Shown piece by piece: positions 1-44,991 of a stretch of 44,991 nucleotides of DNA. How positions within the stretch are numbered: the stretch's first letter is position 1; the number at the start of each line of letters is the position of its first letter. Both the position numbers and the translations under genes were made by a program. The notes beneath the pieces were generated by a model, which had not been told where the DNA came from, searched no databases, and worked only from the letters and a program-made list of their open reading frames with translations. Source of the stretch: Chlorobiaceae bacterium (lineage in GTDB: Bacteria > Bacteroidota > Chlorobiia > Chlorobiales > Chlorobiaceae); contig JAAXXL010000016.1 of NCBI GenBank assembly GCA_013334485.1, positions 1-44,991 of the forward strand, written 5' to 3'.

Positions 1-116
1 CCTGAATGCAATGTGCTGTAAAAGAGATCAATCTCAAAGGAAATAAATTGGCTCAGGATAAAAGTGATGATGAGAGAGATCGGTGAAGTATGGATGACTA
101 AATAAAAGCGTGCGTT

Positions 117-974
117 ATGAAGAGGATTGGATTGATGGTCTGGGCGTTCTGCCTGCTTGTTTTTGGTGCGGGATGTTCGGAATTCAGGAGCGTTGGCCGT
201 CAGGAGCTGCCTGCTGAACAGATTGCACTGATAGCGGAGTATGCTGATCTCTATCGTGAAGTAGCGGCAGCTTCACCCAATGTTGTTTCGCTTGATGGTT
301 ATGCTGATGTCTGGATAAAGACACCGACACGGCAGAAACGGGTATTCTGCAATATCCGCGTCAACCGGGGGGCGGAGGCCCGAATGATTGTCAGTGTCGG
401 GTTGCTCGGCTGGCCGGTTGCCGACATGTTTTTCAGCCGCGATCAGCTCTATGTTCATGATATGATCAATAATCTGCTTTTTGTCGGCAGCAACAATGAC
501 GAGAATCTGGAGAAGATGCTTGGTGTGAATTCCGGTTACCGCCTGCTTTCGGAGTCGCTTCTGGGACTGGTACAGATTTCCGAGCCGGTCAGTGCTATCA
601 GATCGGTAAAAAAGGGAGCAGGAACGCTGATGTTTACCGTTGACACTGAGAGCGGCAGTAAAGAGATTGTTATCAATCCTGCCGCCAGAACCCTCACAGC
701 CCTGCTTTTGAAAAACAGAGAGGGCGTGACTACCACTGAACTGCATTTTAAAAATCACGAAACCCTCACGATTGCCGGGCAGCGTACACTTGTGCCAAAA
801 GAGATTGATATGCTGCTCTTCAACAGCGGATCCGGTGGCAACGGCGAGCATCAACTGGTGATCTCCTATGATGAGCGCTCATTCAACAAGGGGAGACTTT
901 CATCAACTTTTCCCCTGCCGAAAAAGGCGAGGGTGATCAATCTTGATGAGGCGAAAGCGCTGCCGTGGATGTAA
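117..974 (+). CDS. DUF4292-like outer-membrane-type lipoprotein
   Basis: This 285-residue protein begins with a lipoprotein signal peptide: a basic start (MKR), a hydrophobic stretch to about residue 18, and a lipobox ending GAGC with Cys at about residue 20. The rest is soluble and beta-rich (for example NVVSLDGYADVWIKTP and the LGWPVADMFF region), which resembles the DUF4292/LolA-fold lipoproteins of the Bacteroidota-Chlorobiota group. I infer that it is anchored to a periplasmic membrane face, perhaps helping envelope lipid or lipoprotein handling; the exact role is unknown. The first ATG is taken as the start. An inverted repeat carrying a repeat cassette begins 2 bp after the stop. Lipoprotein status is fairly sure, family assignment less so. 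Confidence 0.75.
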   Translation: MKRIGLMVWAFCLLVFGAGCSEFRSVGRQELPAEQIALIAEYADLYREVAAASPNVVSLDGYADVWIKTPTRQKRVFCNIRVNRGAEARMIVSVGLLGWPVADMFFSRDQLYVHDMINNLLFVGSNNDENLEKMLGVNSGYRLLSESLLGLVQISEPVSAIRSVKKGAGTLMFTVDTESGSKEIVINPAARTLTALLLKNREGVTTTELHFKNHETLTIAGQRTLVPKEIDMLLFNSGSGGNGEHQLVISYDERSFNKGRLSSTFPLPKKARVINLDEAKALPWM

Positions 975-1043
975 GGGCCGGCACCGCTCAAAATCTGTTG
1001 CGCGATTCGATGGCTTCGTTGTGTGGTGCTCTGAAAAGAGATC

Positions 1044-1079
1044 AAGGACTACAGTGACTACAGGGACAGCAAGGACGAA
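1044..1079. repeat. Four degenerate 9-bp tandem units (AAGGACTAC type)
   Basis: The units are AAGGACTAC, AGTGACTAC, AGGGACAGC and AAGGACGAA, with exact 9-bp period and a shared A-GGAC core. Purine-rich GAGAAGAGA sequence continues the register briefly. They lie inside the loop of the 976-1196 inverted repeat, in noncoding sequence. A second 9-bp-period tract with a different unit occurs at 44771-44811. Confidence 0.7.
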
Positions 1080-1110
1080 GAGAAGAGAAGAGCAGGATGG
1101 TTTACTTGTG

Positions 1111-1142
1111 CATAATTTCGTGTAATTTCGTCTGTTTCGTGG
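1111..1142. repeat. Three degenerate 10-bp units (TAATTTCGTG type)
   Basis: CATAATTTCG, TGTAATTTCG and TCTGTTTCGT follow one another with a 10-bp period and a common TTTCG core. The sequence then runs into GGTTC. These units sit in the same long hairpin loop as the 9-bp units at 1044-1079. I infer an intergenic dispersed repeat and see no coding potential. Confidence 0.6.
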
Positions 1143-1216
1143 TTCAAAAATCCTTAAACCGAACAGGACTATTTTGAGCGGTGCCGGTCTTTTTTCTTCG
1201 TGAAATCCGATATAAA

Positions 1217-1248
1217 ATGCAGAAGGCGCCGGGTGGCGCCTTCTGCAT
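1217..1248 (-). terminator. Rho-independent terminator downstream of sodB
   Basis: A perfect 14-bp stem (ATGCAGAAGGCGCC pairing with GGCGCCTTCTGCAT) encloses the four-base loop GGGT. On the minus strand it is followed by a T-rich stretch (TTTATAT). It lies about 54 bp beyond the superoxide dismutase stop codon. Confidence 0.8.
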
Positions 1249-1301
1249 GCAATTCAAGCTTGAAACAGCCCTGAATCCTTATTCAGATCAGCCTATATAT
1301 T

Positions 1302-1904
1302 TTACTTTGCGGCTTTGAAGTTGGCGGCTGCAAACTCCCAGTTGAGGAGGTTGTCAATTACCGATGCTACATAATCGGGTCTCCGGTTCTGGAAATCAAG
1401 ATAGTAGGCGTGTTCCCAGACGTCGATTGTCAGAAGAGGTTTCTGGCCGCTGGTTAACGGGGTTTGAGCGTTACCGGTTTTGACCACTTTCAGGGTGCTT
1501 CCCTCAAGCACAAGCCATGCCCAACCGCTCCCGAACTGGGTTGCGGCAGCATTTTTCAGTTCATCTTTGAACTTGTCGAAACTTCCGAAATCCTCTGTGA
1601 TTTTTGCTGCAAGTTCGCCATTTGGTTCGCCGCCGCCGTTTGGCGTCAGGCTGTTCCAGTAAAAGGAGTGGTTCCATGCCTGCGCGCCGTTATTAAAAAT
1701 GCCGACTTTCTGCGGGTCAGCGGCGGCTATGGCAATAGCCTCTTCAAGAGAAATGGAGTCAAGGTTTGAGTTGGCAACGAGGTTGTTGTAGTTGGTTATG
1801 TATGCGGCATGGTGTTTGCCGTAGTGAAAACTGAGGGTTTTGGCTGAAATGTAGGGTTCGAGTGCATTTTCTGCGAACGGAAGGGCTGGTTGCTGATATG
1901 CCAT
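1302..1904 (-). CDS. sodB: Superoxide dismutase, iron type
   Basis: This 200-residue cytoplasmic enzyme converts superoxide to oxygen and hydrogen peroxide, and its length is normal for the Fe/Mn family. The metal ligands are visible: His in FHYGKHH near residue 28, His in AWNHSFYW near 79, and Asp and His in DVWEHAYYLDF near 161-165. Gln directly before AWNH (NNGAQAWNH) is the Fe-type signature, where Mn enzymes carry Gly, so the iron form is favoured. It is transcribed alone, divergently from the small lipoprotein gene at 2054, and closes with a strong hairpin terminator. In a presumed anaerobic phototroph it would serve defence against oxygen exposure. Confidence 0.95.
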   Translation of the reverse strand: MAYQQPALPFAENALEPYISAKTLSFHYGKHHAAYITNYNNLVANSNLDSISLEEAIAIAAADPQKVGIFNNGAQAWNHSFYWNSLTPNGGGEPNGELAAKITEDFGSFDKFKDELKNAAATQFGSGWAWLVLEGSTLKVVKTGNAQTPLTSGQKPLLTIDVWEHAYYLDFQNRRPDYVASVIDNLLNWEFAAANFKAAK

Positions 1905-2053
1905 GATTCGTTGTTATTTTGATATTAAAAGAAGGCGAGGTATGATTAAAAAAGTTTAAACTTCTTATCGGGGGATTTAGTTTCTTGAAAACTGAAAATT
2001 CCTGATTCTTCTCATTTATCCTAAGAAAATATCAATAAAGGAGTTGCAGGCAA

Positions 2054-2401
2054 ATGAAATTGCGTGATGGCTTTTCGGTATTTACTTTTTGCCTGGTTTT
2101 CACTTCTCTTCTTTTTGGATGCAGTGAACAGAAATCATCCAGGCTTGACCCTGATGATCTTCGTTTTGCTGAATTCTACAGCGATTATCTGCTTCAGTCT
2201 GGCATACCTGCCAGTGATAATGTGATTGTCTCAGCAGTTCTTGATGCCGCTCAACTTGACACCCTGCTTGTGCATCATTCGCTCAGTCATGAACGGTTGA
2301 GCTCCAAGGCGCAATCCTATCGGCAGAATCCCGATCTCTGGAGGCTGGTACTCCTGCAGGTGAGGGAGAATATCCGCAAAAAAACAGATGCAACACCATG
2401 A
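2054..2401 (+). CDS. Small lipoprotein upstream of coaE
   Basis: This 115-residue protein has a lipoprotein signal peptide: a basic start (MKLRDG), a hydrophobic core, and the lipobox LFGC with Cys at about residue 23. The mature part is short, mostly helical by composition and charged at the end (RENIRKK). I do not recognise the family; it is loosely like the small DUF4296 lipoproteins of Bacteroidota, but that is a guess. Its stop overlaps the coaE start by 4 nt (ATGA), which indicates translational coupling. The start at 2054 has AAAGGAG about 12 nt upstream. Confidence 0.7.
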   Translation: MKLRDGFSVFTFCLVFTSLLFGCSEQKSSRLDPDDLRFAEFYSDYLLQSGIPASDNVIVSAVLDAAQLDTLLVHHSLSHERLSSKAQSYRQNPDLWRLVLLQVRENIRKKTDATP

Positions 2402-3045
2402 GCAGCACCCACACTCTTGTTGTCGGGGTAACCGGCGGGCTCGGCTGCGGGAAGTCAACGGTCTGCCGCTTTCTTTCAGAACTCGGCTGTGCTCTTTTTG
2501 AGTCTGACCGGGTGGCAAAGGCGCTTCAGCTTGAGGATCCTGAAGTTATTGCAGGAATGAGGGATCTCTTTGGTAATGAGATCTACTCGCATGACAGCAG
2601 CGGGAAGCTTTCATTAGACAGAAAGGCGGTTGCTACTGTGGTATTCTCCTCTCCAGAAAAACTGGAACAGCTTAACCGGCTGATACACCCGAGGGTATAC
2701 CGGGAGTTCAGAAAGTCCCTGCTTGATGCTGAAGGTCAGGGAGTAAGGATTCTGGTCAAGGAGGCGGCGATTCTTTTTGAATCGGGCGGAAACAGGGCGG
2801 CAGCGGTTGTGGTGGTTGTAGCCGCAGATATGGAGCGTCGGATTCAGAGGGCTGTTGAGAAAGGGATGGGGACGCAAGAGGAGGTCATGCGCCGCATCGC
2901 CATGCAGTGGCCACAGGAGAAGCTGATTGAAAAAGCTGATTATGTACTCTGGAATAATGGTTCCCAGGAGGAACTGCAACAAGAGACCGGGCAGCTTTTC
3001 CTGAAACTGATGCGGGTGGCCGATTCAGCCGGTAATCGAGGCTGA
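2398..3045 (+). CDS. coaE: Dephospho-CoA kinase
   Basis: CoaE phosphorylates the ribose 3'-hydroxyl of dephospho-CoA with ATP, the last step of coenzyme A synthesis, in the cytosol. The P-loop GGLGCGKST lies near residues 13-21, followed by the family pattern LGCALFESDRVAKAL. The LNRLIHPRVYREF motif is near residue 95, and a downstream Arg-rich lid region (MERRIQRA) is present. The 215-residue length is normal. The gene overlaps the preceding lipoprotein by 4 nt, and its last 21 nt overlap the convergent esterase gene on the other strand. Confidence 0.95.
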   Translation: MSSTHTLVVGVTGGLGCGKSTVCRFLSELGCALFESDRVAKALQLEDPEVIAGMRDLFGNEIYSHDSSGKLSLDRKAVATVVFSSPEKLEQLNRLIHPRVYREFRKSLLDAEGQGVRILVKEAAILFESGGNRAAAVVVVVAADMERRIQRAVEKGMGTQEEVMRRIAMQWPQEKLIEKADYVLWNNGSQEELQQETGQLFLKLMRVADSAGNRG

Positions 3046-4050
3046 GAGTATCGGGAGCGATACAGCGTAGCGGTACGAGGTGTTGCTGTGTGAATCCATG
3101 AACTCCTCATAGTGATGCTTTATAGCGTATTTGCCGGCTTTGGCTGAAAAAATTCTGTGACCGAACTGGAGATTGTACTCGTCAAGTGTTCCGCAATCAA
3201 GAAAAAGCGTACTGAGTGAATGCAAGGCTTCACGGTACTCTTTTTGATCAATCATCTCTACCGGGTCAAAACTGAGCCACTCCTGCCACACCGCTTCGAT
3301 CGGCTCACAGGTATGGGGGTTGAAGGGGAGACGAACGTTGCCCGGTGCCTGTTTTGAAGCGTCGGGGGAGTAAGCGGCGGCCATGCCGACAATATCAAGC
3401 AGGGCGAACTCCCGCTGCGGTTTTTTCAGTGCACCTTCATAAGAGGCAAGAAAGTCCGGTATACTTCCCCCGTACTGCTCAAGGACTCTTGCCGCAGCGG
3501 GGAAGTTAGGCTTGTAGCAGAGTTCAAATCCCATGTCACCGCTGTGGCATGCTGCTGCACTGAAGGTTTCCGGGTGCGTCATGGCAAGGCGGAGAGCGCC
3601 GAACCCTCCGGATGATTTTCCTGCAACAGCCCGGTGCTCTCTTTTTGCAAGGGTGCAGAGGCTCCGGTCAATACAGGCGACAACTTCATCAACAAGGTAG
3701 GTTTCGTATTGGCCGGTTGCAGCAGAGTTGACATACTGGGAGCCTCCGTAACGGGTCATGCAGTCCACCATAACAATAATGCACTCTGCCATATTCCTGC
3801 TTGTTATGAGCGATTCTGCCATTTCCGGTACGGTTTGTCGGCCGAAACTGTAGTTCAGGAAGCTTTGTCCGGTGGAGGCAAATCCGGCAAGAAGATAGAT
3901 AACGGGAAAGCGCTTTTTTTCATCATAGGAAGGGGGCAGATAGACCGGAATCCGCCGTTCAGCCGGATCCCCGAGAGGGTTTCCTGTGAGGGTTGTGCCC
4001 GGAATCGTTACCTCAATCACCCGGGGATATCCGGCAACATAACTTTTCAT
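3025..4050 (-). CDS. Esterase-D-type alpha/beta hydrolase
   Basis: This 341-residue protein matches the putative esterase family (esterase D/PF00756 type). It has an N-terminal beta region with IPVYLPPSYDEKKRFPVIYLLAG near residues 33-55, and the nucleophile elbow GKSSGG (GxSxG) with Ser near residue 145. The pattern HPETFSAAACHSGD follows, and a His near the C-terminus (KHHYEEF) could complete the triad. No signal peptide is seen, so it is probably cytosolic. The substrate is unknown; relatives cleave acyl esters or S-formylglutathione. The start overlaps the end of tatC by 4 nt, so the two genes are co-transcribed. The 3' end overlaps coaE by 21 nt convergently. Confidence 0.85.
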   Translation of the reverse strand: MKSYVAGYPRVIEVTIPGTTLTGNPLGDPAERRIPVYLPPSYDEKKRFPVIYLLAGFASTGQSFLNYSFGRQTVPEMAESLITSRNMAECIIVMVDCMTRYGGSQYVNSAATGQYETYLVDEVVACIDRSLCTLAKREHRAVAGKSSGGFGALRLAMTHPETFSAAACHSGDMGFELCYKPNFPAAARVLEQYGGSIPDFLASYEGALKKPQREFALLDIVGMAAAYSPDASKQAPGNVRLPFNPHTCEPIEAVWQEWLSFDPVEMIDQKEYREALHSLSTLFLDCGTLDEYNLQFGHRIFSAKAGKYAIKHHYEEFMDSHSNTSYRYAVSLPILSASITG

Positions 4051-4943
4051 AGCAGGAGGGCGTTGTTCTTTCGGTTTACCCTGGCGGAGATCAGAATACT
4101 TACTTCGTAAAGCAAAATCATCGGAAGGCCGATGACAAGCTGGGTGACAACATCGGTTGAGGGTGTTACAACTGCGGCAACAACAAGCAGCACCACAATG
4201 GCATGCTTGCGATAAAAGCGCATGAATGCCGGGGTGAGGAGCCCTATTTTGGAGAGAACATAGGAGATAAAGGGGAGCTCAAACACCAGTCCGGCGGTCA
4301 GGAGTGCACCCACAACAAAACTGATATAGTCCTGAACGGAGATGTTGTTTTTGATCAGGGGGGTTCCGAATCCGGCAAAGAACTGCAGGGTTACCGGGAG
4401 AAAGACAAAATAGCCGAAAGCAATGCCGGTAAAAAAGGAGAGAGAGATAAAGAGAATCGAGAATCGGCCTGCCTTTCGTTCATTTTCTTTCAGGCCGGGA
4501 GCAACAAACTGCCAGAGCTGCCAGGCCATGAAGGGAAAGGAGATAATGAATCCTGCAAAAAAAACCACCTGAAGATAGAGCGAGATCTGACCGTAGGGGA
4601 TCAGGTTCTGGAGTACAAGGGTTTTGCTGCTTCTTGTCAATGGCCCGATCAGGACCTCGTTTACCAGAAAATCAGCTTTGATACTGCAGATCGCAGTAAC
4701 GATAGCCAGTGTCAGGCCTGACTTGATCAGCCGGGAGCGGATCTCCTCAAGATGGCCGATAACATCAAGTTCACCCTCCATGCCGGATTCTTCAACGCTA
4801 TGCTCAGCTCTCTGGGTAAGCGGCTCTTTTTTTTCCTGCTCATCCTCAACGGTGCTCTCTGGCTCTTCTAAAGCAGGGGAGTAAGGATTTATGAAATCGG
4901 AGTTTCCCGGGGTTGTATGGTGTGTCTCTTTTTCCTCGCTCAT
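4047..4943 (-). CDS. tatC: Sec-independent protein translocase TatC
   Basis: TatC is the receptor subunit of the twin-arginine pathway, which exports folded, often cofactor-bearing proteins across the inner membrane. After a hydrophilic, acidic N-terminus of about 60 residues comes the family hallmark IGHLEEIRSRLIKS near residues 61-74. About six hydrophobic helices follow, with the conserved FMAWQLWQFVAPGLKENER loop near 138-156. The total of 298 residues exceeds the usual 240-260 because of the N-terminal extension, which has no upstream stop that would force a shorter start. The esterase gene follows with a 4-nt overlap. TatA/B genes are not in the window. Confidence 0.93.
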   Translation of the reverse strand: MSEEKETHHTTPGNSDFINPYSPALEEPESTVEDEQEKKEPLTQRAEHSVEESGMEGELDVIGHLEEIRSRLIKSGLTLAIVTAICSIKADFLVNEVLIGPLTRSSKTLVLQNLIPYGQISLYLQVVFFAGFIISFPFMAWQLWQFVAPGLKENERKAGRFSILFISLSFFTGIAFGYFVFLPVTLQFFAGFGTPLIKNNISVQDYISFVVGALLTAGLVFELPFISYVLSKIGLLTPAFMRFYRKHAIVVLLVVAAVVTPSTDVVTQLVIGLPMILLYEVSILISARVNRKNNALLL

Positions 4944-5326
4944 GATTCCATTTACTGCGTGAAACTATAGGGATATTTCGTACGGCTGCATCAAAACATA
5001 GCAACAAAGATGGTTGCAGCCAAGAAAATGTTTATGGCTTTTGCTTTGATGGTTACGATTGCGTGGCGGAAGCCGTTCTTGATCCACTGTCGGCCAGATA
5101 GAATTTCAGGGTTACCCCTTCGTTACGTATCTTCCCTTCATAATAATGTTGTAGTGGTTATGCACGCTCTTTTTTTTGACAGGAATCGTTTTTTTGTGGA
5201 GAAAGATTCTTTTAATTTCACACAAGAAAAGTGGTTACGGTTTTTTGTGTAACGAGCTTAACCTGTTCACTGTTTTCAGGAGCTTTCCTCAGGGGGAGCT
5301 TGTCACGATAACTTTCCGGGGATCTG
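4944..5326. other. Divergent intergenic region, tatC / polyprenyl synthase
   Basis: This 383-bp gap separates tatC (minus) from the polyprenyl synthase (plus) and must hold promoters for both. I see no convincing hairpin, repeat or RNA motif. An open frame at 5010-5252 has no family features and is not called a gene. Confidence 0.5.
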
Positions 5327-6301
5327 GTGAATATCAAGGATGTCACGGCATCGGTAAACGATGAGATAGAGATTTTTAAGCAGCGATATAAAACGGTGCT
5401 CTATGCCCATAATACGCTGGTTGACAAAGTTACCCGCTATGTTCTCAAACAGCAGGGAAAGCAGATTCGTCCGGTTCTTGTTCTTCTTTCGGCACAACTG
5501 TGCGGCGGGGTAAATGAGTCGAGCTATCGGGCGGCAATTATGGTTGAACTGCTTCATTCAGCGACGCTTATCCATGATGATGTGGTAGACGGAGCCGAGA
5601 TGCGTCGTGGTATTGCCTCAATCAATGCCTTGTGGAAAAACAAGATATCTGTTCTTATCGGCGATTATCTTCTCTCCCGCGGCCTGCTCTACTCTCTTGA
5701 ATTCAAGGATTACGGATTTCTGCATATGGTTTCGGAAGCTGTGCGGCGGATGAGTGAGGGGGAGATTCTTCAGATACAGAAAACCCGAAGTCTTGATATC
5801 TCCGAAGAGGATTATCTCAGTGTTATCTCTGACAAGACGGCCTCACTCATCTCCTCTGCCTGTGCTATGGGGGCCATGAGTTCCACTACCGATGAGGGTC
5901 GTATTGCTGCATTGAAAAGTTATGGAGAGTCTCTTGGACTTGCTTTCCAGATTCGTGATGATCTGCTTGATTATACCGGGGATTCAAAAAAAACCGGTAA
6001 AGAGATGGGGATCGATATAAAAGACAAGAAGATAACTCTCCCGCTTATCTATTCACTTTCCCATGCTTCGGCCTCGGAGCAGAAGAAAATTCGCTCCATT
6101 CTTAAAAGTGCGGGTAAACGGGCATCCAAAAGCGGAGAGGTTGTTGAGTTTGTCAAGAACAAGGGAGGCCTTGACTATTCGGCTCAGGTTGCTGAAGGCT
6201 TTGCCGCAAAAGCTGTCTCTTCAATCGCTTCATTTGAAGAGAGTCCGGCCAAGCGCTCTTTGTTGCAGCTTGTGGATTATGTTATGAAAAGAGAGAGTTA
6301 G
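5327..6301 (+). CDS. Long-chain trans-polyprenyl diphosphate synthase
   Basis: This enzyme condenses isopentenyl diphosphate units onto an allylic primer to make the side chain of membrane quinones (menaquinone, chlorobiumquinone) or related polyprenols. The first Asp-rich motif HDDVVDGAEMRRG is near residue 84 and the second, QIRDDLLDYTGD, near 212. KKTGKEMGIDIKDKKITLP follows, as in octaprenyl/solanesyl synthases. The 324-residue length fits the IspB/HepT type rather than farnesyl synthase, although the product length cannot be read from sequence. The start codon is GTG at 5327; the sequence from there (MNIKDV) matches the family N-terminus. A PASTA protein gene follows after 65 bp. Confidence 0.9.
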   Translation: MNIKDVTASVNDEIEIFKQRYKTVLYAHNTLVDKVTRYVLKQQGKQIRPVLVLLSAQLCGGVNESSYRAAIMVELLHSATLIHDDVVDGAEMRRGIASINALWKNKISVLIGDYLLSRGLLYSLEFKDYGFLHMVSEAVRRMSEGEILQIQKTRSLDISEEDYLSVISDKTASLISSACAMGAMSSTTDEGRIAALKSYGESLGLAFQIRDDLLDYTGDSKKTGKEMGIDIKDKKITLPLIYSLSHASASEQKKIRSILKSAGKRASKSGEVVEFVKNKGGLDYSAQVAEGFAAKAVSSIASFEESPAKRSLLQLVDYVMKRES

Positions 6302-6366
6302 TATGGTTTATGTGACGAAGGGATGTTACTGCGGAAACTTGATGAGAAATAACGGTTAATAGCGAG

Positions 6367-7101
6367 ATGAAGAAAAAAGTCGGAGTGATCATACTGCTGT
6401 TTTTCGGCGTTATCGGGCTGTTTGACAAGCTGATAATGCCTTTTTATGTTTCACAGGGAAGCGTTCGGATTGTTCCTGATGTTACCGACATGCCCTATGA
6501 GGATGCTGTGAGAAAACTTCGTCATTCCGGGTTTGAGGCGAAAAAAAGCTACTATGTCAAATATCTCAGTGGGATTGATTCCAATGTCGTGATTTCCCAG
6601 ATGCCTGAGGCCGGTCTTGAGGTCAAACCGGGCAGAAATGTCTATCTGGTGCTCAACAGGCGTGACAAGCCTACTTTTCCGATGCCTGATTTTCTGGGGC
6701 GTCCGGAATTTGATGCCCGTCAGGCGGCAGCTCGCATGGAGCTGGTACTTGAGGGTGTTCAGTTAACTCCTGTAACCAATCCTGAAGATGATGGAAAGGT
6801 GCTGAGTCAGTCGGTTCCTCCACAGACTGTTGTCACTTCAGGTTCCCCTGTTTCAATTATTATCGGCAGATACCAGGAGTCATCCGAAGGGTTGAGAAAG
6901 GTCGCAGTTCCTGACGTGCTGGGCATGTCGCTCGCCCAGGCCAATCAGGTTATCAGCCAGGCGGGACTTGGTGAGGGAAAGATTATTACCGAATATTCTG
7001 CGATTCTTGTTCCCAATACCGTTATCAGTCAGAAGCCGGCTGTCGGTTCCTATGTATCACCGGGTCAGCAGGTGGAGTTGACGGTGGTCACAGCAGAGTA
7101 A
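6367..7101 (+). CDS. Membrane-anchored PASTA-domain protein without kinase
   Basis: This 244-residue protein starts with one membrane segment (about residues 5-22) and continues as three PASTA repeats. The repeats begin around residues 36 (VPDVTDMPYEDAVRKL), 101 (MPDFLGRPEFDARQAA) and 178 (VPDVLGMSLAQANQVI), each closing with a VISQxP / LSQSVPP / VISQKPAVG motif. PASTA domains in Ser/Thr kinases and penicillin-binding proteins bind peptidoglycan fragments or lipid II. This protein has neither a kinase nor a transpeptidase domain. I infer a periplasmic cell-wall-associated role. Free-standing PASTA proteins are common in Bacteroidota and Chlorobiota. It lies downstream of the polyprenyl synthase, possibly in one transcript. 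Confidence 0.88.
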   Translation: MKKKVGVIILLFFGVIGLFDKLIMPFYVSQGSVRIVPDVTDMPYEDAVRKLRHSGFEAKKSYYVKYLSGIDSNVVISQMPEAGLEVKPGRNVYLVLNRRDKPTFPMPDFLGRPEFDARQAAARMELVLEGVQLTPVTNPEDDGKVLSQSVPPQTVVTSGSPVSIIIGRYQESSEGLRKVAVPDVLGMSLAQANQVISQAGLGEGKIITEYSAILVPNTVISQKPAVGSYVSPGQQVELTVVTAE

Positions 7102-7182
7102 GCAGTTGATGATACTCTTGCGAGTGTTGCAGCTTTGTGTTTTCCGTTTTCCATTTGGTTTATTGATGCCGGAAGAGGGGTG

Positions 7183-7344
7183 CTATTTGTAGTTGGCTTT
7201 TTTGTATTCGTCGCGCAGATCCTTTATCCCGGTCGTACGGTCGTTACCGTCGGTGATGAAGCCGAAGTACTCAAGGATGATGCGGATCACCAGCCAGATA
7301 CCGGCGAAGAGAAGGGAGATAGAGGAGAGAATATTTTTCAACAT
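7183..7344 (-). CDS. Small membrane protein, 53 residues
   Basis: I translated this frame by hand. It starts at ATG (7344-7342) with MLKNILSSISLLFAGIWLV and ends KKANYK before TAG. Residues 4-28 form one strongly hydrophobic helix ending RIILEYFGF. The remaining 25 residues are polar and charged (DGNDRTTGIKDLRDEYKK), the typical layout of a small single-pass membrane protein. It lies about 20 bp beyond the terminator of the DUF2934 gene on the same strand, so it depends on read-through or on a promoter overlapping the hairpin. I do not recognise a named family. The length is short enough that chance cannot be excluded. Confidence 0.6.
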   Translation of the reverse strand: MLKNILSSISLLFAGIWLVIRIILEYFGFITDGNDRTTGIKDLRDEYKKANYK

Positions 7345-7365
7345 AAGATCGGTTTGCTTCAGTAC

Positions 7366-7402
7366 AAAAAAAGGCCATTCTCAGGGAAGAATGGCCTTTT
7401 TT
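7366..7402 (-). terminator. Rho-independent terminator, potentially bidirectional
   Basis: The stem GGCCATTCT (7373-7381) pairs with AGAATGGCC (7388-7396) around a six-base loop. It is flanked by an A-run (7366-7372) and a T-run (7397-7402), so it can act on either strand. On the minus strand it ends the DUF2934 gene, which stops at 7428. Confidence 0.88.
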
Positions 7403-7427
7403 CATGAATTTGAAAAACAATTTTTTA

Positions 7428-7673
7428 TTAGTCCGTAAGCGAATCTTCTGCTTCGAACCAGTCATGGTGATGAGAACCATCCTGACGACCTTTTTGTTCC
7501 CATCGATAGTATGCCGCCAGTCTTATCTGCTCTTCACGTTGCTCATTTGTGAGCTTTGCTGTGGGTTTTTTGCTCTTTTTTACAGAGGCCGGCGAAGATG
7601 CCTTTGCTGCGCTTGCAGTTTTTTTTGCAGGGGCTTTTTCAGCTACCTCTTTTTCAGCGATTTTTTTTGCCAT
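7428..7673 (-). CDS. DUF2934-domain protein with Lys/Ala-rich N-terminus
   Basis: This is an 81-residue protein. Its first half is low-complexity and very basic and Ala-rich ([18 protein letters not shown]), like histone-H1-type tails. Its second half carries the DUF2934 signature: an [17 protein letters not shown] stretch, then [12 protein letters not shown]2934 proteins are small and widespread, and their function is not established; the basic tail suggests nucleic-acid contact, which is inference. The start ATG at 7673 is the first in frame. It is followed by a strong hairpin terminator. Confidence 0.8.
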
Positions 7674-7919
7674 TGTTTCAGAGTCTATTGTTTATCCGGT
7701 TTTTGTAAACTCATCGTTAAAAGGTCGCTTCCTGCTGTGCGCTCAAGTTGCGCCGGAACCGGTTCAGCCTCAACACGCTTGCTGCTATGCCTGACTCCGT
7801 GACAAAAAACAGAAAACGTCTTTAATAGCTAAAGATAAAAAAATAATCCTGTCAGAGAATCGGCCCCGAAGAGTTTTTTTTACGGGCACTTCGATTAATT
7901 TACTCTGCACCTCATTATT

Positions 7920-9002
7920 TCATCTCTTGTTGAGTTGTTTTCCGAGTGAACTGAAGGTGATGACAAGAAGGATGGTCATTGCCTCGATTATCATGAAGAT
8001 ATCTTTCGGTACCCAGGCGTTGACACTGAGTCCACCGTATTCGAGAAAACCGAAAAAAAGTGCGGAAAGGAGTATCCATACCGGATGGGCTCCTGCCAGG
8101 AGCGCAACGGCAATGCCTGTAAAACCGATTCCTCCGGTCATTCCGCTCTCATAGTAGTGCTTGTAGCCAAGAACAATGTTTGCCGCTCCAAGGCCTGCAA
8201 TGGCCCCTCCTGTGCCCATTGCCATGAGGGTGTGCCGTTTGGCGTTGATTCCTCCATACCGTGCCGCTTCCGGTTGCAGTCCTGCAGCGCGCATTTCATA
8301 GCCGAATCTTGTTTTGAAAAGGAGGGCATAAAAGAGCAGGGGGAGCGCAAGGGAGAGCAGGAGAGAGAGATTAGCCGGTGATTTGGCAAACCATCCTGTA
8401 AGGCTCTCTATCGTGGGTATGATGGCGGCGTTGCTGATTGGTGCGGTATGAACCGTGGAGGGGAGTGCGAAATGCCAGGTAAGCAGGTAGCCGGTAATGC
8501 CTTGTGCGATGAAATTAAGCATGATTGTGCCAATGACCTCATTGACCCCGAACTGTACCCTCAAAACTCCGGCAAGAAGCGCCCAGGCGCATCCTGCCGC
8601 CATTGCGGAGAGAATGCAGAGTGCGATTGCAACGGTAGATGAGAGCGTCTCTCCGATGATTGATCCGGTCATGGCAGCAGCAAATGCCCCCATCAGAAGC
8701 TGGCCTTCAGCTCCGATATTGAAGAGACGTACCTTGAAAGGTATGGCAACAGCAAGAGCGACAAGCACAAGCGTTGTCATTCTGAAGAGTACATGTCCGG
8801 TTCCATATGAGGAGCCAATGGTAGAGCGTACCATTTTGCTGCATATCATGACAGGATCCTCTCCGATCATTGCGATGAAGAGGGCGCTGAAGAGGAGAGC
8901 CGTCATAACGGAAAGCAGAGGTATGAGCAGTTGTCCGGTTATTTTTGTCATGGTCACAGCGGTCTCAGTTGATGTAGAGGCCGATCTCTTTGATGAATTC
9001 AT
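7920..9002 (-). CDS. ABC transporter permease, nucleoside/simple-sugar importer type
   Basis: This 360-residue integral membrane protein of the BPD_transp_2 family (YufP/RbsC-like) has eight or more hydrophobic helices. Family motifs include FNIGAEGQLLMGAF near residue 95, GVNEVIGTIMLNFIA near 150, and GLQPEAARYGGINAKRH near 240, the coupling segment that contacts the ATPase. It forms the channel for uptake with the ATPase encoded immediately upstream, overlapping it by 38 nt. The start at 9002 has AAGAGAG about 9 nt upstream; an alternative ATG at 8951 would remove the overlap and the polar first 17 residues. The substrate is probably a nucleoside or purine-like compound, but this is not shown by the sequence. 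Confidence 0.88.
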   Translation of the reverse strand: MNSSKRSASTSTETAVTMTKITGQLLIPLLSVMTALLFSALFIAMIGEDPVMICSKMVRSTIGSSYGTGHVLFRMTTLVLVALAVAIPFKVRLFNIGAEGQLLMGAFAAAMTGSIIGETLSSTVAIALCILSAMAAGCAWALLAGVLRVQFGVNEVIGTIMLNFIAQGITGYLLTWHFALPSTVHTAPISNAAIIPTIESLTGWFAKSPANLSLLLSLALPLLFYALLFKTRFGYEMRAAGLQPEAARYGGINAKRHTLMAMGTGGAIAGLGAANIVLGYKHYYESGMTGGIGFTGIAVALLAGAHPVWILLSALFFGFLEYGGLSVNAWVPKDIFMIIEAMTILLVITFSSLGKQLNKR

Positions 9003-10506
9003 CTTCCCGCTCTCTTTTTAATGCGACCTCATCATGGCTGAATTCGTAACGGAGAGTGCCCTTGTAGAGACAGCCGATACGAGATGAGAGTGCCGTTATC
9101 TCTTCCAGTTCTGAAGAGACCAGGAGGATCGCCATACCCTTCTCCCGGGCAGCAATTATTTTTTTATGGATCAATTCAATTGCTCCGATATCAACTCCCC
9201 GTGTAGGCTGCGCAAGGATAAGCAGTGATATTTCGGGGCGGGTGAACTCCCTTGCTACAACAACCTTCTGCTGGTTGCCTCCGGAAAGTGCACTGATCGG
9301 CTGGAGCTCCGGGGAGCTGCACCGGATATCATATTCCGAGATCATTCTGTTGCTGTGTATTCTGACTTCATTGTGGTTGAACCCCGTCCTTTTCCGGAAC
9401 GACTGCTCCTGATGGCGTCCGAAGATAAGGTTTGATGAAACAGGGTAGTCAAGAATGACACCCTCCCGCAGGCGGTTTTCCGGAACATGGGAAACACCCA
9501 TGAGTGTTATGGCGGCAGGGGTTTTTCCGATAAGTGACTCTCCCTTGAGTGTAGCTTTGCCGGTTATGGTGCTCCCTTCAGGTGCAAGACCCCGGAGCGC
9601 CTGCAACAGTTCACTTTGACCGTTACCTTCAACGCCGGCAATGCCGTATATTTCACCACTTTTTATGTTCAGTGTGAGGCTCTCCAGCATTTTTTTACCG
9701 TCGGGCGTGATGAATCCGAGGTTGCTTAGCGCAAGCAGTGTTTCTCCTGGTCGCGGGGGAGGATTATCTACCGCCAGAAGAACGCTGCGTCCCACCATCA
9801 TGGTTGCAAGCCCAGGTTTGGTTGCCGAAGCTGCCGGGAGGGTGCCGATAAGCTCGCCTTTTCGCATGACGCTTATCGTGTCGGCAACGGAAAGTACCTC
9901 ATCAAGCTTGTGGGTAATGAGGAGTATGGTTTTACCCTTGTCGCGCATTGAGCGCAGTGTCGCGAAAAACTGTTCGGTTTCCGATGGTGTCAGTACTGCT
10001 GTCGGTTCATCAAAGATCATGATGGAGGCATTGCGGAAGAGCAGCTTGAGGATTTCAACCCGCTGCTGCTGACCGACACTGAGCTTTCCAACCTTTTCGT
10101 TCGGGTTTACGGCAAGCCCGAAAGCTTCAGCATCGTTTATTATTCTGGCTCTGATTTTCTGAAGAGGAATCCGCCGGAAGAGCCCGGTTTGCTCATTGCC
10201 GAGCATGATGTTTTCTGCGATCGAAAGTTCATCAACAAGCATGAAGTGCTGGTGAACCATGCCGATACCGGCTTCAATTGCTTCACGGGGGGAGGAGAAT
10301 CTGACGGTTTTTCCGTTGATGGCAATTTCGCCCGTTGTGGGTCGGAACATGCCATAGATCATCTTTGTCAGTGTGCTTTTTCCGGCGCCGTTTTCACCGA
10401 TGAGTGCGTGAATGGTGCCCTCTTCAACAGCAAGAGAGATATTGCTGTTGGCCGCAAAGGTTCCGAATTTTTTCGTTACCCCGGTCAAGCGGATTCCGAC
10501 ACCCAT
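8965..10506 (-). CDS. ABC transporter ATPase, two fused ATP-binding domains (YufO type)
   Basis: This 513-residue cytoplasmic ATPase carries two nucleotide-binding domains. Domain 1 has Walker A GENGAGKST near residue 37, signature LSVGQQQR near 142 and Walker B IMIFDEPTAVL near 160. Domain 2 has a degenerate Walker A, GVEGNGQSE, where Lys is replaced by Gln, signature LSGGNQQKV near 407, and LLILAQPTRGVD where the usual catalytic Glu is Gln. This asymmetry, with one active and one structural site, is normal for the simple-sugar/nucleoside (RbsA/YufO) subfamily. It powers the permease encoded just downstream. The BchC-like gene ends 21 bp upstream. Confidence 0.92.
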   Translation of the reverse strand: MGVGIRLTGVTKKFGTFAANSNISLAVEEGTIHALIGENGAGKSTLTKMIYGMFRPTTGEIAINGKTVRFSSPREAIEAGIGMVHQHFMLVDELSIAENIMLGNEQTGLFRRIPLQKIRARIINDAEAFGLAVNPNEKVGKLSVGQQQRVEILKLLFRNASIMIFDEPTAVLTPSETEQFFATLRSMRDKGKTILLITHKLDEVLSVADTISVMRKGELIGTLPAASATKPGLATMMVGRSVLLAVDNPPPRPGETLLALSNLGFITPDGKKMLESLTLNIKSGEIYGIAGVEGNGQSELLQALRGLAPEGSTITGKATLKGESLIGKTPAAITLMGVSHVPENRLREGVILDYPVSSNLIFGRHQEQSFRKRTGFNHNEVRIHSNRMISEYDIRCSSPELQPISALSGGNQQKVVVAREFTRPEISLLILAQPTRGVDIGAIELIHKKIIAAREKGMAILLVSSELEEITALSSRIGCLYKGTLRYEFSHDEVALKREREDEFIKEIGLYIN

Positions 10507-10527
10507 AGTTTCTGTGCAGTTCAGTCG

Positions 10528-11484
10528 TTATACCCAGCTCAGAACAGTTTTGACGGACTCTTTGCTGTCAAGTGCCCTTCGGTATGCCATTTCAAACTGG
10601 GAGATTGCAAAGACATCAGTAAAAAACTTTTCACTCTCGATTTTCCCCGCTTCAAGCGCCGCAAAAGCCGCTGACAAATGGTCGATGGAGGTTATACCGG
10701 AAGAGATGATAACGGGCTCCTTATGAGAGATAAGGCGATAATCGTAGGCCATCACCTCATAGTTACCCATCAGTAGTATTTTTGCCTGCTGTTTCAACAG
10801 ACGCATCCCTTTTTCAATCAGAAGAACCCGTCCGGTGGTTTCAATAAGGAGGTCGTAGCTGTTGTTGAAATCGGCGGTAAAGTCGCTGATATCAAGAGCG
10901 ATATTTTCGGCATGGGAGAGCTGGCCCCTGATAGAGAAGGTTTCTACGGCATCGACATGGTGAAATCCGAGAGCGTTCAGATACTCGGAAACCATAAGGC
11001 CTACAGAGCCGAGGCCGAGTATCAGTACCCGGGTATTGGGGCCGAGATCTGTTTTTTCAACGGCACTGATGACATAGCCGAGCAGGCCGATGAGCAGATC
11101 GCGGTGGATCGGTTTGCGGCCAAGCGGAAAAACGTTGCTTTGGGCTGTTGGAATCATTTCGGCGTGACAGCCTGCGTAGGGTTCGATACCTGTCCAGCGG
11201 TCACCCCTGAAGGTGTAGACGAAATCTCCGGGTTGCAGGTCGGTGACTCCGGGGCCGGTTTTGAGCACCTGGCCTATTGACTCGCTGCCCGGCATGATCG
11301 GGTAGGTGAAGACTCTGCTTGTGACCGCTTTGTTGGTCAGAAGCAGCCGGTCATAGCCCGGTGTTATGGTGCTGGCAACGGTTTTAATCAGAACATCGCC
11401 GGGTTGATCGGCAAGATAGGGCGCGTTCTGCAGTTTCATTTTGTTGGCTTTCTGCAAGACAATGGCTTGAACTTCTCCCTGCAT
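10528..11484 (-). CDS. bchC: BchC-like 3-hydroxyethyl bacteriochlorophyllide a dehydrogenase
   Basis: This 318-residue protein belongs to the medium-chain dehydrogenase superfamily. It has a GroES-like N-terminal domain with YPIMPGSESIGQVL near residue 60 and a Rossmann domain with the nucleotide-binding pattern GLGSVGLMVSEYL near 160. The GHE zinc motif of alcohol dehydrogenases is absent. The PGSES motif, the LEAGKIESEKFFTDVF stretch and the ending MAYRRALDSKESVKTVLSW follow the pattern I know for BchC (PGYES; AY..AF.D..C.KM.LDW). BchC oxidises the 3-hydroxyethyl group of bacteriochlorophyllide a to acetyl, late in bacteriochlorophyll a synthesis. The alternative is another zinc-free medium-chain dehydrogenase. 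No other bch gene is in the window. Confidence 0.7.
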   Translation of the reverse strand: MQGEVQAIVLQKANKMKLQNAPYLADQPGDVLIKTVASTITPGYDRLLLTNKAVTSRVFTYPIMPGSESIGQVLKTGPGVTDLQPGDFVYTFRGDRWTGIEPYAGCHAEMIPTAQSNVFPLGRKPIHRDLLIGLLGYVISAVEKTDLGPNTRVLILGLGSVGLMVSEYLNALGFHHVDAVETFSIRGQLSHAENIALDISDFTADFNNSYDLLIETTGRVLLIEKGMRLLKQQAKILLMGNYEVMAYDYRLISHKEPVIISSGITSIDHLSAAFAALEAGKIESEKFFTDVFAISQFEMAYRRALDSKESVKTVLSWV

Positions 11485-11530
11485 AGGTAATAACTGAAAT
11501 GTTGTGTTGTAATAAGGCTCTGAAAAGCTG

Positions 11531-11872
11531 TCAGAGATTGAAAAGGGAGCTGAGCATCCAGGAGATCAGGCTGATAACAACCGATCCGCCAATTGCCCAC
11601 CAGAAGCTGTCAATGGTAACGCCGCCGACAATGGAGGCGGAGAGCTGAAGCAGAAGGGCGTTGATGACAAGCAGGAAGAGGCCAAGCGTCAAAATGATAA
11701 AGGGGATTGAGAAGAATACCATTACCGGCCTCAAAATCGCATTGACAAGGCCAAGAACGAGAGCTACAAGAATCGCAGCACCGAAGCTCTTTATGTGTAT
11801 GCCCGAAAGAAGATGGGCGGTGGCGTATACCGCGAGGGCATTGATCAGCCATTGTATCAGTATGCTCATCAT
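11531..11872 (-). CDS. Four-TM 'phage holin family' membrane protein (PF04020 type)
   Basis: This 113-residue, almost wholly hydrophobic protein has about four membrane helices. The hallmark segment is SFGAAILVALVLGLVNAILR near residues 29-48, followed by PVMVFFSIPFIILTLGLF and a final SLISWMLSSLFNL. This matches the mycobacterial-type four-TM family annotated as holin superfamily IV. The family is widespread on bacterial chromosomes outside prophages and there is no phage gene nearby, so a lysis role is unlikely. Function unknown. It lies 46 bp upstream of the BchC-like gene on the same strand and may share its transcript. Confidence 0.85.
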   Translation of the reverse strand: MMSILIQWLINALAVYATAHLLSGIHIKSFGAAILVALVLGLVNAILRPVMVFFSIPFIILTLGLFLLVINALLLQLSASIVGGVTIDSFWWAIGGSVVISLISWMLSSLFNL

Positions 11873-12005
11873 GGTTTATCTCCCTGTTAATGTTCACCGG
11901 TGAGTCTGGAGTTCAATGTACAAAAGTAACAAGAGTTGACAATATAGATGCACGAAACAAGGCTGTTATGTAATCATTGTGATTTGCAGGAAAAATGCTC
12001 ACCCT

Positions 12006-12100
12006 GATGTCATCCCGAACACCCCCTCCGATGTCATTCCGATTCCCTCCGATGTCATCCCGAACTGAAAGGAGGGATCTTTCCTGAAGGTCGAGATGAC
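12006..12100. repeat. Intergenic repeat with three GATGTCATYCCGA copies
   Basis: GATGTCATCCCGAAC at 12006, GATGTCATTCCGAT at 12030 and GATGTCATCCCGAAC at 12051 are spaced by 24 and 21 bp. The latter two are preceded by CCTCC. The last copy is followed by an AGGAGGGATC stretch and then an imperfect inverted copy, GTCGAGATGAC, at 12090-12100. This is the form of the dispersed GTCAT(C/T)CCGA intergenic palindromes found in many bacterial genomes, here with extra tandem half-copies. It lies in the 310-bp gap between radA and the four-TM gene. Confidence 0.75.
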
Positions 12101-12143
12101 AAAACCGGCAAGATGACACACACGTAAGAAAATGGTTTTAATT

Positions 12144-12161
12144 GCCGGGCTGGAGCCCGGC
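12144..12161 (-). terminator. GC-rich hairpin downstream of radA
   Basis: GCCGGGCT pairs perfectly with AGCCCGGC around two bases. On the minus strand it lies about 20 bp beyond the radA stop and is followed by AATTAAAACCATTTT, a weak T-tract. A second short palindrome, CCCCGTGGGG, is at 12171-12180. It is probably a terminator but could be part of the adjoining repeat region. Confidence 0.5.
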
Positions 12162-12182
12162 GTTCCCGCTCCCCGTGGGGTT

Positions 12183-13550
12183 TCAGATGTTGAGTTTGTC
12201 GAGGGCTTCGTGCAGTGTGGTACAGCCTGAGATGGTGATGGGGAGTTTTTTGAGTGAGGGTTTCAGTTCACGGGTGTTGGCTTCGGGCAGTACAATTCGT
12301 TTGAACCCGAGGTGCGCAGCCTCCCGGATGCGCCGTTCACTGTCGCTGATGGCGCGAAGTTCTCCTGCAAGACCGATCTCTCCGCAGCACACTGTTGCCG
12401 GATCAACCGGACGGTTCATGAGTCCGGAGGCCACTGCTGCAGCAATGGCAAGATCCGCTGCCGGTTCGGCGAGCTTCAGGCCGCCAGCAATTTTAACAAA
12501 GACATCCTGTCCCCAGGTTTCAATATTCAGCCTTTTTTCAAGTACGGCCAGAATAATTGACATCCGCTTCAAATCAAAGCCGGTACTGATGCGCTGGGGC
12601 ATGGAGTAGTTGCTTTTGGTCACCAGTGCCTGTACCTCGACAAGAAGCGCCCTTGAGCCTTCAATAGCAGCAAGGATCGAGTTTCCGGGTACATCGGTCC
12701 GCCGTCCGGAAATAAAGAACTCCGAGGGGTTGCTCACCTCTTCAAGTCCGTTCTCATCCATGCGGAAGACGCCGATCTCGTTTGTGGAGCCGAAGCGGTT
12801 TTTCACTGAACGGACAATCCTGTAGCGCTGGTACCCTTCACCTTCAAACTGAAGAACCGTATCAACCATATGCTCAAGGGCTTTGGGACCGGCAAGGGCA
12901 CCCTCTTTGGTGATATGGCCGATAATCATGAGTATGACGTTCTGCTGCTTGGCGGCCCGGATGAGCATTGCGGCGCACTCCCTGATTTGGGTTATGGTTC
13001 CCGCAGAGCTTTGATACTCGCCCGAATAGACCGTCTGGATAGAGTCAACAATGACGAGTGCTGGTTTTTCCCGCTCAATGACCTCAAGAATCCTTTCAAG
13101 GTTTACTTCCGGGATAAGCCAGAGGTTTTCAGCCCGAATGGAGAGCCTTTCGGCCCGTTCGCGAATCTGGTTTGGCGACTCTTCTCCGGAGAAGTAGAGC
13201 ACTTTTGCAGGAGCAAGTCGCGGGGCAAGCTGAAGCATGAGGGTTGATTTGCCGATTCCCGGTTCACCTCCTACAAGCACGGCCGAAGCCTGCATGAGCC
13301 CTCCGCCAAGTACCCGGTCGAGTTCGCCGATACCGGTCATGGTACGGTGGAACTCTGTCGCATTTGCGTCATGAAGGTTCTGCAGTACCGGCAACCCTGG
13401 GCTTGCACTCTCCCGACGGCTTTTCTGCTCAGGCTCAATACGGGTCTCCTGGAGGGTTCCCCAGCTCTGGCATTCAAAACATTTCCCCTGATATTTCAGT
13501 GAAACGGCGCCGCAGTTCGAGCAGATATATCTGGTTGCTGTTTTGGCCAT
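12183..13550 (-). CDS. radA: DNA repair protein RadA (Sms)
   Basis: RadA is a RecA-like ATPase that drives branch migration of recombination intermediates. The N-terminal zinc finger is CSNCG followed by CFECQSWGT (four Cys within residues 9-30). Walker A GGEPGIGKST is near residue 92, and the RadA-specific KNRFGSTNE motif near 251. The C-terminal Lon-protease-like domain contains KIAGGLKLAEPAADLAIA near 351 and lacks the Lon catalytic site, as is normal here. The length of 455 residues is typical. It sits 5 bp downstream of folD on the same strand, so the two genes are probably one operon. Confidence 0.96.
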   Translation of the reverse strand: MAKTATRYICSNCGAVSLKYQGKCFECQSWGTLQETRIEPEQKSRRESASPGLPVLQNLHDANATEFHRTMTGIGELDRVLGGGLMQASAVLVGGEPGIGKSTLMLQLAPRLAPAKVLYFSGEESPNQIRERAERLSIRAENLWLIPEVNLERILEVIEREKPALVIVDSIQTVYSGEYQSSAGTITQIRECAAMLIRAAKQQNVILMIIGHITKEGALAGPKALEHMVDTVLQFEGEGYQRYRIVRSVKNRFGSTNEIGVFRMDENGLEEVSNPSEFFISGRRTDVPGNSILAAIEGSRALLVEVQALVTKSNYSMPQRISTGFDLKRMSIILAVLEKRLNIETWGQDVFVKIAGGLKLAEPAADLAIAAAVASGLMNRPVDPATVCCGEIGLAGELRAISDSERRIREAAHLGFKRIVLPEANTRELKPSLKKLPITISGCTTLHEALDKLNI

Positions 13551-13555
13551 TATGG

Positions 13556-14443
13556 TTACAGGCCGTTGATACGCTGGAATGAGTGCAGCGTATTTTTTAG
13601 CAGCATGGCTATGGTCATGGGGCCGACTCCTCCGGGAACGGGGGTCATGGCCGAAGCAACAGCGGAAACCCCTTCGTAATCGACGTCACCGACCAGCCGG
13701 TAACCGCTTTTGGTTGACGGGTCTTCGATGCGGTTGATGCCGACGTCAATAACCACAGCTCCGGGTTTTACCATATCAGCGGTGATGAAGCCCGCTTTGC
13801 CTATGGCGGCAATGAGAATGTCAGCCTGAAGGGTATAGTGGGGAATGTTTTTCGTGGCCGAATGGCAGATGGTGACGGTGCAGTTTGTGGCATCATGCTT
13901 CTGGAGCATGAGATTAGCCATCGGTTTTCCGACAATATTGCTTCGTCCTACAACGACACAATGTTTGCCTTTTGTTTCGATGTTGTAGCGTCCGAGCAGC
14001 TCAAGAATTCCATAAGGGGTACAACTGACAAAACATTTATCGAGCTCTCCCATAACAAGGCGCCCGAGGTTTTCAGGGTGAAATCCATCGACATCTTTTG
14101 CCGGATTGATGGCGATGGTAACGGCAAATTCATCAATCTGCTTCGGCAACGGCTGCTGCACCAGTATGCCGTGGACTGCCGGATCGTTGTTGAGTTTGCG
14201 GATTGTTTCAAGAAGTTCTGACTGGGTTGTTTCAGTGGGCATTTCAATCACTGTTGAAAACATGCCGATCTCTTTGCATGTTTTAGCTTTATTGCGTACA
14301 TAAACCTGCGAGGCAGGATCATGGCCGACAATAATGACGGTCAGGCCGGGTACTTTGCCGGTTGCTGTTCTGTATGTTTCAACTCCGGCTTTCAGTTCCT
14401 CTTTAAGGTCAAGCGCGACCTTTTTTCCATCAATAATGAGCAT
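13556..14443 (-). CDS. folD: Bifunctional methylenetetrahydrofolate dehydrogenase / methenyl-THF cyclohydrolase
   Basis: FolD interconverts 5,10-methylene-, 5,10-methenyl- and 10-formyl-tetrahydrofolate in the cytosol, using NADP. Seen are VYVRNKAKTCKEIGM near residues 48-62, with Tyr49 and the catalytic Lys of the YxxxK pattern. ILVQQPLPKQID is near 95-106, the Rossmann segment VVGRSNIVGKPMANLM near 165-180, and the C-terminal signature TPVPGGVGPMTIAML near 268-282. The length of 295 residues is normal. It is the first gene of the folD-radA pair; a TATAAT hexamer at 14559 lies on the opposite strand, in the divergent gap shared with the DUF3109 gene. Confidence 0.96.
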   Translation of the reverse strand: MLIIDGKKVALDLKEELKAGVETYRTATGKVPGLTVIIVGHDPASQVYVRNKAKTCKEIGMFSTVIEMPTETTQSELLETIRKLNNDPAVHGILVQQPLPKQIDEFAVTIAINPAKDVDGFHPENLGRLVMGELDKCFVSCTPYGILELLGRYNIETKGKHCVVVGRSNIVGKPMANLMLQKHDATNCTVTICHSATKNIPHYTLQADILIAAIGKAGFITADMVKPGAVVIDVGINRIEDPSTKSGYRLVGDVDYEGVSAVASAMTPVPGGVGPMTIAMLLKNTLHSFQRINGL

Positions 14444-14616
14444 GTTGATATGGCTTTGTTATGTCTGTTCTTTGTATGAAAGCATATAGCTATGAAAAAT
14501 TCTGCGAAGCAGCAAACGCGAAACGTGAAGCATTATCGCAGATCGTTGTAAAAAGCGGTATAATCAGCCTTCAAACGATATCTATCTGTATATATTATTA
14601 ATCATTACTGATTGCC

Positions 14617-15189
14617 ATGTCTCTGGTTTCAATTGGTGAGGTTCTTGTTGAAAAGGAGCTTCTGAAGGCTTTTTTTTCCTGCGATCTTCGTGAGTGCAAA
14701 GGAAAGTGTTGTGTTGAGGGGGAACTTGGAGCTCCGTTAACCGATGCTGAGGCCGAAGAGCTGCTCCATGTTCCGGAAGAGGTGTTGAGAATGATTCCGG
14801 AAAAAAACCTGAAGTATCTCAGGCGGCATGGTGCTGTTGAGACCTACCAGGGCCAGCGTTATACAAGAACCATTGATAATCTGGAGTGTGTGTTCAGTTG
14901 TGTTCGTGACGGCATAACATTCTGTGCCCTTGAAATAGCCTTTCAGGATGGTCTGATCAGTAATGATAAGCCGGTATCCTGCCGATTGTTTCCGATTAGG
15001 GTAAGAAAAAAGTTCGGTTTGGATTATCTTGTTTATGAACAGCACTCCATGTGCCGCTCTGCCCGCAAGGCAGGCGGAGAGCTTCGGATTCAACTTATTG
15101 ATTATGTGTACAGGGCTCTTGCGGCACGCTATGGTTCTGAATGGGTCGCGAGCTTGAAACTATTTGTCGATACATCTTCCTTAAGGTAA
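14617..15189 (+). CDS. DUF3109 Cys-rich protein
   Basis: This 190-residue soluble protein has a Cys-rich N-terminal pattern (FFSCDLRECKGKCCVEGE, residues 21-38), and Cys residues also occur near 90, 95, 103, 127 and 146. It corresponds to the DUF3109 family, related to YkgJ-type putative metal- or Fe-S-binding proteins, whose function is not established. The SCRLFPIRV stretch near residue 126 is typical. It opens a plus-strand gene group, and its stop overlaps the rpoN ATG by one base (TAATG), which suggests translational coupling to sigma-54. Divergent from folD. Confidence 0.8.
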   Translation: MSLVSIGEVLVEKELLKAFFSCDLRECKGKCCVEGELGAPLTDAEAEELLHVPEEVLRMIPEKNLKYLRRHGAVETYQGQRYTRTIDNLECVFSCVRDGITFCALEIAFQDGLISNDKPVSCRLFPIRVRKKFGLDYLVYEQHSMCRSARKAGGELRIQLIDYVYRALAARYGSEWVASLKLFVDTSSLR

Positions 15190-16640
15190 TGCCCGAAATC
15201 AGGCTTCAACAGAAACAGACAACACTTCTCTCTGCTCAGCAGATTTTAAGCAGTCAGCTTCTACAGTTGCCGCTCTTGAATCTTGAAGAGCGGATTTTTG
15301 AAGAGTTGCAGGAGAACCCTCTTCTTGAGCTTATAGAAGAACGCAAGGATGTTGCCGGTGACGTGCCTGACGTGCCTGACCATCTTGATGGTGAAGAGAT
15401 GTTCGATTCCGAGGATCGGTTCCGAAAAAGTTCACTTAAAGAGCGCAATGATTCTCCACTGCCGGGTGAAGCAGCGGAAGGGAGATTGAACTTTACTCAT
15501 GAGAGTGCGCCAAAGGACCGTTTTTTTCAGGCTGTTCAGCAGGACAGTTTTTATGAAAAGCTTCTCCGTCAGCTTGCCCTTCATGAAGGGGTTGGCCCGA
15601 GAGAGGGGAAGATTGCTCTTGAGATTCTCGGTAATCTTGATGGTGACGGTTACTTCACCGATGACGATGAGGTGATTATTGAGAGCCTTCGTCTTGATGG
15701 GTTTGATCTCCGTAAAGGCGAGCTGGAGTCAATGCTTCGCAAAATTCAGTTTCTTGATCCTCCAGGTATTGCTGCAAGGGATCTTCGTGAAAGACTTCTT
15801 GTTCAACTTGAATTTCTCAGAAGCCGTTATGAATCAGCGACCTATGAGGTTGCTCGAAAAATTCTCTCTCATCACTTTGATGATTTTCTTCATCGTCGCT
15901 ATGCAAAGCTGCTGAAAAAACTTGATTTGGCGCCTGAACAGGTTGAAGCAGCAGTTTCCGCTATTGCCGCGCTTGATCCCCATCCGGGAGTTTTTCAGGA
16001 GGATGGAGGGTATTACATCACGCCTGATTTTCTTGTGAGCTATGAAAACGGATCTCTGACAGCGGTGCTCAATGACCGGAGTTCGCTCTCTGTTCAGATC
16101 ACTGACCGCTATAAGGAGTTACTGAAAAACAGAAAGAGCCCGAAAGAGGATAAAAAGTTTATCCGTCAGAACCTTAATCGCGCAAAAGAGTTTACCAGTG
16201 CCATCGAAACAAGGCGCCAGACACTGCTCAGGGTGATTGAGGCGCTTATGCATCGGCAGTATGGCTTTTTTATATCCGGGCCGGAGCAGCTTCTGCCGCT
16301 CGGTATGAAAACCGTTGCGGCAGATACCGGACTTGATATTTCAACTATCAGCCGTGCGGTAAACGGCAAGTATGTGCAGACCTCATTTGGCGTTTTTGAA
16401 TTGAAGTACTTTTTCAGCGCAGGCCTCTCAACTGAGGAGGGTGAAGATCTCTCGAACAAGATTATCCGGCAGTACATTGCTGAAATGGTTGCCGACGAGG
16501 ATCCCAATAATCCGCTGAGTGATGACGGTATGACTGATTTGTTGAAGAAAAGGGGAGTGCATATTGCGAGAAGAACGGTTGCAAAATACCGTGAACAAAT
16601 GCAAATTCCAGTGGCAAGATTAAGGAAAAAAATATTTTGA
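15189..16640 (+). CDS. rpoN: RNA polymerase sigma-54 factor
   Basis: Sigma-54 directs RNA polymerase to -24/-12 promoters that need an AAA+ activator, classically nitrogen-fixation and nitrogen-assimilation genes. Region I is Gln/Leu-rich (RLQQKQTTLLSAQQILSSQ), followed by an acidic region II. The core-binding region lies mid-protein, and the HTH segment TVAADTGLDISTISRAVNGK is near residue 373. The RpoN box ARRTVAKYREQMQIP is near the C-terminus. I place the start at ATG 15189 (483 residues), which follows AAGG and overlaps the DUF3109 stop. A longer frame from 15141 would add 16 residues inside that gene. HslV follows after 3 bp. Confidence 0.96.
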   Translation: MPEIRLQQKQTTLLSAQQILSSQLLQLPLLNLEERIFEELQENPLLELIEERKDVAGDVPDVPDHLDGEEMFDSEDRFRKSSLKERNDSPLPGEAAEGRLNFTHESAPKDRFFQAVQQDSFYEKLLRQLALHEGVGPREGKIALEILGNLDGDGYFTDDDEVIIESLRLDGFDLRKGELESMLRKIQFLDPPGIAARDLRERLLVQLEFLRSRYESATYEVARKILSHHFDDFLHRRYAKLLKKLDLAPEQVEAAVSAIAALDPHPGVFQEDGGYYITPDFLVSYENGSLTAVLNDRSSLSVQITDRYKELLKNRKSPKEDKKFIRQNLNRAKEFTSAIETRRQTLLRVIEALMHRQYGFFISGPEQLLPLGMKTVAADTGLDISTISRAVNGKYVQTSFGVFELKYFFSAGLSTEEGEDLSNKIIRQYIAEMVADEDPNNPLSDDGMTDLLKKRGVHIARRTVAKYREQMQIPVARLRKKIF

Positions 16641-16643
16641 TTG

Positions 16644-17192
16644 ATGAAAAACAGTGAGAAGCCCATTATCCGTTCTACAACGGTCATTGGTGTATTGAGA
16701 GATGGCAAGGCTGCACTTGGAAGTGACGGGCAGATGACGCTTGGAAACACCGTTATCAAGCACTCGACACGCAAAATCAGGAGGTTGTATCAGGGTAAGC
16801 TTGTTGCCGGTTTTGCCGGTGCAACGGCTGACGCGGTAACTCTTCTTGACCGGTTTGAGGAGAAGCTTGAAGCCTATAACGGAAAGCTTGATCGTGCAGC
16901 GGTGGAGCTTGCCAAAGAGTGGAGAACCGACAAGTATCTCCGCCGTCTTGAGGCGATGCTTGCCATTGTCAGCAGTGAAAAGGCGCTGATTATCTCCGGA
17001 ACCGGTGATGTCATAGAGCCGGAGGATGGTATTGTTGCTATTGGAAGCGGCAGCATGTATGCCCTTGCAGCAGCGCGTGCGCTCATGAAGCACTCCTCAC
17101 TTTCGGCAAAGGAGATCGTTCAGGAGAGTTTGAAGATCGCTTCTGATATCTGTATTTATACCAACGATCACATTATTGTTGAGGAGGTTTGA
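16644..17192 (+). CDS. hslV: ATP-dependent protease proteolytic subunit HslV
   Basis: HslV forms a double-hexameric threonine protease that degrades proteins unfolded by HslU. The mature N-terminus should begin at the TT of [20 protein letters not shown], so about 11 residues ([11 protein letters not shown]) would be cleaved to free the catalytic Thr. [10 protein letters not shown] and the conserved [20 protein letters not shown] segment are present, and so is the late [15 protein letters not shown] motif. I use ATG 16644; a TTG at 16641 directly precedes it. The gene abuts rpoN (3-bp gap), and hslU follows 76 bp downstream, the usual gene order. Confidence 0.94.
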
Positions 17193-17268
17193 GGGTCGCG
17201 CGGTTTTTCGCGGTTCGGATCCTTTTTTATAATTATTCTGTGGGATTCACAATTTTTTCAGCATTAAA

Positions 17269-18753
17269 ATGACTATGAACAGCAAGGTGAATGTTTTTGC
17301 TCTGCCTGAAGGAAATGGCGTAAGAAAAAGTTCTATCGCAGAGCATAATCTGACGCCAAACCAGATTGTTGCCCTTCTTGACAAATATATTATCGGCCAG
17401 AGAGATGCCAAAAAATCGGTTGCCATAGCGCTCCGAAACAGGCTTCGCCGTCAGAATGTGAGTGACGAGCTGCGTGATGAGATCATGCCGAACAATATTA
17501 TTATGATCGGGCCTACCGGTGTAGGAAAAACCGAGATCGCCCGAAGGTTGGCCAAGCTTGCAAAAGCTCCATTTGTCAAGGTTGAGGCTTCAAAGTTTAC
17601 CGAAGTGGGTTATGTCGGTCGTGACGTGGAGTCGATGATTCGTGATCTTGTGGATCAGAGTGTGGCTATGGTGAGAAGCGAGAAGTCTGAAGAGGTTCGT
17701 GAAAAGGCTGCTCTGCTTGTTGAAGAGCGTTTACTTGATATTCTCCTTCCTCCGGTTGCACAATCACAGGAGTCACTTGATGATGAAGCTGACAGTGAAG
17801 GCGAGGCTCTTGCGACCCTTTCCACTGAAGAGGGTGACCCTTCAGTTGAGGCTAACCGTCGAAGCCGCCGCAAAATGCTGGAGCGGTTGCGTAATGGCAA
17901 GCTTGAGGATCGCCAGATTGAGATGGATATCTCCGGTGACTCTCCGGGGGGTGGCATGATGCAGATTTTCGGTCCTCTCGGCCAGATGGAGGAGATAGGC
18001 GGGATGATGCAGGATCTCATGAGCGGATTGCCGCGCAAACGCAAAAAAAGAAGGGTTACCATTGCCGAAGCCCGCAAACTGCTTGAACAGGAAGAGGTGC
18101 AGAAGCTTATTGATATGGAGAGTGTGGTCAAGGAGGCGATCAACAAGGTTGAGCAGTCAGGTATTGTTTTTATTGATGAGATCGATAAAATCGCAGCTCC
18201 ATCTACCGGTGCAGGCGGCAAGGGTCCGGATGTCAGCAGGGAGGGTGTTCAGCGCGATCTGTTGCCGATAGTTGAGGGCTCAAATGTTGCCACAAAACAT
18301 GGCATGGTCAAGACCGATCATGTGCTCTTTATTGCTTCGGGAGCTTTTCATGTAGCCAAGCCATCTGATCTCATTCCGGAACTACAGGGTCGTTTTCCGA
18401 TCAGGGTGGAGTTGAAAAGCCTCACCGAGGAGGACTTTTTTCTTATTCTCACCCAGCCGAAAAATGCACTGATCAAGCAGTACACTGCTCTTCTTGCCAC
18501 CGAAGGGGTGGAGTTGAGCTTCAGTGAGGGCGCAATCCGTGAAATTGCCAGAATAGCAGCACAGGTCAATGAGAGTGTCGAGAATATCGGTGCAAGACGT
18601 TTGCATACCATTCTGACCAATCTTCTTGAGGAGCTGATGTTCAATATTCCGGAAAATGTGTCTGATGAGAAGATTGAGATTGATGAGGCTATGGTGAAGG
18701 AGAAACTGAACCATGTTGTTGCTGACAGGGATCTCAGTCAATACATCCTGTAA
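17269..18753 (+). CDS. hslU: ATP-dependent protease ATPase subunit HslU
   Basis: HslU is the AAA+ unfoldase partner of HslV. The N-terminal [20 protein letters not shown] is near residue 28-47, Walker [10 protein letters not shown] near 84-92, and the pore/RKLL region [20 protein letters not shown] near 111-130. A long, charged I-domain with Gly/Met-rich [16 protein letters not shown] spans roughly 135-290. Walker [10 protein letters not shown] is near 300, sensor and C-terminal [15 protein letters not shown] near 443. At 494 residues it is about 50 longer than the E. coli protein, mostly from the I-domain. A second ATG at 17275 is also possible. AroQ follows after 20 bp. Confidence 0.95.
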
Positions 18754-18773
18754 TTTTACGCAACATTACTGCT

Positions 18774-19250
18774 ATGAGCGGAAATTCAATACTTGTGCTT
18801 AATGGTCCGAACCTTTCACGACTCGGCAAACGCGAGCCTGAAATTTATGGACACCAGACACTTGCAGATATCAATTGTGGCGTTGCTGAAAGCTTTCCTG
18901 ATCTCACTTTTGAGTTTTTCCAGTCCGAACACGAGGGGATGCTGATTGAAAAACTTTTTGAGTGCGAGGATCGGGGCGGCTTTATCGGCGTTATACTCAA
19001 TGCCGGAGCGCTCACTCACTACTCGATTGCGCTGCGTGATGCCATCAGTGCGGTGAGTCTGGCGGTTGTTGAGGTTCATCTTTCAAACATCTATGCCCGT
19101 GAGGAGTTCCGCCGTTCATCGGTCATCTCGGAGGTCTGCATGGGTGTCATCAGCGGGTTCGGAGCGAACAGCTACCATCTTGGTGTAAGGGCTCTCGTTG
19201 GCATCGCCCCAAGGAAGAAAAAGATATCGGTAGCGGTCAGAGAGGCGTGA
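18774..19250 (+). CDS. aroQ: 3-Dehydroquinate dehydratase, type II
   Basis: AroQ dehydrates 3-dehydroquinate to 3-dehydroshikimate, step three of the shikimate pathway; type II forms a dodecamer. Signatures are NGPNLSRLGKREPEIYG (residues 9-25, including the active-site Arg and Tyr), FFQSEHEGMLIEKLFE near 45, LNAGALTHYSIALRDAI near 73, and EVHLSNIYAREEFRRSSV near 100 with the conserved His. The length of 158 residues is slightly above the usual 145-150. It closes the DUF3109-rpoN-hslV-hslU-aroQ group and converges on the TPR gene; no clear terminator lies in the 36-bp gap. Confidence 0.95.
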   Translation: MSGNSILVLNGPNLSRLGKREPEIYGHQTLADINCGVAESFPDLTFEFFQSEHEGMLIEKLFECEDRGGFIGVILNAGALTHYSIALRDAISAVSLAVVEVHLSNIYAREEFRRSSVISEVCMGVISGFGANSYHLGVRALVGIAPRKKKISVAVREA

Positions 19251-19286
19251 GCTGTTCTTTGCGGCAGGCTTCACACCTCTTTTGGC

Positions 19287-20099
19287 TTATTCGGAATATT
19301 TTTTCAGGAGTGCGCGCATCTCATCAAGACGCCGCCGGTCACTCGGCATGATGACCGGTTTGTTGAGTGCAGTTTTCATGAGTTTCAGCGCTTCATCCCG
19401 GTTGTTTTGATCAAGTTCGATCAGGGCAAGTTCATGATAGTTGCGGATAATTCTTGAATCAATGCTGATTGCCTTCCTGAACGCTTTTTTAGCAAGATCA
19501 TAATTGCCTGTCGGCATCTCGCCGATGAAGGCATTGCCTACCACTCTTTTGAACCAGCTTATTTTAGCCGCTTCACGGTAATAGGAACCGAGAATAGAAA
19601 GGGCGGTCTCGTCGTTCGGGTTTAGTCTCAGCGCACTGTCCAGTGCCCGTTTTACCTCTTTTGCACGGTTCAGTTTTTCGTTTGATCCTGTTTTGTCTGC
19701 CATGATTCCCAGCGAAGCGGCATACCAGGAGTGTCCTTTTGCGATTGTGCTGTCAAGGGTAATGCAGGTTTTTGCATACTCTACGGCTTTTCGATAGTAT
19801 CGTAACCGTTCATCTTTTTTCGTGCGATCAACCGACTCTCCAATGCTGACGTTGAGTCGGGAGAGTTTCCAGTAGAGATCTGCGTTACCGGGGTTACGGC
19901 GAACCTCAATCGTATAGATGGAGTCGGCTACAGGATAGTTCATGTTCCAGAATGCCTTGTCGGCCAGTTCAAGTGCCGATTCTTTGCGTTCTGTGGTTGC
20001 GCATGATGCCTTCAGGGGAGCGAAGAGGGCGGAGAGGGCAAATAGAAGAAGAGAGGCGTACCTGCTGAAGCGGGGCAGATGTTTCGTGGTGTTACTCAT
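19287..20099 (-). CDS. Periplasmic TPR-repeat protein
   Basis: This 270-residue protein has a signal peptide (about residues 1-32, SLLLFALSALFAPLKASCA). A Cys sits at about residue 33, with no good lipobox. The rest is helical with TPR-like units: ADSIYTIEVRRNPGNADLYW near 55, KTCITLDSTIAKGHSWYAAS near 113, ALRLNPNDETALSILGSYY near 155, and AFRKAISIDSRIIRNYHELA near 207. It resembles the RMD/regulator-of-microtubule-dynamics-like TPR proteins seen in bacteria. TPR arrays hold protein partners; which ones is unknown. It is downstream of the DoxX-like gene with only 6 bp between them, so co-transcription is likely. Confidence 0.82.
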   Translation of the reverse strand: MSNTTKHLPRFSRYASLLLFALSALFAPLKASCATTERKESALELADKAFWNMNYPVADSIYTIEVRRNPGNADLYWKLSRLNVSIGESVDRTKKDERLRYYRKAVEYAKTCITLDSTIAKGHSWYAASLGIMADKTGSNEKLNRAKEVKRALDSALRLNPNDETALSILGSYYREAAKISWFKRVVGNAFIGEMPTGNYDLAKKAFRKAISIDSRIIRNYHELALIELDQNNRDEALKLMKTALNKPVIMPSDRRRLDEMRALLKKYSE

Positions 20100-20105
20100 G
20101 GAGCT

Positions 20106-20606
20106 TTATTTAAACCAGATTGAAGCCGGGTATTTGTTGTGAAGAGTCCTGTCAAAACCGAGCCACTGGCCTGAAGGAAAGAGCATCATCATGATGGCAA
20201 AAAGCATAAATGGAGGAAGTGTGAGGTTGTAAAAACCTCCTGCAGCAAAGTTCAGTACCATAAAGAGCGCAAATGCAGCGTTGGCTCTTACGGCAACGCC
20301 AAAAATCAGCCCGAGCCCGATGATGAGCTCCCCCACAGTGACTATCCATGCAATGGGAACAGCCAGAGGGATGGCAAACTGCTCAAGGTAGAGTGACTGA
20401 AAAGAGCCTTCCGGCAGTTCAGCAAACCTTTTGAGAAAATAGAACTGCATGAGGTCGCTCCAGAGCCATCCTTTTGTGAATTTATGCCAGAAGCCGTAAA
20501 GAAAAAAGAGAGCAAAGAGATATCGACCTGAAAGAAAAAGGATGATTCCTGCGGTTTGAAGCGGAGCCTCTCTGAACTGCTCTCTCTGCCACTGGAAATT
20601 GCTCAT
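20106..20606 (-). CDS. DoxX/DoxD-like membrane protein
   Basis: This 166-residue inner-membrane protein has four hydrophobic helices (around residues 22-40, 83-100, 103-125 and 130-148). It shows the DoxX-family pattern ALFFLYGFWHKFTKGWLWSD in the first helix and IVTVGELIIGLGLIFGVAVR in the middle. DoxX/DoxD proteins include the large subunit of thiosulfate:quinone oxidoreductase in Acidianus and many uncharacterised quinone-linked proteins. A sulfur-oxidation role would suit a green sulfur bacterium but is inference; the partner subunit DoxA is not adjacent. The TPR gene follows after 6 bp. Confidence 0.8.
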   Translation of the reverse strand: MSNFQWQREQFREAPLQTAGIILFLSGRYLFALFFLYGFWHKFTKGWLWSDLMQFYFLKRFAELPEGSFQSLYLEQFAIPLAVPIAWIVTVGELIIGLGLIFGVAVRANAAFALFMVLNFAAGGFYNLTLPPFMLFAIMMMLFPSGQWLGFDRTLHNKYPASIWFK

Positions 20607-20684
20607 AGACAGGTTTATAAGAGTTTCGTTGATCCTTGCTGTTTCCCGAGTTGAATATAAATATATTTTGAAATAACAAAGCTG

Positions 20685-20707
20685 AAAGGAGAACCCTCCT
20701 TTTTTTT
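20685..20707. terminator. Short hairpin with T-run near the end of priA
   Basis: AAAGGAG pairs with CTCCTTT around AACC, and a run of T continues to 20707 on the plus strand. The orientation is awkward because the flanking genes are on the minus strand, where only a short T-run follows. It may be a weak priA terminator. Confidence 0.35.
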
Positions 20708-20713
20708 GGATTG

Positions 20714-23146
20714 TTACATGAGGTTCTGCGGATCAACATCGACAATAAATGAGAGCCGGGAGAGGCGGAAGCGGGAGTTGATATCATCACTCATCTGTTT
20801 GATGAATGTCGCTGAAAGTTTTGCTTCGAAGAGTTTTACCAGTACATGGTATCGAAAGCGGCCTCTTATTTTCGCGATTCCTGCCGGTGCGGGCCCGAGA
20901 ATGGTGCCGCTTCGGGGGGGGAGATGCTCAGTCAGGGTCTCCCTGCAATAGAGCGCTGCCGCTTCGGCCTCTTTTTCCTCTGTTGCACTGCATTCGAATT
21001 TTATGAGTCGCGATGCCGGCGGGTAGCAGAGAGCCTTTCTGGTGGCCAGTTCCTGTTCAAAAAACTTTTCATAGTTCCCGTGCAAGAGAGCAGTGAAGAC
21101 ATCACTCTCTTTGTTGTAGACCTGAAGGTAGACCTCTCCGGGCAGTGTAGAGCGTCCAGCTCTTCCGGCAACCTGTGTCAAGAGTGAGTATGTCCGTTCT
21201 GATGCTCTGAAGTCCGGAATATTGAGCCCGATATCAGCCATAAGCACGCCCACGAGGGTTACAGCAGGGAAATCGAGACCTTTGGCAACCATCTGTGTTC
21301 CAAGCAGGATGCGGGCTTTCCGTTCATGAAACTCATGAAGAATGCGTCCATGGGAGCCTTTCCTTGTTGTTGTATCGAAATCCATTCTGAGGATTTTTTC
21401 GTCCGGAAAAAGCTTCTGCAGCTCCTCTTCAATGCGTTCAGTCCCGCTGCTTTTAAAAAACAGGTCGGTCGATGAGCACTTTTCACATGAGGCGGTAAAC
21501 CTTACGGTGTGTCCGCAGTAGTGGCAGCAGAGCTGTTTTCGGGCAGCATGGTAGACCATCGGAATGTTACAGAACCGGCAGAGAGGCGTGTGACCGCATG
21601 AGAGGCAGAAGATGCTTCCGGCAAAGCCTCTTCTGTTCTGCAGCAGGATGACCTGTTCGTTTTTTTCAAGACGCAGCTCTATCTGGCGGTAGAGAAGTTC
21701 TGAAATTGATGATGAAGCTTTCGGGCTCTCTTTCATCCAGATCAGCTTGATGAGAGGCATTGCTGCGCCATCAACTCTCTCCTTCAGATTGAGCAGGGTG
21801 TATTTCCCGTTGCGGGCATTATTGTATGACTCAAAGGAGGGGGTTGCTGATCCGAGCACACAGATTGCTCCGCTGAAGAGTGCTCTCATGATTGCTGTAT
21901 CCCTGGCTTGATAACGGGGAGTGCGATCCTGTTTGTAGGCGCCATCATGCTCTTCGTCTACAATGATTGCGCCAAGGTTTTCAAGTGGAGCAAAAATGGT
22001 TGAGCGTGCACCGAGCGCGATTTTTGTTTTTCCCTGCCGGAGACGGTGCCATGCATCATACTTCTCCTGGTTGCTCATACCGCTGTGGAGGATCGTGATA
22101 TCATCATGGAAGTGCTGACGGAATCGTCCGGCAGTTTGCGGGGTGAGTGATATTTCGGGTACGAGCACAATGGCCGTTTTACCTGCGGCCAGAACACTTT
22201 TGAGGAACTCGATATAGATCAGGGTTTTCCCGCTTCCTGTTACACCATGCAGAAGAAAGCCGGCATACCGGTTTGTTTTAAAGGCACCCTCAAGCGCTTC
22301 AAGCGCTGTTTGTTGAGCTGCTGTGAGATTTTTAGCTGATTGAGGTGCTTCAGTAAAGCCGCTCGAAAAATTGCTTCTGATTTCCAGTTGAACCTTTTCA
22401 ACGAATCCTTTTTTAACGAGGGTATTGAGAATCTCTCTTGAACAGCCAATGGTTTCCGGCAGAACGCAAGAGTCGGAAGAGGAGGAGAGTGCCCGAAAAG
22501 CCTCAAGCTGTCTGGGTGCTCCAGAGAGAATCTCTTCAGCCTTATCCGGAAGAGTTTCGCTCAGCCGGTAGGCGGTTTGCACTTTCGGCCGGGTGGTTGA
22601 GAACTTTTTGGTGAGGCAGAGATGTCCGCCTCGTTCAAGTTCAGAGAGGGTTCGAAAGAGCTGTTTTTTGCCAAGCCGTCGCTGGAGTTGAAGAATAGTC
22701 ATTCGTTTTTCCCTGATCATCAACTGCATGATCGAACGCCGCAGGGTTGTATTGATCACTTTTTTGCTGTCGGCCTGCAGGGAGAAATCGGTCAGTTCAA
22801 CAAGGTCATGAATTGTTGTGCGTACAGCCGCAGGCAGAGCGGCAGTGATGGCATCAATTCGGCGGGTGAGGTAATAATCGGCCATCCACGCGGTCAGCTT
22901 GAGAAGCGATTCACTGATTACCGGTTCTGCATCATAGAGCAGATCAATAATTTCCGGCCCGGTTGTCTCGTCGGTATTATCTCTGTCAAGCGCCATAATG
23001 TAGCCGACCGAGACCGATTCAGAGCCTTTTTTTCGGGCAAGCAGTACCATGCACCCTATGCGGATCTCCTCTGCCATCGAGGCAGGAACCGTTACAGGAA
23101 AGGGCTCTCCTCTGAACAGATTTTCTGAGACGATCAGTGCTTGCAT
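20714..23146 (-). CDS. priA: Primosomal replication helicase PriA
   Basis: PriA recognises stalled forks and D-loops and reloads the replicative helicase, and it also unwinds DNA 3' to 5'. The N-terminal DNA-binding region spans about residues 1-200. Helicase motif I HGVTGSGKTLIYIEF is near 300 and the DEEH Walker B (IIVDEEHDGAYKQD) near 393. The zinc-binding insert has four CxxC pairs between about 527 and 565 (CLSCG, CRFC, CHYCG, CEKC). Motif VAGRAGRSTLPGEV is near 670. At 810 residues it is at the long end for PriA. It lies downstream of adk, separated by a terminator. Confidence 0.96.
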   Translation of the reverse strand: MQALIVSENLFRGEPFPVTVPASMAEEIRIGCMVLLARKKGSESVSVGYIMALDRDNTDETTGPEIIDLLYDAEPVISESLLKLTAWMADYYLTRRIDAITAALPAAVRTTIHDLVELTDFSLQADSKKVINTTLRRSIMQLMIREKRMTILQLQRRLGKKQLFRTLSELERGGHLCLTKKFSTTRPKVQTAYRLSETLPDKAEEILSGAPRQLEAFRALSSSSDSCVLPETIGCSREILNTLVKKGFVEKVQLEIRSNFSSGFTEAPQSAKNLTAAQQTALEALEGAFKTNRYAGFLLHGVTGSGKTLIYIEFLKSVLAAGKTAIVLVPEISLTPQTAGRFRQHFHDDITILHSGMSNQEKYDAWHRLRQGKTKIALGARSTIFAPLENLGAIIVDEEHDGAYKQDRTPRYQARDTAIMRALFSGAICVLGSATPSFESYNNARNGKYTLLNLKERVDGAAMPLIKLIWMKESPKASSSISELLYRQIELRLEKNEQVILLQNRRGFAGSIFCLSCGHTPLCRFCNIPMVYHAARKQLCCHYCGHTVRFTASCEKCSSTDLFFKSSGTERIEEELQKLFPDEKILRMDFDTTTRKGSHGRILHEFHERKARILLGTQMVAKGLDFPAVTLVGVLMADIGLNIPDFRASERTYSLLTQVAGRAGRSTLPGEVYLQVYNKESDVFTALLHGNYEKFFEQELATRKALCYPPASRLIKFECSATEEKEAEAAALYCRETLTEHLPPRSGTILGPAPAGIAKIRGRFRYHVLVKLFEAKLSATFIKQMSDDINSRFRLSRLSFIVDVDPQNLM

Positions 23147-23157
23147 GGCGGTGAATG

Positions 23158-23189
23158 AAAAAAGTCAGTGCCCGGCACTGACTTTTTTT
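23158..23189 (-). terminator. Bidirectional rho-independent terminator between adk and priA
   Basis: GTCAGTGC (23164-23171) pairs with GCACTGAC (23175-23182). An A-run comes before it (23158-23163) and a T-run after it (23183-23189), so it can work on either strand. On the minus strand it ends the adk transcript. Confidence 0.88.
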
Positions 23190-23222
23190 GACTTTTCAGA
23201 TAAATTCTCTTCTCCTGTTTGA

Positions 23223-24663
<1,441 letters not shown>

Positions 24664-24684
24664 GGTGTTTAAAGCGATTATAGA

Positions 24685-25764
24685 TTATTGCGATTCTTTC
24701 ATGCCGGTTGTTGCCAACTGACCGCATGCCGCATTAATTGTCGTTCCGTAGCTTTTTCTGATCGTGACATGCAGGCCTGAGTCAATGAGGTGTCGCAGGA
24801 ACATCTCTCTGGAGGAGCTGTTTACAGGCTTGAACCTGATATTAATGATTGAATTGTAATCAATCAAATTTATTTTGCACAAAAAGCCATGAGCAAACCG
24901 GACGAGCATCTTTGCGTCTTCAGGAGAGTCGTTGATTCCTTTAAGGAGCATATAGACAATGGTAACCGGCATGGAGGTTGCTGCACTGTATTCAGCAAGT
25001 GATTTGCCGAGTTCTTTGAGCGGATAGAGATGTGCTGCAACAGGCATGAGTGATTCCCGTTTCTGTTGTTCAGCAGCATGCAGCGAGACGGCGAGCTTTG
25101 TTTTCAGTCCTGAGGTTGCGAGTTTCCGTATTTGCGGAATCACACCGACGGTTGAAATGGTTATTTTTTTCTGCGAAACAGTGGAGCTGTAGTTTCTTGT
25201 CGAGAGAGTCTCTATCGATTCAATGACATTGTCGTAGTTCATGAGCGGTTCCCCCATACCCATAAAGACAATGTTGGTAATTTTTCGTTCAGGATTTTTG
25301 GCGGAGGCTATTGCATTGAGTGCATAAACCTGTCCGGTAATCTCTCCGGCGGTGAGGTTGCGATGCAGTCCCATTTGCCCTGTTGCGCAGAAGGTGCATT
25401 GGAATGCACAGCCTGCCTGAGAGGAGAGGCAGGCTGTCAATCGGTTCTCAGCAGGTATAAGGACTGTTTCAACCAGTTCGTTATCCGGCAGTTTCAGCAG
25501 GACTTTTTCTGTGAGGTTCTCTCCGCTCTCCAGGGTACTCTCAAGATGATCAACAAGCTCGGGATGGCTGATCGAGAAGCTCTCTGCAAGTTTCTGGCGA
25601 AGTGGGCGGCTGAGTGTTGTCATCTCCTCAAAGCTCTTTGCCTGATGACTGAAAAGCCATTGATGAATCTGTTTTGCCCTGAATGAGGGTTCATCAAGCA
25701 ACTCCAGTTCACGCTGAAGTTCCTGAAAGCTCAGATCAATAATGTTCACAAGCGGCTTGTTCAT
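24685..25764 (-). CDS. rlmN: Dual-specificity 23S rRNA/tRNA adenine-C2 methyltransferase RlmN
   Basis: RlmN is a radical-SAM enzyme that methylates C2 of A2503 in 23S rRNA and of A37 in some tRNAs. The radical-SAM cysteines are in GCAFQCTFCATG (CxxxCxxC) near residue 117. MGMGEPLMNYDNV is near 168, ISTVGVIPQIRKLA near 200, and the catalytic Cys close to the C-terminus is in INAACGQL. I place the start at 25764 (MNKPLVN, 359 residues), matching family length; an in-frame extension to 25899 would add 45 residues that look non-homologous. No good Shine-Dalgarno sequence is seen. Two further same-strand genes follow closely. Confidence 0.94.
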   Translation of the reverse strand: MNKPLVNIIDLSFQELQRELELLDEPSFRAKQIHQWLFSHQAKSFEEMTTLSRPLRQKLAESFSISHPELVDHLESTLESGENLTEKVLLKLPDNELVETVLIPAENRLTACLSSQAGCAFQCTFCATGQMGLHRNLTAGEITGQVYALNAIASAKNPERKITNIVFMGMGEPLMNYDNVIESIETLSTRNYSSTVSQKKITISTVGVIPQIRKLATSGLKTKLAVSLHAAEQQKRESLMPVAAHLYPLKELGKSLAEYSAATSMPVTIVYMLLKGINDSPEDAKMLVRFAHGFLCKINLIDYNSIINIRFKPVNSSSREMFLRHLIDSGLHVTIRKSYGTTINAACGQLATTGMKESQ

Positions 25765-26103
25765 TGCAATCAGTGAAGAGTGAAAAAAATGGATACGATG
25801 GTCGATGAATGATGGTTCTTCATCTTCATGCAGAATATATGCCCTTTTGTTTCTCCTTGGCAAAAAAAGTACTTTATACCAGAAAGTTATTGATAACAAT
25901 GGAGATGAGCGCTATTCTCCATGCGAGCGACAACAACGCTCAGGCTCCATCGATGGAGATTGTTGTTGTGAAACTTCATGCAGTTTTTTTCAGCAATCAA
26001 GACCGTCTGTTCTTGTGACAATAGCAGTGGCAGGTTTGCAGTTTTGCGTAACGGGAAAAAAGCATAGATTGAGTTTTATTTTTGATAAAGTTACTGCAAA
26101 CGA
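25765..26103. promoter_or_regulatory. Divergent gap rlmN / nrnA with a nested palindrome at 25930-25969
   Basis: This 339-bp gap between divergent genes holds a two-part hairpin. The inner 14-bp perfect palindrome CTCCATCGATGGAG is at 25945-25958. Outer arms ACAACAAC (25930-25937) and GTTGTTGT (25962-25969) pair around an asymmetric bulge. No T-run follows, so it is not a plain terminator. It could be an operator or an RNA element in either 5' leader. Open frames crossing it have no family features and are not called. Confidence 0.45.
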
Positions 26104-27159
26104 ATGATATTACCAGAGTATGGCAGGACGCTGAACGCCGAGGAATGGTCTCCGGTAATTGACGAGCTGATTGAAGGACAGCATATAGTTATTACAACAC
26201 ATGAAAACTCGGATGGTGATGGCCTTGGCAGTGAGGTTGCCCTTGCTCTGGTGCTGAAGTCTCTTGGAAAGGAGGTCTCTATTGTCAATCCGACGGAAGT
26301 CCCCCCTAACTACAGGTTTCTCAACGGGCTTTACCCCATAACTTTTTTTGACAAGAGGGATGAAGATGCAATCCAGGCCTTGTCGCTGTGCGATGTTGTC
26401 GTGCTTCTTGATGCCAATCTTTCCGACCGGATGGGCTCTCTCTGGCCGCATGTGAGCTTTTCCAAAGAGCTCGGAAGTCTGAAAATTGTCTGTGTGGATC
26501 ATCATCTTGAACCTGATGATTTTACTGATGTCATGGTGTGTGAAAACTATGCATCATCTACCGGTGAGTTGGTCTATGATCTACTCTACGCATTTCAGGA
26601 GCGCCTTGGCAGGGAACTCTTTACACCTCAAATTGCCGAAGCGCTCTATGTTGCCGTTATGACGGATACCGGCTCTTTCAGGTTTCCGAAAACAACACCC
26701 TATGTTTACCGTCTTGCCGGTGACCTTGTCAGTAAGGGTGCAGATGCTTCCGGGATTTATGACAAGGTTTACAACTCCCTTTCCTGTCAGGCGCTCAAGC
26801 TGCTTGGCGCGGCTTTGAGTGCGATTACTGTTCTTGATGATGGTGCGATTTCGTGGCTCTTTATCTCGCAGGATATGTTAAAAGCGACCGGGAGTAAACT
26901 CTTTGATACCGACCTTATCATCGGTTATCTTCTCAGTGTACCGACTGTGCGTATAGCTGTGCTTATGGTTGAAATGCAGGATGGCAGAACAAAGGCGAGT
27001 TTTCGTTCACGCGGCAATATCTATGTCAACCAGCTTGCCAAAAAGTATGGCGGTGGAGGTCACATGAATGCTGCCGGATGTCTATTCCAGTTCTCCTCTG
27101 ACAGGGCCCAGAAGGTACTGCTTGAAGATGTAAGGGCGTTTCTTGAAACAGCGGAGTAA
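26104..27159 (+). CDS. DHH-family phosphoesterase, NrnA type (nano-RNase / pAp phosphatase)
   Basis: This 351-residue cytosolic enzyme has the DHH motifs: THENSDGDGLGSEVALAL near residue 36-53 (metal-binding Asp residues), VVVLLDANLSDR near 99, and VCVDHHLEPDDF near 130 (the DHH triad). The C-terminal DHHA1 domain ends in KKYGGGGHMNAAGC near 316. NrnA proteins degrade oligoribonucleotides of two to five bases and dephosphorylate 3'-phosphoadenosine-5'-phosphate, a by-product of sulfate assimilation. The substrate preference here is inferred. It is the first gene of a plus-strand run, 37 bp before leucyl aminopeptidase. Confidence 0.9.
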   Translation: MILPEYGRTLNAEEWSPVIDELIEGQHIVITTHENSDGDGLGSEVALALVLKSLGKEVSIVNPTEVPPNYRFLNGLYPITFFDKRDEDAIQALSLCDVVVLLDANLSDRMGSLWPHVSFSKELGSLKIVCVDHHLEPDDFTDVMVCENYASSTGELVYDLLYAFQERLGRELFTPQIAEALYVAVMTDTGSFRFPKTTPYVYRLAGDLVSKGADASGIYDKVYNSLSCQALKLLGAALSAITVLDDGAISWLFISQDMLKATGSKLFDTDLIIGYLLSVPTVRIAVLMVEMQDGRTKASFRSRGNIYVNQLAKKYGGGGHMNAAGCLFQFSSDRAQKVLLEDVRAFLETAE

Positions 27160-27196
27160 TCTCTTTGTTAAAGTTCAATAATGAATAAGCCGGATT

Positions 27197-28708
27197 ATGA
27201 AAATATCAGTAACAAAAACTGAAATAGATCGTCTTGTCACCGATCTTCTCGCTCTGCCGATCAGCAAGGGTGATTTGAAAAAAGAGGCCGAAAAGCTGCT
27301 TTCCGGTCTTGAGCTTGATCAGAAGGTTTTGAAAGATTTCAAGGCTGATGCAGGAGAAGTTGTTCTGCTCTACGGTGGTTCAGGAAAATGTTCGGCTTCA
27401 CGAATTGCCTTGTTTGGAGTCGGAGAGGCCAAAACTCTTGATGACTGGCGCAAGGGTGCTCTCTCCATTGCATCCAGAGCTGTTGAACTGAAGGTTGCAA
27501 AACTTGCTGTTGACTTTTCATCTATAGATCGACTTGCCGCTGAAAGCGCTCAAAGTGTTGAAACTCTTGCCGATACGTTTGTGGCAGGATTGTTTGCCGG
27601 ATCGTATCGTTTTGATCGATTGAAAAGTGGCAAACTTGATAAAAAGAAGCCCTCGGAAAAGAAAACGGAGCTTTCCGGGATTGTGCTGAGGGTTGAAGAT
27701 GCTCTTCTTGTTGAGACTGAGAGTGGTGTTGTGTCAGGAAAAATAGTTGGTTCATGCCAGAAAATGGCGAGAGATCTGGTTAACCTTCCCGGCAATTATC
27801 TGCAGGCCGAAGATATTGCTAAAGCTGCTTCGGAGTCTGGAAAAAAATATGGATACCAGGTGACGGTCTTTCATAAAAAAGAGATTGAGTCTCTTGGTAT
27901 GGGTGGCCTGCTTGCTGTTAACAAGGGGAGTTTCTCTCCTCCGACCTTTACCATTCTTGACTATAAGCCTGAAGGGAAACCCAAAGCCGTTATTGCCCTT
28001 GTAGGAAAAGGGGTAACCTTTGATTCCGGCGGCATATCCATCAAGCCTTCCGAGAACATGGGAGAGATGAAGTCAGATATGGCTGGAGCTGCAACTGTTT
28101 TGGGCGTGGTCGAGGCAGCAGCCCGACTCTCTCTTCCTCTGCATATTATCGGCCTTGTTCCAGCTACCGACAATATGCCTGACGGCAAAGCCCAGAATCC
28201 CGGTGATGTTATTACAACCTATTCAGGGATTACCGTTGAGGTTGGCAACACTGATGCCGAGGGTCGCCTGATTCTTGCCGATGCCCTTACCTATGCCAGT
28301 GAGAAGTACAAGCCTGATGTTATCATTGATCTTGCTACCCTTACCGGGGCATGTATTGTTGCGCTTGGTTATTCCGTCGCCGGTCTTTTCAGTAACAACG
28401 ACAAGCTGGCCGATGAGATATTCCAGGCTGGTCTGCAGACGGGAGAAAAGGTGTGGCGTATGCCGCTCTGGGATCTCTATGATGAGCAGATCAAGTCTGA
28501 CGTAGCTGATTTAAGCAATACCGGTGGTCGTGGTGCCGGTTCAGTCACAGCAGCTAAATTCCTTGAGAAATTTATCAAGGAGCATAAAAATTGGGCTCAC
28601 ATTGATATTGCCGGTCCATCATTCACTCCGAAAGGCGGGGGGAAGGTTAATGGAGGAACAGGGTTCGGAGTGGCTATGCTTGTCGAACTTCTGAAGAAAT
28701 GGTCCTGA
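27197..28708 (+). CDS. pepA: Leucyl aminopeptidase (M17 family)
   Basis: This 503-residue cytosolic two-metal aminopeptidase removes N-terminal residues from peptides in protein turnover. The C-terminal catalytic domain carries [18 protein letters not shown] near residue 268 (metal-binding Lys and Asp) and [15 protein letters not shown] near 291. The hallmark [16 protein letters not shown] is near 353, and the active-site Arg and metal-binding Asp/Glu lie in that segment. The N-terminal macro-like domain spans about 1-170. The length is typical for PepA. E. coli PepA also acts as a DNA-binding recombination factor; nothing here shows that. The start ATG at 27197 follows a non-SD leader. Confidence 0.94.
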
Positions 28709-28755
28709 ACTATTTGAAATAATGCAGCAGCCAGAGCTGACAAGATGAAACAGTC

Positions 28756-29460
28756 ATGAACGCTGTAGCACAACATCCTCTCGTGATCATTCCCGGAGTT
28801 CTTTTCTGGGTTTCGCTTTATGATGGTATGAAGGATGCTCTCTCTGACTATCTTCCTGCTGAGAAAATTGCTGTAGTGCCTGTATCGCTTATTGACTGGA
28901 CCGGTTTTCCTCCTTCTCCGGAAAAGTCAACCAATCGGGTTATGATCGCTCTTCATCGGACGATCCGTGATATGGAGCGGAAATTCCCGGGGGAACCGAT
29001 CACGCTTGTCGGTCACAGCGGTGGCGGGAGTGTTGGAATGGTCTATCTGCTTGAAAAGCCTTTTCAGGGAGATAGCTACCAGTCCGGAAAGCGTATTAAA
29101 AAGCTGATAACGCTTGGTACTCCCTTTCAAACTCATGAGTATTATGCCAGGATAAAGTCGGATTTTATTTTTTCGCATCTCTCTCCTGATTTTTTTGATC
29201 GGGTTTCTGTTGTTTCTGTCGTCAGCGATAAGTATCATGGCAATTCAGAGGGAAGCTTTCGGGAAAAAATGTGTTATCAGTTTTATAAAAACGTTCTTGA
29301 TGATGGCAATGTTGCCGGTGACGGTATAGTGCCTGCAAAAAGCTGTTTTCTTGAGGGTGCTGTCAATGTAACTATTGCAGATGCCGAGCATCTTCCAACA
29401 CCGCATACCAGGTGGTATGGCACAAAAGAAGGGGTTGAACAATGGATTCAATGGCTGTAA
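28756..29460 (+). CDS. Lipase-like alpha/beta hydrolase
   Basis: This 234-residue protein starts with the hydrolase core strand [18 protein letters not shown]. The nucleophile elbow is [14 protein letters not shown] near residues 91-104, with Ser near 94 (GHSGG). A late Asp and His follow (DGIVPAKS and [13 protein letters not shown]), giving a plausible Ser-Asp-His triad. There is no signal peptide. It resembles triacylglycerol-lipase/esterase-type hydrolases of photosynthetic bacteria and cyanobacteria. The substrate is unknown. Its end overlaps the lipoprotein gene at 29442 by 19 nt in another frame, implying one transcript. Confidence 0.84.
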
Positions 29461-30290
29461 AAACGAGTCGCCTCAGGGCGGCCGGAATTGTTTTTTTTGC
29501 ATTCCTTCTTATTCTGACATCGTGCAGTCAGGAAAAACCGAAACAGGACCCCCGGCAGGAGCATCTTGAATCCATGATGGCCATTCTTGCCCAGGTGCAG
29601 AAAAATCTTGGCAGGATTCAGCAGAAAGAGGCCGTTGTCGAAAGGCTTTCGACTGATATCGAAAGCAGTGACAAACAGAGTGTCGAGCAGATCGGCAAGG
29701 ATATCAGTGCCGGCATTCGTTTTATCGATTCCACTCTTGCTGCAAGCAAAAACCTGATTCGCAAACTTGAAGAGGAGAACCGCACCTCCTCCTACCGCGT
29801 TGACTCGCTCGACAAGCTGGTTTCGGAGCTTAAAATTGCTATAAATACCAAAGATGGAGAGGTCAACACCCTGAAAGGTGATGTTCGCAAACTCAACAAG
29901 CAGGTAGCCTCCCTGATGGCAACCGTTGATGTGCTTGATGAATATATCCAGGATCAGGACTCCCAGCTCTATACCTCCTACTACATTTCGGGCAGCTTCA
30001 ACGACCTTGTTTCAAAGGGTATTCTGGTGCGAATTAATCCGCTCGAGAAGCTTTTCGGCAATGAGTACCGTCTTGCGACCGACTTTAATGTCAACTATTT
30101 TAAAAAGGTTGACATAACGGAGACCCGGGATCTTTTTTTTGACAGACCGCTGAACCGCATTAAAATCGTAACGCCTCACAGTGTTGGCTCTTACGAGCTT
30201 ATTGGTGGTAAAACCTCTTCTCTCCTTCTGATTCGTGATGAGAGTGCTTTCTGGCAGAAATCCCGTTGTCTTGTGATTGTACTTGAATAA
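29442..30290 (+). CDS. Coiled-coil lipoprotein
   Basis: This 282-residue protein has a lipoprotein signal peptide (hydrophobic [14 protein letters not shown], Cys at about residue 28). Residues 35-165 form a long, charged heptad-like helical region ([31 protein letters not shown]-type spacing), likely a periplasmic coiled coil. The C-terminal 100 residues look beta-rich, with [20 protein letters not shown] followed by several short strands. I do not recognise a named family; similar lipoproteins occur in Bacteroidota. The ATG at 29442 overlaps the lipase end by 19 nt; ATG 29451 is an alternative. Precedes the UDP-glucose dehydrogenase gene by 58 bp. Confidence 0.75.
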
Positions 30291-30348
30291 TTAACAGGGG
30301 TTGCCAAGCCGGTGAGTTTTGCTTGCAGAGCCCTGAAATCAATCTGTA

Positions 30349-31704
30349 ATGAAAATAACCATATTCGGATCCGGCTATGTTGGCCTTGTAACCGGAGCCT
30401 GCTTTGCTGAAGTCGGCAATGACGTTCTCTGTATTGATATTGACCAGCATAAAATTGACCGGCTTAATGAGGGGCACATTCCCATCTATGAACCCGGTCT
30501 TGAGGAAATTGTTATCGAGAACAGCCGCGCCGGCCGCCTCAAGTTCAGCTCCGATATCCGTGAGGGCGTAGAGTTCGGACTCTATCAGTTTATTGCTGTC
30601 GGCACTCCTCCTGACGAGGATGGCTCGGCAGATTTGCGTCATGTGCTCAGTGTAGCAGAAAGTATCGGTACCTATATGCAGGAGTACCGGATTGTCATCA
30701 ATAAATCAACGGTTCCTGTCGGTACTGCCGATCTTGTGCGGGAAAAAATCAGCTCGGTTCTTGCCGGACGGAGTTCGGGCGTTGATTTTGACGTGGTTTC
30801 AAACCCGGAGTTTCTCAAGGAGGGAGATGCGGTTAACGATTTCATGAAACCCGAAAGGATTGTTGTTGGTGTAGATGACCCCCGGACAAAAGAGCTGCTC
30901 CGGTTTCTCTACTCCCCGTTCAACCGCAGTCATGAGCGTTTTATAGCCATGGATATCCGTTCTGCAGAGCTGACCAAGTATGCGGCCAATGCCATGCTTG
31001 CCACAAAGATCAGCTTCATGAATGAAATTGCCAATATCGCCGAGCGGGTTGGTGCCGATGTGGAGGCTGTCAGACGGGGCATCGGTTCTGATTCGAGGAT
31101 TGGATTCTCTTTTATCTATCCCGGTGTCGGTTATGGCGGCTCCTGTTTTCCCAAGGATGTTCAGGCGCTTGAAAGAACTGCGCATAAACATGGATATCAC
31201 TCACGGATACTTCAGGCTGTCGAAGCGGTAAATGAAGATCAGAAAAGCACGATTGTCAAAAAGATCCGGTGTCATTACAGTGATCAAATTGACGGTCGTG
31301 TCTTTGCGATCTGGGGTCTCTCTTTCAAGCCCAATACTGACGATATGCGTGCGGCTCCAAGCAGAACGGTTATTGACGAGCTTTTGGCTGCAGGTGCATC
31401 AGTAAGGGTCTACGATCCTGTTGCGATGGACGAGGCACAGAGAATATACAAACAGAGAGAGGGGATCTATTATGCCTCAAATCCGGAAGATGCCGTAAAG
31501 GGATCCGATGCCCTTGTGGTTCTTACAGAGTGGCTTGTTTTCCGGAGCCCTGATTTTGAGATGATCAAAAAAGATCTCAAAAATCCGGTTGTTTTTGACG
31601 GACGCAATATCTACAATCCGGAATTTATGGAGTTATCAGGATTTACCTATTATTCCGTTGGTCGTCCTCCCCGGGGTCTGCCTGTGGCTGCTATCGGAGT
31701 CTGA
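30349..31704 (+). CDS. UDP-glucose 6-dehydrogenase
   Basis: This 451-residue enzyme oxidises UDP-glucose to UDP-glucuronate with two NAD, feeding exopolysaccharide or lipopolysaccharide synthesis. The Rossmann motif is [19 protein letters not shown] near residues 4-22. [14 protein letters not shown] is near 90, [14 protein letters not shown] near 151, and the catalytic Cys is in [16 protein letters not shown] near 259-274. [17 protein letters not shown] near 321 is the C-terminal UDP-binding segment. The family also contains UDP-N-acetylmannosamine dehydrogenases; the [16 protein letters not shown] form favours UDP-glucose. Its last 14 nt overlap the end of thiD on the other strand. Confidence 0.93.
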
Positions 31705-32500
31705 AGTTATGATCAAGCGGGCCGCTGCCCTTGCCGAGCTGGCAGCAGGCCCCTGCCTTCAGGGCTTCCACGGTATATTTTTTGGCTTTTTCCACAGCAC
31801 TCTCCATCTCTTCCCCTTTTGCCATAAATGCTGCAATCGCTGAAGAGAGCGTGCAGCCGGTGCCGTGTGTGTTGAGTGTCTCAATTTTTTTTGAGCTGAA
31901 CCAGACAAATTTGTCGTTGCAGAGCAGGCAGTCACGGCACTCCTCTCCCTCAGCGTGCCCACCCTTTACAAGTACCGATGCAGCTCCGGCTTCATGCAGC
32001 ATTGATGCCGCAGCTTCGATAGCCTCATCGGTTGCGGGCTGTTGCTTCATGCCGGTCAGGATAGCGGTTTCGGGCAGGTTGGGTGTGATTAATGCCGCAA
32101 GGGGAAAGAGCTCCTCCTTCAGAACTGCGAGAGCTTCAAGAGGAAGAAGCGTTGTGCCGCCTGAAGAGCGGAGAACCGTATCAAGAATGACCGGTGGATT
32201 GTTCTTGAGCTCCCGCAGTAATCCAGCAACACACTTGATGATTGCGCCGCTGCCGAGCATGCCGATTTTCACTGCATCAATTCTGATGTCGTCGGCAATC
32301 GCCCTGAACTGCTCGCTGATGCATTGTTCTCCGAGAGGGTAGACAGCCTTTACTCCGGTTGTGTTTTGGGCTGTAACGGCGGTTATGACCGACAGGGCGT
32401 AACCGCCAAGGGCACCAACTGTTTTGATGTCTGCCTGAACTCCGGCCCCACCGCTTCCATCCGAACCTGCAATAGTCAGGACCGTTAAATAATTATTCAT
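31691..32500 (-). CDS. thiD: Hydroxymethylpyrimidine/phosphomethylpyrimidine kinase
   Basis: ThiD phosphorylates HMP twice to give HMP diphosphate, the pyrimidine half of thiamine. The ribokinase-fold start [19 protein letters not shown] is near residues 9-27, [10 protein letters not shown] near 41, and [14 protein letters not shown] near 136. The anion-hole motif [19 protein letters not shown] is near 216-234 with the catalytic Cys/Asp region. The 269-residue length is normal. The start overlaps the end of thiE by 8 nt, so both are one operon with the TenI-like gene. The 3' end overlaps the UDP-glucose dehydrogenase gene convergently by 14 nt. Confidence 0.95.
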
Positions 32501-33122
32501 GAGTATTTCCCTGCTTTATTGATTTTACAAGCTCTTGTGTCGCGTTGAGAGGATCCTCAGCTCTGCTGATTGCGGAAATCACGGCAATTCCGGTAGCGCC
32601 ATGCCGGATAACAAGGGATGCATTTTCAATAGTGATGCCTCCTATGGCTATAATCGGCAGGCTGACAAGGGCTGCAACACTTCTGAGGGTTTCCGGCCCG
32701 AGAGGATTAAATTCTTTTACTTTTGAGTGTGTCGGGTAGATGTGGCCGAATCCTATGTAGTCGGCACCATCGCTTTCTGCCTGAAGTGCTTCATGCGCAG
32801 ATGATGTCGAGACGCCGATAATACGCGACTTGCCCAGGATTTTACGGGCGGCTGAAGCAGGCAAGTCCTGTTGGCCGAGGTGAACGCCATCGGCACCGCT
32901 TGCAAGGGCAATGTCGAGACGGTCATTGATAATAGAGAGTGCTCCGTACTCTTTGCAGAGAGTTGTGATTTTGACTGCCCAGGAGAAAAGCTGGTTGCTG
33001 CAAGCCGTTTTGTGCCGCAACTGGATCATGGAAGCACCACCACGGAGAGCCTTTTCTGCAAGTGAGAGCGGGCATTCAACCTCATCGGTGATGACACAGA
33101 GAAAAGGCGAGGAGGGAATCAT
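32493..33122 (-). CDS. thiE: Thiamine-phosphate synthase
   Basis: ThiE joins HMP diphosphate to the thiazole phosphate to form thiamine monophosphate. This 209-residue TIM barrel shows IQLRHKTACSNQLFSW near residue 34, SIINDRLDIALASGADGVHLGQ near 63, and GVSTSSAHEALQAESDGADY near 103. The GHIYPTHSKVK phosphate-binding segment is near 125 and IIAIGGITIENA near 155. All substrate-contacting regions are in place, so this is the better ThiE candidate of the two adjacent copies. It overlaps thiD by 8 nt and the upstream paralogue by 4 nt. Confidence 0.93.
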   Translation of the reverse strand: MIPSSPFLCVITDEVECPLSLAEKALRGGASMIQLRHKTACSNQLFSWAVKITTLCKEYGALSIINDRLDIALASGADGVHLGQQDLPASAARKILGKSRIIGVSTSSAHEALQAESDGADYIGFGHIYPTHSKVKEFNPLGPETLRSVAALVSLPIIAIGGITIENASLVIRHGATGIAVISAISRAEDPLNATQELVKSIKQGNTHE

Positions 33123-33775
33123 TGGTAAAGGGCATTATAGAATTGTTCAAGGTTCGCAGCAAACCGGGCATCATTTTCAAAGATTGAGATTCCAGCGGCG
33201 CCATACGCGCCTGCGCTTTTGCACTCCTTTATATTTTTTGGCGTTATGCCTCCCACAGCAAAGACCGGGAGTGAGGTGGACCGGCATATTGTTCCGAGTT
33301 TGTTCACTCCCTGCGGCGGCCCATATTTTCTTTTTGAGGGCGTGTCGAATACCGGGCCGAAAAGCAGGTAATCAGCACCGGATTGTTCGGCGGATAGAGC
33401 GGATTCAGGGGAGTGTACGCTGCATCCGATGATCAATTCCTGAGCAAATGGGCGAAGTTTGTCTGGCGGGCAACTCTTTTCAGGCAGATGTACTCCCTGA
33501 AGAGCAGCAGCAAGAGCTATATCTGCCCGTTCATTGATCAGGAGCCGTATTTTAGTTGAAGATGCGATTGCAGCCGCTTTGAGTGAGAGCAGAAACAACT
33601 GTTTTGCATCAAGTTGCTTTTCGCGTATCTGAACCATGCAGTCCATGGAGCGTGGAATTTGCTTAAGCTGTTCAGTCAAGAGAGATCCATCAACATGCGT
33701 TTCCCTGCCACTGCTGATCAGGAAAAGGCGCGGCAGGGGAGTGCGATGCAAGTAATTATGGGCCATATAATCCAA
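33119..33775 (-). CDS. ThiE-family paralogue (TenI or second thiamine-phosphate synthase)
   Basis: This 218-residue protein has the same TIM-barrel pattern as the next gene: VQIREKQLDAKQLFLLS near residue 47, LLINERADIALAAALQGVHLP near 76, and LIIGCSVHSPESALSAEQSG near 112. LLFGPVFDTPSKRKYGPP is near 135 and VFAVGGITPKNIKECKSAG near 170. In the family, TenI is a thiazole tautomerase. Here IREK replaces the LRHK of ThiE, and the phosphate-site loop reads FDTPSKRKYG. I infer TenI-like or divergent ThiE function. It is the first gene of the three-gene thiamine operon. I saw no TPP riboswitch in the 188 bp before it. Confidence 0.82.
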   Translation of the reverse strand: MDYMAHNYLHRTPLPRLFLISSGRETHVDGSLLTEQLKQIPRSMDCMVQIREKQLDAKQLFLLSLKAAAIASSTKIRLLINERADIALAAALQGVHLPEKSCPPDKLRPFAQELIIGCSVHSPESALSAEQSGADYLLFGPVFDTPSKRKYGPPQGVNKLGTICRSTSLPVFAVGGITPKNIKECKSAGAYGAAGISIFENDARFAANLEQFYNALYQ

Positions 33776-33963
33776 AATCCTTTGATATTTCTGGGACTAT
33801 AAATAATTTTCAGCGTAATAGCAATTGTCAATGCCATCATAAACGGTTGTTACAGCCTTCGGGATAGCTCATTCAGGGTTGTTATTTTCAGGCATTTTGT
33901 GGCCGGCATAGTGATGAAGCCAATTGTATTTAACAGTAATAAAGGGTAACCAAAGAGTTTATT

Positions 33964-34446
33964 ATGAGCAGTATTGAAGAGAAAATCATCAAATCGGGTT
34001 ATTTGCTTCCTCAGTTGCCGGCTGTTGCAGGGCTATATTCCCCTGCGATCAGAAGCGGAAATCTTGTTTTTACCTCAGGGCAACTACCTCTTCTTGATGG
34101 CAAATTGATAGAGCCCGGAGGAAAAGGAAAGGTCAATGAACAGGGCAGGGAGGATGCTTTCAATGCCTCAAGGGCAGCCCTTCTCAATGCTCTTGCTGCC
34201 ATCAAATCAGTGACAGGTACTCTTGAGAGCATTGAACGGATTGTTAAACTTACACTCTATGTTGCCAGCGATTCAGGCTTTTCCAGTCAGCATCTTGTTG
34301 CCAATGGAGCCTCTTCTCTTCTTCTTGAAATCTTCGAAGAGAGGGGAGTTCATACAAGAAGTGCTGTTGGCGTTGCGGAATTACCTCTTGACGCAAGCCT
34401 TGAAATTGAACTCATTGTTCAGTGTGATTTCAGTAAACACTCTTAG
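33964..34446 (+). CDS. RidA/YjgF-family enamine/imine deaminase
   Basis: RidA proteins hydrolyse reactive 2-aminoacrylate and related enamines released by PLP enzymes, protecting metabolism. This 160-residue protein has [22 protein letters not shown] near the N-terminus (residues 18-39), [13 protein letters not shown] near 41, and the Asn/Ala-rich [20 protein letters not shown] near 73-92. The conserved Arg near 131 is in [20 protein letters not shown], which binds the carboxylate. The slightly long form (about 150-160 residues) is the Rid subgroup with an extended loop. The family is sure, the exact substrate is not. It ends with a strong terminator. Confidence 0.9.
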
Positions 34447-34497
34447 TATAAAAGAGAAGTAAATACTACACCGCATACGTAATAAGAAATAGATAAT

Positions 34498-34547
34498 GGC
34501 CATAAGTATTGATAGAAAATATCAGTATTTATGGCCTTTTTTGTTTT
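34498..34547 (+). terminator. Rho-independent terminator of the RidA gene
   Basis: GGCCATAAGTATTGAT (34498-34513) pairs with ATCAGTATTTATGGCC (34521-34536), using two G-U pairs, around a seven-base loop. A T-run follows (34537-34542, then more T). It lies about 50 bp beyond the stop. Confidence 0.9.
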
Positions 34548-35217
34548 TATAAAAGCAAACTACTACGAGTTCAAAAAATTCATAAAATTTCAAAATAAAT
34601 ACATGATAAAAATGGTAAAAAGCAATTTTAATACTGATAGCACATCTTTTTTTGTGATAAAAAAAGATTTTTTATCACAAATAGTTTTTTTGTAAAACAA
34701 GTAAAAATTAGTTTTGGTTAAATAGCCTAATTTATTTAAATAAAAGAGATTAGATTTATTTATATGAAAATATTTTTATGTTATAATGTGTTATCATAAT
34801 TTGCCTGTGCTTTTGATTATTTATCTACTTTTTTTCTTTTGTTTCTGATATTTTTAAGCAATTTTTTTTGATTTTACCTTTTTGTTGAGTTTTGATCTAA
34901 CTCTTTTTATTATTTGATTTTCTGGTTTTTTTATTGTGTAGTGATCTGATTTTTATTGAGATTTATTTCTGTAAGAGTGGTTTATTCTTTCGTTTATGCA
35001 TCAATTTATTTTTTTTGATTTCTGCTGGCTGTTATTGTTTGGTTTGTTTTTGTTTTTATGCATAATATTCCGAACTCTTTTTTTGGTTGTTTACGCGGGA
35101 TTATGAGTCATTCGGGCCCCTGTATATTGTTTTTTTGTGATTTTGGTCTGTGATAGGTAAACTGTAATTCATCGAGCTGATACGAGTTCCCTTATCCTGT
35201 AATTAACCTTCCCTTTC
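34548..35217. other. AT-rich, T-skewed gene-free region before the S41 protease
   Basis: No credible ORF is found in these 670 bp. The first part (to about 34800) is AT-rich and A/T-balanced. From about 34801 to 35040 the plus strand is strongly T-rich: by hand I count 144 T, 38 A and 58 G+C in 240 bases. Flanking genes are near half GC. A TATAAT hexamer at 34782 might be a -10 element, but no -35 partner is obvious. The region could be a long 5' leader, a noncoding RNA locus or decayed DNA. I cannot decide among these. Confidence 0.6.
34651..34681. repeat. Perfect 14-bp AT-rich inverted repeat, 3-nt loop
   Basis: TTTGTGATAAAAAA (34651-34664) is the exact reverse complement of TTTTTTATCACAAA (34668-34681), with AGA between them. 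Either strand carries a run of six T within the stem. It follows the RidA terminator by about 100 bp and could be a second terminator, a protein-binding site or an RNA element. It is a direct observation with no assigned function. Confidence 0.75.
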
Positions 35218-36873
35218 ATGTCCCGCATACTGACTATTGTATTCATGCTTGTTGTGCTCGGATTTGGATTTTTTCTCGGATCCAGACTTAACGGGAGAAG
35301 TGAAGTGCAGGGTGAACAGCAGAAAAAAATGCAGGAAGCTTACGGTTTGATGAAAGCTTTGTATGTTGATGATGTTAATGCCGATAGTCTCGCGGGTGCT
35401 GGTATTCAGGGTATGGCGGAATATCTTGATCCGCATACTGTCTATCTGGAGCCGGAAAAGGTCAGCTATTCCCAGGCTGAATTTGATGGTAATTTTGATG
35501 GTATCGGTATTGAGTTTGATATAACCAGCGATACGCTTCTCGTTGTTACCCCGCTCTCCGGTGGTCCGAGTGTGGCCGTCGGAATTCTGCCCGGTGACCG
35601 TATTATTGCCATTGATTCTGTTTCTGCTGTTGGCATTACTGAAAAACAGGTGTTGAAGAAGCTCAGGGGGAGGCAGGGAACTGCCGTTAAATTGAGGGTG
35701 TTCAGGCCTTTAAGTGGAAAAATTATTGATTTTACCGTTACACGTGGTCGAATATCCACATCAAGCATTGATGCGGGCTTTATGCTTGACCGCAGGGTCG
35801 GGTATATTCGAATAAGCCGTTTTATTGCAACCACAGCCGATGAGTTTCGAACTGCTCTTGCCCGACTGAAAAAGCAGGGCATGAAACGTCTCGTTATTGA
35901 TCTGAGAGGTAATCCCGGCGGTTTTCTTGAGCAGGCGGTTGCCGTGGCTGATGAGTTTCTTGCAAAAGGAAAGTTGATTGTCTATACCAAAAGTCGCAAT
36001 GGAGGTGTGGAGAGTGAGCGATTCATTGCCCGCTCTGGCGACAGTTATGAGAGTGGAGAGGTTGTTGTGCTTGTCGATAAAGGTAGCGCATCTGCTTCTG
36101 AAATTCTGGCCGGTGCTCTTCAGGATAACCGGAGGGCGGTTGTTGTTGGAGAACAGACCTTTGGAAAAGGGCTGGTGCAGCGGCAGCTTCAGTTTGCAGA
36201 TGGCTCGGCAATACGGCTAACCGTTTCAAGATATTACACACCTTCGGGCCGCCAGATTCAGCGGGTTTATCACAAAGGAGGCATGGGTCGTGAAAGCTAT
36301 TTTCAGGATGCCCTTACAACCATTCAGCCTGAGAAACTCTTTACCAATCCTGACAGTTTATTGTATCTGAAAAACAGTGAGATTTCGGTTTACAATACTT
36401 CATCGCTCTCACGATTGGTCTCTCTGCCTGCAGGAAAAGTAACGAAAGAGAGTAATCAGCTTCAGGCGTTGAGAAATGCCGGTGGTATTATTCCGGATTT
36501 CTGGGTTACCGGAAAAGGTTACTCTGATTTTTATCAGGAACTGTTCCGCTCAGGTTCTTTTGATGATATTGCACTGAAAATTATTGATGATCCTCGCAGC
36601 TCGGTTCAACGATACCGTAGCTCTCTGGAAACGTTTATTTCGGATTATTCCGCGGAGAGTCAGTTTGAGTTGCTGGTTATAAAAACCTGCAAGAGTAAAA
36701 AAATTCGTTTTGACAGAACGGCTTTTCTTCGTGATAGACTCAAGCTTGCTCATGCTGTTAAATCAAGGATTGCTCGTCAGCTCTTTGGCGGAGCAGGTCA
36801 GATCATGTTTGTTGTGCGCAGTGCAGATCCGGTTGTCAGGATGGCGACCTCTCTTCCTCTGAGTCAACCCTGA
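35218..36873 (+). CDS. C-terminal processing peptidase, S41 family (Ctp/Prc)
   Basis: This 551-residue periplasmic serine protease has an N-terminal membrane anchor (about residues 5-22, TIVFMLVVLGFGFFLGS) and a PDZ domain near 80-165 (FDGIGIEFDITSD, GILPGDRIIAIDSV). The catalytic domain carries RGNPGGFLEQAVAVADEFL near 228. The catalytic Ser is in GSASASEILAGAL near 287 and the general-base Lys in EQTFGKGLVQ near 312. Such proteases trim the C-termini of exported proteins. A further 180 residues beyond the core form a C-terminal domain of unknown fold. Its 5' flank is the T-rich 771-bp gap. Two START-like genes follow. Confidence 0.92.
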   Translation: MSRILTIVFMLVVLGFGFFLGSRLNGRSEVQGEQQKKMQEAYGLMKALYVDDVNADSLAGAGIQGMAEYLDPHTVYLEPEKVSYSQAEFDGNFDGIGIEFDITSDTLLVVTPLSGGPSVAVGILPGDRIIAIDSVSAVGITEKQVLKKLRGRQGTAVKLRVFRPLSGKIIDFTVTRGRISTSSIDAGFMLDRRVGYIRISRFIATTADEFRTALARLKKQGMKRLVIDLRGNPGGFLEQAVAVADEFLAKGKLIVYTKSRNGGVESERFIARSGDSYESGEVVVLVDKGSASASEILAGALQDNRRAVVVGEQTFGKGLVQRQLQFADGSAIRLTVSRYYTPSGRQIQRVYHKGGMGRESYFQDALTTIQPEKLFTNPDSLLYLKNSEISVYNTSSLSRLVSLPAGKVTKESNQLQALRNAGGIIPDFWVTGKGYSDFYQELFRSGSFDDIALKIIDDPRSSVQRYRSSLETFISDYSAESQFELLVIKTCKSKKIRFDRTAFLRDRLKLAHAVKSRIARQLFGGAGQIMFVVRSADPVVRMATSLPLSQP

Positions 36874-36936
36874 TCATGCTTATTGTTGTGGATTGATGTT
36901 TTTATGCTTTGTTAATAATTAAAACATTGAACTTGT

Positions 36937-37608
36937 ATGTCATTAATTGAAAAAATACAGAGCGAAACCTGTACGTTGCGCCTGAAAAATGACTGGTTGA
37001 AGATATTTACCTGTCCTGTCCCCTCTTCTGATTTCCTCTCTTTTGTCGGTATCGCAACTATCGATGCACCCCAGCATGCTGTTTTGAGTCTGCTGTTTGA
37101 TATTGAGGCAGCAACCGAGTGGGTATGGAAAACCAGGGAGATGAAACTCCTTCAGGAACTTTCAGCAGATGACAAAGAGATCGATAACGGACGGATTGTC
37201 TATCAGCTTGTCAGTGCTCCCTGGCCGGTATCTGATCGTGAAATCATAACCCGTTCAAAAGGGTATATGGATCCGGACACGGGTGAAGTTTTTATCAAAC
37301 TTGAATGTCTGCCGGACTTTCTTCCCAAAAACGATAAGTATGTACGGGTTCCCCATCTTGAGGGAGCATGGAATATCATACCGCTTTCAGAAAACCAGTG
37401 CAGGGTTGTTTTTCGTCTGCACATTGAACCGGGTGGCGAAATCCCCTCATGGCTCGCCAATATTGCTGTTATTGATACTCCCTATCATACCATGAACAAT
37501 ATGCGTGAAATGGTCAAGAAGGAGAAGTACAGGATTGCAGTAGAGGCCCCGTTTATAAAATCGGCAAAGGATGTCATCCAGAACTATGAGCAGTTTATCG
37601 CGCAGTGA
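36937..37608 (+). CDS. START/SRPBCC-like protein, copy 1
   Basis: This 223-residue soluble protein has START-domain-like features: [20 protein letters not shown] near residues 35-54, [14 protein letters not shown] near 58, and [20 protein letters not shown] near 89-108. The C-terminal helix region [20 protein letters not shown] is near 161-180. The APWPVSDRE motif is characteristic of START-type lipid/hydrophobic-ligand-binding proteins. No signal peptide is seen. The next gene is a related copy, 49 bp away. The ligand is unknown; in a green sulfur bacterium a lipid, carotenoid or pigment is conceivable but unproven. Confidence 0.8.
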
Positions 37609-37657
37609 AGAGTTTGGATATGCCTTGAGTCATCAATAATCAGAGAGACATGACGGT

Positions 37658-38296
37658 ATGGATGTAACATCTGCGCTTGAAAGAGATTGGGAGTTCCGTG
37701 TTGAGCATAAGGGAGTCAGCATTTACTCCTCAAAGGTGAGTGGTTCCGATATTCACAGCTTCAAGGGTGTGACGGTGCTGCCGGTTCCATTCAAAAAGGT
37801 GATCAGCCTTTTTCATGACATGGCAAACTATCGTCGATGGGTTCACAAGCTTGCAGAGATGGATGTGCTTGAAAAAAATGATATTGAATATGTCATTCGT
37901 CAGGTTATCGATACCCCCTGGCCTCTGCAGAAGCGGGAGATGATTATGCGGACAGGGCTGGCTGCAGCAGGGGAGAACTCCGTCGCTATTACCATGGTGA
38001 GTGAGCCTGGGTATCTGCCCGTCAATCCGGATTTTTATCGTGTTCTTCATGCATCCGGATTGTGGGTATTTACCCCTGACGGTCATGGAAAGGTTCTTCT
38101 CACCTTTGTAATGCATATTGACCCTGGCAAGGATGTGCCTGCTGCATTGAGTAATGCCGGAATGTTTGATGTTCCATTCCACTCACTCAATAATCTCAGA
38201 ATACTTGCGATGGACAGTTCATATAATCCGCCATACCCGGATGAAATAGAGCAGCATATCGCTATTGTCGAAGATGTTCCTGATACGCCCTCATGA
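37658..38296 (+). CDS. START/SRPBCC-like protein, copy 2
   Basis: This 212-residue protein is built like its upstream neighbour: [20 protein letters not shown] near residue 13, [19 protein letters not shown] near 41, and [18 protein letters not shown] near 87-104. [20 protein letters not shown] is near 148, followed by [11 protein letters not shown]. The shared PWPxxxRE and HI(E/D)PGxxxP....N.....D.P.H..NN.R signatures show the two are paralogues that have diverged. Its 3' end overlaps the heptose kinase gene by 35 nt on the opposite strand. No membrane segment is visible. Ligand unknown. Confidence 0.82.
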
Positions 38297-39248
38297 GTTT
38301 ATCCGGTTTTACCGGTACGGCCCCGACCTCCTGGCATACAGTTCCGGCTGCCAGATTGGCTATGGTGGCATTGGTGATAATGTCAATACCGGATGCAGCT
38401 CCGAGAGCAAGCATTCCGATTACGGTATCGCCAGCACCGGATACATCGGCCACCTCCATTGATGTGGCCCCGATATGGGTGAATGAACCGTTATAGATCG
38501 TCATCCCTTTTTCGCTTCGTGTGACAACAATTGTTTCAACCTGGAGCTTTTCGCGGAGCATGAGGCACGCATTCTCCACCTCCGCCTCATTATTGTGAAC
38601 GGCAATTCCGAGAGATGCAGCCATTTCGGAGAGGTTCGGCTTGAAAATCGTGCACCCTCTGTAGGCAAAGAAGTTCAGCAGTTTTGGATCGACAAGCAGG
38701 GGAATGTTGTGCTTCTCTGCTTTTGCGATAATGCTTCTGATGAGCCGTTCGGTAAGAAGCCCCTTGTTGTAGTCTTCCAGAACAATGGCATCAAGAGAGC
38801 TGATAACGCAGTCAAGAGAGTCGAGAAGCGCCTGCTCCGTGATGGAGCTGATCTCCTGACGGCTCTCTCTGTCCACTCTTGTGATATGGTGGTTTTGCGA
38901 GAGGATTCGTGTTTTGCTGGTAGTCGGCCGAGAGGGATCGCTGATCAGCCCATCAGCGGAAAGTCCGCGGTCTCGAAACAATTGAAGCAGTATCTCCCGA
39001 TTGCTGTCGGCACCGGTTACCCCGAAGAGCATTGTTTCAGCTCCAAGCGAAAGGGTGTTGAGTGCCACATTAGCAGCTCCTCCCAGCCGGTGATCTTCAT
39101 GGGTGACATCAACAACCGGTACCGGATATTCCGGCGAAATACGGGAGACGTGACCGAAAATATAGTTGTCGAGCATAATGTCGCCAATAACGGCAATCCG
39201 TTTGCTTCTGAATGAGTGCAAAAGGGTTTCAATGAAGTTTGCGGTCAT
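38262..39248 (-). CDS. D-glycero-beta-D-manno-heptose-7-phosphate kinase (HldE domain I / RfaE1)
   Basis: This 328-residue PfkB-fold sugar kinase phosphorylates heptose 7-phosphate at C1 for the ADP-heptose used in lipopolysaccharide inner core. [21 protein letters not shown] near residues 20-40 and the [18 protein letters not shown] segment near 51-68 are the RfaE N-terminal signatures. The catalytic motif [20 protein letters not shown] is near 268-287. Only the kinase domain is present; the cytidylyltransferase-like domain fused in E. coli HldE must be encoded elsewhere. Some RfaE1-like kinases act on other sugars, so the substrate is probable rather than certain. Convergent overlap of 35 nt with the START-like gene. 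Confidence 0.85.
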
Positions 39249-39410
39249 AACCTGTTATTTCGTGATATGTTCTGTTACCCTGGAAGAAAAAAAGAGCAAT
39301 AATAACCCCTTTGGCTATGAAGATATGATTGTTTCATTTTATTTTTAGCGATATTTTGTTATAATTAAAGCTAAGCATTTTTAAGCTTTATATGAAAAAA
39401 GCAGGAACCG

Positions 39411-40760
39411 ATGTTTGACAGTCTAAGCGATAAACTTGAGGCTACCTTCAAAAAACTTGCAGGTCAGGCCACTATTAACGAGATCAATATTGGTCTTGCG
39501 ATGCGCGATATCAAGCGAGCACTTCTTGGCGCTGATGTCAACTACAAGGTAGCAAAGAAATTAATAGAGGATATACGGGAGAAATCCCTTGGCGAGCAGG
39601 TTATAAAAAGTGTTTCGCCTGCCCAGATGATTGTGAAAATCGTCTATGATGAACTGACTGATCTGATGGGAGGGGAGCAGCAGCCGCTGAACCTTTCACC
39701 AAAGAAACTTCCGGCAGTTATCATGGTTGCCGGTCTTCAGGGATCAGGAAAAACCACCTTCTGCGCAAAACTGGCGCTTCGGCTGAAAAAGAACGGAAAA
39801 AATCCACTGCTGGTTGCTGCGGATGTCTATCGCCCTGCGGCTGTAGATCAGCTCAAAGCTCTCGGGCTTCAGGTAGAGGTGCCGGTCTTTTCCATAGAAG
39901 CACCTGATGCCATGCAGGCTGCCCTTCAGGGGCTTGAGGCTGCACGATCAGGCGCCAAAGATGTTGTTATTGTTGATACAGCAGGACGGCTGCAGATTGA
40001 TGAGCATATGATGGCTGAGGCTGAGGCGTTGAAGCATGCGCTCAAGCCTGATGAACTGCTTTTTGTTGTTGACTCCATGATGGGTCAGGAAGCGGTCAAT
40101 ACCGCCAAGGCATTTAACGACCGCCTTGATTTTGACGGTGTTGTCCTGACCAAGCTTGACGGTGATGCAAGAGGTGGAGCAGCCCTTTCCATACGTCAGG
40201 TTGTTGAAAAGCCGATAAAATTTATCAGTATCGGTGAAAAGGTTGATGACCTTGATATCTTCTACCCCGATCGTATGGCCCAGAGGATTCTGGGTATGGG
40301 TGATATCGTCAGTTTTGTTGAAAAGGCCCAGGAGTCGCTTGATCTTGAGAAGACTCTTGAGATGCAGAAAAGGCTCATGAAAAATGAGTTTGATCTCAAT
40401 GACTTTTTCGATCAGCTCCAGCAGCTCAAGAAAATGGGTTCAATACAGGGGTTGATTGAGATGGTTCCCGGACTCAACAAGATGGTTCCGAAGCAGGATC
40501 TTGAAAATCTCGATTTCAAGCCTATCGAAGCTATGATCAACTCCATGACCAAACAGGAGAAGTCAAATCCTGAGATCATTAACGGCAGCCGCCGTCAGCG
40601 TATTGCTCTTGGCAGCGGCACGAGAGTCCAGGAGGTAAACCTTTTGCTCAAACAGTTCGGAGAAATGAAAAAGATGATGCGTTCGGTATCCAAAATCTCA
40701 CAGTCGGGAAGAAAGATAACCTCGCAGAATCTTGCGCTTGACAAGTTTTTAAAACGATAG
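39411..40760 (+). CDS. ffh: Signal recognition particle protein
   Basis: Ffh, with 4.5S RNA, binds signal peptides on ribosomes and delivers them to FtsY at the membrane. The N domain spans about 1-90 and the G domain about 95-295, with P-loop [16 protein letters not shown] near 106-121, [15 protein letters not shown] near 140, [13 protein letters not shown] near 190, and [14 protein letters not shown] near 247. The C-terminal Met-rich M domain starts near 325 ([16 protein letters not shown]) and carries [17 protein letters not shown]. 449 residues is the usual length. An AGGAA sequence lies about 7 nt before the ATG. It heads the ffh-rpsP-rimM-trmD-rplS block. Confidence 0.97.
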
Positions 40761-40806
40761 ATTGCATTTACTGTTAACAGTTACCATTAACTAAAATACT
40801 TGAGCC

Positions 40807-41217
40807 TTGGTAAAGATCAGACTTAAAAGAGCAGGAAGAAAAAAATTGCCGGTATACCAGATTGTCGCATCCGATGCGCGCTCACCGAGAGATGGCAAAT
40901 TTCTTGAAGTTATCGGGACCTATCAGCCGACAGCCAAACCACATGCAGTAACGATCAAGAAGGACCGTGTAGAGTACTGGATGGGCGTTGGTGCACAACC
41001 GACAGCAACCGTTCGCAGTCTTATCCGTACAACCGGATTGCTGCATGAACTGAGACTGAAAAGCAGAGGTCGCAGCGAAGCTGAAATTACTGCGGAGATG
41101 GAGCAGTGGCAGGCAAACAAGGTCGAAAGAAGCAAAAAACGCCTTGTTGTGAAGTCACGCCGTCGCCAGGCTAAAAAAGAGGCAGAGGCAAACGCCGCTG
41201 CTGGCAGCGAAGCCTGA
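40807..41217 (+). CDS. rpsP: 30S ribosomal protein S16
   Basis: S16 is an assembly protein of the small ribosomal subunit. The N-terminus [19 protein letters not shown], the segment [16 protein letters not shown] near residue 26, and [20 protein letters not shown] near 49 are family signatures. The start codon is TTG at 40807; no ATG gives the conserved N-terminus. At 136 residues it is longer than the E. coli protein (82) because of a basic, then Ala/Glu-rich C-terminal tail ([14 protein letters not shown]). A 12-bp palindrome, ACTGTTAACAGT, lies at 40770-40781 in the leader. It is 46 bp after ffh and 23 bp before the rimM start. Confidence 0.97.
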
Positions 41218-41240
41218 TTTGACTTTTGCGGAACGGTAGC

Positions 41241-41744
41241 ATGGAACTCTATCTTGCAGGTATCATCCTTAAGCCGAAAGGGTTGGCTGGTGAGGTTAAA
41301 GTGCAGCCGGTTACCGATAGTCCGGAAAGTTTTCTCTCCCGAAAGGAGTATTACGCAGGCAGATCCGCTGACTCGGTTGAGCGGCTGATCGTTAAAAAAG
41401 CCTCTCTTGGCAGTGGATTTGCATGGGTGTTCTTTGACGGGATTGATACGAGAGAAAAAGCTGAAGTGCTGGCTGGCCTTCATCTCTATGTTGAAGAGGA
41501 TCAGCTACTTCCTCAACCCGATAACCGGGCATATATTCATGAGCTGATAGGATTGAAAGTACTTGATCGTAATCGCAATGAAGTTGGTGTTGTCACTGAT
41601 ATTCTGGCGATGCCGGCCCATGAGGTTTATGAAGTTCAGTATGGTAAAAGAAAGGTTCTGATACCGGCTATTGAAGAGTTTGTTGAAGAGATCAGTATTC
41701 GTGAAAAGTTCATGGTTGTGCCGAGATTTGACGAATTTCTGTGA
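41241..41744 (+). CDS. rimM: Ribosome maturation factor RimM
   Basis: RimM helps assemble the head of the 30S subunit and binds S19. The N-terminal RimM domain starts LAGIILKPKGLAGEVKVQPV near residues 4-23. The PRC-barrel domain begins near 95 (LIGLKVLDRNRNEVGVVTDI) and ends VLIPAIEEFVEEI near 142. I use the ATG at 41241 (167 residues), preceded by GGAACGG; an in-frame TTG at 41226 would add five residues without homology. It lies between rpsP and trmD, as in most bacteria. Confidence 0.95.
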   Translation: MELYLAGIILKPKGLAGEVKVQPVTDSPESFLSRKEYYAGRSADSVERLIVKKASLGSGFAWVFFDGIDTREKAEVLAGLHLYVEEDQLLPQPDNRAYIHELIGLKVLDRNRNEVGVVTDILAMPAHEVYEVQYGKRKVLIPAIEEFVEEISIREKFMVVPRFDEFL

Positions 41745-41793
41745 TTGTTAGTGCCTGAAAGGTTTGTTGAACAGTTCCCAGACGATGGATGCA

Positions 41794-42480
41794 ATGAGGA
41801 TTGAATTGATTTCCGTCATTCCGGGTTTTTTCGATTCCGTGCTTGACAATGGATTGTTAAGTATTGCCCGGAAAAAAAAGTATGCGGAGATTCATGTTCA
41901 TAATCTGCATGATTACGGACTGGGCAAGTATAAACAGGTTGATGATTCACCCTTTGGTGGAGGTGCAGGCATGGTTCTCCGTCCGGAACCGGTTTTTTCC
42001 TGTATTGAAGCACTTCAGAGTGAGAGAGCCTATGATGAGGTGATTTTTCTGACACCTGACGGTAAGTTGTTTGAGCAGCCAATGGCAAACAGGCTGTCGA
42101 GGTTACAGAATCTGATTATCCTTTGCGGGCACTACAAGGCTGTTGACGAAAGGATACGACAGAAGCTCATCACAATGGAGATCTCGATTGGTGATGTTGT
42201 ACTTTCAGGTGGCGAGATACCGGCGCTGCTTCTTATGGACGCTGTACTGAGGGTTATACCCGGAGTTCTTGGAGACAGTGAATCGGCTTTGACCGACTCC
42301 TTTCAGACTGGTCTCCTTGACAGTGCCTATTATACCCGCCCCGCTGAATTCAGAGGGATGAAGGTGCCCGATGTGCTGATGTCAGGTCATCACAGCAAAA
42401 TAGAGCAGTGGCGGAGTGAAAATGCTCTTGAAAGAACAAGAACACGCAGGCCCGATCTTTTAGGTCGTGAAGGATTTTAA
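41794..42480 (+). CDS. trmD: tRNA (guanine-N1)-methyltransferase
   Basis: TrmD methylates G37 next to the anticodon of several tRNAs, preventing +1 frameshifting. It has a deep trefoil-knot SPOUT fold with S-adenosylmethionine. Seen are [15 protein letters not shown] at the N-terminus, [16 protein letters not shown] near 52, [18 protein letters not shown] near 85, [12 protein letters not shown] near 109, and the knot segment [20 protein letters not shown] near 132. The HHSKIEQWR motif is near the C-terminus. I use ATG 41794 because MRIELI matches the family start; ATG 41785 or a TTG at 41764 would add up to ten residues. Confidence 0.95.
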
Positions 42481-42516
42481 GAATTGAAGAAAAAAATAAC
42501 GTAAATAGTTGTCGAA

Positions 42517-42879
42517 ATGGATCAGTTAATTCAGTTAGTTGAAGCTACCCAGGCTGTTACCGATTTCCCGCATATTCAGCCGGGTGATACCGTCAGAATA
42601 CAGCTCAAGGTTATCGAAGGTGAAAAGGAGAGGCTTCAGGCTTTTGAGGGTATTGTTATCAGTGATCGCGGAGCCGGTGGTTCCAAAACTATCACTGTTC
42701 GCAAGATTTCACACGGAGTTGGTGTTGAAAGGATTATTCCTGTCAACTCGCCAAACATTGAGAGTGTGACTGTACTCAAGCATGGAAAGGCAAGAAGAGC
42801 CAAACTTTTCTACCTTCGCAAGCGTACAGGCAAAGCTGCACTCAAGGTAAAAGAGCGCAAGGTTGTAGAGAAAGCCTGA
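42517..42879 (+). CDS. rplS: 50S ribosomal protein L19
   Basis: L19 sits at the interface of the two ribosomal subunits. This 120-residue protein has [20 protein letters not shown] near residues 17-36, [20 protein letters not shown] near 38, and the hallmark [20 protein letters not shown] near 60-79. [20 protein letters not shown] is near 88. The length is typical. It is the last gene of the rpsP-rimM-trmD-rplS group and is followed by a rho-independent terminator 14 bp after the stop. Confidence 0.97.
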
Positions 42880-42892
42880 GTTATTTCCGGCG

Positions 42893-42924
42893 AATCGGCA
42901 GCTCAGTTGATGCTGCCGGTTTTT
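42893..42924 (+). terminator. Rho-independent terminator of the rplS operon
   Basis: CGGCAGC (42896-42902) pairs with GCTGCCG (42912-42918), and the stem extends through a G-U pair and two A-T pairs. A T-run follows (42920-42924). It lies directly downstream of rplS. Confidence 0.85.
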
Positions 42925-43037
42925 CTCCCCCTTCCTCTTTGCGGCTTCACACGTTATGAAAAAGGTATGCACTCAGCAATCACCTTTTCACTTGTTTTGC
43001 CCCTTTTTTCTCTACACCCTTCAGATATACTTCACCA

Positions 43038-43880
43038 ATGATGCAGATTGGCGAATATCGTCTCTACTCCCTCGACGTTCAGGACTTCGCGCTTGACGGC
43101 GGAGCCATGTTTGGTGTTGTGCCGAAAGTGATGTGGGAAAAGCTGGCCTCTGCCGACCATCTTAACCGCATCATGCTCAAGGCAAGAGTTCTTTTGATTT
43201 CAGGTGGTGGCCGGCATATTCTTGTTGATACCGGAAACGGCAACGCGTGGACGGACAAACTCCGTTCAATCTATCTGCTTTCTGAATGCCGCCTTGAGAG
43301 TGAACTCAAGGCACTTGGTCTGGAGCTGGCGAGCATAACCGATGTCATTTACACCCATTTGCATTTCGATCATGTCGGCGGAGCATTCAGCTCTTCTCTC
43401 GACAGGCTTGAGCCGATTTTTCCCGATGCCTGCCACTATGTTCAGAAAGAGAATTACCTCTCAGCTATCAAGCCGAATCAGAAGGAGACGGCCAGTTATG
43501 CAGCGCGATTTATTGATGCGTTCGGACGGCTTTCAAGAGTTGAGCTGATTGATGGCCCGAAGGAGCTTTTTCCAGGTATCGAGCTTTTTGTTAGCAACGG
43601 TCACACGAAAGGCCAGCAGCTTGTGCGGGTAAGAGGTGCTGAACGGAGTCTTCTTCACACCGCTGATTTGATCCCCTCCTCTGCGCATCTTCCTTCTCTT
43701 TGGGTGATGGGATACGATATCGACCCGCTCACGGTTATTGACGAGAAAACGGCACTGCTTTGCCGGGCATTTGAGAATAACGATCTGCTCTTTTTTGGTC
43801 ATGACCCCTTTCATTCGGCCGCGCTGCTCAAACGCGATGAAAAGGGCTCAATTGTCGTCGACAAGTTTATTCCCCTCTAA
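43038..43880 (+). CDS. Metallo-beta-lactamase-fold hydrolase
   Basis: This 280-residue cytosolic protein has the MBL zinc motif [10 protein letters not shown] (HxHxDH) near residues 110-119. Further ligands are the His in [12 protein letters not shown] near 194, the Asp in [10 protein letters not shown] near 215 and the His in FFGHDPFHS near 256. The pattern is that of the lactonase/AiiA-type and related esterase MBL proteins, where the Asp bridges two metals. The substrate is not evident, and a lactonase or phosphodiester role are both possible. The alternative first codon is ATG 43041 (MQIGEYRL). A MutY-like gene follows 14 bp downstream. Confidence 0.88.
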
Positions 43881-43894
43881 CAGAAGAGATCATT

Positions 43895-44719
43895 TTGACA
43901 TCTATCGTATTGCACCAGGAAGAGATAGAAGGTTTTCGAGAGAAGATCTTTGATTTCTGGCACCACAACCGCCGATCATTTCCCTGGAGGGAGACCACCG
44001 ACAGATATGCCGTCATGGTCAGCGAGATCATGCTGCAGCAGACGCAGGCAGAGAGGGTTGTTGATAAATTCAGAGTCTGGATGGATCGGTTTCCTGATAC
44101 CGATGCGCTTGCAACGGCCTCACTCAGGGATGTGCTTCTATTCTGGAGCGGACTTGGTTACAACTCTCGAGGCCAGAGGCTCCAGATCTCTGCCCAATTG
44201 ATTATGGAGCGATTCGGCGGAGTGGTACCTGCTTTGCCTGAGCAGCTTATAACATTGCCCGGTATAGGTGAATACACGTGCCGATCCATTCCGGCCTTTG
44301 CAGATAATTTCGATGTAGCTGCCGTTGATACCAACATCAGAAGGATCATCATCCACGAGTTCGCTCTACCACAGGATACATCGAAAGCTGCGATACAGGC
44401 GGCAGCAGAGCAGTTGCTGCCGCAAGGTCAAAGCCGGGAGTGGCACAATGCCCTCATGGATTACGGTTCTCTGGCGCTAACCAGCCGCAGAACAGGAATC
44501 CGGCCGCTCACCAGGCAGTCGAAATTTCAGGGTTCCAAACGATGGTACCGGGGGCGTCTGATAAAGGAGCTTGTGCAGAGTGACGTACTCTTTCTTGAAG
44601 AGATTGAAGAGAAATACAGTTCATGCCCCTGGGATCTGCATGCCATTATCGATGACCTCAAACGTGAAGGGCTCGTAGAAGAGGAGGGGGAGCGCCTGCT
44701 GAAAATCCGGGGGAAGTGA
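43895..44719 (+). CDS. MutY-like HhH-GPD DNA glycosylase lacking the [4Fe-4S] cysteines
   Basis: This 274-residue protein resembles A/G-specific adenine glycosylase, which removes adenine opposite 8-oxoguanine. The catalytic Glu is in [14 protein letters not shown] near residue 44, the helix-hairpin-helix [15 protein letters not shown] near 117, and the catalytic Asp in [12 protein letters not shown] near 143. After [14 protein letters not shown], where MutY proteins carry four clustered Cys (Cx6Cx2Cx5C), none of these Cys is present; the only Cys are in YTCRS and SSCPW. The C-terminal 8-oxoG-recognising Nudix-like domain is also missing. The start is TTG at 43895 with AGAAGAG upstream. Function is probable but not certain. 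Confidence 0.82.
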
Positions 44720-44770
44720 ATTGCCGTGGGGAAGGGAGGCTCATTTTTCGAAAGCCCCTCTTATCTCTTT

Positions 44771-44811
44771 TATAAGTCCTATAGGACCCATAGTACCTAT
44801 AAGACCTATAG
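44771..44811. repeat. 9-bp tandem repeat tract (TATARGACC type)
   Basis: Consecutive 9-mers are TATAAGTCC, TATAGGACC, CATAGTACC, TATAAGACC and a partial TATAG, an exact 9-bp period through 4.5 degenerate units. The tract lies in the gap after the MutY-like gene. The TATAG/CTATA content lets units pair with one another as weak hairpins. Confidence 0.75.
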
Positions 44812-44881
44812 AAGATTCAAGAATTAACAGTGGAAGAGCACTCTTTAATTTATGCGCCACCGCCTCCTGACTTCTGCCAAA

Positions 44882-44991
44882 TTAGTGCGGAAGCTCAGAG
44901 TTTAAGAGTTTTATGATAGAGTTGTTTGCTAATTTACTGGTATTCATACGCACGGTGTGTACTTCTCCTGTTCGCTCATCATAGATGTTGG
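44882..44991 (-). CDS. C-terminal fragment of an unidentified gene
   Basis: A frame open from the right edge of the window ends at TAA (44884-44882). It gives about 35 residues, starting NIYDERTGEVHTVRMNTSK and ending LLNSELPH. The amino-acid mix looks like a real protein C-terminus rather than chance. The fragment is too short to name a family. It runs toward the MutY-like gene, converging across the 9-bp repeat tract. Confidence 0.45.
   Translation of the reverse strand, partial: NIYDERTGEVHTVRMNTSKLANNSIIKLLNSELPH

Follow-up and report, generated by a model that had tools for sequence, protein, structure and literature searches.

A conserved dyad-symmetric element and a one-sided T/G-rich arm in the ridA-ctp gap of Chlorobiaceae

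The ridA-ctp Gap and Its Neighbors

The window, a stretch of 44,991 nucleotides, belongs to a 2.59-Mb Chlorobium genome (G000) that lies near Chlorobium ferrooxidans, to whose ctp its own is 86% identical. A gap of 771 bp (34447-35217; A223 C83 G112 T353) separates a ridA-like gene from ctp, which encodes a C-terminal processing peptidase of the S41 type (Table 1). The longest open reading frames within it are 54 and 43 aa, and the list of open reading frames leaves the gap uncovered, as an initial annotation of this DNA had said of its T-rich stretch. The terminator that the same annotation placed behind RidA, on the left side of the gap, was also located, with its 17-pair stem and T tail. 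In 15 of 55 gaps, the first 150 nt after the ridA stop contain perfect inverted-repeat arms of at least 10 bp. Missed in that annotation were the dyad-symmetric element at 34682-34798, the promoter-like block at 35130-35163, and the fact that the layout as a whole is conserved.

Table 1. Features of the ridA-ctp locus (positions in the window)
Feature	Position	Strand	Remarks
ridA-like gene (YjgF/RidA)	33964..34446	+	Pfam PF14588/PF01042; left neighbor in 55/55 gaps
ridA intrinsic terminator	34498..34546	+	17-pair stem (34498-34536) and T tail
Perfect 14-bp inverted repeat	34651..34681		lineage-specific; the hairpin of the initial annotation
Dyad-symmetric, AT-phased element	34682..34798		center 34740, ±58 bp
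Left flanking palindrome	34702..34715		TAAAN6TTTA type in the profile; center -31.5; local dyad r=0.88
Central palindrome	34728..34752		25 bp; TAANNNNTTNNAWTNNAANNNNTTA
Right flanking palindrome	34765..34778		center +31.5; local dyad r=0.90
T/G-rich, A-poor arm	34780..35125	+	indel-poor, substitution-rich, non-coding
Conserved promoter-like block of ctp	35130..35163	+	TTGTGA (35135-35140), 17 nt, TAAACT (35158-35163)
ctp, C-terminal processing peptidase S41	35218..36873	+	PF03572, TIGR00225

Loci containing ctp were drawn from 80 named contigs and from whole-genome searches. They yielded 55 distinct readable gaps, 44 from one locus set and 11 from a second; 18 of 62 distinct loci in the first set and 12 of 50 in the second were left out, the contig or stretch having ended before ridA. 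The sample consists mostly of drafts or MAGs, and its sequences are related by descent. From the ridA stop to the ctp start the gap measures 570-980 bp, mostly 770-800, in all 55 Chlorobiaceae gaps, and the short ordinary spacer that random insertion or drift would have left in related strains was not found. The suggestion of an acquired remnant is likewise unsupported, since the gap is present at every readable locus of the family. No ridA match was found within the sequence stretch around any of 28 ctp loci from outside the Chlorobiaceae. In at least six Chlorobium assemblies (G008, G023, G026, G029, G034, and G036) ridA and ctp lie on separate contigs, each near a contig end. Breaks in assembly tend to fall within this gap, with homopolymers, low coverage, or variation between strains as the probable cause.

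Between the arm and ctp, the TTGTGA-N17-TAAACT block is among the best-conserved columns of the gap. Its hexamers were picked by eye and score below the cut of the promoter scan, and no clear copy was seen by eye in two gaps (L030 and L031). Given the conservation and placement of the block, transcription of ctp probably starts here rather than upstream of the arm. A U-rich leader of the S41 protease gene, raised in the initial annotation, was rejected as first choice on this ground and is unsupported.

A Dyad-Symmetric Element of 117 bp

A motif search over the 55 gaps, each taken without its last 150 bp, returned one strong motif (26.9 bits, versus 8.8 and 8.4 in two shuffled sets). When all 55 gaps are aligned on this motif, about 117 bp are conserved position by position and without gaps, and the fixed positions hold only A or T. 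The sequence model of the element matched both strands at one place in most genomes with a match, and it was by this that the dyad symmetry was recognized. Compared with its own reverse complement, the profile correlates at r=0.916 about position 34740; none of the 16 other shifts tried exceeds 0.543. This symmetry is not imposed by the model. The correlation is 0.91 among the 43 Chlorobium gaps and 0.80 among the 12 Chlorobaculum-type gaps. A model built from the Chlorobium gaps only finds the site in all 12 held-out Chlorobaculum-type gaps, each time above 200 block shuffles.

The three strongest local dyads lie at 0, +31.5, and -31.5 bp (r of 0.92, 0.90, and 0.88, respectively), that is, three helical turns apart. 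Because the central site is odd-centered (TAAN4TTN2AWTN2AAN4TTA) and the flanking sites are even-centered (TAAAN6TTTA), the three subsites are not copies of one operator. In single sequences, mirror positions are complementary in a fraction of 0.82 at conserved positions versus 0.39 at the rest, and a consensus fold over the element contains 0 predicted pairs; together these observations point to readout of the DNA, not a hairpin, as what the symmetry reflects. The element lies roughly 295 bp past ridA and roughly 480 bp ahead of ctp. A literature search, with subscription papers outside its scope, found no description of the 117-bp element.

The T/G-Rich Arm

The base composition is biased on one side of the dyad only. 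Positions 34801-35040 contain T144, A38, G35, and C23, and the earlier hand count of about 144 T to 38 A is exact. No 240-bp stretch elsewhere in the 45-kb window is as T-biased as the one in this gap (T-A=111 for the best placement, at 34820; next 71). The same locus again ranks first in 796 kb of the sister genome G015 and in 400 kb of the complete Chlorobaculum-type genome G080. The second most T-biased stretch of the window is at 7491-7730. On the ctp side T exceeds A in all 55 gaps. Alignment across relatives, proposed earlier as a check on both T bias and hairpin, thus upholds the first as a family trait and assigns the second to a single lineage. Left of the element T and A are balanced, with a T-A skew near 0, and from about +40 bp from the dyad center to the ctp promoter region the skew is 0.25-0.49 and G exceeds C. 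Since the left spacer, on the same strand, lacks T bias, plain AT-richness and leading-strand drift were both rejected, and the earlier statement that the asymmetry goes beyond AT-richness is borne out.

A coding remnant was rejected as well. The longest open frames of the arm are no longer than in shuffled sequence (medians of 57 versus 58 on the plus strand and 51 versus 55 on the minus strand), and substitutions are spread roughly evenly over codon positions, with no clear pattern, in most of the five pairs compared. The arm might instead encode its own non-coding RNA, U/G-rich and about 350 nt long, running from the dyad to before the ctp promoter, with the dyad as its regulated promoter. 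The onset of the bias about 40 bp from the center and its end near the ctp promoter would suit such a transcript, as would the keeping of length without sequence, and in the window a TTTATA-N17-TATAAT sequence starts 19 bp from the dyad center. This form is not conserved, however; promoter-like matches are not above chance (4 found versus 4.9 expected), the predicted fold of the arm is no more stable than that of shuffled sequence (z=-0.25), an Rfam search of the window gave no match, and a terminator scan found none at the end of the arm. We regard such an RNA as improbable. With no pairs over the dyad element, the same results lend no support to a structured RNA of any kind; they also make the earlier suggestion of a small-RNA locus less likely, and folding, as proposed earlier, brought out no consensus structure over the element.

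Inverted Repeats and Divergence of the Gap

The perfect 14-bp inverted repeat reported in the initial annotation is real: recomputed, it reads TTTGTGATAAAAAA / AGA / TTTTTTATCACAAA. It has no aligned counterpart in the two nearest relatives (L004/L005). In the interval from 150 nt past ridA up to the dyad element, 5 of 48 gaps contain perfect arms of at least 12 bp, versus 0 of 48 when block-shuffled. Lineage-specific perfect inverted repeats with arms of 14-20 bp lie 88-189 bp left of the dyad in the window and in gaps L011, L042, L017, and L083. Template switching could have made them.

Divergence was compared in 38 pairs with a four-fold ctp divergence of at most 0.40. In 37 of these close pairs divergence is higher in the gap core than at four-fold sites, by a ratio of up to 2.7, the exception being L011/L042 (gap 0.08 versus four-fold 0.10). 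Indel events number only 1-13 per pair over 335-743 aligned positions; the arm keeps its length and base bias and does not keep its sequence. For G007 and G015 the alignment of the gap has one gap column and a difference of 0.26, versus 0.090 in other non-coding and 0.046 in coding sequence, and the gap is the most diverged run in about 90 kb of alignment. The gap is a hot spot of divergence.

The same two genomes also differ around ogg, in a diverged block of about 2.7 kb. Because this block includes coding sequence, allele exchange fits it as well as hypermutation does. There (L427 4750-7500 versus L428), ogg and the next gene differ mostly at 0.1-0.5 per 100 bp, and the start of the neighboring secA differs by at most 4%. 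The arm might then be a mutational or recombinational by-product, a spacer free of constraint, subject to frequent substitution or allele exchange and to a leading-strand T/G bias, that happens to adjoin an unrelated small operator. The excess over four-fold sites in nearly all close pairs, the ogg block of the kind that allele exchange gives, and the match of T over A and G over C in the arm to the leading strand are all as this account would have them. It sits poorly, however, with the unbiased spacer on the same strand left of the dyad, with a length kept across the family, and with the close pair L011/L042 that has no excess, and we think it unlikely.

A Second Site Upstream of ogg

When a 121-bp matrix was run on the available G080 sequence, it found one further site, at 947224, scoring 13.2; the highest score in random DNA (2 Mb, 20% GC) was 9.7. 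This site is upstream of ogg (PF07934). A shorter form of the element, 57-59 bp before the ogg start, is the best match in 22 of 27 scanned loci (30 were fetched, 3 of them too short). The ogg profile was built from 24 sites, one of the 27 being truncated and two having no site near the start; its central TAA, TT, AA, and TA positions are nearly invariant, and T exceeds A on the side facing away from ogg in 23 of the 24. In the window's own genome the ogg site scores 19.9 and lies about 60 bp before the gene. Convincing sites were found at only two loci per genome in the sequence scanned, which is few for a global regulator.

Other exact 25-bp palindromes, at lpxC-pgsA/recJ, at dnaA, and elsewhere, score much lower than the two main sites when the full 121 bp are compared and were taken for chance or weak matches; the dnaA match in L335 overlaps what we take to be DnaA boxes. 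First-pass matches in G041, in very AT-rich DNA, were set aside. Among Chlorobiales outside the Chlorobiaceae (L375-L385), 11 mutY loci have upstream sequence, and in 10 of them the best core match lies at most 90 bp from the gene start, only 4 of the 10 scoring above 10; none of five Chlorobiaceae mutY loci has a core site. Taken together with ogg, the mutY matches hint at a link to 8-oxoguanine repair.

Position on the Chromosome

The GC-skew switch lies between ridA-ctp and ogg in all five complete genomes, about 36-130 kb from them, and the arm sides of both loci face it. The element at ogg was detected in four of the five, the ogg of G083 not having been fetched. The gene order is shared by descent, so that five genomes are not five tests and the flanking is weak evidence. 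The distances look near-symmetric in G080 and are unequal in G083, for which reason exact symmetry about the terminus was dropped and only flanking is claimed. A replication origin was rejected, the GC skew keeping its sign across the gap.

A terminus-region replication site would consist of two oppositely oriented units, one per replichore, each a dyad followed by a T/G arm toward the terminus. Such units would pause or organize forks, and pausing would leave strand-biased substitutions, palindromes, and few indels. The placement of both loci around the skew switch with arms facing it, the standing of the gap as the most diverged run in one strain pair, and the long perfect inverted repeats that are absent from shuffled gaps agree with this picture. 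Set against them are the common descent of the gene order, a skew switch that is flat over tens of kb with the unequal distances of G083, and a dyad that alone is not polar. We give the proposal little credence.

Known terminus systems offer partial parallels. In the fork traps Tus-Ter and RTP, units of opposite orientation stand to either side of the terminus. The two loci described here may resemble them in this, given the flanking in five genomes of shared synteny, but their sites are dyad-symmetric, one per replichore. The dif/XerCD site is a terminus-linked palindrome predicted in 11 of 11 Chlorobi genomes, 28 bp long and at the skew shift (PMC3025954). The element resembles dif as a terminus-linked palindromic site, but it is 117 bp long and tens of kb away from the shift.

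A Candidate Site for an Oligomeric Protein

We consider it moderately probable that the gap holds a large cis-acting site wrapped by an oligomeric DNA-binding protein, with a regulatory copy at ogg and an attached arm. A symmetric site of 117 bp, with palindromes on one face of the helix and without RNA structure, is best read in this way. The DNA-binding-protein target suggested in the initial annotation is supported in kind by the dyad element. From the sequence we infer both binding and wrapping: a dimer-based, oligomerizing protein would recognize the central 25-bp palindrome and one palindrome 31.5 bp to each side, and would wrap about 115 bp into one symmetric nucleoprotein complex. The shorter site copy upstream of ogg, an 8-oxoguanine repair gene, would probably serve to control it. 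At ridA-ctp the distance of about 480 bp is too great for simple occlusion of the ctp promoter, and the complex is more likely to be an architectural or long-range site. One guess is that it keeps the arm strand often single-stranded, or the DNA of the arm specially arranged. An operator model has against it that the site is far from both neighboring promoters and that the T/G arm finds no explanation within it.

Lrp-type regulators offer a parallel to such a protein. The centers of their binding sites are two or three helical turns apart, and in the case of Ss-LrpB some 100 bp of DNA are wrapped around three dimers (PMC2995911). The operators of Lrp/AsnC (FFRP) proteins such as Ss-LrpB and BarR are AT-rich palindromes at whole-turn spacing (two or three), total near 100 bp, and have their DNA wrapped on an oligomer (PMC2995911, PMC10201364); the element matches them in palindromes, spacing, and size. 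Exactly one gene of the Lrp/AsnC family (PF01037) was found in each of 15 Chlorobiales genomes searched, and this single conserved protein is a tentative, rather doubtful candidate for the binder. It has 174 aa, and in G000 its gene is located around C80:9622-9837. Lrp proteins are often autoregulated, but no convincing site was found before the lrp gene in any of 6 loci (best core score -4.6). The element further differs from these operators in that center and flanks are of different parity and form, in that the whole is dyad-symmetric over 117 bp, and in its place between a 3' end and a distant promoter. Because of the parity of the subsites and the lrp gene without a site, the element is not filed as an Lrp operator.

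A ribbon-helix-helix-like protein encoded beside metK was dropped as a candidate binder, being present in 12 of 131 genomes and absent from that of the window. In the metK neighborhood of Chlorobaculum-type loci (L313 and L324) this small protein has a 25-bp palindrome 34 bp before its start. Its C-terminal ribbon-helix-helix-like segment was assigned by eye, and no Pfam family reached the cut-off.

Two further systems bear comparison. The strong gyrase site of phage Mu is single-copy and symmetric, with phased preferences over more than 100 bp, and the element is similarly symmetric and phased over more than 100 bp. Because of the 4-bp stagger of its cut, a gyrase site has an even center, in contrast to the element, which is centered on base pair 34740 and is pure A/T there. 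Titration loci of the datA type are conserved gene-free spacers that carry a high-affinity protein array, and the element also lies within a conserved gene-free spacer.

Implications for the Chlorobiaceae

If the element is bound by protein as proposed, it would readily open a large architectural site to study, in a phylum whose gene regulation is little known. If it is linked to replication, it would represent a terminus system distinct from those known to us. There is a slim chance that the Chlorobiaceae possess paired, replichore-specific near-terminus sites, each with a 117-bp dyad core and a T/G arm facing the terminus, that handle forks or strand exchange. Were this true, the substitution rate near the site would be far above that of the genome while length and strand bias are held, and the pair would constitute a type of chromosomal element new to bacteria, its position tied through ogg to 8-oxoguanine repair. 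The arm, with its saturated sequence, near-fixed length, and strand bias, is a test bed for strand-biased mutation or for selection on composition. For the family as a whole, a non-coding site is found in every readable ridA-ctp gap that is almost unalignable by ordinary means, and that the usual conservation scans would miss.
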